The notes below the pieces were generated by a model. That model had not been told where the DNA came from. It made no database searches and worked only from the letters and a program-made list of their open reading frames with translations. A stretch of 64,000 bases of DNA from Gammaproteobacteria bacterium (GTDB taxonomy: Bacteria > Pseudomonadota > Gammaproteobacteria > SZUA-229). The position numbers and the translations under genes were made by a program. The stretch is from positions 1-64,000 of the forward strand of contig JADGFA010000009.1 in NCBI GenBank assembly GCA_016744065.1. The letters run 5' to 3'. Every line of letters starts with the position of its first letter. Positions within the stretch are counted from its first letter, which is position 1. Positions 1 through 64,000 of this stretch are shown here, piece after piece.

Positions 1-67
1 AAATGGATTAACAATCGACCCAGAAAATGTTTAAATTACCAAACACCCTACGAAACATTTAGGATAG

Positions 68-813
68 CTAGTGGTGCACTTGTAGGTTGAATGTGGCGTG
101 GCCTAACAAAGGGTAGTGTCTACTAGATGCAACAGCCTTATATGTATTTGTTACACCTCCGATAAAAGCTAATATTTCATCAAATTTATCTATAGAATTA
201 AAATTTACCCAATACTCCCCATTATCATAGCAATATTCACAACCAGCAACGCAAATAGCTCTTATGTGTGGAATTTCATTTTTTTGTTTATAAATTTTTT
301 CATATCGTTCAGCTTCAGATAATTTATTACCAGATAAATCAGTATTTAGAGCAAATATTACACTTCTTACTTTTTCTATAAAGTGATGTCTTTCAGAGCC
401 ATCCGCATTTTTAAGACCAGATAAATATTGAAATTCAGTTAATAATTTCGCACTATCATGTGCAATAGATAGTTCAGTTACATTCAGCTTTGTTTTAACT
501 TCAATAGTATATAAAACTGCTTCAATAGGGAAAATACCCGTACTTTCATCAAATAGTATTGGAGGGACAATGGATTTATCGTATAGGATAATATCCATTT
601 GTGTTGACATTCTACCACTATGTGGTTCAATTATTTGACCAGTGCCTACTCCTATATCAGAGGGTAGTAGTGGTTTAAATAATTTGGATATTAGAACTTC
701 TAAAACCGTTCCTTTTACGCCATTATGAGATAACGTGCTAGCTGCCCTAGCATCAGATATTGCACAGTAATTTTTGATCTAAGAAAAGCTTGATATTGAT
801 TTTTGTCTGGCAT
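68..813 (-). pseudogene. DUF6602-type protein, frameshifted near the N-terminus
   Basis: I recognise this as resembling the DUF6602 family, by memory of its pattern. The reading frame from 610 (MSTQMDI) stays open upstream to 782 but has no usable start codon there; that upstream stretch reads NGVKGTVLEVL, then GVGTGQIIEP and SGRMSTQMDIILYD, the expected conserved N-terminal part of the family. In the next frame an ATG at 811-813 gives MPDKNQYQAFLRSK. The two frames join at an A5 run (771-775 on the plus strand) if one base was lost, giving a protein of about 248 residues. The QMDIILYD and IEAVLYTIEVKTKL segments look like the D...ExK metal site of PD-(D/E)xK nucleases (inference). The break is either a real inactivating mutation or a homopolymer sequencing error. 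Function unknown. Confidence 0.6.
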
Positions 814-974
814 TATTTTCTTTTTCTATTTTGAGGCTAACATGAAATAGACAGAAGCGAGGTAAAACTGGATATATAGACTTCTGTATATCACTTTTTA
901 GTTATTATTGATTTATGCATCATACACATCTATCCTGATTGATGTTAATTATAAGACATAGATGCTAGATTACG

Positions 975-1142
975 GATGATTCTATTGCCCGTTTCTGGGA
1001 TAAGTATATCGACATAACAAAGAGTTACCATATAAAAAACAGCTCTGCCCGCTGGTATGTTATGCGTACTGAAGAGTATATCGAAGTGAATAAATGCGCT
1101 CGATTAACTCGTCATAATGTTGGTGATAACCTGATCTGTTAA
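975..1142 (+). pseudogene. Remnant of a tyrosine recombinase (integron-integrase-like N-terminal domain)
   Basis: A 55-codon open stretch reads DDSIARFWDKYIDI, then SYHIKNSSARWYVMRTEEYIE and ARLTRHNVGDNLIC followed by TAA. The FWxKYI...K..SARWYVxxxEEYI pattern matches the SAM-like N-terminal DNA-binding domain of XerC/D-type recombinases of the integron-integrase group. There is no start codon: an in-frame TAG lies just upstream (964-966 region). The catalytic domain (R..HxxR..Y) is absent, since the frame stops at 1140-1142 and nothing downstream resumes it. It is therefore a dead fragment, and it marks this end of the window as a former mobile or integron-associated locus. The exact recombinase subfamily is a judgement from memory. 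Confidence 0.5.
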
Positions 1143-1515
1143 TTCTATAGCGTCATTTACGGCACCAAAAACACCCATTGATTTAATCCCATATAAATCA
1201 ATAACAATGATAAGTATATTCATTACTATGCATTCATTTAGCCAGCAAGCTCAACCCCATAATTAGTAGTAATACCGCACCACTTACTAATTTATTATCT
1301 CGATCACCTTATATTTTCACCCTGAAAAGTTATTAAAATCAATTACGCTCTTCCTCCGACAACCCAAAAAGAAAGACCTAACCTATCAACGTTCTTAACG
1401 TATTAATGTTAAAAGTGTTTAAAACAGCATTATAGAGGATTAATTTAGATGTATGTATTGTTTTATTGTGATATAAATATGAGAGTTATAATCAATATAT
1501 TACTGGAGTTAGCGA
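1143..1515. other. AT-rich intergenic stretch, mostly empty
   Basis: Apart from the possible transporter remnant at 1234-1308 I see no gene. The last 100 bases are very AT-rich and must contain the promoter of the toxin-like gene starting at 1516. Its ribosome binding site is TGGAG at about 1504-1508. No clear -35/-10 pair stands out. Confidence 0.5.
1234..1308 (-). pseudogene. Possible C-terminal remnant of a membrane transporter
   Basis: Read on the minus strand, 24 codons between two in-frame stops encode GDRDNKLVSGAVLLL, then IMGLSLLAK and TGA. The pattern (short charged segment, one Gly-rich hydrophobic helix, Lys, stop) is that of the last helix of LysE/RhtB-type transporters. No upstream coding sequence joins it. 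This is weak evidence that could be chance. Confidence 0.2.
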
Positions 1516-2034
1516 ATGGATGAGCTTTTTTATGATGGAACAACATTAAGCTGGACAGGAAAAGGCAAATATAAAGCAACATCAGGAATGAATGGTTTTC
1601 AGAAGCCAGAATTTCAATGTATTAAAGATCGTGGGCCTGTGCCAAATGGTACTTATTATGTACCTTTAATTGATGGCGGCGATGCAAAAGATGATGGCAA
1701 TGGTATATGCCAGTTAGCTCCTTCATGGCAAGTGCAAACAATACCTCGCGGAGCAAAAGCAGGTGCTTGTGAACCCTATTGGGCTAACTGGGGCAAGAAT
1801 AGAGTCCGATTTGAACCATCTGATAAAGTCACTAAATCAAAATGTAATCCAAAACGAGGTGGTTTTTATCTACATGATTCGACTAAAGGGTTTAGTCATG
1901 GTTGTATTGAGGTTGAAGAGAGATTTTTTAATGATCTGCGTGCCTTTTTAAAAAAAACTAAAAAGAAAAATATAAAACTGAAGATACAATATACCCCCGG
2001 AATGACAACAAATGGCGGAACCTTAGTGAAATGA
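1516..2034 (+). CDS. L,D-transpeptidase-like toxin candidate (DUF2778/Tlde1-like)
   Basis: A 172-residue soluble protein without signal peptide. The C-terminal half contains GGFYLHDSTKGFSHGCIEVE (about residues 115-134): a His, then SHGC with the nucleophilic Cys. This is the catalytic signature of L,D-transpeptidase (YkuD-fold) enzymes, seen in shortened form in DUF2778 proteins such as the type VI secretion effector Tlde1, which attacks or edits peptidoglycan peptides in the periplasm of rival cells. The N-terminal half (GPVPNGTYYVP) resembles the substrate-side strand of these proteins. The start has a TGGAG ribosome site. Its stop overlaps the next ATG (ATGA), so the two genes are translationally coupled, as in effector-immunity pairs. 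No VgrG, PAAR or Hcp gene is in the window, so delivery is inferred. A housekeeping peptidoglycan role is less likely because no export signal is present. Confidence 0.6.
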   Translation: MDELFYDGTTLSWTGKGKYKATSGMNGFQKPEFQCIKDRGPVPNGTYYVPLIDGGDAKDDGNGICQLAPSWQVQTIPRGAKAGACEPYWANWGKNRVRFEPSDKVTKSKCNPKRGGFYLHDSTKGFSHGCIEVEERFFNDLRAFLKKTKKKNIKLKIQYTPGMTTNGGTLVK

Positions 2035-2399
2035 AAAAATTATTAGGGCTTTTGATATTGTCTGGTATGACTCAAGCTTGTGAGGCAAGCTATAACATTG
2101 ACCAGGTTCAGGTTGATAATATATTAAGTCAATGCCTTGTTGTAAATAAAATATTACTGGTACAAAAAAATAATGTTTTATTTTTACATGCATCGCTTGA
2201 TATTAAAGATACAATTGGTGCATGTGGGTGTAAATCAGCAGCAATATCATATGATGTATACGAAAGTAAAAAGAAAATACTGTTATCACATGGTGTTTTT
2301 TCTTCTATAAATAAAAAAGAATTTTATTTTGTTATCAACTCCGATGCTTCTATTTATAAAAAATCAAATTATGAACTGGTATTAAACTGTTCTAGCTGA
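2031..2399 (+). CDS. Exported small protein, candidate immunity protein
   Basis: A 122-residue protein beginning MKKLLGLLILSGMTQACEAS, a Sec-type signal peptide with likely cleavage after CEA; the TQAC before Cys17 is a poor lipobox. The mature part is small, mostly beta by appearance, with a CGC motif near the middle and a Cys close to the C-terminus (LVLNCSS), so a periplasmic disulfide is plausible. I recognise no family. It starts inside the stop codon of the L,D-transpeptidase-like gene. A periplasmic partner directly downstream of a peptidoglycan-attacking enzyme is where a cognate immunity protein is expected. The role comes from context only. AT-rich, like its neighbour. Confidence 0.55.
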   Translation: MKKLLGLLILSGMTQACEASYNIDQVQVDNILSQCLVVNKILLVQKNNVLFLHASLDIKDTIGACGCKSAAISYDVYESKKKILLSHGVFSSINKKEFYFVINSDASIYKKSNYELVLNCSS

Positions 2400-2520
2400 G
2401 TAATTTAATGATTGTGCTAGTCAAGGTGTATAGATGGGTCATGTTTTTCAAACGATTACTCAATGATTCGTAGGCTCTTCCCAGAGCTTGAAAAGGTGAG
2501 GGTCATTCGCAGCAAGAACT

Positions 2521-2598
2521 TATCGAGACACCCATAATAACAAACTTAGATTACATCTAAGCCTTTTTTACTTAACTATTAACATGAATGTCTCGATA
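2521..2598. repeat. 10-bp inverted repeat flanking the terminator
   Basis: TATCGAGACA at 2521-2530 is the exact reverse complement of TGTCTCGATA at 2589-2598. The terminator at 2545-2570 sits between the arms. It could be an end of a lost mobile segment or an outer stem. No target duplication is visible. Confidence 0.5.
2545..2570 (+). terminator. Rho-independent terminator after the toxin/immunity pair
   Basis: Perfect 7-bp stem CTTAGAT / ATCTAAG with a TAC loop, followed by CC and a run of six T on the plus strand. It lies 146 bases after the immunity gene. The rest of the 2400-2701 gap holds no gene I can support. Confidence 0.75.
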
Positions 2599-2701
2599 GG
2601 TCTTTTACCTGTTAGTCCGTTGATATAAAACATGAAAAAATTTCGACTTTTAATTATAAAACAAAAAACAATACATTTTTATATAGCAAAACCACCTGCC
2701 A

Positions 2702-5251
2702 TTAAAGTTCACCACTAAACTCCTTATAGGGCCTGGGTATTGAAATATAATTACCCTGCACATGATCCACGCCGCATATTTTAAGCAAGCGTAAAATTTC
2801 CGGGCTTTCTACATACTCAGCTACGGTATAACGGCCCAGTGAATGCGCCACATCATTCATAGCCGTTACAATGGCTCTATCTATAGAACCTCTGGCCATG
2901 CCTTTAACAAACTGACCATCTATTTTTACAAAATCAGCAGGTAAGCATTTTAGCTGTGAAAAAGAACAGAAACCTGAACCAAAATCATCCAATGAAAAAC
3001 GGCAGCCTAGCCACTTCATTTCATCTATAAACTGACTAGCTGATTCAAAATTAGCAATTGCACAGGTTTCGGTTACTTCAAAAATTAGATTTTGTGGATC
3101 GACATCATAAGATTTCAATAAATCTTTAATTCTATTCAAGCTATCATCTGCATTTAATGTATGGCCTGACAGATTAATTGAGAATGATACATTTGGTCGT
3201 TCTTTCTGTGCATCAGCCAGTGTTTCAAGTGCTTTATTCATTACCCACATATCAACATCACACATTAAATTAAATCGTTCTGCCGTAGGTATAAATGCAT
3301 CAGGGTAATATAAATCCCCGTTATCATCCTGCATTCTTAATAAAATCTCATAATGTAAATGATTATCTTTATCACTTGAATAATGACCCCATACCGCGCC
3401 ATCTTCTGCGGGCAAATGATTTAAATCCACCAGCGCTAAATCCAGTATAGGCTGATAATGCAAAATAAATTTATTATTGTCCATGGCATCACGCAAACGT
3501 TGCGACCAGCCCAACTCACTTCCCATTACATTTTTTTCATCATTGCTCTTTTCATACAGATGCGATCGATTTCGACCACTTCGCTTGGCAATATGACAGG
3601 CTATATCTGCATTGGCCAAAACATCGCCCGATGTCATATCAAGCGTATCTATCATTGCTATGCCAAAACTTGCATAGATATTATGACTCTCTCCTCCGTA
3701 GGAAAAATTACATTGTTCCAGTACTTTTCGAAAAGTTTCTGTCACAATAACCGCACTTTCCTCATCAACGCCTTTTAAAATAATGGCAAACTCATCACCA
3801 CCTAATCGAGCAAGCACATCTTTTGCTCGCAATTTATCTGATAATAATTTAGAAATTTCTATTAGTAATTTATCTCCTGCATCATGCCCTGCGGTATCAT
3901 TCAGGTATTTAAATCGATCCAGATCAAGATAAACCAGCGCACTCATATCCTCACCCGCATGCACTCTGCTTACTTCAGAATCTAGCTGATCTTCAAAATA
4001 GCGACGATTACAGAGCTTTGTCAGGTGATCATGCGTTGCCTGCCAGTGTAATTTTTCTTCAAGCATTTTACGCTCTGAAATATCACGAAACGCAATCACC
4101 GAACCTTCCTGTTTGTCGTGAATGTTTAATGGATAAACAGTGCACTCCACTGGAATCGGCTTTCCTGACTCATGCTTAAATGCGGTTTCCCAACAACGTA
4201 ACTCGATACTATTTCCATAGGCCCGATATAGCCGGTCATGACTTAACACATCATTTTTCACATGATAATGAAATGCATCTTTGGCCTTTTCACCAATAAC
4301 ACTCTGCGCTTCAGTTTTGCCAACAATATTTAAGGCTACAGGGTTAACAAATGTGACCAGACCATCATTATCGACACCGTAAACACCCTCACCAACAGAC
4401 TCTAAAATACCCGCCAGTCTTTCACGCTCAGCTTCAATATGATTTTGAACTTCAATAAAGCGACTCATAGACGCAATACGCGAAAGAAAAAGTTCTTCTG
4501 CTTCATTTTTAAACATACATTCAACTGCACCGGCCTGCAGGCAATCTTTTATTACTTCATCAAGGTAGGTTCCAGTAATAACAGCAGTGCGAATTTTTGA
4601 AGTACGTTCATCATCACGTAATTTTTGACACAATACATAACCATTTTGATCTGGCATAAAATAATCAATAATTGCCAGATCGAAAGGTTTTTCCAGGGCC
4701 GCTTCAAACGCGTCATCTACAGAGTTTGCTATTTCGGTTATATAGCCATTTCTGTTTAATAGCCGTTGATAATAATGCCGGATACTGACTGAATCATCTA
4801 CAAACAGGATGCGTATAGGATTTTCATGAGAACTAATCGGATGTTTATGCTCCTGGAGCGTTTTCGGACCTAACAATTTTTGCAATGTTGCCGACGATTC
4901 CTGATAATTTTCCCACGGAACCAGGGCTGTATAACGGCGGCGACTCATCCAGTTGAGTACATCTATATTCGCATCATGTGACAGCACCAGAACCGGTACT
5001 TCAAAATGCTCATCATCTTCCATTAGCTGAATAAGGTTATCAACTTCCTTATGTTGATCATAATTTGGCCAACCGATTATAACAGCTTGAAAAATATCGC
5101 TCTGTTTATCCAGTTTTTCATAAGCTGCATCAAAGGTTTCCAGTGCCATGAGCTCATAACCTTGTTTCTGCAATGTCTTAACAAGGATATATCTTAACGT
5201 TGCGGACTCCTCAACAAGAAGAATACACTGCTTTACGCTCTCAACGACCAT
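2702..5251 (-). CDS. Hybrid response regulator with PAS, GGDEF and EAL domains (c-di-GMP turnover)
   Basis: I place the start at the ATG at 5249-5251 (MVVESVKQ) with AAAGG 12 bases upstream, giving 849 residues; the frame is open further to a TTG at 5302. Domains in order: a degenerate receiver domain (about 5-130; the phospho-acceptor position reads VIIGW, without Asp), a complete receiver domain (about 145-270, Asp in AIIDYFMP near 193), a PAS domain (about 275-395), a GGDEF domain with intact GGDEF near 484 and an RxxD inhibitory site (RAKD) five residues before it, and an EAL domain with EIL near 634 and DDFG near 751. Catalytic residues of both enzymes are present, so it may make and break cyclic di-GMP. 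Monocistronic and cytoplasmic. Confidence 0.85.
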   Translation of the reverse strand: MVVESVKQCILLVEESATLRYILVKTLQKQGYELMALETFDAAYEKLDKQSDIFQAVIIGWPNYDQHKEVDNLIQLMEDDEHFEVPVLVLSHDANIDVLNWMSRRRYTALVPWENYQESSATLQKLLGPKTLQEHKHPISSHENPIRILFVDDSVSIRHYYQRLLNRNGYITEIANSVDDAFEAALEKPFDLAIIDYFMPDQNGYVLCQKLRDDERTSKIRTAVITGTYLDEVIKDCLQAGAVECMFKNEAEELFLSRIASMSRFIEVQNHIEAERERLAGILESVGEGVYGVDNDGLVTFVNPVALNIVGKTEAQSVIGEKAKDAFHYHVKNDVLSHDRLYRAYGNSIELRCWETAFKHESGKPIPVECTVYPLNIHDKQEGSVIAFRDISERKMLEEKLHWQATHDHLTKLCNRRYFEDQLDSEVSRVHAGEDMSALVYLDLDRFKYLNDTAGHDAGDKLLIEISKLLSDKLRAKDVLARLGGDEFAIILKGVDEESAVIVTETFRKVLEQCNFSYGGESHNIYASFGIAMIDTLDMTSGDVLANADIACHIAKRSGRNRSHLYEKSNDEKNVMGSELGWSQRLRDAMDNNKFILHYQPILDLALVDLNHLPAEDGAVWGHYSSDKDNHLHYEILLRMQDDNGDLYYPDAFIPTAERFNLMCDVDMWVMNKALETLADAQKERPNVSFSINLSGHTLNADDSLNRIKDLLKSYDVDPQNLIFEVTETCAIANFESASQFIDEMKWLGCRFSLDDFGSGFCSFSQLKCLPADFVKIDGQFVKGMARGSIDRAIVTAMNDVAHSLGRYTVAEYVESPEILRLLKICGVDHVQGNYISIPRPYKEFSGEL

Positions 5252-5412
5252 GTTTAAATAACCTTTATAAAACGCTCTCACCCAGAAAACGAGATGAGAC
5301 AAATATCTGATATTACAAATTTGCTTATTTTATTAAAATACGATACAAATTACCCTGTATATAAGGGCGCCCACTTTAAGGATAGTATGACTTGAAGCGA
5401 TTCACCAGCCAA

Positions 5413-6366
5413 TTATCTATTTAGTTCCGCACGCCGCCGCAACCAGCTACTCGTAATAGCCGCAGTTAAAATGCACCAAACAGCAAATAAAGCGCCTGGC
5501 AAGGCTGATTCAGATGGAAAATGCTGAAGCGCCAATGCCACACCCATTCCGGCATTTTGCATACCCAGTTCAATCATCAGGGTAATGCGGTATAAATGAG
5601 CAAAACCATATAACTTTGCTAACCACCAGCCGATAAGATAACCAAATAAATTTACCAGTACCACACCAATCATTACAGGTATGGCCATTTGCGCAATACG
5701 CAACTGATTTGCCGCCACAGCATAACTACATATAATAATAATCGCTAATGCCGCCACACCCGGCGCCAGATCTCTTGCTATCTGCAAATGATGGCCCAGG
5801 CGCTTCTGAATAATCAGACCTGACAGAAGGGGCAATAAAACAGTTTTGAAGATAGTGACAGTCAGTGGCCAGAATTCTACTGGCATGATCGCACCACCTA
5901 AATACTTCACTAAAAGAGGCGTTATAACCGGCGACATTAAAGTAGCAACAGTGGTCAGTGTAACCGAAAATGCAACCGCACCGCCAGCCAGATACACAAT
6001 CACATTACTCGCCATTGCACCAGGAGCACACCCCACTATAATAAAACCAATCGCAATTGCAGGACTAAATCCCGGGTACTGAGCAACCAGCCAGACCAGT
6101 ACTGGCATGACACTAAACTGACTCAATACCCCCAGAGCCACACGCCTGGGTTGTAGTATTTCAGCTTTTAGAGCAGTCACCTCTATAACCAGACCAAGGG
6201 AAAACATGGTTGCAGCAAAAAACCACAGAAAATAATTTTTAAATATAAGAAATAACGGAGGATGGATGTAGGCCAGTACAGCACCTGTAAATGTCAGCAC
6301 AGATAACTGGTTTGCAATAAAACTGAAAAGGGTTTTCATTAACATAACCGGTAAGAACCAGCCCAC
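5413..6366 (-). CDS. Bile acid:sodium symporter (BASS) family transporter
   Basis: A 317-residue inner-membrane protein with about nine or ten hydrophobic segments. The PVLVWLVAQ, GCAPGAMASNVI (about 130-141) and ELGMQNAGMGVALA (about 267-280) segments are the conserved crossover and sodium-site motifs of the SBF/BASS family. Members move organic anions with Na+ (bile acids, pantoate, pyruvate and others), so the substrate cannot be read from the sequence. The start is ambiguous: Met1, Met8 and Met10 are all possible. It is separated from the upstream small gene by a symmetric terminator, so it probably has its own promoter or depends on read-through. Confidence 0.85.
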   Translation of the reverse strand: MGWFLPVMLMKTLFSFIANQLSVLTFTGAVLAYIHPPLFLIFKNYFLWFFAATMFSLGLVIEVTALKAEILQPRRVALGVLSQFSVMPVLVWLVAQYPGFSPAIAIGFIIVGCAPGAMASNVIVYLAGGAVAFSVTLTTVATLMSPVITPLLVKYLGGAIMPVEFWPLTVTIFKTVLLPLLSGLIIQKRLGHHLQIARDLAPGVAALAIIIICSYAVAANQLRIAQMAIPVMIGVVLVNLFGYLIGWWLAKLYGFAHLYRITLMIELGMQNAGMGVALALQHFPSESALPGALFAVWCILTAAITSSWLRRRAELNR

Positions 6367-6399
6367 ATTATATATGAGATTTTTTTTACAGAGGGCACA

Positions 6400-6428
6400 A
6401 AAAAACCGGAATAAATCCGGTTTTTTTG
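6400..6428 (-). terminator. Symmetric rho-independent terminator
   Basis: Stem AAAACCGGA / TCCGGTTTT with a 4-base loop, A-run on one side and seven T on the other. It follows the stop of the EGKCG-repeat gene on the minus strand and could work in both directions. Confidence 0.8.
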
Positions 6429-6457
6429 TTCTAACAACTGCCTAAGCAGCGCTAAAT

Positions 6458-6766
6458 TTAACTACCGCCACACTTACCTTCACCGCATTTGCCGCTTTTC
6501 TTCGAGTCGCCACCACACTTACCTTCACCACATTTGCCGCTTTTCTTAGAATCGCCACCACATTTACCTTCACCACACTTGCCCTCTTTCTTCTTATCTC
6601 CGCCGCATTTGCCTTCACCACACTTACCTTCTTTATTTGAAGACATGACCAGTTGAGCACCCTGATCTAAATCAGACATACCAAATGGATTTTCTGTTGC
6701 CTGCACAGAAAATGATAAGGAAGCTGTAAAGAATGCAGCCAGTATAATAGACAGTATTTTTTTCAT
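6458..6766 (-). CDS. Exported EGKCG-repeat peptide, HvfA-like metal-binding RiPP precursor
   Basis: A 102-residue protein. Residues 1-23 are a Sec signal peptide (MKKILSIILAAFFTASLSFS..VQA) with cleavage before TENPFG. Residues 46-100 are eight pentapeptides, six EGKCG and two SGKCG, in four tandem pairs with a 15-residue period separated by GDKKK or GDSKK. EGKCG repeats are the signature of HvfA-type precursors, whose cysteines are modified by DUF692/MNIO enzymes (HvfB) to copper-binding groups; related exported peptides (bufferins) protect against copper. No DUF692, HvfC or DoxX gene is near, so the modifying enzymes must be elsewhere or the thiols act unmodified. The start has a clear RBS (TACTGGAG upstream). 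It is flanked by a terminator, so it is probably monocistronic. Confidence 0.75.
   Translation of the reverse strand: MKKILSIILAAFFTASLSFSVQATENPFGMSDLDQGAQLVMSSNKEGKCGEGKCGGDKKKEGKCGEGKCGGDSKKSGKCGEGKCGGDSKKSGKCGEGKCGGS
6467..6631 (-). repeat. Coding tandem repeat, about 45 bp period
   Basis: Imperfect tandem copies encode GKCGEGKCGGD-xKKx. Neighbouring copies are nearly identical in DNA (the two GDSKKSGKCG units differ by few bases), pointing to recent expansion. Copy number may vary between strains. Confidence 0.85.
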
Positions 6767-6948
6767 GATATTACTCCAGTAATCTTGATTTTATATGAAA
6801 CTATTATTAATCAGAACGTTTTTTATTAAACCAGGTTAAAGCGCTCCAATTTCATGCAACTAACCAGAATGGCCAATAATACATAACAGCTTAGAGCAGT
6901 GAATATGCCATGGGTTCATAAAATTTGTCACAATTTATTCACATTTTT

Positions 6949-7434
6949 TCACCTGAGCCCCTTAATACCCTCTTTAATCGCATCAATCACCCTTGTTTCA
7001 ATTTCTTCCAACACGGGTTTTGCTTTGCTAAACCGTCCAATAACAGTAGGTCTGGCAAAAACGACAGTTGTTTCTCCTGCTTTTTCATACAGACTCAGGC
7101 GCAATGGACACAGGGCCAGCATATCCGGATCAGCATTACTCACCTGATTAGCATACCAGCCATTACAGAAAACCATACTGCGAATACCATCCAGCTTATT
7201 CTGGTTATAACTCTCCCCCCATTTACCCGCAAAACGCTCAATATTTTTACTGATAAATGGCTCGAATACCACATAAAATCGAGCATTTTCCAACGCAGCA
7301 TATACCGCTGGATATACCTTCTCCATAGGTTGTTTAACTGTCTGTTTATATATACTGGACTCAACCGCCTGCACATTAAAATTATTAAGTAGCGCAATAA
7401 AAACAAATAAACTCACGCTGATTTTTTTAATCAT
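6949..7434 (-). CDS. Exported DUF302 family protein
   Basis: I start at the ATG at 7432-7434 (MIKKISVSLFVF), which has GGGAG seven bases upstream and opens a signal peptide (cleavage near NVQA-VES); the frame runs back to 7467 without a better signal. The mature part has the DUF302 pattern: a helix with KVYPAVYAALENA, then NADPDMLALCPLRLSLYEK and a TTVVFARP strand. The family folds as a small alpha/beta unit that may bind small ligands or haem-like molecules, but the function is not settled. The 161-residue protein is periplasmic. It shares a 58-base divergent promoter region with hemB, which may or may not be meaningful. Confidence 0.75.
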   Translation of the reverse strand: MIKKISVSLFVFIALLNNFNVQAVESSIYKQTVKQPMEKVYPAVYAALENARFYVVFEPFISKNIERFAGKWGESYNQNKLDGIRSMVFCNGWYANQVSNADPDMLALCPLRLSLYEKAGETTVVFARPTVIGRFSKAKPVLEEIETRVIDAIKEGIKGLR

Positions 7435-7480
7435 ATGATTTCTCCCATATAGAAAGGTAGAATACACTAAAACGAATTAA

Positions 7481-8494
<1,014 letters not shown>

Positions 8495-8502
8495 AAACAC
8501 CT

Positions 8503-9327
8503 ATGACAAAAAATGATATTGATCACTACGCTGTTATCGGCAACCCCATTGCACATAGCAAGTCACCGTTAATTCATACTGAATTTGCTAAACTGACAAA
8601 TCAGCAATTAGCTTATACCGCTGAACTTGTTGAAATCGGACAGGTAGAAAGTTTTATTAAATCATTTTCCAGCCATAGCGGTAAGGGGTTAAATGTAACC
8701 GTTCCGTTCAAAATAGATGCTTTTAATTTAGCAACTGAATTAACTGAACGCGCCCAACGCGCAGGTGCGGTAAATACACTTACATTGAAGCATAACAAAA
8801 TACTGGGTGATACTACTGATGGTACAGGTTTAATTAATGACCTGATTAAAAACCATCATCAGATAATAAAAAACAGACAGATCCTGGTCGTGGGTGCAGG
8901 CGGTGCGGTGCGCGGGGTGCTGGAACCCTTATTACTCGAATCACCTGCCAGCCTTATCATTGTTAACCGCACCGCGTCAAAAGCACAACAACTGGCTAAC
9001 GATTTTGCAACCTTTGGCAATATATCCGCCTGCGGCTTTAACGACTTAGATAATAAACAATTTGACCTGATTATTAATGGTACATCCGCCAGCTTAAGCG
9101 GCGATTTACCCCCACTTCCTGATAAAATATTTTCAGATAATGCCTGTGCATATGACATGATGTATGCAAAAGAACCCACCATTTTTATGCAATGGGCAAA
9201 AGAACAGGGTGCAAAAATAATTTTAGATGGGCTGGGAATGCTAGTCGAACAAGCAGCAGAATCGTTCTATATCTGGCGAGGCGTACGAGCAGAAACCCAG
9301 AACATAATAAAGAAACTACGATCTTAG
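8503..9327 (+). CDS. aroE: Shikimate dehydrogenase
   Basis: NADP-dependent reduction of 3-dehydroshikimate in aromatic amino acid synthesis. The 274 residues carry the substrate site NPIAHSKSPLIH (about 13-24) and NVTVPFK with the catalytic Lys (about 62-68), then DTTDGTG with the catalytic Asp (about 107). The nucleotide fold follows: GAGGAVRGV and the NRT adenosine-phosphate motif (about 129-155). The C-terminal DGLGMLVEQAAESF helix is typical. Translation is probably coupled to hemB, 8 bases upstream. Confidence 0.96.
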   Translation: MTKNDIDHYAVIGNPIAHSKSPLIHTEFAKLTNQQLAYTAELVEIGQVESFIKSFSSHSGKGLNVTVPFKIDAFNLATELTERAQRAGAVNTLTLKHNKILGDTTDGTGLINDLIKNHHQIIKNRQILVVGAGGAVRGVLEPLLLESPASLIIVNRTASKAQQLANDFATFGNISACGFNDLDNKQFDLIINGTSASLSGDLPPLPDKIFSDNACAYDMMYAKEPTIFMQWAKEQGAKIILDGLGMLVEQAAESFYIWRGVRAETQNIIKKLRS

Positions 9328-9400
9328 TATTTTTATTATGCTCGCCTGAATGCTAACAAAGACGCTTAAAGATCCTGAAAACATTCTGCACCACAATACT

Positions 9401-9446
9401 CCTGCCGGTCTATTTCCTGGTATCAGGAATAGCTCACCTCGGCAGG
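9401..9446. repeat. Long imperfect hairpin between convergent aroE and rhodanese genes
   Basis: Outer stem CCTGCCG (9401-9407) / CGGCAGG (9440-9446); inner stem CTATTTCCTG / CAGGAATAG with a GTAT loop and one bulge. No T-run follows on either strand, so it is not a classic terminator. It may serve as a bidirectional transcript end or processing site. I did not find a second copy in the window. Confidence 0.6.
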
Positions 9447-9485
9447 GATTCGACAGGGCAATAATGTTTAATTAATAAATATTTT

Positions 9486-9881
9486 TTAATGATGCTCAGG
9501 AATCACAACATGCATCTCTGCTGTTTTCCATGCTGCCATACCGCCATTAATATTTTTAATATTCTTAAAGCCCATTTGCAACATCACCGATGCCGCCATA
9601 GCGGAACGCCCGGAAGTAGCACAGAATAATAACCATTTTTTATCCCTGTCCTGCATTTTTGCATTTTTGCCCGGATATTGATGATCACTTGCAGCTTCTA
9701 ATAACCCACGCGGTACATTTAACGCACCATCTATAGTGCCTGAAATAAACTCAGCCGGTTCACGCACATCCAGTACCTGATAGCCCTCGTCTAACAATGC
9801 AACCACGTCTGTCACTTCAATTTCTGTTATTTTTGATTTTGCATCTTTAACAAAATCCATTAATGTTTTTTCTTCGCTCAT
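9486..9881 (-). CDS. Single-domain rhodanese-like sulfurtransferase
   Basis: A 131-residue cytoplasmic protein with one rhodanese domain: VLDVREPAEFISGTIDGALNV (about 36-56) and the active-site loop FCATSGRSA with the catalytic Cys near 87, ending in NINGGMAAWK. Rhodaneses carry persulfide sulfur on this Cys. The loop CATSGRSA is typical of small sulfur-relay rhodaneses. It is the last gene of a leftward five-gene unit headed by an ArsR-rhodanese regulator, with gaps of 50-80 bases, so regulation by sulfane sulfur is plausible (inference). Confidence 0.88.
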   Translation of the reverse strand: MSEEKTLMDFVKDAKSKITEIEVTDVVALLDEGYQVLDVREPAEFISGTIDGALNVPRGLLEAASDHQYPGKNAKMQDRDKKWLLFCATSGRSAMAASVMLQMGFKNIKNINGGMAAWKTAEMHVVIPEHH

Positions 9882-9932
9882 TAAAAATCTCTCATTAAAT
9901 TATTAAATTATTAAATATTTTTTCAACATACT

Positions 9933-10343
9933 TTATTCTAATACAATCGGCTCTTTTACCTGTGCCGTTATATACTCAAATTCACTCTGTTCTATCACAT
10001 TCCCGCCCTCATCCAGTACAGATACCTGCCACTTTCCAAGCCAGCTAGACAACATATTTTTGCTTGACCAGGTACGCCAGCGATCACCATTTACCTGAAA
10101 ATCAATTTCAGCCAGAACCTGCCCATTATACTCCCAACGGTGAATAATAGTATGCCCATTTAAACCGGTTATGTCTGTGAAAAAATAAACTCGCGTTATA
10201 TCGGATGAAATCTGCGTTAACTCTGAAACAGGTTCTTTATCTTTTATTTCTGTTGTGAAAACACTTCGAGAAATACCTGCTGAATATACCAAACCAGAAA
10301 CAAATACTAAACAAAACAACATTACACTGGTGATTTTTTTCAT
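9933..10343 (-). CDS. Exported DUF2914 protein
   Basis: A 136-residue protein with signal peptide (MKKITSVMLFCLVFVSGLVYS, cleavage after YSA) and a good AAGGGG ribosome site. The mature part shows the DUF2914 pattern: VFTTEIKDKEP, then RVYFFTDITGLNGHTIIHRW, and WSSKNMLSSWLGKWQVSVLD near the C-terminus. This resembles an Ig-like beta domain. Function unknown. It lies within the ArsR-rhodanese operon, between a carbonic anhydrase-like gene and the rhodanese. Confidence 0.8.
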   Translation of the reverse strand: MKKITSVMLFCLVFVSGLVYSAGISRSVFTTEIKDKEPVSELTQISSDITRVYFFTDITGLNGHTIIHRWEYNGQVLAEIDFQVNGDRWRTWSSKNMLSSWLGKWQVSVLDEGGNVIEQSEFEYITAQVKEPIVLE

Positions 10344-10382
10344 ATAAACCCCTTATATCATTTTTATTTTATACTTCGACAG

Positions 10383-10910
10383 CTAAAGATAATCATTCTT
10401 CAATTTGACATAATGTTGTGCAGAATAAAGTAAAAAGGCTTTTTCTTTCTGAGTTAATTCACGCGCCTGCCTTGCCGGTGTTCCTACATACAAATATCCA
10501 CCATCCAACACTTTCCCCGGTGACACCACACTACCCGCACCTACCATTGCGCCTTTTTTAATAATCGCTCCATCAAGAATTATCGCACCCATGCCAATTA
10601 AGCATTCATCTTCAATGGTACAGGCATGTATTACAGCGCCGTGCCCTACTGTTACATCAGACCCAATATTCAAAGCACCACCCTCAGGACTTAGCGGCCC
10701 TTTGTGTGTTACATGTAAAACACTACCATCCTGGATATTCGTCCTGTCACCAACACGAATAAAATTAACATCACCCCTTATTACCGTCATCGGCCAAATT
10801 GAACAATCCAGACCTATCACTACATCACCAATAATGCATGCCGTCTCATCAATATAACTCCCCTCTCCAACGACGGGAGTGGTTTTTTTAAAGGGCCTAA
10901 TGTTATTCAT
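10383..10910 (-). CDS. Gamma-class carbonic anhydrase family protein
   Basis: A 175-residue left-handed beta-helix protein built from hexapeptide repeats (ACIIGD-VVIGLD-CSIWPM and so on) ending in a C-terminal helix (ELTQKEKAFLLYSAQHYVKL). Candidate metal-binding histidines are in VLHVTH (about 66-71) and GHGAVIH (about 90-96), placed as in the gamma-CA/YrdA/PaaY group. Enzymes of this group form trimers with metals between subunits; many YrdA-like members show little carbonic anhydrase activity, so the reaction is uncertain. Confidence 0.88.
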   Translation of the reverse strand: MNNIRPFKKTTPVVGEGSYIDETACIIGDVVIGLDCSIWPMTVIRGDVNFIRVGDRTNIQDGSVLHVTHKGPLSPEGGALNIGSDVTVGHGAVIHACTIEDECLIGMGAIILDGAIIKKGAMVGAGSVVSPGKVLDGGYLYVGTPARQARELTQKEKAFLLYSAQHYVKLKNDYL

Positions 10911-10984
10911 TTAAATTTTTATCATATTATTAGCGCATTACTGAACGACAACCTGCAATTCAATCAGATTAAGCATCTCTATTT

Positions 10985-11398
10985 CTAAACGGGTAAACTT
11001 AATAATTCATCTTTATCCTCTACGCCTGCCTGTTTTCTCAGCACAGCAGCCCGTATCGTTTCCATCAAATCATCCGTGGATGACATTTGATTAATAACTT
11101 TATTATCAATCCACAGTTTTACCCCATCCTGGCTTTTCACAAAAATAGCGGGGAACCCCACACCCTCATCACTCTCTTTTTTTCCATAACGACGAACATA
11201 TTCATCACGATGCAAAAACTCAATATCGGCATCAAGATCATCAAGAAAAGTCATCCATTCCTCACGCGCCTGAAAATAACCATGCGTCAGGTTGCAAAGA
11301 TTGCACTGATAAGTTTCTGGTGAAAATAATTTATGCGCTATATCCGCTAATACATTAAATACACCACTATCTGCATTATAAACAAAAATTAAATTCAT
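10985..11398 (-). CDS. Conserved hypothetical protein with CxxC motif
   Basis: A 137-residue cytoplasmic protein with a good ribosome site (GAGGTATAAAGT before ATG). The N-terminal part has FVYNADSG (about 5-12) and YQCNLCNLTHG with a CxxC (about 30-40). The middle has FLHRDEYVRRYG, and GFPAIFV near 80 resembles a cis-Pro segment of thioredoxin-like folds. I know of similar proteins with YNADSG and CxLCxxTxG, but no established function. The CxxC and the rhodanese neighbours hint at thiol or sulfur chemistry (inference). Confidence 0.7.
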   Translation of the reverse strand: MNLIFVYNADSGVFNVLADIAHKLFSPETYQCNLCNLTHGYFQAREEWMTFLDDLDADIEFLHRDEYVRRYGKKESDEGVGFPAIFVKSQDGVKLWIDNKVINQMSSTDDLMETIRAAVLRKQAGVEDKDELLSLPV

Positions 11399-11480
11399 AC
11401 TTTATACCTCATTTTAAGGTCTCTCTTATTTCAAATAAATATAGCTAATTTATTCACTATTTGTGCGATTTGAACTCATG

Positions 11481-12137
11481 TTACTCAGATAGTTCAACGG
11501 GTAAACCTGCACTTTTCCACTCTGGAAAACCATCTTCCAGGCGACAGGCACTAACACCTTTTTCACGTAACTGCTCAACAGCCTTAAATGCAAAAACACA
11601 ATGAGGGCCACGGCAATACGCAACCACTTCCTGGGTTATATCAAGCGCCATTAAACGCTGCTCAAGCTTATCGGGAGGAATATTTATCGCACCTGGCAAA
11701 TGCCCCGCCGCATACTCTTCCTCTGGCCGAATATCCAGAACCATAACCAGCCCCTGCTTTACTCGCTCTAGCAGTACCTCCCTGGCAACCGGTTCCAGCT
11801 CATCTCTCACCGTTAAATAAGTACTGACCAACTGACTCACATCCGCCAGATGCTGCTCTGACACACTTTTTAACAGCTTTAATAAATTAACAACACTATC
11901 ACCCGCAATACTATAATACACCTTCAGACCTCGCTTTGAACTGCATACCAGCCCGACCTGACGAAGTTGTTGTAAATGCTGTGATGTATTTGCGACACTC
12001 AAACCAGATACTTTAGCTAAATCATCAACACTGCGTTCCGTTTGTGCCAGATATTCCAGAATTTCCAGACGATTTGCATGGCTGAGCGCCTTACCCACCC
12101 TGGCAAACTGAGCAAATAAATCATGTTTAAAATCCAT
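11481..12137 (-). CDS. ArsR-family repressor fused to a rhodanese domain
   Basis: A 218-residue protein. Residues 1-95 form an ArsR/SmtB winged helix (recognition region SVANTSQHLQQLRQVGLV, about 47-64, with Cys65 right after it). Residues 115-218 are a rhodanese domain (VLDIRPEEEYAAGHLPGAINIP; active-site loop YCRGPHC with Cys175 and Cys180). The classic ArsR arsenic cysteines (CVC in helix 3) are absent, so direct As(III) binding at that site is unlikely. A persulfide on the rhodanese Cys passed to or sensed by the HTH half is more plausible (inference). It heads a leftward operon and lies divergent from the arsenosugar cluster with a 38-bp palindrome between them, so it probably represses both units. 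Confidence 0.9.
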   Translation of the reverse strand: MDFKHDLFAQFARVGKALSHANRLEILEYLAQTERSVDDLAKVSGLSVANTSQHLQQLRQVGLVCSSKRGLKVYYSIAGDSVVNLLKLLKSVSEQHLADVSQLVSTYLTVRDELEPVAREVLLERVKQGLVMVLDIRPEEEYAAGHLPGAINIPPDKLEQRLMALDITQEVVAYCRGPHCVFAFKAVEQLREKGVSACRLEDGFPEWKSAGLPVELSE

Positions 12138-12187
12138 TAAAACACCCCATATATCCCCACCTGTTCATAAAAAGCACATTTCCCAGC

Positions 12188-12216
12188 TTGACTCGCTATC
12201 TATATATCATTAATCT
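12188..12216 (+). promoter_or_regulatory. Possible promoter of the rightward arsenosugar cluster
   Basis: TTGACT (12188-12193) with a 17-base spacer to TAATCT (12211-12216), a weak -10 that forms the left end of the palindrome. Confidence 0.4.
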
Positions 12217-12248
12217 ACTAATCAATAGATCTATTGATTAGTAGATTA
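12211..12248. promoter_or_regulatory. 38-bp perfect palindrome, probable ArsR-rhodanese operator
   Basis: Every base from 12211 pairs with its mirror to 12248, centred on AGATCT. Each half (12214-12231 and 12228-12245) is itself an imperfect dyad with ATCTA / TAGAT ends, so it reads as two fused ArsR-type sites. It overlaps -10-like elements for both divergent units. Confidence 0.85.
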
Positions 12249-12274
12249 TAGCTGTGTTTAATGGACTAAGGCAA
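12245..12274 (-). promoter_or_regulatory. Promoter of the leftward arsR-rhodanese operon
   Basis: On the minus strand a perfect -10 TATAAT (12245-12250) lies 18 bases downstream of TTGCCT (12269-12274). The -10 overlaps the right end of the palindrome, consistent with autorepression. Confidence 0.6.
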
Positions 12275-12302
12275 GGCACCACAAAAAATCACTGGAACTC
12301 TT

Positions 12303-13196
12303 ATGATCCTGGAAATAACCCTGGGAATGCCCCTGGAAGAATTTATAATTTACAACGAAACCGCCATCCGTATTGGTGTTTTCAGTAGTTTACTGCTAAT
12401 AATAGGCATTTGGGAACTCATTGCGCCTCGACGCGTGGCAAAAATTTCAAAATTGTTGCGCTGGTTCAATAATTTAACCCTGGTACTTCTAAATAACTTG
12501 ATATTGCGCTTTCTTTTCCCCATAGCCGCCACTGGCATGGCTCTTTTTGCCGAAAATAATGGATGGGGATTTTTTAACTATTATGAATTCAACCCACTCC
12601 TTGAAATTATAATTTCCATTATATTTCTAGATTTAATAATTTACCTTCAGCATGTACTGGTACATGCTGTCCCTGCTTTATGGCGCTTGCATCGGGTACA
12701 CCATGCTGACCTCGATTATGATGTCACCACCGGTTCTCGTTTTCACCCCATAGAAATTATTATCTCAATGCTAATTAAACTAGCCACCATCATCGTACTG
12801 GGCCCAGCCGTCATTGCCGTTATTATATTTGAAGTTTTATTAAATGCCATGGCCATGTTCAACCATGGCAATATCGGTTTGCCCAGAATAATTGACAACT
12901 TTTTACGCCTTTTCATTGTCACACCAGACATGCACCGCATCCATCACTCAATAGAAGATGATGAAACTAATAGTAACTTTGGCTTTAATCTAAGTTGCTG
13001 GGATCATTTATTTGGCACCTATCGTGACCAGGCACGCAAAAGCCAGGTTAATATGGACATAGGCATAAGAGGCTTTAATACAACACAACAAACAACCTGG
13101 TTACAGGGTTTATTAACCATGCCATTTACAGGTAAAGTAACCGATTACACAATTAATCGCCGAACCTGGAATGTTAAAAACACACCAGAAGATTAA
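12303..13196 (+). CDS. Sterol desaturase / fatty acid hydroxylase family membrane protein
   Basis: A 297-residue membrane protein with about four hydrophobic helices and the histidine clusters of the di-iron fatty acid hydroxylase superfamily: QHVLVH (HxxxH, about 116-121), HRVHHAD (about 129-135), FNHGN (about 187-191) and HRIHHS (about 212-217). Members use O2 to hydroxylate or desaturate lipid chains; the substrate here is unknown. It is the first gene of the rightward unit leading to ArsS and ArsM. A link to an arsenolipid or membrane lipid is possible but unproven. ATG with TGGAAC upstream. Confidence 0.85.
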   Translation: MILEITLGMPLEEFIIYNETAIRIGVFSSLLLIIGIWELIAPRRVAKISKLLRWFNNLTLVLLNNLILRFLFPIAATGMALFAENNGWGFFNYYEFNPLLEIIISIIFLDLIIYLQHVLVHAVPALWRLHRVHHADLDYDVTTGSRFHPIEIIISMLIKLATIIVLGPAVIAVIIFEVLLNAMAMFNHGNIGLPRIIDNFLRLFIVTPDMHRIHHSIEDDETNSNFGFNLSCWDHLFGTYRDQARKSQVNMDIGIRGFNTTQQTTWLQGLLTMPFTGKVTDYTINRRTWNVKNTPED

Positions 13197-13217
13197 TGTA
13201 TTCTCTATAAAAACATT

Positions 13218-14225
13218 ATGAATATAAATTTAAAACGCTTTATTTTATTTGTCATTATTTTAACAGGTGCAGGCCTGGGTGTGTTTTATCGCGAGCAAAT
13301 AAACCCTGCTGAAATACAGACCTGGATAGAAAACACGGGCTCTGCCGCACCTGTTTTATTTATCAGTATTTATATTTTAAGCACTGTTGTATTTTTACCT
13401 GGATCACTACTTACCTTACTGGGCGGCGCATTATTTGGCCCTGTATGGGGCACGCTTTATAACCTTGCAGGCGCCACTACAGGCGCTATGATTTCATTTC
13501 TTATTTCACGTTATCTTGCATCAAACTGGGTAGCCAAAAAAGCCGCAGGTAGAACAAAACAACTCATTAAAGGCGTAGAAAATGAAGGCTGGCGTTTTGT
13601 AGCCTTTACCCGACTAGTCCCCATCTTCCCTTTTAACATACTTAACTACGCACTGGGCCTGACAAAAATCAGCTTTTTACAATACAGCATAGCTTCATTT
13701 ATATTTATGTTTCCCGGCGCACTGGCTTATACTTACATAGGTTATATTGGTAAGGAAGCTGCAACTGGTGGCGAAGATATAATAAAAAAAATAATGCTTG
13801 CAATAGCATTATTTTCAATCGTTATTTTCATTCCTCGACTGATTAAAAAAATACGCAAAAAAAACAGCCTAAGCACCAAAGAGCTTAAGTCATATATTGA
13901 TAACAAAGAAGACATGCTCTTACTGGATGTAAGAGAGCCGGACGATTTTAATAGCCATAAAGGCCATATCGAACAGGCCAGATCATTACCGCTTGAAGAA
14001 CTACAACAGCATATTGCAGAACTAGAAACCGATAAAAGCAAACATATCATCATTATTTGTGACAAAGATAAACGCTCTACCCAGGCTGCTAAAATACTCT
14101 CTGACTTAGGCTTTAAAAATGTGCAAACTGTCCATATGGGCATGACAGACTGGAATAAACATAACTACCCCCTGAAAAAATGCTTAAAACCCCTGATGGA
14201 AATATATAAAAACCAACATGCATGA
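13218..14225 (+). CDS. TVP38/TMEM64 membrane protein fused to a rhodanese domain
   Basis: A 335-residue protein. Residues about 1-215 are a TVP38/TMEM64 (DedA-like) membrane domain: FLPGSLLTLLGGALFGPVWGT, then GATTGAMISFLISRYLA and FTRLVPIFPFNILNYALGLT are the family signatures. Residues about 225-325 are a rhodanese domain (MLLLDVREPDDFNSHKGHI; active-site loop IICDKDKRSTQ with Cys near 278), on the cytoplasmic side by inference. The combination recurs in arsenic or mercury contexts, but the transported or bound species is not established. Its stop overlaps the arsS start by 8 bases. Confidence 0.88.
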   Translation: MNINLKRFILFVIILTGAGLGVFYREQINPAEIQTWIENTGSAAPVLFISIYILSTVVFLPGSLLTLLGGALFGPVWGTLYNLAGATTGAMISFLISRYLASNWVAKKAAGRTKQLIKGVENEGWRFVAFTRLVPIFPFNILNYALGLTKISFLQYSIASFIFMFPGALAYTYIGYIGKEAATGGEDIIKKIMLAIALFSIVIFIPRLIKKIRKKNSLSTKELKSYIDNKEDMLLLDVREPDDFNSHKGHIEQARSLPLEELQQHIAELETDKSKHIIIICDKDKRSTQAAKILSDLGFKNVQTVHMGMTDWNKHNYPLKKCLKPLMEIYKNQHA

Positions 14226-15183
14226 CACTAAAAAATATTTACTAAATACACACTTTCCTGAATTGGTTCGCAATAATCTCGATACACTACAGGTTAATCT
14301 GGGTTATATCTGCAATCAGAGCTGCCAACACTGCCATGTGAATGCGGGCCCCAAACGCACAGAGACAATGACCCTGGAACACATTAATGACATTTTAAAT
14401 TTTATTAAAAACAATAAAATAAAAAAACTGGATTTAACTGGCGGTGCACCCGAGCTTAATCAACATTTCCGCTACCTCGTCACTGAAGCCCGCGCCTTAA
14501 ATACATCGGTAATTGATCGCTGTAACCTGACTATTCTTAATGAAAGCAAGCAACAGGGTTTAGCTGGTTTTTTAGCGGAGAATCAAGTTGAGATTGTTGC
14601 TTCATTGCCCTGCTACAGCCAAAAAAATGTCGATCAGCAACGAGGCAAGGGCGTTTTTAATGAAAGCATCAAGGGCTTACAAAAACTAAACTCTCTGGGT
14701 TATGGAAAAAAAGATAGCAAACTGACCTTAAACTTAATGTATAACCCTGCTGGTGCATTTTTGCCACCACCGCAATCCTCTCTTGAACAGGAATACAGAA
14801 AAAAACTCCATGAAGATTTCAATATCCAGTTCAATAACTTGTATACACTCACCAATATGCCCATTATGCGCTTTGGCAGCACCCTGATAAGCAAAGGTGA
14901 GTTTAATAATTATATGGACTTATTAAAAAATGCCCACTCCGATGACAACTTACAAACCGTCATGTGCCGGGATTTAATCAGTATAGACTGGCAGGGGTTT
15001 ATCTATGACTGTGATTTCAACCAGATGTTAAATATGCCAACAATCTCTTCAAATCGCATTAAAACTCACATTTCTGAACTAAACTTAAACAGCTTAAAAA
15101 ACACCCCCATTCAGGTTGGCGACCATTGTTATGGCTGCACAGCCGGTAGCGGCTCAAGCTGTGGCGGCGCACTAAACAATTAG
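14218..15183 (+). CDS. arsS: Arsenosugar biosynthesis radical SAM protein ArsS
   Basis: A 321-residue radical SAM enzyme. The 4Fe-4S motif is CNQSCQHCHV (Cx3Cx2C, about 32-41) and the C-terminus has the family's auxiliary cysteines in CYGCTAGSGSSCGG. ArsS transfers the 5'-deoxyadenosyl group to dimethylarsinate on the route to arsenosugars. It works after ArsM, encoded two genes downstream. Coupled to the TVP38-rhodanese gene by an 8-base overlap, with the glycosyltransferase fusion 22 bases downstream. Confidence 0.92.
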   Translation: MHDTKKYLLNTHFPELVRNNLDTLQVNLGYICNQSCQHCHVNAGPKRTETMTLEHINDILNFIKNNKIKKLDLTGGAPELNQHFRYLVTEARALNTSVIDRCNLTILNESKQQGLAGFLAENQVEIVASLPCYSQKNVDQQRGKGVFNESIKGLQKLNSLGYGKKDSKLTLNLMYNPAGAFLPPPQSSLEQEYRKKLHEDFNIQFNNLYTLTNMPIMRFGSTLISKGEFNNYMDLLKNAHSDDNLQTVMCRDLISIDWQGFIYDCDFNQMLNMPTISSNRIKTHISELNLNSLKNTPIQVGDHCYGCTAGSGSSCGGALNN

Positions 15184-15205
15184 CATTAAAAATCACCTAT
15201 ATCAA

Positions 15206-16567
15206 ATGCCATATAAAAAACTATCCATAATCATCCCCTGCCTGAATGAAGCAGAGCAAATAGTTGCAACACTGAATAAATTACAGGGCATTCGCCAGCA
15301 GGGCCATGAAGTTATCATCAGTGATGGCGGCAGCACGGATAAAACAATTGCACTATCAGAAAACCTGGCAGACAACTGCATAAATTCTCTACCCGGTCGC
15401 GCCAGACAAATGAATGAAGGCGCGAAAGTAGCCACGGGTGATATTTTATGTTTCTTACATGCCGATACAACCGTGCCCAACTATATTGATCAAAAAATTT
15501 TAAACACTTTTAATAAAAAAAAACATATATGGGGCTTTTTTAATATCAGACTAAGTGGGCCTAACTGGCAATTTAGAATCATTGAATGGTTAATAAATAT
15601 ACGCTCCTGCCTGAGCAGTATAGCAACCGGTGACCAGGGAATTTTTGTCGATAAAAATACATTTAATAAATTATCAGGCTATTCAGAAATTCCCCTTATG
15701 GAAGATATCGAATTAAGCAAGCGCCTAAGAGCTATAACAAAACCCGCTTGTATAAAAGACACGCCTTTATTAACGTCAAGCCGTCGCTGGGAAAAACACG
15801 GCATTATTCGTACCGTTTTACTCATGTGGACATTACGTTGGCGCTATTTTTCAGGCACGCCTGCTACGCAACTGATTAAATCCTACCAACCTCACAATAC
15901 ACATCAATCACAGACCAGGCCCTACAACAACAGAAAAACAAAACAGAAACAGTTAATTATTTTTGTAAAATCACCTGTACCAGGAAAGTGTAAAACACGA
16001 CTTACCCCCTACTTAAGCGCTGAACAAGCCTGTGAATTTTACAAAAAATTAATTAATACCTGCTTTGCTAATATTTCATTATTAAATAAGATCGATATTG
16101 CCATATATGCTTACCCAGACACTCAGAACCCGTACATTAAAAACCTGGCCCAAACTCATTCTACCAGCCTGCACATACAACAGGGCCATAATCTGGGCGA
16201 CAGAATGCACAATGCCATTAAGGCGTCATTACAGACATATGATAAAAGTGTATTAATTGGTACGGATTGCCCCGTATTAAACCACACTTACATTAATCAG
16301 GCATTTGAAGCACTTGAACAACATGATATGGTATTAGGCCCGGCCAAAGATGGTGGTTATGTTTTAATAGGTGCAACAAAAATTGACGCGGGTTTATTTT
16401 CAGGTATCCACTGGGGTACGGATACCGTTTTGCAACAAAGCATAGAAAATAATAAAGTCGCCGGTTACACAACACACCTGTTAAACACACTTTGGGATAT
16501 AGATGTACCCGAAGATTATATTCAATATCAATCACAAATTAAAGCGAGAGGAAACGACAATGGATAA
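15206..16567 (+). CDS. Fused arsenosugar glycosyltransferases (TIGR04283 + TIGR04282 types)
   Basis: 453 residues in two complete enzymes. Residues about 5-225 are a GT2-type transferase (LSIIIPCLNEAEQIVATL, ISDGGSTDKT, LHADTT), matching the family first called rSAM/selenodomain-associated transferase 2. Residues about 248-450 are a DUF2064/GT-A domain (IFVKSPVPGKCKTRLTPYL, LIGTDCPVL, GPAKDGGYVLIG, HWGTD), matching transferase 1. In other organisms these are usually two separate genes beside arsS. The linker (about 226-246) is polar and basic. The sugar donor and acceptor are not known from sequence. It overlaps arsM by 8 bases. Confidence 0.9.
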   Translation: MPYKKLSIIIPCLNEAEQIVATLNKLQGIRQQGHEVIISDGGSTDKTIALSENLADNCINSLPGRARQMNEGAKVATGDILCFLHADTTVPNYIDQKILNTFNKKKHIWGFFNIRLSGPNWQFRIIEWLINIRSCLSSIATGDQGIFVDKNTFNKLSGYSEIPLMEDIELSKRLRAITKPACIKDTPLLTSSRRWEKHGIIRTVLLMWTLRWRYFSGTPATQLIKSYQPHNTHQSQTRPYNNRKTKQKQLIIFVKSPVPGKCKTRLTPYLSAEQACEFYKKLINTCFANISLLNKIDIAIYAYPDTQNPYIKNLAQTHSTSLHIQQGHNLGDRMHNAIKASLQTYDKSVLIGTDCPVLNHTYINQAFEALEQHDMVLGPAKDGGYVLIGATKIDAGLFSGIHWGTDTVLQQSIENNKVAGYTTHLLNTLWDIDVPEDYIQYQSQIKARGNDNG

Positions 16568-17363
16568 CAAACAGGCTGACGAAGTACGTAACAAAGTAAG
16601 AGACTCTTATAGCAAAGTTGCCGAGGCCAATAACGAAGGCAGCTCCTGTGGTGTAAGCAGTAGCTGTTGTGGCGTTTCCGATGACGAACAGATAAACCAG
16701 TTAATTTCAACACGACTGGGTTACAGCAAAGCAGATCTAATAAACGTTCCCGAAGGTGCCGATATGGGGCTAGGCTGTGGAAACCCAAAAGCACTTGCCG
16801 CATTACAACCCGGTGAAATAGTCGTTGACCTGGGTAGTGGCGGCGGCTTTGATGCCTTTCTTGCTGCTAATGAAGTTGGCGAAACAGGAAAAGTCATAGG
16901 CGTTGATATGACACCCGAGATGATTTCAAAAGCACGGAAAAATGCCGCCAAAGCAAACTATAACAATGTTGAATTTCGCCTGGGTGAAATCGAACACTTA
17001 CCCGTGGCAGATAATTCCATCGATACTATTATGTCAAACTGTGTAATTAACCTGTCACCTGACAAGCAACAGGTATTTAATGATGCCTACCGTATTTTAA
17101 AAACCGGCGGCCGACTGGCTATTTCAGATGTAGTCAGCAGCACCGAATTACCCGATGAAATAAAAAATGATAACGTTTTATATTCTGCCTGTGTCAGCGG
17201 TGCGTCCAGCATCGAAGACCTGAAGCACATGATGCAACAGGCAGGTTTCAAAAATATAAAAATAGACCCCAAAGACGAGAGCCGTGACTTTATAAAAGAC
17301 TGGGCTCCGGGCAGCAAAATAGAAGACTACGTTATTTCTGCAAGTATACAGGCTACAAAATAA
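16560..17363 (+). CDS. arsM: Arsenite S-adenosylmethionine methyltransferase
   Basis: Methylates As(III) stepwise using SAM. I start at the ATG at 16560, which has GAGAGGAAA upstream and overlaps the previous stop; the frame opens further upstream only inside the preceding gene. The 267 residues show the SAM fold (VVDLGSGGGFDAFLAA, about 85-100; GVDMTPEMISKARKNA) and the ArsM signatures NCVINLSPDK and GGRLAISDVV, with cysteines CGVSSSCCG near residues 25-33, NC.. near 160 and YSACVSG near 205 for arsenic binding. Last gene of the cluster. Confidence 0.95.
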   Translation: MDNKQADEVRNKVRDSYSKVAEANNEGSSCGVSSSCCGVSDDEQINQLISTRLGYSKADLINVPEGADMGLGCGNPKALAALQPGEIVVDLGSGGGFDAFLAANEVGETGKVIGVDMTPEMISKARKNAAKANYNNVEFRLGEIEHLPVADNSIDTIMSNCVINLSPDKQQVFNDAYRILKTGGRLAISDVVSSTELPDEIKNDNVLYSACVSGASSIEDLKHMMQQAGFKNIKIDPKDESRDFIKDWAPGSKIEDYVISASIQATK

Positions 17364-17765
17364 ATTTGATGAATGCATCAAGAACTAATAAAAATTTAGC
17401 CCTACAAAACCATTGTAAACATTAGATACCCAGGGAAACTGAGAAGGCCAGGCCCTGATAGCACTTATTTAGTTCTCTACACAAGTTGGGGCTGCTTTAA
17501 GAAAACAGATATAAATAACTGTCATTCGCTCAGAATGATCGCTGTAAGGTAGATAAACCCAGTAGAACCATTCTGCTACCTGGCCCGTACTACATGTACT
17601 TGAATAACAGCTCCTGGCTTTAAGTAAATAAAACTAAGGCAGGCCTTACAGAAATAAACTCTGGATACAGCCCTGCTTTATATAGTTATTTAACCTGATA
17701 AGCCTTACACCTGACTAAAGCACTATTTTACATACACCAACTAAGACAAATGGATTAAACAAAAA
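17364..17765. other. Intergenic region without a recognisable gene
   Basis: About 400 bases. I see no open frame of substance. A local dyad, AGGTAG...CTACCT around AGTAGAA-CCA-TTCTGCT (about 17548-17582), can fold but lacks a T-run. The end must hold the promoter for the VOC gene. Confidence 0.5.
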
Positions 17766-18119
17766 ATGAACGAACATGAAAAACTAAATTATATTGAATT
17801 TTCAACAACAAATATTTCTGCAACAAAAGATTTTTTTCAGTCTGTATTTAACTGGTCATTCGAAGACTTTGGCCCTGAATACACGTCCTTTTCTGGGCAG
17901 GGTCTTGATGGTGGTTTTTTTAAATCGGAAAAAACGTCACTCACAAGCAATGGATCAGCATTAGTTGTTTTTTATAGCAATGACCTTGAAAGCACTCTTG
18001 AAAAAGTAAAAAAATCTGGGGCAACTATTTCAAAGTCCGTCTTTTCATTTCCAGGTGGTCATCGATTTCACTTTATAGAACCCGGCGGAAATGAGCTTGC
18101 TGCATGGTCAGATCAATAA
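17766..18119 (+). CDS. VOC (glyoxalase/bleomycin-resistance) family protein
   Basis: A 117-residue single VOC domain: YIEFSTTNISATKDFFQSVF at the N-terminus and GHRFHFIEPGGNELAAWS at the C-terminus. The usual metal ligands would be Glu11 (YIEF), His near 100 (HFIEP) and Glu near 110 (NELA). The family includes glyoxalases, dioxygenases, antibiotic-binding proteins and ArsI C-As lyases; this one lacks the cysteine pair expected for ArsI, so an arsenic role is not supported. Monocistronic. Confidence 0.85.
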   Translation: MNEHEKLNYIEFSTTNISATKDFFQSVFNWSFEDFGPEYTSFSGQGLDGGFFKSEKTSLTSNGSALVVFYSNDLESTLEKVKKSGATISKSVFSFPGGHRFHFIEPGGNELAAWSDQ

Positions 18120-18290
18120 TATAAAACTCTCTTTCTAGATACTCTAGTTAAGAAAAAGCGACGCTTTTACCTGAAAATAATTAATATGCCGCCGCACATG
18201 CCTTTTCTGATAACAACAAAAATATATTTATGTTCTATAATAAACCTAGATTAGCCTATACAGCACCTGAACAACAGCGGGAGAAAAACA

Positions 18291-18863
18291 GTGGAATCTG
18301 ATGCATACCAGACACCTCAAGCTGACTTATCAACTACAAGCTTTACTGAAACCGCTTACTATATTGTCTCTTTGAAAAAATTCCTGATACTTTTTTTATC
18401 CACACTCGGAATGTATGGCGTTTACTGGTTTTATAAAAACTGGTCGTTACAAAAGATAGCTACCCAGTCAAATACATGGCCCGTTATGCGTGGTATATTT
18501 TCTATCTTCTTCACACACTCTCTTTTTAGAAATATAACGGCTACGCTAAAAGATAATAATAGCTCACACGAATGGAATCATGGTTTTATTGCAACCATAT
18601 ATGTTGCAAGCGCCATTTTTTCTAATATTAGTGATCGGCTATCCGCAAAAAGCATTGGCCTTCCCATCACTAGCTTTACTGGTTTTATATTTCTGGGTGG
18701 CATGGCGTGGGCCTTATACCATGCACAAACAGCGATTAATATAGCCAGTAACGACCCAGGCGGTTTATCAAACAGTCATTTTAGTGCCGCTAATATTGCC
18801 TGGATTGTATTCGGCATTATATTGTGGGGACTAATTTTTATTGGCATAGCTTCGCATTTTTAG
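18291..18863 (+). CDS. Membrane protein of unknown function (DUF4234-like start)
   Basis: 190 residues from a GTG with GGGAG 11 bases upstream. The N-terminal 25 residues are polar (SDAYQTPQADLST). The first membrane segment, KKFLILFLSTLGMYGVYWFYKNW, carries the GxYxxYWFYKNW pattern of a widespread family of small bacterial membrane proteins. About three more hydrophobic segments follow (about 100-120, 125-145, 160-188). No catalytic motif is visible. I do not recognise a function. Confidence 0.65.
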   Translation: MESDAYQTPQADLSTTSFTETAYYIVSLKKFLILFLSTLGMYGVYWFYKNWSLQKIATQSNTWPVMRGIFSIFFTHSLFRNITATLKDNNSSHEWNHGFIATIYVASAIFSNISDRLSAKSIGLPITSFTGFIFLGGMAWALYHAQTAINIASNDPGGLSNSHFSAANIAWIVFGIILWGLIFIGIASHF

Positions 18864-18887
18864 CCATACCCTTACCACATATGTTTA

Positions 18888-19748
18888 TTATTTAATCTGA
18901 TCCACTGGAATAAAAAACTCTTCCTGAGATTTTTTTGTTGCTCTTTGCTGCGTTTTCCATGCATGTCCATAAACCACCTCATAACTTGCGGGCACAATAT
19001 CTTCTTGTCTGTATTGCTCATAATATGCGATTACACGCTTTAACTTACCTGGCGTAACCAGCCCCTGCCCAGCTTCTTTTCTCTGATTTTTTAGAATGGT
19101 ATTTGCACCAATCGCTTTTAAATCATGCATGACTGAAATAACATTTTTATAGGTTAAGGTGTGTAAATCCATATCCATTACCGGCTCAGCCAGGCCTGTC
19201 TGTATTAATGCATCGCCTAAATCATGCATATCGGTAAAATCATTTACATGGGCATGCTCATCAACCTGCTCCCAGCTTTTTTTTAATTCTTTTAACGTAT
19301 CGGGGCCAAAGGTTGAAAACATCAATAAGCCATCTGGTTTTAATATACGCTTAAACTCAGCAAACACTTTTATATAATCACACCACTGTAACATCAGGCT
19401 TGAAAAAACCAGATCAACCGACTCATCTGGTAAGGGAATATCTTCAGCATCAGCACAAATTAATACGGGCTTTCTTAACAGGCCGCCTTTATTTTTAGTC
19501 TGCTTAAGCATTTCTGCTGATATATCTAATGAAACAACTTTGGCTTTTTTATATTTTTTTAGCAAGCCCTGTGTCCCCCATCCTGTACCACAACCAACAT
19601 CTAAAATAACGGATGGTTTTAAACGGGTAAAATCAAGTCGCTGTAATAATTCCTCACAGACATTACGCTGTAATACGGCAGATGATTCATAACAAATAGC
19701 TTTTGCATCAAAATGTTTCTGGATTCGATGTTTTTCTGTGTGACTCAT
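18888..19748 (-). CDS. bioC: Malonyl-ACP O-methyltransferase
   Basis: Methylates malonyl-ACP to start the disguised fatty-acid route to pimelate in biotin synthesis. The 286 residues carry SAM-binding motifs ILDVGCGTGWGTQGLL (about 49-64), VVSLDISAEML (about 73-83), CADAEDIPLPDESVDLVFSS (about 98-117) and the BioC-typical MLQWCDY, FSTFGPDTLKEL and YEVVYGHAW. It lies 80 bases downstream of bioH on the same strand; the two form a biotin pair separated from the bioBFD genes, which are not in the window. Confidence 0.92.
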   Translation of the reverse strand: MSHTEKHRIQKHFDAKAICYESSAVLQRNVCEELLQRLDFTRLKPSVILDVGCGTGWGTQGLLKKYKKAKVVSLDISAEMLKQTKNKGGLLRKPVLICADAEDIPLPDESVDLVFSSLMLQWCDYIKVFAEFKRILKPDGLLMFSTFGPDTLKELKKSWEQVDEHAHVNDFTDMHDLGDALIQTGLAEPVMDMDLHTLTYKNVISVMHDLKAIGANTILKNQRKEAGQGLVTPGKLKRVIAYYEQYRQEDIVPASYEVVYGHAWKTQQRATKKSQEEFFIPVDQIK

Positions 19749-19828
19749 TACATATTCTTAAATATCAGGCCGAAGTAGCAAAGCTGCTACACCAGTATGT
19801 TGTGAAAAACGAATGGTGCACGTATGAT

Positions 19829-20587
19829 TTAACTGGAGTGCCTGATTCGATCGGTTAAGTATTCTACAAATATATCGATATGTGATAAAAAAGGTGCGTG
19901 CCCGGCTTTATTAACAACGACAACATTATCTAATTTTTCTGCTAATTCGGCCTTAATCAATCCGTCATGACTACCCAGTATCCAGCTTACCGGTTGTTTT
20001 ATTTTCTTTAACTGATTACGTAAATCAATTTTTTTTAAAATATCCAGCCCCGCGTCCAGGCTCGATTCATCCGGTTGCGGCTGCTGCAAAATTTTTTCCC
20101 TTAAATCTCGTAATACAACCCGCCCTGCATCAGAGCCTTTTACCTGCAACGAAAGGAAACGACGAATTGTACCTGAAAAATCCTTTTTAAGTGACTGGGA
20201 AAATATATCAAAAACACTACCATCAACACCATAGTTCCAGTTTTCTTTACTAATAAAACAGGGGTTACTGCTAACAAGTATTAACGAATCAACCTCAGCC
20301 AGGTTATCTATAAGCAGTTGCAAACAAGCTAACCCTCCCAGGGACCAGCCAATTAATACCAGCTGTTGATTATTTTTTTTGATTTTTTCACACTGAAGCT
20401 GCAAATCCTTAGTAAGCCCCTGCAAATCGACAAACCTTTCATCTGTTCTTTGCCCATGGCCGGGCAAATCAATGACACTAGCCTCAATCCAGCTCGGCAA
20501 CTGCTCCAGCACGGGTTGCCAGACACAACTGTTCATTGCCCATCCGTGCACAAACAAACAACTTACTTTTGGGTTATCTAACGCCAT
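19829..20587 (-). CDS. bioH: Pimeloyl-ACP methyl ester carboxylesterase
   Basis: An alpha/beta hydrolase of 252 residues that removes the methyl ester placed by BioC. The nucleophile is Ser82 in GWSLGG, the acid is the Asp in LGSHDGLI (about 207) and the His is in KAGHAPFLSH (about 235). LFVHGWAMNSCVWQP is the typical BioH N-terminal oxyanion segment, and GHGQR follows. Its position directly before bioC supports BioH over a generic esterase. Confidence 0.9.
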   Translation of the reverse strand: MALDNPKVSCLFVHGWAMNSCVWQPVLEQLPSWIEASVIDLPGHGQRTDERFVDLQGLTKDLQLQCEKIKKNNQQLVLIGWSLGGLACLQLLIDNLAEVDSLILVSSNPCFISKENWNYGVDGSVFDIFSQSLKKDFSGTIRRFLSLQVKGSDAGRVVLRDLREKILQQPQPDESSLDAGLDILKKIDLRNQLKKIKQPVSWILGSHDGLIKAELAEKLDNVVVVNKAGHAPFLSHIDIFVEYLTDRIRHSS

Positions 20588-20654
20588 AGCATTTCACCGT
20601 TGTTTCAATTCGTGCTAAATTGCGCGCTTTAATCATTTCCTACCTGGATACCCT

Positions 20655-21272
20655 GTGGATTTATTACAGCAGCCTATTATACTGGTTATTGGCTTTGCCC
20701 TGTTCGGCTATTTACTTGGCTCCGTGTCTACGGCCATCATTACCTGTAAAATCATGAGCCTGCCTGACCCAAGAACAACCGGCTCCAACAATCCGGGGGC
20801 AACTAATGTTTTACGTGCAGGTGGTAAAAAGGCCGCTATTATCACCTTGCTAGGTGACATGCTAAAGGGCTTAATTCCAGTTCTATTGGCTACACTTGTG
20901 GGCATGCAGAACGAAGTTATTGCCGCAGCTGGTATAGCTGCATTTCTGGGGCACCTCTATCCGGTTTATTACAGTTTTAAGGGTGGCAAGGGTGTTGCAA
21001 CCATATTAGGCGTACTTTTGGGCATAAACTGGATTATAGGATCAGGCACTATTGGTATCTGGTTGTTTGTCGCGCTGACTTTCCGCTATTCCTCTTTATC
21101 CGCTTTAATTGCCGCCACTGGCTCCCCCATTCTGGCATGGCTCATTACTCAATCACCTATCATTACAGCGAGCGTTTGCTTTATGGCTATCTTATTAATC
21201 TGGAAACATAAACGTAATATTCAAAACCTGCTTGCTGGCAAAGAAGACAAGATCGGTTCAAAGAAAAAATAA
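20655..21272 (+). CDS. plsY: Glycerol-3-phosphate acyltransferase PlsY
   Basis: Transfers acyl groups from acyl-phosphate to glycerol-3-phosphate, the first step of phospholipid synthesis. 205 residues from a GTG start, with about five membrane segments. Family motifs: GYLLGSVSTAI, then RTTGSNNPGATNVLR (about 36-50) and the FKGGKGVAT loop (about 110-118). Convergent to tsaD, its usual neighbour in gammaproteobacteria. Confidence 0.95.
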   Translation: MDLLQQPIILVIGFALFGYLLGSVSTAIITCKIMSLPDPRTTGSNNPGATNVLRAGGKKAAIITLLGDMLKGLIPVLLATLVGMQNEVIAAAGIAAFLGHLYPVYYSFKGGKGVATILGVLLGINWIIGSGTIGIWLFVALTFRYSSLSALIAATGSPILAWLITQSPIITASVCFMAILLIWKHKRNIQNLLAGKEDKIGSKKK

Positions 21273-21353
21273 CCGGTGTCCACCCTGCTCAATTCCAGAG
21301 CTGCCAAAGTAAAAATATCTGCTTTTTTATCCTGGTAAATAAAATGTAACCAT

Positions 21354-22385
21354 TTAATTTACCACGGCATCCAGTTCACTCATTGGCCATCGTGCCCTGA
21401 CATTAATAGCCAGTGGCTCTGTTTCACCACCAAGCAGTCGCAGAGCACCTGCATAAGCAATCATAGCCCCATTATCCGTGCAAAATTCTATCCGCGGATA
21501 AAACAGCTGGCCTCCTTCTTTTTGCATCATAGTATTTAAAGACTTACGCAGACTCAGATTAGCCCCAACACCACCGGCTATCACCAGTGTTTTTGCACCC
21601 ACCTGCTGAATCGCTCGTCGACTTTTAATCACTAAGGTATCGACCACAGCGTCTTCAAAAGCTCGACAGATATTCGCCTGGGTCTGTTCATTTTTATTAC
21701 CCTGCTCAGTTTCTTTTTGCCAGGTATTCAAACTAAAGGTTTTCAGGCCACTAAAACTAAAATCCAGCCCCGGTCGATCACACATTGGCCGTGGAAACCT
21801 GTAAGCACCCGCTTCACCCTGCTCTGCCAATCTGGCCAGAATTGGTCCGCCAGGATAACCCAGACCCAACATTTTAGCGGTCTTATCAAACGCCTCACCC
21901 GCTGCGTCATCCAGGCTTTCACCTAACAACTCATACTGACCTATACCTTTTACTTCAGCCAGAAGGGTATGCCCACCGGATACCAGCAATGCAACAAAAG
22001 GAAATTCCGGAACAGCCTCTTCAAGCATCGGTGCAAGTAAATGCCCTTCCATATGATGCACGGCTACTGCTGGAATACCCAGGGCCATGGCCATTGCTCT
22101 ACCGGTACAGGCGCCCACCATTAACGCCCCCATTAAACCAGGACCCGCAGTATACGCCACACCATCCAGCTCTGATTTTGTGATTCCGGCTTTTGTTAAT
22201 ACCTGTTCTGTCAGGGGCAGTAAATACCTTACATGATCCCGTGAAGCCAGTTCTGGCACCACACCACCGTATTCTCCATGCAATGCAACTTGAGAATGCA
22301 ATACATCGGCGAGCAACCCTCGCTCGGTATCATATACAGCTAAACCAGTCTCATCACAGGAAGACTCTATTCCCAGCACTATCAT
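21354..22385 (-). CDS. tsaD: tRNA N6-adenosine threonylcarbamoyltransferase
   Basis: Final enzyme of t6A37 tRNA modification. 343 residues with the family signatures: [16 protein letters not shown] at the N-terminus, the iron site HHMEGH (about 111-116), [10 protein letters not shown] (about 134-143), [20 protein letters not shown] and the C-terminal [10 protein letters not shown]. Divergent from rpsU, the common arrangement. Confidence 0.97.
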
Positions 22386-22532
22386 TTATTCATTCTCAAC
22401 ACGTTCACTAACACCTGATAATAATCATATTTAAAATACCGTCACTGGCCATCTTCAAATCCAGAAAAGCAGAATACAGGAAAAAACCACGGCCAGTGCA
22501 ACAACTCAACGCCAGACATCGTTAAAGAAACC

Positions 22533-22560
22533 TTGGCATTCAGCCAGAAACTGTTATAAT
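22533..22560 (+). promoter_or_regulatory. Sigma-70 promoter of rpsU
   Basis: TTGGCA (22533-22538), a 16-base spacer and a perfect TATAAT (22555-22560), 75 bases before the rpsU start. Confidence 0.8.
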
Positions 22561-22634
22561 CCCGCGGCTCTACGCACCCTTAAAAGGTGTAATTAACCCG
22601 TAAACAAAGTTCTATTTTAGAGTGAGAGTTCTGA

Positions 22635-22862
22635 ATGCCACAAGTAAAAGTTAAAGACAACGAGCCATTTGATGTTGCTCTTCGTCGTTTTAAACGTTCA
22701 TGCGAAAAGGCCGGTATCTTAACCGAAATCCGTCGTCGTGAGTGCTATGAAAAGCCCACAACTGAACGTAAGCGTAAAGCAGCCGCAGCTGTAAAACGTA
22801 ACTTGAAAAAATTATCAAAAGAACGCGAGCGTTTAACGCGTAACCCTCATCGCCGCCGCTAA
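22635..22862 (+). CDS. rpsU: 30S ribosomal protein S21
   Basis: A very basic protein of 75 residues: [20 protein letters not shown] at the N-terminus, [16 protein letters not shown] in the middle and a C-terminal RRR. S21 helps start-site selection on mRNA. The family is usually about 71 residues. In many gammaproteobacteria it is followed by yqeY, dnaG and rpoD; here only yqeY follows, with dnaG 14 kb away. Confidence 0.97.
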
Positions 22863-22873
22863 ACAGCGCCGCT

Positions 22874-23341
22874 ATGAACCCTGAAGCAACCATGGCCGAC
22901 CTTAAACAGCGCCTGACAGATGAGATGAAAGCCACCATGAAAAGTGGTGACAAAAAACGTCTGGATGTGATTCGTCTTGTTCTTGCTGCTATAAAGCAAA
23001 TAGAAGTAGATGAACGTATTGAGCTGGATGATAATCGAGTACTTGCTGTTCTTGATAAAATGGTTAAGCAACGTCGTGAATCTATCAGCCAGTACAAAGA
23101 TGCGGGCAGAGAAGATTTATGGGCGCAGGAAGAATACGAAGTTACTATTTTACAGGATTTTTTACCAGAAGCCCTGAGCAATGATGAAATCGACCAGATG
23201 ATAACCAAAGCTATTACTAGCACCGGCGCCTCGTCAATTAAAGACATGGGCAAGGTAATGGGGATTATCAAACCACAGATGCAAGGTCGTGCTGATATGG
23301 GTGCGGTTAGTGGTAAAATAAAAACGCACCTGAACACCTGA
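22874..23341 (+). CDS. GatB/YqeY domain protein
   Basis: 155 residues from the first ATG. A second ATG at 22892 (MADLKQRL) matches the usual family N-terminus better, and neither has a strong ribosome site. The protein is the YqeY unit: KQRLTDEMKATMKSGDKKRL, then RRESISQYKDAGREDL and a C-terminal half ending in DMGKVMGIIKPQMQGRADMG, which resembles the tRNA-binding tail of GatB. Its role is not firmly known. 11 bases after rpsU and co-transcribed. Confidence 0.9.
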   Translation: MNPEATMADLKQRLTDEMKATMKSGDKKRLDVIRLVLAAIKQIEVDERIELDDNRVLAVLDKMVKQRRESISQYKDAGREDLWAQEEYEVTILQDFLPEALSNDEIDQMITKAITSTGASSIKDMGKVMGIIKPQMQGRADMGAVSGKIKTHLNT

Positions 23342-23447
23342 TTCTATAATTCCTACCCCCTGTTGTTTCCATTGGTGAAACTAGCGTCCTAAAGTCACTG
23401 GATCCCCGATAGAAACCCGCGGGAACGAAAGAAAAAAGACTTTAAAC

Positions 23448-24515
23448 ATGACAGAACTAAAAAATGACCGCTTCCTTCGTGCTCTACTTAAACAACCAGT
23501 AGATAAAACACCTGTCTGGATAATGCGCCAGGCCGGAAGATACTTACCTGAATACCGTGCAACACGTGAACAGGCTGGCGATTTTATGAGCCTGTGCATG
23601 AACCCGGACCTGGCCTGCGAAGTCACCCTGCAACCACTAAGACGCTTTGATCTTGATGCGGCTATTTTATTTTCAGACATCCTGACCATTCCCGATGCAA
23701 TGGGCTTAGGCCTGTACTTTGAAACAGGCGAAGGGCCTAAATTTAAAAACCCAGTTCGCTCGGCGGCTGATGTCAGAAACCTGCCCATCCCCGACCCAGA
23801 AGACGAGCTCAAATACGTAATGGATGCGGTACGCACAATTCGTCGAGAACTAAATGGCGAAGTACCCTTAATTGGCTTTTCTGGTAGCCCATGGACGCTG
23901 GCGACGTATATGATTGAAGGCGGCAGCAGCAAAACATTCAGCAAATCTAAAACCATGCTGTTTGATGACCCTGCATTAGCCCACCAGTTACTCGGCAAGA
24001 TCGCAGAGTCTGTAATAAACTATTTAAATGCTCAAATTGCTGCCGGTGCTCAGGCCGTGATGATTTTTGATACCTGGGGGGGCAACTTAAACCCTGAAAT
24101 GTATCGCCTGTTTTCTTTAGATTATATGCAAAAAATTGTCTCCAGCCTCACGCGTCACGCTGATGGCAGAGAAGTGCCTGTTATTTTATATACCAAGGGC
24201 GGCGGACAATGGCTAAATGCAATGGCCGATACAGGCTGCAACGCACTGGGCATAGACTGGAGTACCAGTATTGCAGATGCAAAAGCACAGGTTGGCGACC
24301 GTGTTGCTATACAGGGCAATATGGACCCGAACACGCTCTACGCATCGCCTGAGGTTATTCGTGAAGAAGCCGCTAAAATTCTTAAGGATTTTGGTACCGG
24401 CAACGGCCATATATTCAACCTGGGTCATGGCATTACACCTGACATCAACCCAGACCACGTTAAAGCGCTTGTTGATTCAGTTCATGAACTGAGTGAACCG
24501 TACCACCAATCATAA
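23448..24515 (+). CDS. hemE: Uroporphyrinogen decarboxylase
   Basis: Decarboxylates uroporphyrinogen III to coproporphyrinogen III in haem synthesis. 355 residues with [14 protein letters not shown] (about 24-37), the catalytic Asp in [13 protein letters not shown] (about 78-90), [13 protein letters not shown] (about 144-156; the family mostly has GAPWTLA) and the C-terminal [14 protein letters not shown]. Cytoplasmic. It lies near gltBD as in Pseudomonas, although galU sits between them. Confidence 0.97.
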
Positions 24516-24536
24516 TCTGCACAAACCCACAACTGA

Positions 24537-24569
24537 CAGGTCACAGAAAACTTTCTTTTCTGTGACCTG
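24537..24569 (+). terminator. Perfect 14-bp hairpin after hemE
   Basis: CAGGTCACAGAAAA / TTTTCTGTGACCTG around a 5-base loop, 22 bases after the hemE stop. No T-run follows, so it is a terminator-like or 3' stabilising hairpin. Confidence 0.6.
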
Positions 24570-24642
24570 AGAGCTATGACTTACCAATATTTTTAAAGTA
24601 TGATGCTGAAAAATCAAAGAAAACAGCCAAGGAATTTTTAGC

Positions 24643-25476
24643 ATGATCAGCAAATGTCTTTACCCGGTAGCCGGCTACGGCACCCGCTTTTTACCCGCTA
24701 CAAAATCTATACCAAAAGAAATGTTACCCGTAGTGGATAAGCCGCTCATTCATTATGCTGTCGAAGAGGCACTCGATGCTGGTATGAATCATAATGCTTT
24801 TGTGACCGGTCGAGGTAAACACGCTATTGCCGACCACTTTGATATCAGCTACGAAGTAGAAAGTGAAATATCCGGCACCGGAAAAGAAGAAAAACTAACG
24901 GAAATTCGCAACCTGTTAGATCACTGTACCTTCACCTATACACCACAAAAAGAAATGAAAGGCCTGGGACATGCCGTACTCGCCGGTAAAAACATGATTG
25001 GTGAACAGGCTTTTGGGGTGATTTTAGCCGATGATCTTTGCATAACCGAGCCAGGTGAAGACAGCGTAATGAAACAGATGGTTGCTTTATACAAGCAATT
25101 CCGCTGCTCTATTATCGCCATTGAAGAAGTCCCTAAAGAAAACATCAGTAACTACGGCGTCATTGATGGTGAAGCCGTTAGCGATAACATCTTCCGCGTA
25201 AAAGACATGGTAGAAAAACCTCCATCAGATGAAGCCCCCAGCAACCTTGCCGTTATTGGACGCTATATCCTGACTCCAGATATTTTTGATTTGTTACGTG
25301 ATGTCAGGCCAGGGGCAGGTGGTGAAATCCAGTTAACCGACGCAATCAAAGAACAGGCAAAAAATGGTTGTGTTATGGCGTACAAATTCAAAGGCCAACG
25401 TTTTGATTGCGGTAGCGTAGAAGGCTTTGTTGAAGCCACTAATTACTGCTACGAAAACATCTTTAAAAGGAAGTAA
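24643..25476 (+). CDS. galU: UTP-glucose-1-phosphate uridylyltransferase
   Basis: Makes UDP-glucose for envelope polysaccharides. 277 residues with the nucleotide-binding signature GYGTRFLPATKSIPKEMLP (about 10-28), GLGHAVL, the metal Asp in ILADDL (about 127-132), EKPPSDEAPSN and a C-terminal FDCGSVEGFVEA. AAGGAAT ribosome site. A strong terminator follows directly after the stop codon. Confidence 0.97.
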   Translation: MISKCLYPVAGYGTRFLPATKSIPKEMLPVVDKPLIHYAVEEALDAGMNHNAFVTGRGKHAIADHFDISYEVESEISGTGKEEKLTEIRNLLDHCTFTYTPQKEMKGLGHAVLAGKNMIGEQAFGVILADDLCITEPGEDSVMKQMVALYKQFRCSIIAIEEVPKENISNYGVIDGEAVSDNIFRVKDMVEKPPSDEAPSNLAVIGRYILTPDIFDLLRDVRPGAGGEIQLTDAIKEQAKNGCVMAYKFKGQRFDCGSVEGFVEATNYCYENIFKRK

Positions 25477-25516
25477 AGCATTTTATGCTGCATACATTTG
25501 CAGATAAAATGCTTTT
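25477..25516 (+). terminator. Rho-independent terminator of galU
   Basis: Stem AGCATTTTAT / ATAAAATGCT extended by CTGCA / TGCAG with one bulged G and a 6-base loop, followed by TTTT. It begins at the first base after the galU stop. Confidence 0.85.
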
Positions 25517-25664
25517 CAACTTCATCATACAAATTCTTTGTTTTACCTCTATTTTCCTGTAAAATACCCGGCCCCTTGTCCGCGCCCCGCTTTATCACAG
25601 GCCAGATCCGGACGGCGAATTTTAAAAAATACTTGAATAAAATCAAGCATTTAAGAGGTAAGCA

Positions 25665-28600
25665 ATGAGTAACAACGACATCTTCAATCAATACACCAGA
25701 CCGAACAAGCATGGCCTATATGACCCTGCAAATGAAACGGAAAACTGTGGTGTAGGTTTTGTGGCCCATATCAAAGGCCAGGCTAGTCACCAGATTATTG
25801 AAGATGCAGACCACATCCTGCGCCGCATGGTACACCGCGGGGCCTGCGGGTGCGAAGCTAACACCGGCGACGGTGCAGGCATAATGACCAGCCTGCCCTA
25901 TGAATTCCTCACGCGCGTTGCAAAAGAAGACCTGGGAGCTGACCTCCCTGAAAAAGGCTGCTATGCCGCGGGCAATATATTTTTACCCGTTAATGAAACT
26001 GAACGTGCCGAGTGCAAAAAACGGGTTAATGATTTAATTGAAAAGTCTGGTCAGAAATTAATAGGCTGGCGAGAGCTTCCGGTTGACCCAATAAAAGCCG
26101 ATATTGGCCCGTCAGCCCGCGCCGCCCAACCCCATATAGAACAGTTATTTGTAGCCGCTGCTGACGGTGTTTCCAGCGATGATTTCGAGCGCAAATTATA
26201 CATTCTGCGTAAAGACGCCGGCCATACCATTCGTAGCGATAAAAGCATCAAGCAACGTGAGTTATTTTATTTCTGCTCACTGTCCACCAAAGTGATTGTA
26301 TATAAAGGCATGTTAAACCCAGACCAGATGATGCCTTTCTACACTGATTTAAGTGCCGAAGACTTCACTGCTCATCTAGCAATGGTTCATTCCCGCTTCT
26401 CAACCAATACTTTCCCATCATGGGATCGAGCACAGCCCAAACGTTTTATGAGTCACAATGGTGAAATTAATACACGACTGGGTAATGCAAACTGGATGAC
26501 AGCCCGTGAAGGCACAGCAAAAAGCGATTTATTTGGCGATGACATCAAGCGTGTTTTACCCGTTATTGAGCCAGACGTATCTGACTCCGGCAGCTTTGAT
26601 AATGTTTTAGAATTTTTATTAATGGGTGGCCGTAGTTTGCAGGAAGCGGTCATGATGATGGTGCCTGAAGCATGGCAGAATGATGCCAGCATGTCTGAAG
26701 AAAAACGGGCGTTTTATGAATACCAGTCAGCCCTTATGGAACCCTGGGATGGTCCGGCTTCGATCGTATTTACCGATGGTCGTTATATTGGCGCAACATT
26801 AGACAGAAATGGTTTACGCCCAAGCCGTTATTACCTAACACATGATGATCGTGTGGTGATGGCTTCTGAAGTTGGTGTATTACCTGTTGATGCCGATAAT
26901 GTAAAACTCAAAGGCCGCTTACAACCAGGTAAAATGTTCCTGATTGATTTTGACCAGGGTCGCATGATTCCCGACGAAGAATTAAAACATGAATTTGCTT
27001 CCAAGCAACCCTATCATCAATGGCTATCGAACCAGCGTATTGCCCTCTCACAGTTAGAACCTAATCAGGAATCACATGGTTTTAATCAGGACACACTACT
27101 GGAACGCATGCGCGCATTTGGTTTCACATCAGAGACCATGCAGTTTATGTTATTACCATTAGTTAAAGAAGGCCGCGACCCGGTTGGCTCAATGGGAAAT
27201 GATGCAGCACTTGCCTGCATGTCTGATAAATCACGCATGATTTATGACTACTTCAAACAACTGTTTGCTCAGGTAACTAATCCTGCTATTGATTCGATTC
27301 GTGAAGAAGTTGTTATGTCTTTACAGTGTTATATCGGGCCTGAAAAAAATATTTTAGAATCATCTGAAGAACATGCACACCGTTTATTAGTACCACATCC
27401 GATTCTAACAAACGAAGAACTCGGTGCACTTAAACATATGGATTTCCGTGGCTGGACGACAGCAACACTGGATATGACTTATGATAAATCAGAAGGCACA
27501 GCAGGTTTAGCAAAAGCGATTGATCGTTTATGTACTGAAGCAGCTCAGGCTATAACCGATGGTCACAGTTTGATTGTTTTATCTGATAGAAATATTTCTG
27601 CAGAGCGTATTCCTGTTAGTGCATTGTTAGCAACGGGTGCGGTTCATCAACACCTGGTTCAAAAACATTTACGTACACGTATCGGCCTGGTTTTAGAGTC
27701 CGGTGAAGCACGTGAAGTTCATCATCATTGTCTGTTAACCGGATATGGTATTGACGCCATTAACCCATACCTTGCCTTCGAAGCACTATGGGATGCACAG
27801 CGTAAAGGATTACTGGATAGCAATTCATACGACACTGACAACAAAATTGTTGAAGGCTATAGAAAGTCTGTTGGCAAAGGCATGTTTAAAGTCTTTGCGA
27901 AAATGGGTATTTCAACTTTGCAATCGTACAAGGCTGCACAAATATTTGAAGCCGTTGGTTTAGCTGAAGAAATTATTGATCGTTGCTTTGATGGCACTGC
28001 CAGTCGAATCCAGGGTGTCGGTTTTGATGTGCTTGCAGAAGAATCCATTCGTCGTCACGATTTAGGTTACTCACAAACCAACATTTCTATTTTACCTAAT
28101 CAGGGTGATATGCACTGGCGCGCTAAAGGCGATAGCCACATGTGGAATCCTCAAAGCATTTCCACTTTACAACAGGCCGCTCGCACCGGCGATAAAAATG
28201 CCTACGAGCACTTTGCAAAACTGGCTAACGAAGACACTAAAAAATGCACACTACGTGGCATGCTAAATTTTAAAGATGGCGTAAACCCATCAATTGATAT
28301 TAGTGAAGTTGAAGACGTAAAAGAAATTGTTAAACGCTTTGCAACCGGTGCCATGAGCTTCGGCTCTATTTCACCCGAGTCCCATGAATCGTTAGCTATA
28401 GCTATGAACCGCATGGGCGGCAAATCAAACACAGGTGAAGGCGGTGAAGATGATGCTCGCTGGACACCAGAAGCCAATGGTGACTCACGTCGCTCAGCAA
28501 TCAAACAGGTTGCTTCCGGTCGTTTTGGTGTCACCATTAATTACCTGACTAATGCAGATGAAATTCAGATTAAAGTTTCACAGGGTGCAAAACCAGGTGA

Positions 28601-30221
28601 AGGTGGCGAGTTACCGGGCACCAAAGTTGATGATTTAATTGCACGCCTGCGCCACTCAACACCGGGGGTTGGTTTAATTAGCCCACCACCACATCATGAC
28701 ATCTACTCTATTGAAGATTTGGCCCAACTAATTCACGATTTAAAAAACGCCAATCGTGCAGCTCGCATTTCAGTTAAATTAGTTGCCGAAAATGGTGTGG
28801 GTACTATTGCTTCGGGCGTAACCAAAGCACATGCCGATCACATTGTTATTGCGGGTCATGATGGCGGGACAGGTGCTTCACCCATTACCTCCATCAAGCA
28901 CGCCGGCTTACCATGGGAATTAGGTGTAGCAGAAACACACCAGACATTAGTTATGAATGACTTACGCTCACGTGTCGTTATTCAAACAGATGGCCAGATG
29001 AAAACCGGACGCGATGTGGCGATTGCCGCATTACTGGGTGCCGAAGAATACGGCTTTGCAACTGCGCCATTAATTACCATGGGCTGCATTATGATGCGCA
29101 AGTGTCATTTAAATACCTGCCCGGTTGGTATCGCAACTCAGGATAAAGAGCTACGTAAAAAGTTTACGGGTAAACCAGAGCATATTGTAAATTACCTGTT
29201 CATGGTTGCTGAAGACCTGCGTAAGATTATGGCGCAATTAGGTTTCCGCACCATCAATGAAATGATTGGCCGTGTAGATTGCCTTGAACAGACAGCAGAC
29301 TCTGAACACTGGAAACAAAGTGGCATTGATTTAGCAATGCTATTAACACCTGCTGAAAAACCACATGAACGTGTAGAAGTTCATCAAACGATTAAACAGG
29401 ACCACGGCTTAGATGAAGCATTAGATAATCAGTTAATTGAATTATCTAAAGAAGCTTTAGAAAATGGCACAAAAGTTGAAATAAACTTACCCGTTATTAA
29501 TACCAATCGCGTTGTTGGCACCATGCTATCCAATGAAGTTGCTAAAAAATACGCTATGGACTTATTACCTGATGACACTATCACTATAAAACTTACCGGT
29601 TCTGCTGGTCAGTCATTAGGCGCATTCCTTGCAAAAGGTATATCAATTGAAGTTGAAGGTGACGCCAACGATTACGTTGGTAAAGGCTTAAGTGGAGGCC
29701 GTGTAATTGTTGCTCCACCTAAAAACAGCACCTTCATAGCCGAAGAAAACATAATCGTCGGTAACGTATGTTTATACGGTGCAACTTCCGGTGAGGCCTA
29801 CTTCCGTGGCATTGCCGCTGAGCGCTTCTGCGTAAGAAACTCGGGCGCTACTGCTGTTGTTGAAGGTATCGGTGATCACGGTTGTGAATATATGACTGGT
29901 GGACGCATTGCGGTATTAGGCTCCATTGGTCGTAACTTTGCTGCTGGCATGAGTGGTGGCATCGCTTATATCTGGGATCATGCAGGCGACCTTTCAACCA
30001 AATGCAATATGGGCATGGTTGAACTGGAAACCGTTTCTGCAAGTGAAGATATTGCTGAACTGAAAACAATGATTGAGAACCACCTTAAGTACACTGGTTC
30101 TGCTGTTGCCGAGCGATTACTAAAAGACTGGGACGGTGCATTAAGTCAGTTTGTAAAAGTTATGCCTACTGATTACAAACGTGTACTTGAAGAACAAAAG
30201 AAAAAAGCTAACGCAGCATAA
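25665..30221 (+). CDS. gltB: Glutamate synthase (NADPH) large subunit
   Basis: 1518 residues. Cys28 in ENCGVGFVAHIKG should become the N-terminal nucleophile after removal of a 27-residue propeptide and starts the glutaminase domain (to about 430). Next come the central domain, the FMN-binding synthase domain (GAMSFGSISPESHESLA, TGEGGED, GHDGGTGASPIT), the 3Fe-4S cluster motif CIMMRKCHLNTCPVG (Cx5Cx4C, about 1145-1160) and a C-terminal GXGXG beta-helix. It converts glutamine and 2-oxoglutarate to two glutamates with electrons from GltD. AGAGG ribosome site. A hairpin separates it from gltD. Confidence 0.98.
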   Translation: MSNNDIFNQYTRPNKHGLYDPANETENCGVGFVAHIKGQASHQIIEDADHILRRMVHRGACGCEANTGDGAGIMTSLPYEFLTRVAKEDLGADLPEKGCYAAGNIFLPVNETERAECKKRVNDLIEKSGQKLIGWRELPVDPIKADIGPSARAAQPHIEQLFVAAADGVSSDDFERKLYILRKDAGHTIRSDKSIKQRELFYFCSLSTKVIVYKGMLNPDQMMPFYTDLSAEDFTAHLAMVHSRFSTNTFPSWDRAQPKRFMSHNGEINTRLGNANWMTAREGTAKSDLFGDDIKRVLPVIEPDVSDSGSFDNVLEFLLMGGRSLQEAVMMMVPEAWQNDASMSEEKRAFYEYQSALMEPWDGPASIVFTDGRYIGATLDRNGLRPSRYYLTHDDRVVMASEVGVLPVDADNVKLKGRLQPGKMFLIDFDQGRMIPDEELKHEFASKQPYHQWLSNQRIALSQLEPNQESHGFNQDTLLERMRAFGFTSETMQFMLLPLVKEGRDPVGSMGNDAALACMSDKSRMIYDYFKQLFAQVTNPAIDSIREEVVMSLQCYIGPEKNILESSEEHAHRLLVPHPILTNEELGALKHMDFRGWTTATLDMTYDKSEGTAGLAKAIDRLCTEAAQAITDGHSLIVLSDRNISAERIPVSALLATGAVHQHLVQKHLRTRIGLVLESGEAREVHHHCLLTGYGIDAINPYLAFEALWDAQRKGLLDSNSYDTDNKIVEGYRKSVGKGMFKVFAKMGISTLQSYKAAQIFEAVGLAEEIIDRCFDGTASRIQGVGFDVLAEESIRRHDLGYSQTNISILPNQGDMHWRAKGDSHMWNPQSISTLQQAARTGDKNAYEHFAKLANEDTKKCTLRGMLNFKDGVNPSIDISEVEDVKEIVKRFATGAMSFGSISPESHESLAIAMNRMGGKSNTGEGGEDDARWTPEANGDSRRSAIKQVASGRFGVTINYLTNADEIQIKVSQGAKPGEGGELPGTKVDDLIARLRHSTPGVGLISPPPHHDIYSIEDLAQLIHDLKNANRAARISVKLVAENGVGTIASGVTKAHADHIVIAGHDGGTGASPITSIKHAGLPWELGVAETHQTLVMNDLRSRVVIQTDGQMKTGRDVAIAALLGAEEYGFATAPLITMGCIMMRKCHLNTCPVGIATQDKELRKKFTGKPEHIVNYLFMVAEDLRKIMAQLGFRTINEMIGRVDCLEQTADSEHWKQSGIDLAMLLTPAEKPHERVEVHQTIKQDHGLDEALDNQLIELSKEALENGTKVEINLPVINTNRVVGTMLSNEVAKKYAMDLLPDDTITIKLTGSAGQSLGAFLAKGISIEVEGDANDYVGKGLSGGRVIVAPPKNSTFIAEENIIVGNVCLYGATSGEAYFRGIAAERFCVRNSGATAVVEGIGDHGCEYMTGGRIAVLGSIGRNFAAGMSGGIAYIWDHAGDLSTKCNMGMVELETVSASEDIAELKTMIENHLKYTGSAVAERLLKDWDGALSQFVKVMPTDYKRVLEEQKKKANAA

Positions 30222-30260
30222 TTAACAGTTTAATTTTATTTTTTATTAGAGATAAAAGAA

Positions 30261-30307
30261 AAAGAAAATGCGAGTAAACAATTCATTGTGTGTATTGCAT
30301 TTTCTTT
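30261..30307 (+). terminator. Hairpin between gltB and gltD (possible attenuator)
   Basis: AAAGAAAATGC (30261-30271) pairs with GCATTTTCTTT (30297-30307), with a small ACAAT / ATTGT dyad inside. Only TTAT follows, so termination would be partial. Confidence 0.5.
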
Positions 30308-30333
30308 TATATACATAGGTTAAAGAAACAAAC

Positions 30334-31782
30334 ATGGGCAAGATAACAGGTTTTAAAGAATTCGATCGTAAGACAGCACCTTATCGTGACATCACTGAAC
30401 GTCTAAAAGACTTTGGTGAAATTTATACTGAACATGATGAGCAACACCTGATCACTCAGGGCGCACGTTGCATGGATTGCGGCATTCCTTTCTGCCAGTC
30501 AAATGATGGCTGCCCAGTTGATAACCTTATTCCTGAATGGAATGATCTGGTATACAACAACCGCTGGGAAGATGCGAATGAACGCTTACACCATACCAAT
30601 AACTTCCCTGAATTTACTGGCCGTGTTTGCCCTGCCCCCTGCGAAGGTTCATGCGTATTAGGTGTAACCAGTCCCGCGGTCACTATAAAAAATATCGAAT
30701 GCGCTATTGTTGATCGCGCCTTTGATGAAGGCTGGATTAAAGCACAACCACCTGAATCACGCAGCGGCAAAAAAGTGGCCGTTGTCGGCTCAGGCCCTGC
30801 AGGAATGGCTGCCGCACAGGAACTAAATCGCTCAGGTCATACCGTTACTGTTTATGAACGTGCAGATCGCATCGGCGGCCTGTTAATGTACGGTATTCCT
30901 AATATGAAACTGGACAAGGGCGTCATTGATCGCCGCGTGCAGTTAATGAAAGATGAAGGTGTGGAATTCAAAACGAATGCTGATGTTGGAAACAACATAG
31001 ACATTAAAGAGCTGAAACAAAATACCGATGCAATTTTATTTGCAACAGGTTCAACCACGCCACGTGATTTACCTGTTGATGGGCGTGACCTGAACGGCGT
31101 TCACTTTGCTATGGATTTTTTAACAGCCAACACGAAAAGCCTGTTAGATTCTAACCTGAAAGATAATAACTACATCAGCGCCAGAGATAAGCACGTTGTG
31201 GTCATAGGCGGTGGCGACACGGGTACTGACTGCATAGGTACATCATTACGTCATGGCTGCAAATCAGTTGTTAACTTTGAACTAATGCCTACACCACCTG
31301 AAGCAAGAGCAGAAAACAATCCATGGCCTGCATGGCCACATATCTATCGCATAGATTACGGACACGAAGAAGCTAAAAAGGTACAGGGCGAAGACCCGCG
31401 AACATACTGTGTATTAAGCAAAGGCTTCAGTGGCACTGACGGCAAGATTACGAGTGTTACGACCATTGAAGTTGAATGGCAGAGCGATGAAGACACCGGG
31501 CAATGGAAAATGCACGAAGTTGCCGGCTCTGAAAAAGAATGGCCCGCAGATCTTGTTTTACTTGCGATGGGTTTCACCGGCCCTGAACACTATGTAGGCG
31601 ATGCCCTGGAAATTGAATATGATGAACGCTCAAACTATAAAGCAGTTTATGGAAAATACGCAACCAATGTAAAAGGCGTTTATGCAGCAGGCGACTGCCG
31701 TCGTGGACAGTCACTGGTTGTCTGGGGCATTAATGAGGGCCGTCAGGCAGCAGCCGAAATTGATCTATTTCTGACAAAATAA
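30334..31782 (+). CDS. gltD: Glutamate synthase small subunit
   Basis: 482 residues. It feeds NADPH electrons to GltB. The N-terminal cysteines for the two 4Fe-4S clusters are in CMDCGIPFC (about 47-55), GCPVDN and CPAPCEGSC (about 95-103). The FAD site is [15 protein letters not shown] (about 150-164), the NADPH site [12 protein letters not shown] (about 290-301), and the C-terminal FAD segment [16 protein letters not shown]. The length is normal. It starts 112 bases after gltB. Confidence 0.97.
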
Positions 31783-31789
31783 CGTCAAC

Positions 31790-31835
31790 ATCTACATCGG
31801 GAACAAACGTAGCAAACGATCTTCCCGATGTAGAT
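31790..31835. terminator. Hairpin between convergent gltD and binding-protein gene
   Basis: Perfect 14-bp stem ATCTACATCGGGAA / TTCCCGATGTAGAT with an 18-base loop, 8 bases after the gltD stop. No T-run, so it is a probable bidirectional transcript end. Confidence 0.55.
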
Positions 31836-31866
31836 AATCTATAACATAGTTAAAAATCATTTCACT

Positions 31867-32814
31867 TTAAAACGTTTTTATTTTCAACTCACTCTCTGTA
31901 GCTGCCACAAAACCATAAGACTGGTAAATTTGTTGCGCTTCCTGTGTTGCCAGATACTCTAAAAACAAATTAGCATTACGACTATTCCTGCCTTTATTCA
32001 ATAAACCAATTACATAAGAAACTTTATCCTGTTTATTAAATGGGGCATCTATTTTTACACCATCAATATCTCGCCCCTTTGATTTTGCATAAGCGACTTC
32101 TGTTGTCCAGACTATCCCCACATCAGCCTGATTATTTTCAATACGATAAGGCGTTTCACGATGGTGGCGAGTGGTAAACCAGGTTTTTTCAGGTACCGCC
32201 CAACATTCCTTGCATTTTTTATTACCCGTTACCTGATCATATATACCCAGGTCTTTTAGCATTTCACTGCCATAAAATTTAAAGATACCTTCAGTTAATG
32301 GATTTGGATGAGACTGCACAAGATCGGCTCTGCCTAAATCACCTACACCTTTAATATTTTTAGGATTACCTTTAGCCACCATTAATTCCAGTTTATTATG
32401 TGTATAGATAATATACTTATCCAACAAACCTTTTTTATTTAATTTTTTCAGATGATTTATTTTAACACTTGCATATAAATCCGGTGTCATTGAGGTATTT
32501 ACACCGTTAACACCGCCCTGCTTCAACAACTGTTTTTTTAATATCTGGCCAGGAGGGATTGTTTCAACATAAACACTTTTCACATTTTTATGCTTTGATT
32601 GAAAATCTTTTATCAACTCTTCCATTACCATAAACTGATTACCTGCAAGATACATAACCAGATCAGATGTATACGAATCTTTTATTTCACCATAGCCTGT
32701 TTTTCCTTCAACATGAAAAGTTCGATAATCATGTTCATGACCGGCATCTTTTGCAGCAACAACTGATGAAAACATAAATGCAAAAAATATAATTATGACA
32801 GGTTTTCTTTTCAT
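31867..32814 (-). CDS. Periplasmic solute-binding protein, ModA/SBP_bac_11-like, orphan
   Basis: 315 residues with signal peptide (MKRKPVIIIFFAFMFSSVVAA). The mature protein follows the type II binding-protein plan: DLVMYLAGNQFMVMEELIKD near the N-terminus, LMVAKGNPKNIKGVGDLGR in the hinge region, a KKCKECW pair of cysteines near 200 and NNQADVGIVWTTEVAYAK near 230. These are features of molybdate/tungstate or sulfate-type binding proteins. Several His (HEHDYRTFH, TTRHHRE) are unusual and could bind metal. No ABC permease or ATPase gene is adjacent, so it may act as a sensor or ligand carrier. Good RBS (AGGAGA). The neighbouring ECF sigma unit suggests shared regulation (inference). Confidence 0.75.
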   Translation of the reverse strand: MKRKPVIIIFFAFMFSSVVAAKDAGHEHDYRTFHVEGKTGYGEIKDSYTSDLVMYLAGNQFMVMEELIKDFQSKHKNVKSVYVETIPPGQILKKQLLKQGGVNGVNTSMTPDLYASVKINHLKKLNKKGLLDKYIIYTHNKLELMVAKGNPKNIKGVGDLGRADLVQSHPNPLTEGIFKFYGSEMLKDLGIYDQVTGNKKCKECWAVPEKTWFTTRHHRETPYRIENNQADVGIVWTTEVAYAKSKGRDIDGVKIDAPFNKQDKVSYVIGLLNKGRNSRNANLFLEYLATQEAQQIYQSYGFVAATESELKIKTF

Positions 32815-33093
32815 CTTTATCTCCTATGAGTTTTTCATACATTGTTTTTATATCGCAGTTTAATAAACTGGCACCATACCTATTACTTAAACCCTGCCAT
32901 AACTTACCCGTCAGGTCACGTTGAACTAACTGGCTTATGGATAAAACAGGAAATTAACTTAATAAAAGAGGGCCTAAAACCAAACACACTAAAATAATAC
33001 GTAGATACTTAATAACTAAAACGAGGAAGCTGTCGACAACATCATGCTTTACCTCACAAAAAACATAATAATGCAGCTTGAATACATGCACTA

Positions 33094-33792
33094 TTATATT
33101 TTTATATATGACCAGCCCTGATGAACACGTTTAACAACCTGATCAATTGCTGTCGCGCCCTGTTGAACAGTGGTTAATAAATGGGGCTCAATACCATTTT
33201 CACGCAGATTTTTTATACCATTACTACAGGCAATAAACTTAATATTTGGATAATCCCTGCTCAACTGTTTAACCCGCTGAATATAGGGTGACCTGTCTTC
33301 ACGAAACAAATCCAGCCCACCGGCATTAGCTAATACCTCTAACTGAATATTTTGTTCTTTATTCTGGTAACTTGCCAACAGCGTTTCAGCTTGATCCAAC
33401 GTTTGTTTAAATTTATTTTTATCATGCACATCTATATGTAAAATATACTTGCCGGGTTGCTCTGTGATTATTTGCATCGCCGGATTGAATAATTCTACAT
33501 CGGCTATTTTTTCATTATGTATCATACCTGCACTAAACCAGCCACCGGTAAACGTGAGCAACAATAAAATTGAAAATACGGCATAACGCATATTGCCCGA
33601 TGTATACTGCTGCTTTACAGGTGGTACTATATTCTGATAAGCAGACTGCAACTGTGCTTTTAATGTATACAGATCATTCAGCGCCTGCTGTAGCTCAGCA
33701 TCTTTCTGTAATTCTTTTTCAAACTCTGTTTTCTCACTGCCCTGCAATTCGCCATCGGCATAGGCATTGATAATTTCATTAGAAAATTCCAT
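33094..33792 (-). CDS. Anti-sigma factor with periplasmic DsrE-like domain
   Basis: 232 residues. Residues 1-65 are a short cytoplasmic helical segment starting with INAYADGEL, the pattern of anti-sigma domains but without the zinc HxxxCxxC. Residues about 70-92 form one membrane helix. Residues about 110-232 form a DsrE/F-like domain (KYILHIDVHDKNKFKQTLDQ, LEVLANAGGLDLFRED, KFIACSNGIKN with Cys189). The start overlaps the sigma factor stop (TAATG), so the pair is translationally coupled. DsrE domains bind or relay sulfur on a Cys at this position. The simplest reading is a membrane anti-sigma factor whose outer domain senses a sulfur signal or partner. Its outer domain aligns with the secreted protein at 34614-35051. 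Confidence 0.8.
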   Translation of the reverse strand: MEFSNEIINAYADGELQGSEKTEFEKELQKDAELQQALNDLYTLKAQLQSAYQNIVPPVKQQYTSGNMRYAVFSILLLLTFTGGWFSAGMIHNEKIADVELFNPAMQIITEQPGKYILHIDVHDKNKFKQTLDQAETLLASYQNKEQNIQLEVLANAGGLDLFREDRSPYIQRVKQLSRDYPNIKFIACSNGIKNLRENGIEPHLLTTVQQGATAIDQVVKRVHQGWSYIKI

Positions 33793-34385
33793 TATTTTTT
33801 CACCATTCTTAATCTATTTTCAGTACGGCTAACAGGTACTTTAGTGACTAAATGTGTTTTATTTGCAGATTCTATATGATTCTTTTTTATGCTCTTACTT
33901 AGCGCTTTTCTAGCACGGTTTAATCGACTCATTACCGTACCAATTGGCACCTGAAGTATGTCGACCACTTCACTATAACTCAAACCATCAAGATCAACCA
34001 GACTCACAACCTGACGCTGCGCATTAGGTAAACCAGACATACCAACGGCAACTATCTGATCTATTTGCTGCAGCAGCATTTCATGTTCCGGCGAGTCATT
34101 ACCACAAATGATAATTTGCTCTATGTCCTCACTTGGTCGTGTTTTACGTAAATGTCCCAGCCAGGCATTATTTAAAATTGCATATATCCAGCCATTAAAT
34201 GCCGCCTCATCCTTCAATTGATCCAACTTCTGTAATGCGCGTATCTGTGCTTCCTGCACCAGATCATCCGCCAGCATATGATCATGACACCAGGCATAAG
34301 CCATTCTATAAAGCCTTACTCGACTTTGCTCAATACGCTTTACCAGTGCCACTTTACGACAGGCCAATCTTATTATTTTCACCAT
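33792..34385 (-). CDS. ECF-type RNA polymerase sigma factor
   Basis: 197 residues. Region 2 lies at about 22-88 (RLYRMAYAWCHDHMLADDLVQEAQIRALQKL and FNGWIYAILNNAWLGHLRK) and region 4 at about 122-175 (LPNAQRQVVSLVDLDGLSYSEVVDILQVPIGTVMSRLNRARKAL). No region 3 is present, as usual for ECF factors. It is coupled by a one-base overlap to the DsrE-type anti-sigma factor. Likely targets are the divergent DsrE-porin genes and possibly the binding protein. I could not find a convincing pair of matching ECF promoter elements by eye. Confidence 0.93.
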   Translation of the reverse strand: MVKIIRLACRKVALVKRIEQSRVRLYRMAYAWCHDHMLADDLVQEAQIRALQKLDQLKDEAAFNGWIYAILNNAWLGHLRKTRPSEDIEQIIICGNDSPEHEMLLQQIDQIVAVGMSGLPNAQRQVVSLVDLDGLSYSEVVDILQVPIGTVMSRLNRARKALSKSIKKNHIESANKTHLVTKVPVSRTENRLRMVKK

Positions 34386-34613
34386 ACAGGCTCTCTATTT
34401 TCTACATCTTTTTCAGCTACTAATATAGAGATACACCTATGCCAGTATTTATTCCAGTTTTTCTATTTATTTTTTACCAAAGCATTAGATAACAACAATA
34501 TTATTAATATCTAATCTATTGATTTTATTGAAATTAATGGAATATATCGCCCGCCTCTAACATCTCTATCTATGAAATGCACAAAAAAATACCTGAGGAG
34601 GTCTATACACATA

Positions 34614-35051
34614 ATGAAAGCTATAACATTAATTTTAACGCTACTGCTAAGCCTGGTTTGTTTACCATCATTTGCAGACAGCAACTCAAAGCCTTTTGCA
34701 GAAAAACATATCGTACTGCAAATAAGTGACCCTAACCCATTCAAACAAACACTGGTTTTAAATGTCGCCAATAACCTGATTAAACATTATGGACAGGACA
34801 AGGTCGATGTAGAGATTGTCGCTTTTGGCCCTGGCTTACGATTGCTGATGGCGGGTAACAGTAATCAGTCACGCATAACAGGTTTAAGCAGTGCAGGCGT
34901 TCAATTTTCTGCCTGTAAAAATACCATCGCTGGTTTTGCTCGGAAACTTGGCCACACACCTGAGCTTGTACCTCAGGCGGTACCTGTAAACGCGGGGGTC
35001 GTACGTATTATTGATCTCACCGCTAAGGGTTACACCCTTGTTAAACCATAA
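34614..35051 (+). CDS. Secreted DsrE/F-like protein
   Basis: I start at the ATG at 34614, behind GAGGAGG at 34594-34600. It opens a clear signal peptide (MKAITLILTLLLSLVCLPSFA). An upstream ATG at 34572 would put 14 charged residues in front of the signal. The 145-residue product has a DsrE fold: HIVLQISDPNPFKQTLVLNV, then VDVEIVAFGPGLRLLM and VQFSACKNTIAGF with Cys101 at the family's sulfur-carrying position. It is a periplasmic relative of sulfur-relay proteins. It aligns over its length with the outer domain of the divergent anti-sigma factor. The porin follows after 22 bases. Confidence 0.85.
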   Translation: MKAITLILTLLLSLVCLPSFADSNSKPFAEKHIVLQISDPNPFKQTLVLNVANNLIKHYGQDKVDVEIVAFGPGLRLLMAGNSNQSRITGLSSAGVQFSACKNTIAGFARKLGHTPELVPQAVPVNAGVVRIIDLTAKGYTLVKP

Positions 35052-35073
35052 AAGACTGTAAGAGGAAAATTTA

Positions 35074-36417
35074 ATGAATATAAAAAAAATTACAATGCTG
35101 GCCGGGTTAACCTTAGTAAGCTCTCAGGTTTATGCAGCCAACTGGCTAGCATTACAGGGCACTGAAAAACCAGGTTCTTCCGCACGCGCCAAAGTATGGG
35201 GTTTTATACAGCCCGAATACCAGAAGACAGACGGTACAAAATTACCTGCAGGCACGCCCTTTGCTGGGCAAAATATGTCTCCAAACATGATAAAGCCCGA
35301 CAATAAATCAAATGAATCATTTAATATTCGTCGTGCTCGTGTCGGTGTTCGCGGTACAGGCTTCCCCCTTGACGACAAAGTTAATTACTTTTTTCTGGCT
35401 GAGTTTGGCCATAACGGAATTACCAAATTAGGAAAAACGGGTGTCGCACTAACGGATGCCAGCATCACTTTAAACCATATGCCGGGCGCACGCATTCGAG
35501 TGGGACAGTTTAAAACACCCACATCTGAAGAAGGGCTACAGGCAATTCACGTATTTAACTATGTTAACTTCACCAATATAACCAATCAAATGATGCTGGA
35601 ACGCTTTACTGATGGTGATGGTTCAGATGGAAACGGCAGACCCGTCGGAGCACCCGGCAGCGCAGTAACAACAAACCCCAACGGCCCTAATGGTTCTGTT
35701 GGTGCATTCCGTGATCAGGGCATTCAGATATTTGACACCTTTAATGTTAACAACTGGGAACACAGTTATGCCGTTATGTATGGCAATGGCAACGGCCTTA
35801 ACCGTACTGACAACGACAACAATAAAGATACCTATTTATACTGGTCATCTGAAATGGTGTTTGGTGGCCAGGGTGCACGCCGGGAAGGTATGAAACTATT
35901 TGCTTGGAATCAGTCCGGTAAGCGTACATTAACAACGTCTGGTGCAGGTGAATATGATCGTGACCGCAGCGGATTAGGTGTTACTTTCCTGAAAGGAAGG
36001 TATCGTGCGGCGGCTGAATATATGACAGCTGATGGAATGATCTTTAATGGCTCAGATGCCGCAGCCGTTCCTGGTTCAACAAATAATGCAGGCGATAATA
36101 TTTCCACCATTAATGTACTCACTGATGATGAAGCAGATGGTTATTATTTAGACTTTGGCTATAGAGTCTTACCTAATCTGGAACTGGACATTCGTTACGA
36201 TGTATTAAACCGTGGCACAAAAACCACAACCGGTGAACGTACATTTGATACTGTTACTCTAGGTGCTCAATACTTTTTCAATAAAAAAACACGTATCACT
36301 TTTAACTACGAAATACGTAATCAGGATGCCCCTGGCTTCCCTGATACTGCGCCACCAAACCTGATTGCCGATAATCTGGATGACAGGCTATCTTTACAAC
36401 TATTGGCTATATTTTAA
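35074..36417 (+). CDS. Outer-membrane porin (OprO/OprP-like)
   Basis: 447 residues with signal peptide (MNIKKITMLAGLTLVSSQVYA) and GAGGAAA ribosome site. The N-terminal strands contain FNIRRARVGVRGTGFPLDDKVNYFFLAEFG and RIRVGQFKTPTSEEG, the pattern of phosphate-selective porin O/P family barrels. Alternating polar/apolar strands continue to the C-terminal LQLLAIF, ending in Phe as outer-membrane proteins do. The substrate is unknown. Co-transcribed with the secreted DsrE-like protein and terminated by a strong hairpin. Confidence 0.88.
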   Translation: MNIKKITMLAGLTLVSSQVYAANWLALQGTEKPGSSARAKVWGFIQPEYQKTDGTKLPAGTPFAGQNMSPNMIKPDNKSNESFNIRRARVGVRGTGFPLDDKVNYFFLAEFGHNGITKLGKTGVALTDASITLNHMPGARIRVGQFKTPTSEEGLQAIHVFNYVNFTNITNQMMLERFTDGDGSDGNGRPVGAPGSAVTTNPNGPNGSVGAFRDQGIQIFDTFNVNNWEHSYAVMYGNGNGLNRTDNDNNKDTYLYWSSEMVFGGQGARREGMKLFAWNQSGKRTLTTSGAGEYDRDRSGLGVTFLKGRYRAAAEYMTADGMIFNGSDAAAVPGSTNNAGDNISTINVLTDDEADGYYLDFGYRVLPNLELDIRYDVLNRGTKTTTGERTFDTVTLGAQYFFNKKTRITFNYEIRNQDAPGFPDTAPPNLIADNLDDRLSLQLLAIF

Positions 36418-36444
36418 TAGCATAAATAAACCTGGAAACGTTTC

Positions 36445-36468
36445 CCTCCCTCATTTGAGGGAGGTTTT
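36445..36468 (+). terminator. Rho-independent terminator of the DsrE-porin unit
   Basis: Perfect 8-bp GC-rich stem CCTCCCTC / GAGGGAGG with ATTT loop, followed by TTTT, 28 bases after the porin stop. Confidence 0.9.
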
Positions 36469-36709
36469 ATAAAAACGAAACATGACACTTCACAACAACT
36501 TAATTAGCATTTAATTTACCAATACCATTAAAGCTAATATCAGACACTGAAACCACTTATCACAAAAATCATATTCGTATATAAACCGGAAATTGATTTA
36601 ATAGAACATCAAACTCTATTGCCCGTATAGGCAGGCTCATACTCTGTAGTCCGCATATATTATTAATGAATATACTGTGAAGGACGCCTCTCTGTGGCAA
36701 AATACACTA

Positions 36710-38467
36710 ATGGCAGGCCGTATACCCCAACAATTCATTGATGACCTTATAAACCGTGCAGATATAGTCGACGTTGTAGACTCACGCGTTGCCCTGAAAA
36801 AACGCGGCAAAGAACATATTGCCTGCTGCCCATTTCATAATGAAAAAAGCCCCTCTTTCACAGTAAGCCAGAGTAAGCAGTTTTATCATTGCTTTGGCTG
36901 TGGCGCACACGGCACAGCTCTGAGTTTCATAATGGAATACGAACGCCTGGATTTTGTAGATGCTATCGAAGTTCTGGCTGCTGAATACCACATTGATGTA
37001 CCCCGCGAACAGGGCAATTTCACGCCACAGCAAGATGACAAAAAGCCACTTTATGAAATTTTAGAAAATGCAGCCATACGTTTTGCAACTGAATTAAAAG
37101 ATACTCCCCGCGCTATAGATTACCTCAAACAGCGTGGCCTGAGCGGTGAAATAGCCAAAGACTTTCAAATGGGCTATGCACCGGATAGCTGGGATTTCAC
37201 ATCAGGACAATACAGTAAAGACCAGGCAGATAAAGCCGCCTGTCTGAAATCAGGACTGAGCATTGAGAAAAACCCACAAAAACATTACGACCGATTTCGT
37301 GATCGCATCATGTTTCCCATTCGTGATCGTCGTGGTCGCACAATAGGTTTTGGTGGGCGCATACTGGATAAAGGTGAGCCTAAATACTTAAACTCACCAG
37401 AAACACCTGTTTTTCATAAAGGCGAAGAGCTTTATGGCTTATATGAAGCACGGCAGTCGGTAAAAGAGTTAAATCGTATTATTATTGTTGAAGGGTATAT
37501 GGATGTAGTCGCCCTGGCACAGCACGGTATTAAATATGCGGTAGCAACACTGGGCACGGCCACTTCCAGCACACAGATATCAAAACTATTTCGCACTGTT
37601 CCGGAATTAATTTTTTGTTACGACGGAGATGCCGCTGGTAAAAAAGCAGCCTGGCGCGCACTGGAAAACTCACTTTCTATTCTACGTGATGGCGTACAGG
37701 CACGATTTCTATTTTTGCCTGATGGCGAAGACCCTGATACATTAATTCGACAGGAAGGGCAGGAGAATTTCGAACAACGATTAAATAAGGCAATGCCTCT
37801 TGCCGATTTTATGCTTCAACATTTATCTGAGAGCCTGGACCTGTCTTCCGCAGATGGTTGCGCTCGTTTATCTGAAAAAGCAAAACCTTTAATCAGCAAA
37901 ATATCCGAAGGCGTTTTTAAAGATCTTTTAATAGCCCAGCTTTCTAAAACGATTGGTTTATCAAGTGCCAGCTTACAACAGCATATTCCAGAATCACAGA
38001 CGCCATCAAAAAACAGGACAGATACACGCGGTAAAAATAAGAATATTACTTCCGAAAAATATAAGGTAAGCATGACGCCTACCCGTCTGGCCATTGCCTT
38101 ACTGCTGCAATTTCCCTCATTAGCAAAAGAATGTGAAATACCCGAACAACTAAGCACTTCAGAGATGCCTGGTTTAAGTTTATTAATTCAAATACATAAA
38201 ATCATCTTACAAACTGAAACCAGCTCACCATCTGTATTATTAGAGCGCTGGCGCAACACGGATGATGCAGCCATCATTAACAAACTAATGCAATTAGATA
38301 TCCCAGAATCAAAAAAAGAAACACAGCTTGCATCACTGAATGATGCTTTTAAAAATTTACTGCATAAGCATAGAGGTTTAAGGCTACAGGAACTACTAAA
38401 CAAAAGCCGTACAGCGGATCTCAGCCCTGAAGAGAAAATAGAATTAAGCCTGCTTTATCAAAGTTAA
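36710..38467 (+). CDS. dnaG: DNA primase
   Basis: I place the start at ATG 36710 (MAGRIPQQFIDDL), the N-terminus seen across DnaG proteins; a GTG 33 bases upstream is in frame but adds non-family residues. 585 residues. Zinc ribbon CCPFHNEKSPSFTVSQSKQFYHCFGCG (Cys39/His/Cys/Cys). TOPRIM core with IIVEGYMDVVALAQ (about 257-270) and YDGDAAGKKAA (about 304-314). C-terminal helicase-binding domain about 440-585, poorly conserved as usual. It makes primers for replication. The usual neighbours rpsU and rpoD are not adjacent. Confidence 0.96.
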   Translation: MAGRIPQQFIDDLINRADIVDVVDSRVALKKRGKEHIACCPFHNEKSPSFTVSQSKQFYHCFGCGAHGTALSFIMEYERLDFVDAIEVLAAEYHIDVPREQGNFTPQQDDKKPLYEILENAAIRFATELKDTPRAIDYLKQRGLSGEIAKDFQMGYAPDSWDFTSGQYSKDQADKAACLKSGLSIEKNPQKHYDRFRDRIMFPIRDRRGRTIGFGGRILDKGEPKYLNSPETPVFHKGEELYGLYEARQSVKELNRIIIVEGYMDVVALAQHGIKYAVATLGTATSSTQISKLFRTVPELIFCYDGDAAGKKAAWRALENSLSILRDGVQARFLFLPDGEDPDTLIRQEGQENFEQRLNKAMPLADFMLQHLSESLDLSSADGCARLSEKAKPLISKISEGVFKDLLIAQLSKTIGLSSASLQQHIPESQTPSKNRTDTRGKNKNITSEKYKVSMTPTRLAIALLLQFPSLAKECEIPEQLSTSEMPGLSLLIQIHKIILQTETSSPSVLLERWRNTDDAAIINKLMQLDIPESKKETQLASLNDAFKNLLHKHRGLRLQELLNKSRTADLSPEEKIELSLLYQS

Positions 38468-38552
38468 ATTTTCATCCGATAAAGCAATGCTTTAATAATA
38501 TAAAAATCATTTTTGTGGGCACTTAAAAACGCGCTTTTAAAACACCGCATAA

Positions 38553-39464
38553 CTACTTCTCTTTTGCCAGCACAACTACCCCACCTATAACCAGGCTAAT
38601 GCCTATTACATGAAAAAGAGTAAAGGCTTCATCTAAAAACCATACAGCAAGTGCAATAGTAACCATTGGGCCAAGCGTGCCAATAACGCCCGTTTTAGCA
38701 GGGCCTATTTTTGCTATGGCTTCGGCAATCATGAAACTGGGAATAACAGTACTAAATATGGCCAATAAAAATACCCATAACCAGGCCAGTGGTGTAATTA
38801 ACAAATTACCGTAATCAAAAAATACCGTATAGTAAAGCAATACAAAAACACTGGATACAATCATTGCAATACTGGTAAACCACAAACTGCCTACCTGGTG
38901 AATAACTTTTTTACCCATTAATACGTAAAGAGAAAAACTGAGGGCGGCTAAAAAAACCAGCAATGTTCCCAAACCCACATTCTCATTTGATAACCTTAAT
39001 TCCTGATTAAAAACAACCCAGACACCTGCATAAGTTATAACTAAAGCTAATACTGTATTTTTTGTTAGTGCTGTTTTAAAAAAAACATAACCAAGAATGG
39101 CGACCAATATTGGATAACTAAAGAGCGTTAACCTTTCAAGTTGTGCAGAAATATACTCCAGTCCTTTTAAGTCCAGCCATGATGATAAAAAATAGCCAAT
39201 AAATCCGAGAAAAACAATCCTGTATATATTTTGATACAGATACTCAGGGCGTTTTTCAGGAAGCCGGTATAACCAGACTAAAATGGCTATATATATTGGC
39301 AATGCAATCGCCATACGAAGCATTAATACACTATCTGTAGTTAACCCCTGCACGTAGGCAAGTTTTATAAAAATCGATTTAAGTGAAAATAACGCTGTAC
39401 CTGTTATAGCTAACAGAAAACCTGATGTTTTAGAAGAAAGAGGAAACACGTGATTATAATTCAT
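38553..39464 (-). CDS. EamA/DMT family transporter
   Basis: 303 residues with ten hydrophobic segments in two EamA repeats (about 12-150 and 160-300). Motifs: FSLKSIFIKLAY near the N-terminus and AIAKIGPAKTGVIGTLGPMVTIALA in the second repeat. These drug/metabolite transporters export amino acids, nucleosides or other metabolites; the substrate is not readable. Single gene, convergent to dnaG and divergent from the SAH riboswitch-metK leader. Confidence 0.88.
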   Translation of the reverse strand: MNYNHVFPLSSKTSGFLLAITGTALFSLKSIFIKLAYVQGLTTDSVLMLRMAIALPIYIAILVWLYRLPEKRPEYLYQNIYRIVFLGFIGYFLSSWLDLKGLEYISAQLERLTLFSYPILVAILGYVFFKTALTKNTVLALVITYAGVWVVFNQELRLSNENVGLGTLLVFLAALSFSLYVLMGKKVIHQVGSLWFTSIAMIVSSVFVLLYYTVFFDYGNLLITPLAWLWVFLLAIFSTVIPSFMIAEAIAKIGPAKTGVIGTLGPMVTIALAVWFLDEAFTLFHVIGISLVIGGVVVLAKEK

Positions 39465-39538
39465 ATATAAAATTATATATTTTATCCTCTTCCGTATCGA
39501 TAAATACCATGAAATTAGCCATTTCTTATTTTATGAAC

Positions 39539-39544
39539 TATAAT
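39539..39544 (+). promoter_or_regulatory. -10 element of the metK operon
   Basis: Perfect TATAAT. The -35 region (about 39516-39521, TAGCCA) is weak. Transcription would start near 39551, just before the riboswitch. Confidence 0.55.
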
Positions 39545-39555
39545 CTGTTTCCGCA

Positions 39556-39618
39556 CTAAGGAGCGCTGCAGCAGATTTCTCTGTCAGGCTTGGTGCATCA
39601 ATTTCAAAACGGCGCTCA
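39556..39618 (+). ncRNA. SAH riboswitch
   Basis: The stretch has the conserved landmarks of the S-adenosylhomocysteine riboswitch in order: AAGGAGCGCTGC (39558-39569), TCAGGCTTGG (39583-39593) and AACGGCGCTC (39608-39617). GAGCGC pairs with GCGCTC as P1. It precedes metK-ahcY-metF, genes of the methylation cycle. The known class turns expression on when SAH is high. About 125 bases separate it from the metK start; no terminator stem in that space is obvious, so the mechanism is open. Confidence 0.88.
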
Positions 39619-39742
39619 TTTATTAGTTTCTAGTTAAGCTAAAAATGGGCTCGAATCTAAAGCCGGCATACTCTGCCAATATCAGGTTCACTCATATTGC
39701 TTTATTAGCATCGCTAGTATTTTGTATCGAGGAATTGTAAAC

Positions 39743-40909
39743 ATGTCTAAAAACCACTTATTTACCTCTGAATCTGTATCAGAAGGTCACCCCGATAAGG
39801 TTGCTGATCAAATCTCTGATGCTATTCTAGATGGAATTTTCAAACATGACCCTAAGGCCCGTGTTGCCTGTGAAACACTCATAAACACAGGTATGGTGGT
39901 TATTTCAGGTGAAATAACCACAGATGCATGGGTAGATATGCAGGAAATAGTCCGTAATACAGTGCGTAATATCGGCTATACCAGCTCTGAAATGGGGTTT
40001 GATGCTGACTCCTGTGCTGTTATCACATCTATTGATAAACAGTCTCCTGATATTGCCATGGGCGTAAATGAAGGCGAAGGAGACGACCATGAACAGGGCG
40101 CCGGTGACCAGGGACTAATGTTCGGTTATGCCTGTAATGAAACAGACGTCCTTATGCCTGCACCTATTACATATGCGCATAAGCTGGTTAAGCGTCAGGC
40201 TGAGGTACGTAAAAACGGTACTTTAAACTGGTTACGTCCAGATGCAAAAAGCCAGGTCACTTTCCGCTATGAAGACGGCGTACCTGTGGGTATTGATGCG
40301 GTTGTATTATCAACTCAACACTCTCCAGATATTAGCCTTAGCGCACTACGCGAAGCAATTATGGACGAAGTTATTAAACCTGTACTACCTGAATCCCTTA
40401 TCAGCAACGATACTAAATTCCATATCAACCCCACCGGCAACTTTGTAATTGGTGGCCCGGTTGGTGACTGTGGTTTAACCGGGCGCAAAATCATTGTTGA
40501 TACATACGGTGGTATGGCACGTCATGGTGGTGGCGCTTTTTCAGGCAAAGACCCCTCAAAGGTTGACCGTTCCGCAGCTTATGCCGGACGTTATGTGGCT
40601 AAAAATATTGTTGCTGCGGGCCTTGCTGATAAATGTGAAATTCAGGTTTCTTATGCTATAGGTGTTGCGGAACCCACTTCAATTTCTATCGAAACATTTG
40701 GTACTGGTAAAGTTGATGACAGTCGTATCGAAGAACTGGTGCTCGAACATTTCGACCTTAAACCTAAAGGACTGATTCAAATGCTGGATTTACTACGCCC
40801 AATTTATTCAGCAACCGCTGCTTACGGGCATTTTGGCAGAACGGAAGAAAACTTTACCTGGGAACGTACAGATAAGGCAGATGCATTAAAAGATGCCGCT
40901 GGTATCTAA
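39743..40909 (+). CDS. metK: S-adenosylmethionine synthetase
   Basis: Makes SAM from methionine and ATP. The start is the ATG at 39743 with GAGGA upstream; an in-frame TTG at 39722 lies before that ribosome site. 388 residues with [18 protein letters not shown] (about 11-28), [12 protein letters not shown] (about 114-125), [19 protein letters not shown] (about 258-276) and a C-terminal YGHFGR. First gene of the SAH-riboswitch operon. Confidence 0.97.
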
Positions 40910-40980
40910 CACAACTTTAAATATCAAATCAATTAAACCTGGTTTGATATATTTTAAAATAGACATTAGGAATAATTACA

Positions 40981-42387
40981 ATGAGTAAATTTACAGATTA
41001 TAAAGTTGCAGATATGTCACTCGCTGACTGGGGCCGTAAGGAAATTTCTATTGCAGAAATTGAAATGCCAGGCCTTATGGCATTACGTGAAGAATATGCC
41101 GGTAAAAAACCATTAGACGGCTGCCGTATTATGGGCAGCATCCATATGACTATTCAAACCGCTGTTTTAATTGAGACATTAGTTGACCTTGGCGCAAGTG
41201 TACGCTGGGTCTCATGCAATATTTTTTCTACACAGGATCACGCTGCCGCTGCCATTGCAGCAAAAGAAATACCTGTATTTGCATGGAAGGGCGAAACAAT
41301 TGAAGAGTACTGGTGGTGCACTGAGCAAGCACTTTTATGGCCTGGTGGTGAACTACCAAATATGATTCTTGATGATGGTGGCGACGCGACTTTATTAGTT
41401 CATAAGGGTGTTGAGTTTGAAAAAGCCGGTGCTATTCCAGCAACCAAAGATAACGACAATGAAGAATATAAAGCTGTACTCGATGTCCTTCGTCGCACAA
41501 TCAAACCAGGCGAAAGCACATGGCAAGATATTGCTAATAGCGTTAAAGGCGTAACAGAAGAAACAACAACAGGTGTACATCGTCTTTATGAAATGCAGGA
41601 AAAAGGTGAATTATTATTCCCCGCTATGAACGTTAATGACTCTGCAACTAAATCCAAATTTGATAATTTATACGGTTGTCGTGAATCACTTATTGATAGC
41701 ATCAAACGCGCAACTGACGTGATGATTGCAGGTAAAATCTGTGTTGTTATTGGTTATGGCGATGTTGGTAAGGGCTGTGCTCAGGCCTATAAAGGCATGG
41801 GTGCAACAGTCTGGGTTACTGAAATCGACCCAATCTGTGCATTACAGGCAGCAATGGAAGGTTACCGTGTTGTTGATTTAAACGAAGTTGCAAATATGGG
41901 TGATATTTTTGTTACCACTACAGGTAACTTAAATGTAATCGATCATCATCATATGGAAGCAATGAAAAACGAGGCTATTGTTTGCAACATTGGCCACTTC
42001 GACTCTGAAATCAATATTGCTTCACTTGAAAATTATCAGTGGGAAGAAATTAAACCACAGGTTGATCATGTTATATTTCCTGATGGTAAAAAAATCATTA
42101 TTCTTGCCAAGGGACGTCTGGTTAACCTGGGCTGCGCTACAGGCCATCCAAGTTTCGTTATGTCGGCATCTTTCACAAATCAGGTAATGGCTCAGATCGA
42201 GTTCTTCACCAATGCTGAAGCATATGAAAACAAGGTTTATATACTGCCTAAACAGCTTGATGAAAAAGTCGCTCGATTACATCTGACAAAAATTGGCGCT
42301 CACTTAACAACACTTTCACAGGAACAGGCAGACTACATCAATGTTTCTGTTGACGGCCCGTACAAAGCTGAACATTACCGCTACTAG
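40981..42387 (+). CDS. ahcY: Adenosylhomocysteinase
   Basis: Hydrolyses S-adenosylhomocysteine to adenosine and homocysteine with bound NAD. 468 residues, the longer bacterial form. Substrate motifs are [13 protein letters not shown] and [15 protein letters not shown]; the NAD site is [12 protein letters not shown] (about 259-270); the C-terminal end is KAEHYRY, the tail that reaches into a neighbouring subunit. AGGAAT ribosome site. 71 bases after metK and classically controlled by the SAH riboswitch upstream. Confidence 0.98.
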
Positions 42388-42394
42388 CACATTT

Positions 42395-42428
42395 AAAAGT
42401 ATCGCCTTCTGAGCAGGCGATACTTTTA
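42395..42428 (+). terminator. Terminator/attenuator between ahcY and metF
   Basis: Perfect 12-bp stem AAAAGTATCGCC / GGCGATACTTTT with a 9-base loop, followed by ATTTTAT. It begins 7 bases after the ahcY stop and should reduce read-through into metF. Confidence 0.75.
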
Positions 42429-42462
42429 TTTTATGAGTAAACAGATTACACAGGTTTTATTA

Positions 42463-43314
42463 ATGAAAACCCAAAAAAAACTAGAGCAACATTTTAGCTG
42501 TGAATTCTTCCCTCCTAAAACAGAAAAAGGAATGGAAAACTTATTCAAAACAGCCAAAACATTAAAAGATGAAATAAATCCAGCGTTTTTCTCTGTCACT
42601 TTTGGTGCAGGTGGTTCAACTCGTGAAACCACCTTTAATGCAGTAACAAAAATTCAGAAAAGTACACTTTGTAATGTAGCTCCACACCTTTCCTGTATTG
42701 GCTCAAGCAAGCAGCAACTAACAGAAATCCTCGACGACTACAAACAACAAGGTATCACGCGAATTGTCACACTACGTGGTGACATGCCATCTGGAACCGT
42801 TTCACAAAGTGATTTTAATTATGCTAATGAACTTGTTAGCTTTATCCGTGAAAACTATAACAATCAATTTCACCTTGAGGTTGCAGCTTATCCAGAAACT
42901 CACCCTCAGGCTGACAATGCAATTCAGGACATTCAGCACTTTAAAAATAAAGTACTGGCTGGTGCTGACTCAGCAATAACTCAGTATTTTTATAATATCG
43001 ACAGTTATTTCTACTTTGTAGATAACTGTGAAAAAGCGAGTCTTGATTTACCGGTAGTGCCGGGTATTATGCCGATCACCAACTACAGTAATCTTGCTCG
43101 TTTTTCAGATATGTGTGGTGCAGAAATACCTCGCTGGTTAAGGCGAAAGCTTGAATCATATGCTGATGACACCAACGCTATAAAAGACTTTGGTGCTGAC
43201 TTTGTTTCTTCAATGTGTGAAAAACTATTAGATATGGGTGCACCTGGCCTTCACTTCTATTCAATGAATCAATCTGAGGCCACCCTGCGAATATGGAACA
43301 ACCTCAAACCCTAG
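42463..43314 (+). CDS. metF: 5,10-methylenetetrahydrofolate reductase
   Basis: Makes 5-methyl-THF for methionine synthesis using FAD. I start at the ATG at 42463, with CAGG about 8 bases upstream; an in-frame ATG at 42433 lies only 5 bases after the terminator stem and has no ribosome site. 283 residues: FSCEFFPPKTEKG (about 8-20), SVTFGAGGSTRETT, TLRGD (folate site Asp), YPETHPQ and QYFYNIDSYFYFVDNC. Read-through from the SAH-riboswitch operon or a separate promoter is possible. Confidence 0.96.
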   Translation: MKTQKKLEQHFSCEFFPPKTEKGMENLFKTAKTLKDEINPAFFSVTFGAGGSTRETTFNAVTKIQKSTLCNVAPHLSCIGSSKQQLTEILDDYKQQGITRIVTLRGDMPSGTVSQSDFNYANELVSFIRENYNNQFHLEVAAYPETHPQADNAIQDIQHFKNKVLAGADSAITQYFYNIDSYFYFVDNCEKASLDLPVVPGIMPITNYSNLARFSDMCGAEIPRWLRRKLESYADDTNAIKDFGADFVSSMCEKLLDMGAPGLHFYSMNQSEATLRIWNNLKP

Positions 43315-43341
43315 TTTGGGGCTGCTTCGTTCCTCTACCCT

Positions 43342-44070
43342 ATGAAATCTATTCGAATTTACCAGGCAGATTTTTTTGAAACAGGCAAATCAATACAGAT
43401 GGACAAAGCATCTAGCAACCATCTGATAAAAGTTTTACGCCTGAAAAATGGTTTCACTTTCACGTTATTCAATGGTAATGGCTTTGAATATACCGCAAGG
43501 TTAGAAATTTCAGACCGCAAAGCCATCGCTCACATTGAATCATCTAATAAAATTTCAAACGAATCAGACCTTAATATTCATTTACTACAGGGAATATCCA
43601 AGGGTGATCGCATGGATTTCGCAATTCAGAAATCTATTGAGTTAGGCGCTACCAGTATCACACCTGTCATTACCGAACGCACCGTTGTAAATTTAAAAGA
43701 TGAACGTGAACAGAAAAAGCTTCAACACTGGCAGGCCATTGCAATTAGTGCATGTGAGCAATCAGGACGAAGCATTCTTCCATCAATAAACCCTGTGCGC
43801 AAATTAGCGCAAACATTTATTGATGATAAAGACAGCTTGAAATTAGTACTTGACCCTCTATCGAACAATCACCTTTCATCTTTATCCGCTAAAAAAAATA
43901 TACAAATTTTAATTGGGCCGGAAGGGGGGTTGACTGAAGCTGAAGTTATCTTAGCCAAAGAAAATGGTTTTAAAGGAATTAAACTTGGCCCCAGAGTATT
44001 ACGAACTGAAACGGCCGCACTTGCGGCAATTACTGCGGTACAGCTTATCTGGGGTGATCTGAATAAATAA
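43342..44070 (+). CDS. rsmE: 16S rRNA (uracil1498-N3)-methyltransferase
   Basis: 242 residues of the RsmE/SPOUT family. N-terminal RNA-binding part about 1-70 (SSNHLIKVLRLKNG); C-terminal knotted domain with KGDRMDFAIQKSIELGATSITPV (about 92-114), LIGPEGGLTEAEV (about 190-202) and LGPRVLRTETAALAAI. Uses SAM, fitting its place after metK-ahcY-metF. 27 bases after metF. Confidence 0.95.
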   Translation: MKSIRIYQADFFETGKSIQMDKASSNHLIKVLRLKNGFTFTLFNGNGFEYTARLEISDRKAIAHIESSNKISNESDLNIHLLQGISKGDRMDFAIQKSIELGATSITPVITERTVVNLKDEREQKKLQHWQAIAISACEQSGRSILPSINPVRKLAQTFIDDKDSLKLVLDPLSNNHLSSLSAKKNIQILIGPEGGLTEAEVILAKENGFKGIKLGPRVLRTETAALAAITAVQLIWGDLNK

Positions 44071-44132
44071 TATGACTTTTAGATGGCCATATTTTTTCGA
44101 CGAGCAAAGCTAAAAAAACACTCAACAAGCAC

Positions 44133-44588
44133 TTAGTGCATCATCACTTTTTTTACTATTAATTCCAGCTCTTCAAGATTAACAATACTATACGCCCCAT
44201 CCGCCATTATAACTTTGTCGCCAATTGCCGGATGTGTTATTGCTTCCTTATTTAATATAACATCTTCTTCTTTAACATTCACAACTGACGGCGTACCCTG
44301 CATCAAAATAGACAGGTAAGGAAAATTACTATCTTCTCCAATTGAAAACAGGATCGCAGCCTTAACATTCCCTGTAGCCAGGCTCGGCATACGAACATTG
44401 CCCATTGCTTCAAAAGAAATCAAGGGTACAGAATGTCCACGCCAGTCTAAATAGCCCAGCATCCAGCCTGGCTTGTTCGCCACATTTATAATGTTTTTTA
44501 TAGGTACAATTTCTGCCACCGATGCATTCGGCATTAACAGTTCATCGCCATTAATTTTTAATACTATGCATTTTATTTCTTCAGGCAT
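44133..44588 (-). CDS. CheW-like adaptor (ChpC-like)
   Basis: 151 residues forming one CheW domain: CIVLKINGDELLMPNASVAEIVP at the N-terminus and GWMLGYLDWRGHSVPLISFE in the middle. It overlaps the chpA stop by 8 bases and ends the pil-chp operon. In Pseudomonas a CheW-like ChpC lies at this end of the cluster; identity with ChpC is inferred from position. No ChpB (methylesterase) or PilK gene is found here. Confidence 0.8.
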   Translation of the reverse strand: MPEEIKCIVLKINGDELLMPNASVAEIVPIKNIINVANKPGWMLGYLDWRGHSVPLISFEAMGNVRMPSLATGNVKAAILFSIGEDSNFPYLSILMQGTPSVVNVKEEDVILNKEAITHPAIGDKVIMADGAYSIVNLEELELIVKKVMMH

Positions 44589-47500
44589 CAGCTAGTAACT
44601 CATGAATATTTTTGAGTAATTCATCTTCCTGGAATGGCTTACCCATATATTTATTTACACCAATTTCCATTGCTTTATCTTTATGCTTGGCACCGCTTCG
44701 TGATGTAATCATAATGATTGGTAAATCAACAAGGCGTGGATCATTTCTCACATGAGTTGCCACCTCATAACCATCCATTCTTGGCATTTCAATATCTAAC
44801 AACATAACATCTGGTTTAATTTCCTGTAACTGTGATACAGCATCTATACCGTCTTTTGCCGTTACAACTTTCATGTCATGGCGCGTTAGCATACGCTCAG
44901 TTACTTTACGTATTGTAATTGAATCATCGACTACCATAATGATGGTTTCATGTTTTTCTTCAACCGCAGATACAGCATTACTATCGAATTCATCAGTAGC
45001 TGAATCTGAAATATGAAACAATGAATCACCAAGCACCAGGGAGTTCATTTCCAGAATAATCACTACACGCCCATCACCCAGAATGGTTGCACCGGATATA
45101 CCCCGTACAGTACTGATTTGTGTTCCAACTGGTTTTACAACAATTTCACGCCGCCCAATTAATTCATCAACATGCAATGCAACACTCTGATCGCCTGTTC
45201 GTGCGAGTAACACAGGGAAAAGCTGACCCTGTCTTGCGTAGTCAGGTTGTATGCCTGTTAATAGTGCTCCAAGGTGTTTTAATTCATATGAACTGCCAGC
45301 AAACTCGTAACTGCTTTCACCACTATTATAAAACTGTTGTAACTCAGGCCCCGATAAGCGCACCACACCTTCAATACTGTTCAACGGAACCGCGTATATA
45401 TCCTCACCCACATTAACAAGAAGTGCATGATTAATAGCCAGTGTAAGTGGTAAGCGTATTTTAAATGTAGTGCCCTGGCCCTGCACGGTATCTATTTCAA
45501 GTACACCGCCTAGCTGCTTTATTTCACTATCGACAACATCCATACCAACACCACGGCCAGATATTTGTGTTACTTTTTCTGCCGTGCTGAAACCTGCTTC
45601 CATAATATATTGCAACACATCATGATCGCTTATTTTGCTATCGGCAGTTAGCATGCCTTTTTCCATTGCTTTTTTACGAATAGCATTAACATCAATACCA
45701 CGGCCATCATCTGTAACAGTGATAACAACATCTGAACCTTCACGATCAACCATTATTTTCAGAGAGCCTGTTTCCGACTTTCCTGAAGCATTACGCTCTT
45801 CAACTTTTTCAATACCATGTGCAACGGCATTTCGCAGCATATGTTCCAATGGTGCGACAATTCGATCAAGTACCGTTCGATCTACTTCTGATGTTTCACC
45901 TACAATTTCAAGCTCTACTTCTTTACCTAACTCACGAGCCGTTTGACGTACAATTCTACGCAACCTGGAAGCCAGCCCACCGAAGTGAACCATTCGAGTA
46001 CGCATCAACCCTTCCTGTAGTTCCGTACTTACTCGAGATTCCTGCAATAATAATGTTTCCGAATCTCGAACTTCTTCAGACAGCAAATCTTTAATACTTT
46101 CTATATCACCTACTGTTTCCTGCAAACTTCGAGATATCTGTTGCATTGTAGAAAATCTATCCATTTCTAATGGATCAAAATCCTCATCATACTGATCTGA
46201 TTCTTTTTCATACCTGGATAATATCTGCGCTTCGGTTTCAATTGATAGCTGACGTAACTGTTCACGTAAGCGTATTACTGTTTGATTCATTTCTGATAGA
46301 TTGAAAGAGAAATTCGAAATTTGCTGGCCCATACGTGCATGGTAAACACTCACCTCACCAGCATGATTTACCAGATCATTTAATAGATCAGAACGGACAC
46401 GTACCTGTTCAGTTGCGATAGTATCTTTCTGTTGAGGTACAATTTTTTCCTGAGGTACATCTGTTTTTTCCAGAACAAGATTAGATATTTCGTCAGGCTC
46501 TGAATATGCATTTTTCTTTTCACTATCAGGTGAGCTAACAGCTACATGTTCTTCAGGCTCATCCAGGTCCTGTAGTACTGACTCTGGATTTAATTCGATT
46601 TCATATTCAGCATTATCATCTAATACTATTTCTTCGATTTCAGCTGTAGGATTTTCAGGGTCAACGGGAATTTCAAAACCGAAGTCCTCATCAGGCTCAA
46701 CTTTGAAGTCATCTGATAATACAGCTTCCTCAGAAAGCTCTACAGCAAACGTATCCTCATCATCGGTGTTTTCTATTATTATGCTATCACTGTCCTCTGC
46801 GAACTCTGCAATAGAGAGCCCCGGGTCTCCACCTTCTTCATCAGAGGATGAATCTTCTACGTTATTTGAAGTTTTTTTTCCCTCTCGAAGTGCGTCTATA
46901 TGCGATATGAGTGCATTATCAGAAGATAATGGCTGTCTGTCTTTTACTCTGGATAACATATCAGACAATTGATCTAATGCATCATGAAACGCTTTAGATA
47001 TTTCCCTGGAAAATGCCTGCTGTTTATCATTAACCACCACCACTAATGATTCAAGTGCATGGGTTAAATCACCAACAGGGCTCAGATCAGCCATGCGAGC
47101 ACCCCCTTTCAGGGTGTGCAAATACCGCTGCAAATCAAGAACGCTTTCTTCATCACTATTGTCAGAACTCCAGCGTTGCAAACTATTTTCACAGCTATCT
47201 AACAGCTCTTCTGCTTCTTCCAGGAATATTTCAACCAGCTCATCATCAACATCAGAGTAACTAACCAGAGATTCCTCTGTTGAAACCCTGGCACTCTCGT
47301 CCCCTGATGAAACGCCTTCTATTTCACCTGTCTTTTCCAGAACCATTGGTGAATTTTGCTTTTCATTAGCCAGTTCACTAATTCTTGTTAATAATATTTC
47401 ATCCGATTCAAGCTGATGATTTTTTTGCTCCAGAGCTGCCAACATAGCAGAAACTTTAGCTGTTACGTCACTCACCAGTTTCACACCCGAGCGCGAAATA

Positions 47501-50487
47501 CTTAAATCATCATCATTGAGATATAAACGAACATATTTTTCCAGTTCGCCACAAAGCTCCGCTATTTCATCAACGCCAGCCGTTCGCGCACTACCAAATA
47601 AAGTATGCAATGCACGTAACAGTTCACCGCTTGCTGTTAGTGGTTCAATTGACTGATTATGCCGCTCTAGCATGTTGTTTATCTGTTGCAGATGACTTTC
47701 AGATTCACCCTTAAAAATACCAAACAACACAGGATCAATATATATTTGCAGGGTATCGTCTTCTAATAAATCATTTTCTACCTGGATACTTTCAGGCTTA
47801 CTTTCTTCTGATGAAAGCTCATCGATTATATCGTCAAGCGCAACTTCTTCATGATCATCATCTGATGATGCAATTTGTAACGCTTCCAGCTCATCTGTTA
47901 AATCAATATCAAATTCTTCACCAAAATCTTCATCTGATTCTTCTAGTTGATTATCACCTATGGATATTTCTTCTGCTGCCTCTTCTCCAAGCATGAGCTC
48001 ATCTTCAGAAATTTCATCCATCACCTCATCTTCTGAAATTTCTATTGTTTGAAACTCATCAACATCCAGATCAACTTCAGCATCCTGAACATCTAATTCT
48101 TCAGGTGCTATTTCCTCTATTTCCAGAACGGGTGTTTCTTCAAGCTCAATTTTTTCTTTTACTACTTCCTTTTTTACTGTTTTTTTAGCCGAAGTTGTTC
48201 CCTCACCCGCCTCCGGCTTTTTCCACTTTCCCAGCAGTTCTGTCCTGTCCATTAACTGGTAGATATTTGGGATAGGATCTTTATTACCTTTTAATTGTTC
48301 AATTAACTGAGGCAGAACACCTAGCGATTCATTTAAAATATTAAACACATCCTGTGTAAGTGGCCGTGATTTATCAATTACACGATTAAGCATGTTTTCG
48401 AAATTCCATGCAAACTCACCTATAAGTTCTGCACCAATTAAGCGACCACTGCCCTTTAGCGTATGAAATGAGCGGCGAATGGTACTTAAAGATTCTTCAT
48501 TACCATGATCACGCTCCCAAAGCGGAATCTGCTCATTGAGTGATGCCAGCTCTTCCATTGCTTCTTCAATAAAAATTTCTAAAATTTCTTCATCCGCATC
48601 ATCACTTAAAATAATGTAGCGCTCTTCCTCTATAGCACTGGCTACGTCTAAAGACTCCTCAGCAACTGGCGCCAATTCAACCTTTTCTTCTGAGACCACC
48701 TCTTTGGCTTCCACAGCAGGAGCAACTGGCTTCTCACTAATAACGCTCGCTTCAGATGGTGTTTTTTCAACACCGGACTCAACGGCTATGGCCAATAAGC
48801 GATCTGCTGCCAGGTCCCCAGAACTCATCGACAGTTCAAGGTCCGGGCGCCCTTCTAATACCGCTTCCAGGTAGTATTCAATGCTGGTAACAACATCGGC
48901 CAGATCATTTTGTACTGAAGCTTCTGGTACCTGACCGGCATTCAGCATAACTTTTGAAACATATTCACGAACTGAATTAGTCTGATGTTTCAATTTCTGA
49001 ATAGGCAACATAAACATTGCCCCGTCAACTTCTTCCAGCCTCTGTAAGACTATTTCAAGCAAACTCTTATCAACTGGGTTTTCCAGATAATTAAGAATCG
49101 CCAGTCTTGCATCATTGAAATCCTGCAACGCTTCACGTATTACAGCCGATAACACTTCAAGGTATTCACTTTCCGGCATATCCGCCAGATCCCCAACACG
49201 ATGTGCTGGCTCATCAGTTCCTATTGAAGATCGGTTAGCAATAAAACTATTTAATTGTGATTCGACTGCAAGCAATACGCCCGCCACACCCATAATGAGC
49301 TCGTCGCTTGCCTCTTTTGATTTAGATATAACCTGATCGATAACTTTTTGTTGCTCAAGCACCATTTCCCGCGGCATACCCAAACCTAACATAGACAGGG
49401 TATCTGCGATCTTGCCTAATAAAGCAGGTAAATTACCTAATCTTCCAAGGTCTCGAACTTCACTGTGAACAAAAATTTCCAGTGAGTCTTTAACTTCTAA
49501 CAGGTCTTCACGAATACCTGCCGAAACTGTTTCAAGTAACTCTGAATTTAAACCACCCATACCAGAACGAGCTTCTTCCAGTTCGGTATCACCTGGCAGC
49601 AACTCTTCTAAGCGATAGGTTGTTTTAATATTTTTAACACGAGGAGAATCAGTTGTGATTCGGGCAACATAATAAAGTAGATTTTTTAACAGATCATTAG
49701 GTGTATTTTTAGCAAAGGCGACTTCTTCAGTATCAATAAGCTGCTTTATGCTTCGATCGACCTGACCGAGTAGCATCTTAATACTCACATTGGCATCTAT
49801 GCCATTTTGAGTAAGCCCTTCAACCAATGCAGAACTAATAGACCAGATACGCCGAATGGAAGGCTGTGCTGATTTTTTTTCAAGCTCTCCCAGAACGGCA
49901 AGAATGCGCTTTAAGCTGGCTGCAACTTTCTGCCCTTTAAACCAGCCCAGTAAGCCAATTTGATAATGGGGGCGTAGTTTTTTTGCACTAGCTACAAGCT
50001 GACCAGCCTCAATATCAACTCCAGGTTGCTCACCTTCGGTATTGACATCAGGGAAGAATAATACATTTTCAGATAATAAGCTGGCATTGCGAGAAGCACG
50101 CAAGTCATTAAGCAATGGCAATAACACCATTGGCACATCTTTTCTGCCCGACTGCAAGCTTTCCAGATAATCTGGCAATTGCAGCATAGAACGCATTAAG
50201 ACATCGTATGCATCATCAACCTTATCAATTTTGCCATTGAGTAACGCATCGGAAACTTTTTCCATTTCCTCTGCAAGCTGTGCTGCGCCATATAATTCAA
50301 CCATTTGCAAAGTACCCTGTACCATATGCAAATGCTCAACAGATTCACGTAGACGATCAGCCTCATCGGTATTTTCAATATATGCCGACAAGGAAGTCTG
50401 CGCTTCCTGTAATATCAGATCAAGCTCTTTTTTGACCCAACGTAACGAATTATATTCAACAGTATCCTCTGTTTTCATCTCTGACAA
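44581..50487 (-). CDS. chpA: Pil-Chp chemosensory hybrid kinase ChpA
   Basis: A 1968-residue CheA-type kinase for twitching motility. Order: an N-terminal FimL-like segment with EHLHMVQGTLQ (about 51-61); Hpt domains with HTLKGSGR near 673, HTLFGSAR near 961 and HTLKGGAR near 1123, joined by long acidic linkers; dimerisation segment about 1380-1500; kinase domain with EHMLRNAVAHG near 1548, DDGRGID near 1591 and GRGVGMD near 1644; CheW domain about 1686-1830; receiver domain about 1848-1968 with phospho-Asp in LLDIEMP near 1896. Phosphate goes to PilG, PilH and its own receiver. The start is a TTG with GAGG 7 bases upstream; an ATG three codons later is possible. Pseudomonas ChpA is longer with more Hpt domains. 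Confidence 0.95.
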   Translation of the reverse strand: MSEMKTEDTVEYNSLRWVKKELDLILQEAQTSLSAYIENTDEADRLRESVEHLHMVQGTLQMVELYGAAQLAEEMEKVSDALLNGKIDKVDDAYDVLMRSMLQLPDYLESLQSGRKDVPMVLLPLLNDLRASRNASLLSENVLFFPDVNTEGEQPGVDIEAGQLVASAKKLRPHYQIGLLGWFKGQKVAASLKRILAVLGELEKKSAQPSIRRIWSISSALVEGLTQNGIDANVSIKMLLGQVDRSIKQLIDTEEVAFAKNTPNDLLKNLLYYVARITTDSPRVKNIKTTYRLEELLPGDTELEEARSGMGGLNSELLETVSAGIREDLLEVKDSLEIFVHSEVRDLGRLGNLPALLGKIADTLSMLGLGMPREMVLEQQKVIDQVISKSKEASDELIMGVAGVLLAVESQLNSFIANRSSIGTDEPAHRVGDLADMPESEYLEVLSAVIREALQDFNDARLAILNYLENPVDKSLLEIVLQRLEEVDGAMFMLPIQKLKHQTNSVREYVSKVMLNAGQVPEASVQNDLADVVTSIEYYLEAVLEGRPDLELSMSSGDLAADRLLAIAVESGVEKTPSEASVISEKPVAPAVEAKEVVSEEKVELAPVAEESLDVASAIEEERYIILSDDADEEILEIFIEEAMEELASLNEQIPLWERDHGNEESLSTIRRSFHTLKGSGRLIGAELIGEFAWNFENMLNRVIDKSRPLTQDVFNILNESLGVLPQLIEQLKGNKDPIPNIYQLMDRTELLGKWKKPEAGEGTTSAKKTVKKEVVKEKIELEETPVLEIEEIAPEELDVQDAEVDLDVDEFQTIEISEDEVMDEISEDELMLGEEAAEEISIGDNQLEESDEDFGEEFDIDLTDELEALQIASSDDDHEEVALDDIIDELSSEESKPESIQVENDLLEDDTLQIYIDPVLFGIFKGESESHLQQINNMLERHNQSIEPLTASGELLRALHTLFGSARTAGVDEIAELCGELEKYVRLYLNDDDLSISRSGVKLVSDVTAKVSAMLAALEQKNHQLESDEILLTRISELANEKQNSPMVLEKTGEIEGVSSGDESARVSTEESLVSYSDVDDELVEIFLEEAEELLDSCENSLQRWSSDNSDEESVLDLQRYLHTLKGGARMADLSPVGDLTHALESLVVVVNDKQQAFSREISKAFHDALDQLSDMLSRVKDRQPLSSDNALISHIDALREGKKTSNNVEDSSSDEEGGDPGLSIAEFAEDSDSIIIENTDDEDTFAVELSEEAVLSDDFKVEPDEDFGFEIPVDPENPTAEIEEIVLDDNAEYEIELNPESVLQDLDEPEEHVAVSSPDSEKKNAYSEPDEISNLVLEKTDVPQEKIVPQQKDTIATEQVRVRSDLLNDLVNHAGEVSVYHARMGQQISNFSFNLSEMNQTVIRLREQLRQLSIETEAQILSRYEKESDQYDEDFDPLEMDRFSTMQQISRSLQETVGDIESIKDLLSEEVRDSETLLLQESRVSTELQEGLMRTRMVHFGGLASRLRRIVRQTARELGKEVELEIVGETSEVDRTVLDRIVAPLEHMLRNAVAHGIEKVEERNASGKSETGSLKIMVDREGSDVVITVTDDGRGIDVNAIRKKAMEKGMLTADSKISDHDVLQYIMEAGFSTAEKVTQISGRGVGMDVVDSEIKQLGGVLEIDTVQGQGTTFKIRLPLTLAINHALLVNVGEDIYAVPLNSIEGVVRLSGPELQQFYNSGESSYEFAGSSYELKHLGALLTGIQPDYARQGQLFPVLLARTGDQSVALHVDELIGRREIVVKPVGTQISTVRGISGATILGDGRVVIILEMNSLVLGDSLFHISDSATDEFDSNAVSAVEEKHETIIMVVDDSITIRKVTERMLTRHDMKVVTAKDGIDAVSQLQEIKPDVMLLDIEMPRMDGYEVATHVRNDPRLVDLPIIMITSRSGAKHKDKAMEIGVNKYMGKPFQEDELLKNIHELLADA

Positions 50488-50496
50488 ACTCTAGCC

Positions 50497-52590
50497 TCAA
50501 CCGTTTAATATGACTGTTTCTACCTGCTCATCACTGTCTGGCAGCTTAAAGCCGGCAACTGACTTACGCAATTCGTTTGCTAGGACACTCAGGTTACCGA
50601 TAGAGGCCGATGTCTCTTCAGTTCCTTCAGACGTTTGCAGGGTAATTTCCTGAATAACGTTCATGGTGTTGGATACATCCATCGCAACCGACGCCTGTTT
50701 ATTTGCGGAAGTTGAAATGCCGGTAATCAATTCCGCCAGTTCATCTGATACATTTTCAATTTCGATCAATGCACCACCCGCATCTTCCGCCATTTTTGCT
50801 CCGCTTACCACGTTGGTTGTACTCGCTTCCATCGAGCTAACCGCTTCGTTAGTATCGGACTGGATGGTTTTAACCAGTGCCTCAATCTGTTTCGTCGCGT
50901 TACTGGCTCGTTCCGCCAGTCGCTGTACTTCGTCCGCAACCACCGCAAAACCACGACCTGCCTCACCCGCAGTCGATGCCTGAATCGCAGCATTCAATGC
51001 CAGTATGTTCGTCTGATCCGCGATTTCTGTGATCAACCCAACGATATCACCGATTTCCTGGGATGATTCACCCAATCGTTTAATTCGTTTTGATGTTTCC
51101 TGAATTTGCTCACGAATGGTATCCATTCCCGAGATACTCTTACGTACAATTCCCGCACCTTTCTGTGCAATCTCAAGCGATTTATGCGCTACGTCCACTG
51201 AACCTTCCGCATCTTTGGATACCGCTTTCATCGAGTCGGCCATATCTGTGATCGCCGCAGAGGCGGAAGCAATTTCACGCGCCTGATGCGTCGACGCATC
51301 GGTTAAGCGTGTTGCAATCGCCTGGGTTTTTTCAGCTGAAGAAGATACTTCCACCGCTGTACTGTTAATTGTGGTTACCAGTGATCGAAGTGCATCGATC
51401 GCATAGTTAACGGAGTCAGCTATGGCCCCGGTTATTTCTTCGGTTACTGTAGCGTGTACGGTTAAATCACCTTCCGCCAGGTTAGCCATTTCATCGAGTA
51501 ATCGCAAAATTGCTCGCTGATTCCTACGATTTTGTTCAAGTGCCGCATCCTCACGTTCACCGGAGTCACGTACCATTAACACACCCGCAATAATAATAAC
51601 AATTACGGCTAAACCACCTGCGCCAATACCAACCCAACGTACAACTTCAAGAAACTTGCCGTGCTTAACAATGTCTCTTTCCAGGCTCTCTGTTTCTTTC
51701 AGCAACAGCTCACTCAAAGACTCGATTTCACCAGCCGAATTTTTAACATCAAACAGATCAGGGGACAGCTCAAGAATAGCCTCTACATGATCTGAAACTG
51801 AACTAAATAACATAGCCACTTCACGCAATTTAATACGTACGACTTCATCATTTACCATTTCAATACGTAGTGCTTTCGATCCTTTTAACATCGCCTCCAG
51901 TACAGCACCAAACCGTGCCGCATCACGACCGAATCTATCAGCCGCTGCCGCCGCGCCGTCACCACCGGACAGAACACGGTTCATATTATTTTCTATCCGC
52001 TGGGTTAACATTAACTGGCGAGATGCCATAAATATCTGGTGGGGTGTTGCTTTACGCTCTACTAATAAATCAACAACTTCTTCAGAAAAAGACAGTAGCT
52101 GGGGAATAAATTCCTGTATAACCAGCACGAACTCACTAACTTCTGATATCGCTAATTTACCATCCAGAATATTTCCAATATTACCTCGGTAGGTGTCTGG
52201 GCCAATACCTGAAGCATCACCATACCAGGCCTGAGTTACAACATTGTACTGTTCCTGGGCAGAACCAGGTAAAGAAGGCAAACCAGTTAATGGGTTACCA
52301 TTCTGGAAAATATCCAGGGTTTCATCATAACGGTTACGCAGTTGCTCTAGCTGGGTAAACGCTGATTCCCTGCCCGCCGCTGACTCTAATGACAGAGTTG
52401 CCAGACGTTGGGAAAGCAACTTTTGCTCAGAAACAATTTCTATATATTGCTGTTGATACGCCTGCTGAGTTGCGGCATAAAATAAACTACCTGCCATCGC
52501 AACAATGGAGAGCATTAAAAGCACACCCAGAATCAAAATGGGTTTACTAATTATACCAATAGCAAACGGATTTCGTTTTGCTGCACTCAT
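50497..52590 (-). CDS. pilJ: Methyl-accepting chemotaxis protein PilJ
   Basis: 697 residues. Membrane helix at about 14-36 ([20 protein letters not shown]), periplasmic PilJ-type sensor region with [16 protein letters not shown] near 198, second helix near 318-342, HAMP-like segment ([15 protein letters not shown]), then a long coiled coil with the signalling tip [38 protein letters not shown] near 530-565. It senses surface contact or type IV pilus state in Pseudomonas. Good ribosome site GAGAGAAAAATAAT. Nine bases separate it from chpA. Confidence 0.95.
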
Positions 52591-52660
52591 ATTATTTTTC
52601 TCTCCCAGCTACGACCAGAATGAAACAATCATTCTGACTTTTCTATATTTTCTCTGTTTC

Positions 52661-53191
52661 TTACAATGACGCATGCAAGAAACGCTCATCTTCTACCAGC
52701 GCGTGCATACTAAACACGGGCCAGAAAGTATTGTCTTTTTGAAATGCCTGCCTGATATAAGGCTTTAAGTGATTATTCACATCTGGCAATTCAAAAGCCT
52801 GTTCATTTAAAGAAAAGTGCCGCATCCCCTGCACTTCCTCAACGACTAATCCGGTATGTAAACCATTATGATTTACTACCATGACACGAGCACTGCTCAT
52901 ATTATCTGTCGGCTGGCCCATAATAAATCGCTTTAAATCCATTAAAGGCAAAAGCCCACCACGCACATTTGCAATCCCAATCACCCAGGGCTTAACACCA
53001 GGTACTCGTGTAAAATCAGGAACATCCAGTATTTCGGTGACTTCCCCCATGCTCGAAAGCAGGTTAACACCTCCAACCTGAAAACCTATACCTGTCCACT
53101 CATCTGTAGCACCATCAACAGATGGCATATCCTTTGCTCTTTCCAGGGATTTTTGCTCTATCTCTTTTAACCTGTTAAAAGCACTATGCAT
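52661..53191 (-). CDS. pilI: CheW-like adaptor PilI
   Basis: 176 residues. N-terminal helix (NRLKEIEQKSLERAK), then a CheW domain: GIGFQVGGVNLLSSMGEVTEIL and RVPGVKPWVIGIANVRGGLLPLMDL, characteristic of PilI. It couples PilJ to the ChpA kinase. 70 bases upstream of pilJ, in the order pilG-pilH-pilI-pilJ-chpA. Confidence 0.93.
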   Translation of the reverse strand: MHSAFNRLKEIEQKSLERAKDMPSVDGATDEWTGIGFQVGGVNLLSSMGEVTEILDVPDFTRVPGVKPWVIGIANVRGGLLPLMDLKRFIMGQPTDNMSSARVMVVNHNGLHTGLVVEEVQGMRHFSLNEQAFELPDVNNHLKPYIRQAFQKDNTFWPVFSMHALVEDERFLHASL

Positions 53192-53206
53192 TATTGGCTA
53201 CCGACC

Positions 53207-53575
53207 CTAGCTTCCAGCAAGTGCCGAATTAACTCTGGCCATCAAATCACTTTCCTTAACAGGTTTAACAATATAATCCTTAGCTCCCTGACGTATACCC
53301 CATACTTTGTCAGTTTCCTGATCTTTGGTCGTCACAATAATAACGGGAATATGTGATGTTTCCTCGATTGTAGCTAACTGACGTGTCGCCTGAAAACCGT
53401 TGATACCAGGCATAACAATATCCATTAAAACAAGATCAGGAATAATATCTTTCGCTTTCAAAATTCCCGCTTCACCGGTTTCAGAGACATGGACAGTATG
53501 GCCATTCTTTTCCAGCATGGTCTTAAACACGTGCACCTCAGTGGGTGAATCATCAACGATCAGGATATTAGCCAT
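53207..53575 (-). CDS. pilH: Response regulator PilH
   Basis: 122 residues, one receiver domain without output: ILIVDDSPTEVHVFKTMLEKNGH, phospho-Asp in LVLMDIVMPGINGFQATR (about 52), switch Thr and Lys in IIVTTKDQETDKVWGIRQGAKDYIVKP. The VDDSPTE start and GINGFQATR are the PilH hallmarks. It controls pilus retraction opposite to PilG. Confidence 0.94.
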   Translation of the reverse strand: MANILIVDDSPTEVHVFKTMLEKNGHTVHVSETGEAGILKAKDIIPDLVLMDIVMPGINGFQATRQLATIEETSHIPVIIVTTKDQETDKVWGIRQGAKDYIVKPVKESDLMARVNSALAGS

Positions 53576-53634
53576 TCAATTTATTCCAACCTCTTAAATA
53601 TTTATTTAGCTGCAATTTTTTATATATTGCTTAA

Positions 53635-54027
53635 TTAATTTGATGCATGGTCTTTAATCGCACCAAGCAAATCATCTTTTGTAAATGGTTTAGTCAAATA
53701 CTGTTCTGAACCTACAATTCGCCCACGGGCGCGATCAAAAATACTGTCTTTGCTCGACAGCATAATCACCGGCGTGGATTTAAACATTCGATTATGTTTA
53801 ATCAACGCACACGTCTGATACCCATCAAGACGCGGCATCATAATATCGACAAAAATAATATCCGGTTTGTGCTCAGCAATCTTCGATAGGGCTTCAAAGC
53901 CATCTACCGCGGTCACCACGTCACAACCTTCTTTTTTTAGTAAATTTTCAGCGGTACGACGAATCGTTTTACTATCGTCAATTACCATTACTTTCAGGTT
54001 ACTAAGTCCTGCGGAATCTTCTGCCAT
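53635..54027 (-). CDS. pilG: Response regulator PilG
   Basis: I start at the ATG at 54025-54027 with GGGAC 9 bases upstream, giving 130 residues; an in-frame TTG at 54048 would add seven. Single receiver domain: VMVIDDSKTIRRTAENLLKKEGCDVVTAVDGFEAL, phospho-Asp in IIFVDIMMPRLDGYQTCALIK (about 58), LSSKD and YLTKPFTKDDLL. Drives pilus extension and cAMP output in Pseudomonas. First gene of the pil-chp operon. The 260-base gap to gshB holds both divergent promoters. Confidence 0.95.
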   Translation of the reverse strand: MAEDSAGLSNLKVMVIDDSKTIRRTAENLLKKEGCDVVTAVDGFEALSKIAEHKPDIIFVDIMMPRLDGYQTCALIKHNRMFKSTPVIMLSSKDSIFDRARGRIVGSEQYLTKPFTKDDLLGAIKDHASN

Positions 54028-54286
54028 AGCCGTCCCGTTTTTCCCCAAAAAGGTCTGTCTGGATCATATACCAGACTACATTTAGTACACTCAATGTTTG
54101 TGAATGTAGCTCATGTCATTCACTTTCGCAAATAAAAAATCCCCCCCAAATAAACTAGTTACACCAAAATCCTATTAAAAGTCCTAAAGAATTCGAACTA
54201 ACATCATGATTATTAAACATTTATTGTTTTTTTAGTGTAATATCATTTTATTTAGAGCATAAATCCACACGGGAGCCGCGCTAAAG

Positions 54287-55234
54287 ATGACAATCAACAT
54301 TGGCATAGTAATGGACCCAATCGAATCCATTACTCCCTACAAAGATAGCAGCCTCGCTATGATGATTGCCGCCCAAAACAAAGGCTGGCAACTACACTAC
54401 ATACAGCAAAGCGGCCTGTACCTGAAAGAAAATACGACTAAAGCCGACTTTAAGCCGATAAAAGTGTTTGATGACAATAATCACTGGTATGAAACCGGCA
54501 ACCTGAGCACAATAAACGCATCAGATCTGGACGTCATTTTAATGCGCCTCGACCCTCCATTTGACATGGAGTACATCTATACCACCTACATGCTGGAAAC
54601 AATCGAACAGCAAGGCTGCCTGGTTGTAAATAAACCAGCCAGTCTACGCGATGCCAATGAAAAACTATTTGCTACGCACTTTCCTCAATGCTGTACGGAT
54701 GTTCTGGTAAGTCGCCAGCCTCAAAAACTGAGGCAATTTATAGAACAGTTTCAGGATGTCATTTTAAAACCCCTGGACGGCATGGGAGGGCAATCTATTT
54801 TCAGAGTAAGCCCAACAGATGCTAATCTCTCCGTCATACTTGAAACCATGGTGAATGATGGCCAACATACGATAATGGCACAAAAATTCATCCCGGAAAT
54901 CACCGAAGGTGATAAACGCATTCTAATGATTAATGGTGAAGCAATCCCCTATACTCTTGCACGAATTCCCGCTAAAGGTGAAACTCGCGGCAATCTTGCC
55001 GCCGGCGGCACGGGTAAAGCCATGCCAATAACCAGAAGAGAACAATGGATAGCCGACCAGGTAGGCCCTACACTTAAAAAAATGGGAATTTTGTTTGCTG
55101 GCCTGGATGTAATTGGTGATTATTTAACAGAAATTAATATTACCAGCCCAACCTGTATCCGTGAAATTGATAAACAGTTTAATCTTGATATTGCAGGCCA
55201 GTTAATGGACTGCATCGAAAATATAAAATGTTAA
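54287..55234 (+). CDS. gshB: Glutathione synthetase
   Basis: ATP-grasp ligase joining gamma-glutamylcysteine and glycine. 315 residues: IGIVMDPIESITPYKDSSLAMM (about 4-25), DVILMRLDPPFDMEYIYTTYML, DVILKPLDGMGGQSIFRV (ATP-grasp Lys) and LAAGGTGKA near 233, then LFAGLDVIGDYLTEINITSPT. The last 7 bases overlap apbE, so the two are coupled. Confidence 0.97.
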   Translation: MTINIGIVMDPIESITPYKDSSLAMMIAAQNKGWQLHYIQQSGLYLKENTTKADFKPIKVFDDNNHWYETGNLSTINASDLDVILMRLDPPFDMEYIYTTYMLETIEQQGCLVVNKPASLRDANEKLFATHFPQCCTDVLVSRQPQKLRQFIEQFQDVILKPLDGMGGQSIFRVSPTDANLSVILETMVNDGQHTIMAQKFIPEITEGDKRILMINGEAIPYTLARIPAKGETRGNLAAGGTGKAMPITRREQWIADQVGPTLKKMGILFAGLDVIGDYLTEINITSPTCIREIDKQFNLDIAGQLMDCIENIKC

Positions 55235-56271
55235 GTCGCTTAATACTACTGAGCATTATAATCATTAGCTCAGGCCTCGTTGGCTGCGAAAAAAACCCCG
55301 AAGAACACCGTCATAGCAGCCTGCATTTTGGCACTCTGATTGATATCACCCTGTATGATGTAAATACCGCGCAAGCCAATGCTGCTTTTAAACAACTAGA
55401 TGAAGATTTTGCCTATATGCATCTCGCATGGTCCCCCTGGGAAACCGGCTCTATACATCGCACCAATAAACTTTTAAAAACGGGCGCTTCCTTTTCAGCA
55501 GGCCCAGGCATTCTTAATTTAATAAAAAAATCCTCTGATATTGCAGATAAAACAGAACAGTTATTTAACCCTGCGATTGGAGAACTGATTAATCTCTGGC
55601 AAATTCATAAACACGAAGACCCCAATATCAGGCCACCCGAACAAAAACACATAGAACAACTCATAACTAGCAACCCTCAACTTAATGACATTAAAATTAA
55701 TGGCGTAAAAATACACACCGGCAATCCAGACGTTTCATTAAATTTTGGTGCCTTTGCAAAAGGCTATGCAATAGACCTTGAAATAGAAATGCTGAAGAGC
55801 AGAGGCATTAAAAACGCCATCATAAATACCGGTGGAGACTTAAAAGCCATTGGCTCACATGGCGACCGCCCCTGGTACATTGCTATTCAGCACCCTCGTT
55901 TAGATACATGGCTTGCTAAAATCGAAACCCAGAATGAAGAAAGTGTTTTCACCTCTGGCGATTATGAGCGCTATTATGAATACCAGGGAAAACGCTACCA
56001 TCACATACTCGACCCCCGCACAGGCTACCCGGCACAGGGTGTTCAATCGGTTACCGTACTACACACCGATTCGGGGCTGGCTGATGCCGCTGCAACAGCA
56101 TTGTTTGTTGCAGGCACCGATAAATGGCTGGAAATTGCAAAAAAGCTGCAACTTAAACAAATTATGTTAATTGATGACAAAGGAGTTGTACACGTCACAC
56201 CTGCCATGAGGAAACGTTTAAAATTTAATTCACAAATTGATACTACTATAATGTTAACGACAGCCCTATAA
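55228..56271 (+). CDS. apbE: FAD:protein FMN transferase (lipoprotein)
   Basis: 347 residues. Lipoprotein signal with lipobox LVGC, lipidated Cys20. ApbE-fold motifs: HFGTLIDITLYD, LNFGAFAKGYAIDL (about 171-184), NTGGDLKAIG (about 198-207), HHILDPRTGYPAQG (about 252-265) and the metal site DSGLADAAATALFVAG. It attaches FMN to Thr of periplasmic flavoproteins such as Rnf/Nqr subunits, none of which is in the window. It is inserted between gshB and tonB, which are adjacent in Pseudomonas. Confidence 0.94.
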   Translation: MLSRLILLSIIIISSGLVGCEKNPEEHRHSSLHFGTLIDITLYDVNTAQANAAFKQLDEDFAYMHLAWSPWETGSIHRTNKLLKTGASFSAGPGILNLIKKSSDIADKTEQLFNPAIGELINLWQIHKHEDPNIRPPEQKHIEQLITSNPQLNDIKINGVKIHTGNPDVSLNFGAFAKGYAIDLEIEMLKSRGIKNAIINTGGDLKAIGSHGDRPWYIAIQHPRLDTWLAKIETQNEESVFTSGDYERYYEYQGKRYHHILDPRTGYPAQGVQSVTVLHTDSGLADAAATALFVAGTDKWLEIAKKLQLKQIMLIDDKGVVHVTPAMRKRLKFNSQIDTTIMLTTAL

Positions 56272-56278
56272 TACCCAT

Positions 56279-57157
56279 ATGACAAGACGACCAGCAGCTC
56301 CACCCCAGGTCACTTCAAACGACCGCCTTGGCATGACCGTTTTCTTTGCCCTGTTATTTCATGGCATTGTTATTTTAGGTATTACTTTTATTTCAACACC
56401 TTCTGCCAAACAGAAAATTCCTCCTTCACTCGATGTCATACTGGTAAACACTTCAAACTCCGAAACACCGGACAAAGCAGATTACCTTGCACAAACCTCA
56501 CAGGATGGCGGCGGAAACAGTGAGGAAAAAGTTCGTCGTACCGACTTATTCTCTGCACCTACACTCTCCAGACAACCGGGCATGGCTCAACTACAGACAA
56601 AAGTTCAACAAACACCTGTAAAAAAACAGGAATCAAAAAAAGCATTTATAACCCAGAACAAATCCAGTCATAAAGTTAAATCACAGAAAAAAATTAGCAA
56701 TAAAGAAACACTTGAGCAAATACTCAAGCCTGAACAACAAAATAGACGCGCTGCTCGTATGGCTGAAGAACTCAGTTTAACATTGCAGGAATTTTCTCAA
56801 AAACCTAAGGAAAAATTCCTCAACTCTCGCACTAAAGAATACATTGCTGCCACCTATATGCGTAGCTGGATCGACAAAGTCGAACGTCTTGGCAACGCGG
56901 ATTATCCAGACGCCGCAATACGTGCAAAATTAAACGGCACACTGATACTTGATGTCGTCATTAACTCAGATGGCACCCTGAAAGAAATAAATTTACGTCG
57001 CTCTTCTGGACACCAGATTTTAGATGACGCCGCAAAACGAATTGTGAAAATGTCATCACCTTTTGCGCCTTTCCCCGCCAAGTTACATAAGCAGGCTGAT
57101 ATCATCCATATCACAAGAAGCTGGGAATTTCAGAGCAATCAGCTAAAGAGCTATTAG
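56279..57157 (+). CDS. TonB-like energy transducer
   Basis: 292 residues. Short cytoplasmic N-terminus, one membrane helix (about 20-40, TVFFALLFHGIVILGITFIS), a long polar linker rich in Gln and Lys (about 50-190), and a C-terminal TonB domain (about 200-290: YPDAAIRAKLNGTLILDVVINSDGTL, RRSSGHQILDDAAKRIV, PFAPFP). It transmits proton-motive force to outer-membrane receptors. Without ExbB/ExbD next to it, it matches the TonB3-type gene beside gshB in Pseudomonas, which is linked to twitching there. Confidence 0.9.
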   Translation: MTRRPAAPPQVTSNDRLGMTVFFALLFHGIVILGITFISTPSAKQKIPPSLDVILVNTSNSETPDKADYLAQTSQDGGGNSEEKVRRTDLFSAPTLSRQPGMAQLQTKVQQTPVKKQESKKAFITQNKSSHKVKSQKKISNKETLEQILKPEQQNRRAARMAEELSLTLQEFSQKPKEKFLNSRTKEYIAATYMRSWIDKVERLGNADYPDAAIRAKLNGTLILDVVINSDGTLKEINLRRSSGHQILDDAAKRIVKMSSPFAPFPAKLHKQADIIHITRSWEFQSNQLKSY

Positions 57158-57170
57158 CGAGCACTTATTA

Positions 57171-57734
57171 ATGAGCGAAGAAATATACCTGGCCAATCAT
57201 TTTTTAATTGCCATGCCCAGCCTGGAAGACGGTAATTTCTCCCAGTCGGTCACGTTTATCTGCGAACACGATGACAATGGTGCACTTGGCATTACGATTA
57301 ATCGACCTTCCGAATTCAGCCTGGCAGAAATATTTTCACAACTACAGATCGCAACTAAAGAGGGTGGAGTCAATAACCAGACTGTTCTGAACGGTGGCCC
57401 GGTACAAACAGAACGGGGATTTATATTACATACACCTGCTGGCCAATGGGACTCAAGTTTAAAAGTGACTGACAATATTGCAGTAACAACGTCACAGGAT
57501 ATTATGCAGGCTATTGCCAATAACGAAGGCCCGGAAAAATCACTTCTTGCTCTGGGTTACGCAGGATGGGGTCCAGGACAACTAGAATACGAAATAGCTG
57601 AAAACACATGGTTAAGCTGCCCTGCAACAGAAGATATTTTATTCAATACACCCATCGAAAAACGCTGGACAGCCGCAGCAATGTTATTGGGTATAGATCT
57701 GCAATTGCTTAGCAACCAGACAGGTCATGCATGA
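57171..57734 (+). CDS. UPF0301/YqgE-AlgH family protein
   Basis: 187 residues with family motifs NHFLIAMPSLEDGNFSQSVTFICEHDDNGALGITINRP at the N-terminus (about 7-45), NGGPVQTERGFILH (about 75-88) and GYAGWGPGQLEYEIAENTWL (about 130-149). A conserved cytoplasmic protein of unclear role. Next to ruvX in most gammaproteobacteria. Its TGA overlaps the ruvX ATG. Confidence 0.92.
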   Translation: MSEEIYLANHFLIAMPSLEDGNFSQSVTFICEHDDNGALGITINRPSEFSLAEIFSQLQIATKEGGVNNQTVLNGGPVQTERGFILHTPAGQWDSSLKVTDNIAVTTSQDIMQAIANNEGPEKSLLALGYAGWGPGQLEYEIAENTWLSCPATEDILFNTPIEKRWTAAAMLLGIDLQLLSNQTGHA

Positions 57735-58144
57735 GTATACAGCGAGTGCTGGGCTTCGACTTTGGCGAAAAACGCATTGGCGTTGCCTCTGGCCAATCGA
57801 TTACATGCGACTCAAACCCAGTCATCACCCTGACATCAAAAAACAACAAACCCGACTGGGCAACAATAGAACAACTTATTTCAGAGTGGCGGCCCGATGC
57901 TTTAATCGTTGGGCTACCTTTTCATCTTGATGGCAGCAAAAGCGAAATGACCGAACGTGCTGAAAAATTTTCCCGCCAGCTTGAAGGTCGATTTCATATA
58001 CCTGTTTATACCCATAATGAGGCCCTCAGCTCATTTGAAGCAGAACAGTTTCTACAGGATAAAAAAAAGCAACATAATAAGCAGGACATTGATAAGATAG
58101 CCGCCGCAATCATTGTTCAAAACTGGCTGGAGCAAAACACATGA
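57731..58144 (+). CDS. ruvX: Putative pre-16S rRNA nuclease / Holliday junction resolvase-like YqgF
   Basis: 137 residues, RNase H-like fold: VLGFDFGEKRIGVASG with the first catalytic Asp (about 9), ALIVGLPFHLDGSKSEMTERAEKFSRQL (about 57-84), THNEALSSFEAEQFL and DKIAAAIIVQNWL with the last Asp. It processes 16S rRNA ends in Escherichia coli; a Holliday junction role was proposed by homology. Overlaps yqgE and pyrR by 4 bases each (ATGA). Confidence 0.94.
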   Translation: MSIQRVLGFDFGEKRIGVASGQSITCDSNPVITLTSKNNKPDWATIEQLISEWRPDALIVGLPFHLDGSKSEMTERAEKFSRQLEGRFHIPVYTHNEALSSFEAEQFLQDKKKQHNKQDIDKIAAAIIVQNWLEQNT

Positions 58145-58659
58145 CCTATGCTGCTGAACCAGACAAGCTCCTGGAAAAGCTCGCCACCGACCTCGAAAAT
58201 CTTCTGGAGCGCCGCTCTATCAAGCAACCATTGATGGTAGGCATCCATACAGGCGGTGCCTGGCTTGCTAAAAAACTCCATAAGCGACTTAACATTAAAG
58301 ATGATTTATCCACTCTGGATATTAGCTTCTACAGAGATGATTTTTCTCGCATCGGCATGAATCCTCAGGTCAAACCATCCAGTCTGCCCCCCCAGGTAGA
58401 AGATCGCCATATAATTTTAGTAGATGATGTATTACAGACCGGTCGCACCATTCGAGCAGCAATGAATGAAATTTTTGATTATGGTCGCCCCGCATCTATT
58501 ACTCTGGCCTGCCTGATTGAAAGGCCAGGCAGGGAGCTACCTGTCCAGGCTGATGTCGTTGGCCAGGTACTGGAACTAAACGATAATGAACAAATTAAAT
58601 TAACCGGGCCAGAACCATTAACCTGGGAAATCAAACGATCAGATTTAAAAAAAGAATAA
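58141..58659 (+). CDS. pyrR: PyrR (uracil phosphoribosyltransferase / pyr regulator)
   Basis: 172 residues, type I phosphoribosyltransferase. PRPP-binding loop HIILVDDVLQTGRTIRAAM (about 96-114), substrate loop GIHTGGAWLA near 37-46, and DISFYRDDFSR near 60-70. In Gram-positive bacteria PyrR binds pyr mRNA; in Pseudomonas it sits before pyrB as here and takes part in pyr gene control. Co-transcribed with ruvX, with 132 bases before pyrB. Confidence 0.93.
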   Translation: MTYAAEPDKLLEKLATDLENLLERRSIKQPLMVGIHTGGAWLAKKLHKRLNIKDDLSTLDISFYRDDFSRIGMNPQVKPSSLPPQVEDRHIILVDDVLQTGRTIRAAMNEIFDYGRPASITLACLIERPGRELPVQADVVGQVLELNDNEQIKLTGPEPLTWEIKRSDLKKE

Positions 58660-58670
58660 ATAAAACAAAA

Positions 58671-58802
58671 ATGCTTACTCAAATATATTCACATAACTGC
58701 AACATCAGGGCACTTGTATTTAATTTTAAATTTTTATTATTCACACTTATTTGCGCTCACTTATACTTTCTTTTAAAGGGGGGGTTATACAATGGTAAAT
58801 AA
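58671..58802 (+). CDS. Possible pyrB leader peptide
   Basis: A 43-codon frame starting [19 protein letters not shown], rich in Phe and Leu, which ends 11 bases inside pyrB. Its position and overlap recall pyrB leader peptides that couple translation to UTP-sensitive pausing over T-rich DNA; 58718-58740 is T-rich. No clear ribosome site or terminator stem is seen, so it may be chance. Confidence 0.3.
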
Positions 58803-59832
58803 ACCTACCCGTCAAACCGACAATATAATTGGCAAGGATCTGTGGAACATCCAGCTTGATGAGCACGGTCAGTTAAAACACTTCTTAACCATCGAAGGCC
58901 TGGGCACCCATATTCTTAATCAGATACTCGACACGGCTGAAAGTTTTGCCGGTGTAAATGATTCGGTTAAAAAAGTGCCTTTATTACGCGGCAAAACCAT
59001 TGTTAATTTATTTTTTGAGGCCAGCACTCGAACCCGCACCACGTTTGAACTTGCCGCAAAACGTTTATCCGCCGATGTGCTTAATATGAACATCAGCACA
59101 TCTGCAACCAGTAAAGGCGAAACCCTGTTAGATACATTACGCAATCTGGAAGCCATGCAAACAGATATGTTTGTAGTGCGCCATGCCGACTCAGGAACAG
59201 CTCATTTCATTGCCAACCATGTAGCGCCACACATACGTGTATTAAACGCCGGTGACGGTCGCCACTCACACCCCACCCAGGCAATGCTCGATATGTTTAC
59301 CATTCGGCGAAATAAAGGCGCTGACTTTGGTAAATTACGCGTAGCCATTGTCGGCGACATTATGCACTCACGGGTTGCTCGCTCCCAGATACATGCTTTG
59401 AATACACTCAATACCGGTGAGGTTCGAGTGGTTGGCCCTAAAACATTAATCCCCAAAGACATTGAATCTATGGGTGTCAGTGTTTTTCATAATTTAGAAG
59501 ACGGCATTAAAGATGCCGACGTAGTCATTATGTTGCGCCTACAAAGAGAACGAATGCAGGGCGCGTTACTTCCCAGCGAGCAAGAATATTTTCAGTTATA
59601 TGGTTTAACGGAAGAGCGTTTTAAGCTTGCCAGACCCGATGCCATTGTCATGCATCCTGGCCCGATTAATCGCGGTGTAGAAATTGAATCCAGCGTAGCC
59701 GATGGTGAACGCTCGGTCATTCTAAATCAGGTGACATATGGTATTGCCGTTCGCATGGCTGTCATGTCAATGACCCTGGGGGGAAATATTTCAAGCAGTA
59801 ATACCAACCCTGAAAATCAGGAGAAAAAATAA
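58792..59832 (+). CDS. pyrB: Aspartate carbamoyltransferase catalytic chain
   Basis: First committed step of pyrimidine synthesis. 346 residues: carbamoyl-phosphate site [19 protein letters not shown] (about 72-90), [31 protein letters not shown] (about 161-172), aspartate loop MLRLQRERM and [12 protein letters not shown]. It has the extra 30-residue N-terminus of the Pseudomonas-type (class A) enzymes that need an inactive dihydroorotase partner. AAAGGGGGG ribosome site. Stop and the next start share TAATG. Confidence 0.97.
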
Positions 59833-61121
59833 TGCCTGAAAACATAAATTCTATCCTGATTAAAAATGCCAGAATAATTGACCCAAAAAACCAGCTCGAT
59901 GAACAGGCCAATTTATATATTCAGAATAAAAAAATAAGCGCCATTGGTGATGCTCCGAAAAACTTTAAAGCAGACCAGACTATTGATGCAAGCAAGCTCT
60001 GGTTAATTCCTGGCATCGTTGATATATGCGCTCGTTTACGCGAACCCGGCCTTGAACAAAAAGCCGATATTGAAACCGAAACCCGTGCCGCTGCCAGTGC
60101 CGGCATTACGACAATATGCATTCCACCTGACACTGACCCAGTTATAGATGAGCCTGCTGTTGTTGAATTAATTTTACGCAAAGCCAAACAGGCAAAGCAA
60201 AGTTATGTATATACATTAGGCGCTCTGACCGCCGGTTTAAAAGGTGAGCACCTGAGTGAAATGGCGAGCTTAAAACAAGCTGGGTGTGTAGGTGTTAGTA
60301 ATACTCGTTACCCCATAAATAATCCATTAATTTTACGTCGTGCATTTGAATACGCGTCTACTTATAACATAACCGTTTTTATTGAAGCGCAGGATCAATA
60401 CCTCAGTGAAGACGGCTGCGCTCATGAAGGCGCCATTGCCAGCCGCCTGGGATTAAATTCTATTCCATATGCCGCAGAAACTGCTCCCATTGCACAGGTA
60501 TTAGAATTAATTCGTGATACGGACATTCGAGTTCATTTTGGACGACTATCCTGTACAAGAAGCATTGAACTCATTAATGAAGCAAAAGCAAGCGGGCTAA
60601 AGGTAACGGCCGATGTCGCAGCACATCAATTACACCTTACCGACATGGATATCAGCAGCTTTAATAGCCAATACCATGTTATACCTCCTCTGCGTAGCCA
60701 GAGAGATATGGAGGCATTACGCCGTGGCGTTGCTGAAGGCACCATAAGCAGTATCTGCTCAGACCATCAACCACATGAGCCTGATGCAAAGCTTGCGCCT
60801 TTCCCTGCGACAGAACCAGGTATATCCGGTATCGAAACACTATTACCCCTGACCTTGAAACTGGTTGAAAATAACAGCCTGCCATTAAATACCGCCATCG
60901 CCAGTATTACCTGCAACCCGGCCAAAGTGCTGGGCTTAAATACAGGGCATCTCGCCATTGGGCAAACGGCTAATTTATGTTTAATCGATCCTGAAAAAGA
61001 ATGGCTATTAAATGCAGATGACATGTTAAGCCACGGTAAAAACACCCCTTTTTCTGGCTGGCACTTTAAGGGCAAGGTTGTTCAAACAATGATTGAAGGC
61101 AATATTGTTTTCAGCCTGTAA
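59832..61121 (+). CDS. pyrC': Inactive dihydroorotase homologue PyrC' (ATCase partner)
   Basis: 429 residues of the amidohydrolase fold. The metal motif DxHxHxR of active dihydroorotases reads D64-I-C66-A-R68-L-R70 here, so both histidines are gone. The histidines in the next two conserved positions are also replaced (IEAQDQY and HFGRLSCTRS), while the C-terminal SDHQPHEPDAK and GISGIETLLPL remain. This is the pattern of PyrC' (PyrX) in Pseudomonas, which is not catalytic but holds PyrB in its dodecamer. Translationally coupled to pyrB. A separate active pyrC must exist elsewhere. Confidence 0.92.
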   Translation: MPENINSILIKNARIIDPKNQLDEQANLYIQNKKISAIGDAPKNFKADQTIDASKLWLIPGIVDICARLREPGLEQKADIETETRAAASAGITTICIPPDTDPVIDEPAVVELILRKAKQAKQSYVYTLGALTAGLKGEHLSEMASLKQAGCVGVSNTRYPINNPLILRRAFEYASTYNITVFIEAQDQYLSEDGCAHEGAIASRLGLNSIPYAAETAPIAQVLELIRDTDIRVHFGRLSCTRSIELINEAKASGLKVTADVAAHQLHLTDMDISSFNSQYHVIPPLRSQRDMEALRRGVAEGTISSICSDHQPHEPDAKLAPFPATEPGISGIETLLPLTLKLVENNSLPLNTAIASITCNPAKVLGLNTGHLAIGQTANLCLIDPEKEWLLNADDMLSHGKNTPFSGWHFKGKVVQTMIEGNIVFSL

Positions 61122-61224
61122 TTACTTTTCTGACCCAATAACTCTGACAAAAATTAAAATATTTATCTTATGAATCAGATGGCTTATCGGGCAGCTCCCG
61201 ATAAGCTCAAACAACGCGAGGCAC

Positions 61225-64000
61225 TTATTCCATTTCATACATTGTTGTTGTGCCACTCACTTCATTAGCAACTAATAAAAAAGCCTTACCCGTTGAGCTA
61301 TCTTCAGCGGAGACAAACTTCAGGCCTTCTGGCGAACTATCACCCTCTGATTGCGGCACATAATCCACAAACTGCACACCATAAGGCGATGTAACATCAT
61401 AAACCATTATACCCCCGGTTCGCTCCAGACTAACAAAAGCATATTTACGCCCAGCTACCTCACCCACAACAACTGACTCAGGCTCTGCACCCTTATCATC
61501 AGAGCGCCCATCAAATTTTCCATTTGCATTGTTAAATAAATCAGGTATCCGTGCTGCCGTTACAAATGCAATATCAGATCCACTATCAAATACCTGCTTA
61601 CCTTCATCATCCCAGATTGTAAATGAACGCGCACCATAACTATAAAGTTTATCGAAAAAACCATCGCTATTAATATCACCCCTGGAAAGGGTGATTTTCA
61701 GTCGGCCTAAATTTTCTTTGTTCTGTAATTCTGTAGCGTCTGAAAACTTATCAGAACTTAAAGCTAATTTACTAACGCGCTTCTCTTCCGAAAAAAACAG
61801 ACAACCATCATCAGCATCAAACGCCTGACCGCCTGCATTTAAACATGCATTCTCATCAGCATAATCACCACTCCAGTAATCACGAGAATCACCTTCATTT
61901 GCAGAAACCACATACGTTTTATTTTTAAAGCTATAAGAATCAATGGCATCAGGTTGGTACATACCAAACACAGGCCAGTTAGTAATATTAATTTCACCCT
62001 CTTTATCAGAAACATCAAGTTCGTTTCCTGGCTGGCTATGATCTTTATACCCCAGAGCAACAATGTTTTTAACACGAGCACTCTCTATATCAATAATAGC
62101 AATAGCATTGTTTTCCTGCATACTTACCCAGGCTATTTTTGAGTTTTCAGATATGGTTATATACTCGGGCTCAAGATCCTGCGCCACACTTGCATTCGGC
62201 CCATATATATTTACACCAGCAGGCAACTCATGAACACGTAATCCAGCAGAGTTAAAATCCGTAAACCTGACATGTGTTACCAATGCATCTGTAATACCAT
62301 TAGTTATATCGATAATACTAACACTGCCTTCTGGGTCATTTTTGTATTCATCATCAGGCTCGCCTTCATTTGCCACCAGTACTTTTTTTCCATCAGCCGT
62401 GAAAATAACCATATCCGGTAATGCCCCTACTTCCACAGCCCCCAGCATATTGTAATTTTCTGTTGAATAAAAAATAACAACACCATTATCCTGTTTAACC
62501 TTTGCTTCAACAGCCACCGCCAGAACACCATTTGAAACAGCTACACTATTTGCATTACCCAAAAGCTTTTCTGGCATAGACGTAGAAACATTAATTTTAT
62601 GTATTGGCGCAGCATCATCAGGAAAATCACCTGACGCACTTAACACCAGCACATCAACACTTTGATCCTCCGCATTCACCACAAATGTTTTAGCTAAATC
62701 ATTATCATAAGCAACAATTTCAGCTGCCCCTTCGCCCAAGCCTGAATCATAACGATCTTTCAGGCTAATTTTTATACGTTGCGGTTTATTACTAACAGCC
62801 AACTGCTTTGAAACATCTATAATAATAGCTTTAGTTTTAACTCCAGTAATACCAAAATCATTATCATTAATTAACAAAAAATGTTTATTATCCAGCCAGG
62901 CCATACCTTCGATTTTTTCTGGCACATCCAGACCATCTGGAATATCCGTCATCGTATTATAAAACAGCTCTTTTACAACGGGGGTCGCATCAAAAGCAGC
63001 ACTATCTACCACCTGTTCAAGAGACGGCAATGTAGCCTCATTATCAAATTTAGAAGCCAGGATATTATCAGCCGTTTTTAAATTAATACGGTATAGCTTT
63101 GTTGTTTTACTTACACGTTCAAGAACTAGCAAATCATCCGTACCTAATGCCAGCACTTCAGAAACCTTTACATCTTTCTGTTTTTTCCCAACATCACCCA
63201 TACCATCTGGAGCCGAAAAAGATTGAGCCGTGTCTATACGATAAACATATTCACCAGAAATATTATTAATTGTGCCATTTGCATTCATCGCCAGCTTAAT
63301 AATACGTACATTGCGTGCTTTATTATAGCCAGAATTATTTAATGGACTTTGCATAACAAAATACATAAATCGTTCATCTGGAGAAATGGCGATTGACTCA
63401 ATTCCACGATTTAATTTTCGTAATTTTAAAATATCTGGCAACAATCCGGTTACCGGATAATCTACACCCACCACATCGTCAGCAACCGACTCAGGAACCA
63501 CTCGCTCAGTAATTTTTCCATTACGAGAAACATGAACCAGCGATGGACCATATTCATCCGTAATCCAGAAACTTCCATCCGACAACCGGATAATCGACTC
63601 TGTATCAAGGCCTTCATTATCAAAATCAATTTTATGGGAATCGACTGAAACAGCTACTTCACTACTGGTACTACGTAAATTATTTGGCAGGCCTGTTATA
63701 TTTTCCCCAGAAGCATCTTTTAACTTTATTTGCTTAAGGACTTTATATCCATACTCATTCAATTTATTTTTTGTAATAGCAATCTTATAAATTGAAGGCG
63801 TGTATGCTTTTATCGGAAAGATCTTATCTCCGCCATCCGGGCAAAAATCAGGTATAGAAAACACATCATTACTATCTTTGCATTTTATATTTGGGCCTCG
63901 ATCTGTAATCGTATAAAACACATTATTAGGATCACCAGGATAATGATAAGCGCCTGACCCGAAGCCAACATCCAGTGCCAGAGGGACACTAGCAACATCC
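61225..64000 (-). CDS. Large esterase-like (phytase-type) / beta-propeller protein, N-terminus beyond the window
   Basis: The frame is open to the window edge; codons upstream of 63921 read DVASVPLALDVGFGSGAYHYPGD, so the GTG at 63921 is not the start and the gene is partial. Residues from the edge to about 390 resemble the esterase-like phytase domain (YTITDRGPN, DSESIIRLSDGSFWITDEYGPSL, GIESIAISPDERFMYFVMQSPL, KIEGMAWLDNKHFLLINDND). The rest resembles the choice-of-anchor I / LVIVD beta-propeller (LGNANSVAVSNGVLAVAVE, NEGEPDDEYKNDPEGSVSIID, YVVSANEGDSRD, RTGGIMVYDVTSP). Probably secreted or surface-bound and perhaps phosphate-related. Substrate unknown. Confidence 0.8.
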   Translation of the reverse strand, partial: DVASVPLALDVGFGSGAYHYPGDPNNVFYTITDRGPNIKCKDSNDVFSIPDFCPDGGDKIFPIKAYTPSIYKIAITKNKLNEYGYKVLKQIKLKDASGENITGLPNNLRSTSSEVAVSVDSHKIDFDNEGLDTESIIRLSDGSFWITDEYGPSLVHVSRNGKITERVVPESVADDVVGVDYPVTGLLPDILKLRKLNRGIESIAISPDERFMYFVMQSPLNNSGYNKARNVRIIKLAMNANGTINNISGEYVYRIDTAQSFSAPDGMGDVGKKQKDVKVSEVLALGTDDLLVLERVSKTTKLYRINLKTADNILASKFDNEATLPSLEQVVDSAAFDATPVVKELFYNTMTDIPDGLDVPEKIEGMAWLDNKHFLLINDNDFGITGVKTKAIIIDVSKQLAVSNKPQRIKISLKDRYDSGLGEGAAEIVAYDNDLAKTFVVNAEDQSVDVLVLSASGDFPDDAAPIHKINVSTSMPEKLLGNANSVAVSNGVLAVAVEAKVKQDNGVVIFYSTENYNMLGAVEVGALPDMVIFTADGKKVLVANEGEPDDEYKNDPEGSVSIIDITNGITDALVTHVRFTDFNSAGLRVHELPAGVNIYGPNASVAQDLEPEYITISENSKIAWVSMQENNAIAIIDIESARVKNIVALGYKDHSQPGNELDVSDKEGEINITNWPVFGMYQPDAIDSYSFKNKTYVVSANEGDSRDYWSGDYADENACLNAGGQAFDADDGCLFFSEEKRVSKLALSSDKFSDATELQNKENLGRLKITLSRGDINSDGFFDKLYSYGARSFTIWDDEGKQVFDSGSDIAFVTAARIPDLFNNANGKFDGRSDDKGAEPESVVVGEVAGRKYAFVSLERTGGIMVYDVTSPYGVQFVDYVPQSEGDSSPEGLKFVSAEDSSTGKAFLLVANEVSGTTTMYEME

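Follow-up and report, generated by a model that had tools for sequence, protein, structure and literature searches.

Among the described arrangements most similar to the locus reported here is that of RpoE and RseA in E. coli: in both cases an anti-sigma factor with a single membrane span, an N-terminal domain without a zinc motif and a key Asp residue is encoded in an operon with its ECF sigma factor. The periplasmic part of RseA is not a DsrE fold, whereas that of the protein examined here adopts a DsrE fold and has a single invariant cysteine. In fold it resembles proteins of the MTH1491/YchN/DsrE type (1l1s, 2pd2, 1jx7, 2hy5, 2d1p), to which the sensor and the secreted DsrE protein gave Z values of 12 to 18.6. 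The best-known members of that type, DsrEFH (2hy5) and TusBCD (2d1p), are cytoplasmic sulfur-relay subunits; by contrast, in the present locus one copy forms part of an anti-sigma factor and another is exported. Thiol-based control of an ECF sigma factor is exemplified by SigR/RsrA. To our knowledge, little is known of how Gammaproteobacteria control the transcription of their genes for Sox thiosulfate oxidation, and our search found no paper on it. ECF sigma 2 of Arcobacter butzleri activates sox genes (PMC3445524) and is alike in this respect, but it belongs to another phylum, and PMC3445524 mentions neither DsrE nor a divergent DsrE-porin pair for it. RpoE1/RpoE4 of Sinorhizobium meliloti (ECF26) respond to sulfur oxidation intermediates (sulfite); they differ in their targets, the sulfite dehydrogenase SorT and its partners, and no DsrE domain was reported (PMC3511301).

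We analyzed a stretch of 64,000 nt from contig JADGFA010000009.1 (the window), which contains the following features:

31867..32814, minus strand: periplasmic oxyanion-type binding protein (ModA/CysP-like); SBP_bac_11, PF13531, E 8e-35; modA and CysP models
33094..33792, minus strand: gene for the anti-sigma factor (232 aa), which combines an RseA-like domain, a single membrane span and a DsrE domain in the periplasm
33097..33456, minus strand: periplasmic DsrE/MTH1491-fold sensor domain, aa 113-232; Z 17.6, rmsd 1.6 over 110 residues against 1l1s
33226..33228, minus strand: codon of Cys189, the sole cysteine of the anti-sigma DsrE part
33520..33585, minus strand: transmembrane helix, about aa 70-91; hydrophobic stretch in 101/101 homologues, model confidence low here
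33634..33792, minus strand: class I anti-sigma domain, aa 1-53; three helices in the predicted structure, invariant Asp13
33792..34385, minus strand: ECF sigma factor gene; Sigma70_r2 and r4_2, E about 1e-12
34429..34455, minus strand: GGAATAAATACTGGCATAGGTGTATCT, the ECF promoter for the sigma-anti-sigma operon; 79/100 regions upstream of sigma genes carry the motif (shuffles 0-4)
34539..34565, plus strand: GGAATATATCGCCCGCCTCTAACATCT, the ECF promoter for the dsrE-porin operon; 46/64 regions upstream of dsrE genes carry the motif (shuffles 0-1)
34614..35051, plus strand: secreted DsrE-fold protein, 145 aa with signal peptide, from homology and predicted structure; Cys101 codon at 34914-34916
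35074..36417, plus strand: outer-membrane porin; Porin_O_P, PF07396, E 4e-10

An open-reading-frame check of the window recovered all five genes at these coordinates and strands, and 34614, preceded by AGGAGG, is the best start for the secreted DsrE gene. The sigma factor consists of sigma regions 2 and 4 only, and both scored above the Pfam cut-offs (Sigma70_r2, 48 bits; r4_2, 49 bits). Its gene is paired with that of the anti-sigma factor in essentially all of the loci that we examined.

The anti-sigma gene lies directly behind the sigma gene and encodes a membrane span, as is the case for class I anti-sigma factors. Its N-terminus matched RseA_N (E 0.02) and the NCBIfam anti-sigma model (E 3e-4), both with scores under the curated cut-off. 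Asp13, present in 101/101 homologues, pairs in an alignment made by eye with Asp11 of RseA, a residue known to be important (PMC7406223), while the HxxxCxxC zinc motif was found in 0/101. Judged from its sequence, this RseA-like domain would anchor the sigma factor to the inner membrane.

Neither DsrE domain is readily recognized by Pfam: the DsrE model did not match the anti-sigma factor and gave the secreted protein 15.4 bits, under the gathering cut-off of 22.7. Nevertheless, phmmer matched both to MTH1491, a DsrE-fold protein of solved structure (1l1s; E 3.6e-7 for the anti-sigma factor, 8.8e-6 for the secreted protein), and the predicted model of the secreted protein, like that of the sensor, superimposed on it closely (Z 18.6). 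Against DsrEFH and TusBCD, the predicted models of the two domains gave Z values of 12 to 13. The sensor and secreted families are homologous to each other, with an hhalign probability of 98.9% (E 1.1e-17). Exactly one cysteine, Cys189, occurs in the DsrE domain of 101/101 anti-sigma homologues, and Cys101 of the secreted protein is kept in 64/64 relatives. The two align (FIAC/FSAC) and coincide with the cysteine of MTH1491, the sulfur-relay position of the fold. The preliminary description of this locus had proposed a periplasmic DsrE-like domain on the anti-sigma factor, a divergently encoded secreted homologue that aligns with it, and a shared cysteine at these two positions, and each of these points is borne out here.

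Full-length anti-sigma homologues were found in 66 of 369 sampled genomes of the class, spread over 40 families. The divergent DsrE-porin pair is kept in 61 of the 101 loci, a recurrence that places the layout far beyond chance, and the linkage to DsrE, divergent or co-directional, in 71; no recognised DsrE or porin partner lies beside the anti-sigma gene in 27. Conservation of the neighbourhood in other genomes had been set beforehand as a refutation test of the preliminary description, which passed it, since the neighbourhood is strongly conserved. Loci without the DsrE-porin pair have other partners, for example a 590-aa protein with a DUF3859 protein, or a SoxB-like protein, which is divergent from the module in four loci. 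In the window's own family, a TlpA/ResA-like redoxin and a second DsrE protein, which passes Pfam DsrE at 43.4 bits, serve as alternative partners. The SoxB-like protein, the redoxin and the second DsrE protein are, like the DsrE of the module, products of sulfur or thiol genes. GlnE, found beside the module in some genomes, was set aside as a mere neighbour.

Both operons in the window, that of the sigma factor and that of the secreted DsrE protein, are preceded by a common ECF promoter pattern (GGAATA-N15/16-CGTCT-like). Two further points of the earlier proposal are supported, control of the secreted DsrE protein by the same sigma factor and the linkage of a porin. Across ten relatives the pattern gave 50 promoter sites, against 16 for a control pattern, and the targets included soxB (five genomes), soxX (two), a TsuA-like transporter (three), a second DsrE protein (two) and a redoxin. 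Within the family, the motif precedes soxB in 13 of 30 upstream regions (shuffles: mean 0.38, maximum 3 of 500; antisense: 0). Outside the family, the strict motif lies 5' of soxB in 9/36 carriers of the module and 0/32 non-carriers (P 0.002), and is missing there in the remaining 27 carriers. A promoter site also precedes soxXYZ in three congeners; we did not count the soxX sites of the genus as independent evidence, since the spacer is conserved as well and descent alone could explain the site. Among the intergenic sites of the genome from which the window comes, the only full matches are the two module promoters; its soxX has a one-mismatch site (TATTT for TATCT), and no motif was found upstream of its soxB. 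A genome-wide search with one mismatch gave 230 sites and its control 175, and was uninformative.

The connection to Sox is also apparent from gene content. SoxB is encoded in 65/66 carriers and 86/303 non-carriers (Fisher P 9e-29 on raw genome counts); by family, the one level at which phylogeny was allowed for, the figures are 39/40 with the module and 39/138 without, the total of at least 178 families being taken from the tables. In three genomes (G208, G318 and G219), soxB lies within 5 kb of the module. On this evidence the circuit very probably controls thiosulfate/Sox genes in this group, and the locus as a whole is probably best explained as an ECF sigma factor and its anti-sigma factor forming an autoregulated circuit, by which Sox thiosulfate oxidation and its accessories are switched on. 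An earlier suggestion that the circuit tunes the uptake of a sulfur-containing solute holds for the link to reduced sulfur and is too narrow in taking uptake as the whole target, since in relatives the promoter precedes Sox oxidation genes. The Sox regulon itself had been missed.

We envisage the following sequence of events. The RseA-like N-terminus would keep the sigma factor tethered to the inner membrane while the DsrE domain, with its single invariant cysteine, faces the periplasm. There, a reactive sulfur species (polysulfide, a persulfide on a protein, or sulfane sulfur derived from thiosulfate) might modify Cys189 or bind at it; sensing through the thiol or a persulfide of this residue is the reading towards which we lean. 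The change might be relayed via the membrane helix, or might expose the anti-sigma factor to proteolysis, and so free the sigma factor. Judging by the promoter motifs, the freed sigma factor would then direct transcription of its own operon and of the dsrE-porin operon divergent from it. In many relatives its targets would also include soxB, soxXYZ(A) and the genes for the TsuA-like thiosulfate transporter, the TlpA/ResA-like redoxin and additional DsrE proteins. The porin could let in thiosulfate or other sulfur anions, and the secreted DsrE protein, as a product of the regulon, would carry periplasmic sulfane sulfur and possibly feed back on the sensor. We infer all three of the identity of the signal, the chemistry at the cysteine and the release of the sigma factor.

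The preliminary description had gone further, proposing that the secreted DsrE protein, or the sulfur on it, frees the sigma factor by direct competition with the sensor domain or by loading it. The homology of the two domains, the hetero-oligomers formed by DsrE-fold paralogues (DsrEFH and TusBCD, both matched by fold) and the linkage in 71 loci are in keeping with such an interaction, but the evolutionary distances of sensor and DsrE showed a partial correlation of only -0.01 once the signals of the sigma factor, the anti-sigma N-terminus and the porin had been removed, compared with 0.60 for sensor and sigma factor and 0.72 for DsrE and porin. With 27 loci lacking an adjacent DsrE or porin gene, and with DsrE equally able to act as an effector only, we consider direct loading rather unlikely. 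It is also improbable that another ECF sigma factor of similar specificity recognizes the motif before the sox genes, leaving the circuit to control only itself and dsrE-porin. The genome of the window has no perfect site before soxB or soxX, and a further ECF sigma gene lies near some loci (e.g., L052); against this, the strict soxB motif outside the family was confined to carriers, nearly every one of which has SoxB.

The recurrence of Sox and TsuA-like genes among the targets, rather than repair genes, and the near-universal SoxB of the carriers speak against a general circuit for periplasmic thiol or envelope redox stress, in which Cys189 would sense oxidants or metals and the thiosulfate genes would be one part of the response. 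Redoxin partners, a single-cysteine sensor and the precedent of SigR/RsrA would suit such a circuit, but with no zinc motif in any homologue we regard it as quite improbable. A circuit for oxyanion uptake (phosphate-, molybdate- or sulfate-type), in which the signal would be what the binding protein binds and the DsrE domain would be left as a structural relic, could account for the Porin_O_P porin, the ModA-like binding protein and the ECF motif found 5' of the binding-protein gene in two congeners, although absent there in the window. We consider it very improbable given the single cysteine, invariant in 101/101, the linkage to Sox and the restricted occurrence of the binding-protein gene, which adjoins the module only in three congeners and locus L171 (the genus and one other family).

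The preferred reading, a sulfur-responsive circuit that switches on Sox genes, yields a named candidate Sox regulator in about 40 families, together with a promoter sequence and likely targets, and Cys189 provides one residue on which the question of sulfur sensing can turn. It also points to the use of such a circuit by many marine sulfur bacteria to turn on their use of thiosulfate. More ambitiously, the module might define an ECF group, widespread but so far undescribed, with an exported sulfur-carrier fold that senses periplasmic reactive sulfur via one cysteine and controls thiosulfate oxidation, while the soluble twin from the regulon exchanges sulfur with the sensor as feedback; we hold this fuller proposal to be doubtful. 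In the literature outside the main ECF classification (Casas-Pastor) we found no published DsrE-domain anti-sigma factor, and the group may already have been classified by context in that work. If our reading is true, this would be, as far as the literature that we found goes, the first DsrE domain serving extracytoplasmic signalling. A search of genome contigs with a single anti-sigma protein returned no matches; the search with the DsrE protein of a relative returned matches in Gammaproteobacteria metagenome bins only.

The module lies in a gammaproteobacterial genome of 3.88 Mb (99% complete), whose order comprises a single family in the genome set searched. An ECF sigma gene forms an operon with the gene of an anti-sigma factor that carries a periplasmic DsrE-like domain (the sensor), opposite genes for a secreted DsrE-like protein and a porin. 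By the annotator's reading of the open reading frames, glutamate synthase genes flank the locus on one side and a primase-like gene on the other.

Features of the locus
31867-32814, minus strand, binding-protein gene
33094-33792, minus strand, anti-sigma gene (1-base overlap with the ECF sigma gene)
33792-34385, minus strand, ECF sigma gene
34429-34455, minus strand, ECF motif site, sigma side
34539-34565, plus strand, ECF motif site, dsrE side
34614-35051, divergent from the sigma/anti-sigma genes, secreted DsrE-like gene
35074-36417, divergent, with the secreted DsrE-like gene, porin gene

Pfam at its cut-off called neither DsrE domain, a possible reason for their having escaped notice so far. 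Both matched MTH1491 (1l1s) in sequence, a profile of the anti-sigma factor retrieved the secreted protein of the same genome (E 1.1e-12), and hhalign aligned the sensor family with the secreted family at 98.9% (E 1.1e-17). AlphaFold models of the anti-sigma DsrE domain (pLDDT ~70-90) and the secreted protein (pLDDT 84) matched 1l1s with Z scores of 17.6 and 18.6, YchN with 13.8 and 14.8, respectively, and TusBCD and DsrEFH with 12 to 13. In a FastTree phylogeny of sampled domains, with MTH1491 as the outgroup, sensors formed one clade (support 0.89) and secreted proteins another (0.98), hence the fusion of DsrE to the anti-sigma factor looks old and single in origin.

The anti-sigma factor was found in 40 of the 54 genomes of the family, and a full-length homologue in 66 of 369 genomes of a class-wide sample (40 families). 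Among 101 loci examined, 61 have a divergent DsrE gene and porin gene, five a divergent DsrE gene only, three a divergent porin gene only, and five a co-directional DsrE gene; neither gene stood beside the module in 27, some of which are contig ends. Two residues are invariant in all 101 anti-sigma homologues: Asp13, matched by visual alignment to RseA D11, a residue of stated importance (PMC7406223), and Cys189, the sole cysteine of the DsrE part. A zinc motif was absent from these homologues (0/101). The secreted DsrE protein kept its cysteine in 64 of 64 cases. The anatomy, its conservation, the common promoter, the motif-based targets and the link with Sox can be read from the sequences. 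The RseA-like domain would bind the sigma factor, and reactive sulfur at Cys189 may be the signal; the manner of sigma release, the porin cargo and the role of the soluble DsrE protein we likewise infer.

The preliminary description had proposed that the soluble DsrE protein competes with, or loads, the sensor domain. Co-evolution lends this no support: once the sigma factor, the anti-sigma N-terminus and the porin were accounted for, no correlation between sensor and soluble DsrE distances was left (partial correlation -0.01), whereas those between sensor and sigma factor (0.60) and between DsrE and porin (0.72) persisted. Contact between the two proteins is still compatible with these values, and we consider the proposal unlikely.

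When the regions before the sigma gene were scanned without bias for spaced words, GGAAT-N17-CGTC emerged in 41 of 100 loci (best shuffled word, 7). A relaxed motif preceded 79 of 100 sigma genes (0-4 in shuffles) and 46 of 64 secreted-DsrE genes (0-1 in shuffles). Since the motif is built like an ECF promoter and lies before both sigma and dsrE, the natural reading of the sequence is that the circuit is autoregulated and controls dsrE and the porin gene.

Across 10 family genomes, a stricter motif occurred at 50 sites, compared with 16 for its reversed control. Aside from the module, the genes with such a site in front were soxB (five genomes, four genera), soxX (two genomes), a TsuA-like sulfur transporter gene (three), a second DsrE gene (two) and a TlpA-like redoxin gene (one). 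Among the family's 30 top-scoring soxB genes, taken regardless of motif, 13 had it in their upstream regions (shuffle mean 0.38, maximum 3 in 500), and the antisense strand of the same regions had none. Outside the family, the strict motif preceded soxB in 9 of 36 carriers of the full-length anti-sigma homologue vs 0 of 32 non-carriers. A site also precedes soxXYZ in three congeners of the window's genus (SoxX, SoxY and SoxZ identities were confirmed at one locus, L194), followed by a SoxA-like gene identified by eye; the -10 element in the window's genome is TATTT. This site is weak evidence because the spacer is conserved along with it. In two congeners, a SoxAX-binding-protein-like gene has a site ~200 nt upstream, within another reading frame.

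SoxB was present in 65 of 66 carriers vs 86 of the 303 remaining genomes (P 9e-29, in a test that is not phylogenetic). Counted by family, the figures were 39 of 40 carrier families vs 39 of 138 others, thus the association is not down to one clade. Among the carriers of the class sample, G108 alone gave no SoxB match; it still has sigma, anti-sigma, DsrE and porin genes. soxB lies <5 kb from the module in three genomes of different families. In one relative (G219, L171 4351-8866), soxB, a further DsrE gene, a binding-protein gene and the sigma/anti-sigma operon stand side by side.

ECF control of sox genes is already known in Arcobacter butzleri (PMC3445524), and ECF factors have been linked to sulfite in Sinorhizobium (PMC3511301). 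Searches of limited coverage, with the main ECF classification outside them, returned nothing relevant on DsrE with anti-sigma factors, nor on DsrE in the periplasm in connection with sulfur oxidation and sigma factors. The ECF/anti-sigma pair is of a known kind; the sensor fold and regulon we found described nowhere in the limited literature searched.

In four loci, a long SoxB-like protein of the 5'-nucleotidase family (680-724 aa) replaces dsrE and porin opposite the sigma gene; the two tested matched TIGR04486 with E ~1e-52, below its cut-off.

SoxB-like divergent genes
L042, 4864-6906
L127, 1-1362
L154, 4494-6623
L164, 4789-6960

Many family members have a ResA/TlpA-like redoxin gene and a second DsrE gene between sigma and dsrE-porin. 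Six loci (L043, L044, L048, L049, L052 and L177) belong to a second kind of locus with a DsrE anti-sigma gene, which has a conserved divergent pair encoding a 530-590 aa protein, which had no Pfam match, and a DUF3859 protein. In two congeners (L032 and L033), a full ECF motif (GGAATAAAAA...CGTCT) lies 72-73 nt upstream of a ModA-like binding-protein gene, unlike in the window, where it is absent. Small secreted proteins of 120-124 aa in two genomes (L299 1557-1916 and L305 632-1003), with no family match above the cut-off, have an ECF motif 82-88 nt upstream and are possible new regulon members. Elsewhere in the window, a very long minus-strand open reading frame (44581-50487) encodes 1968 aa.
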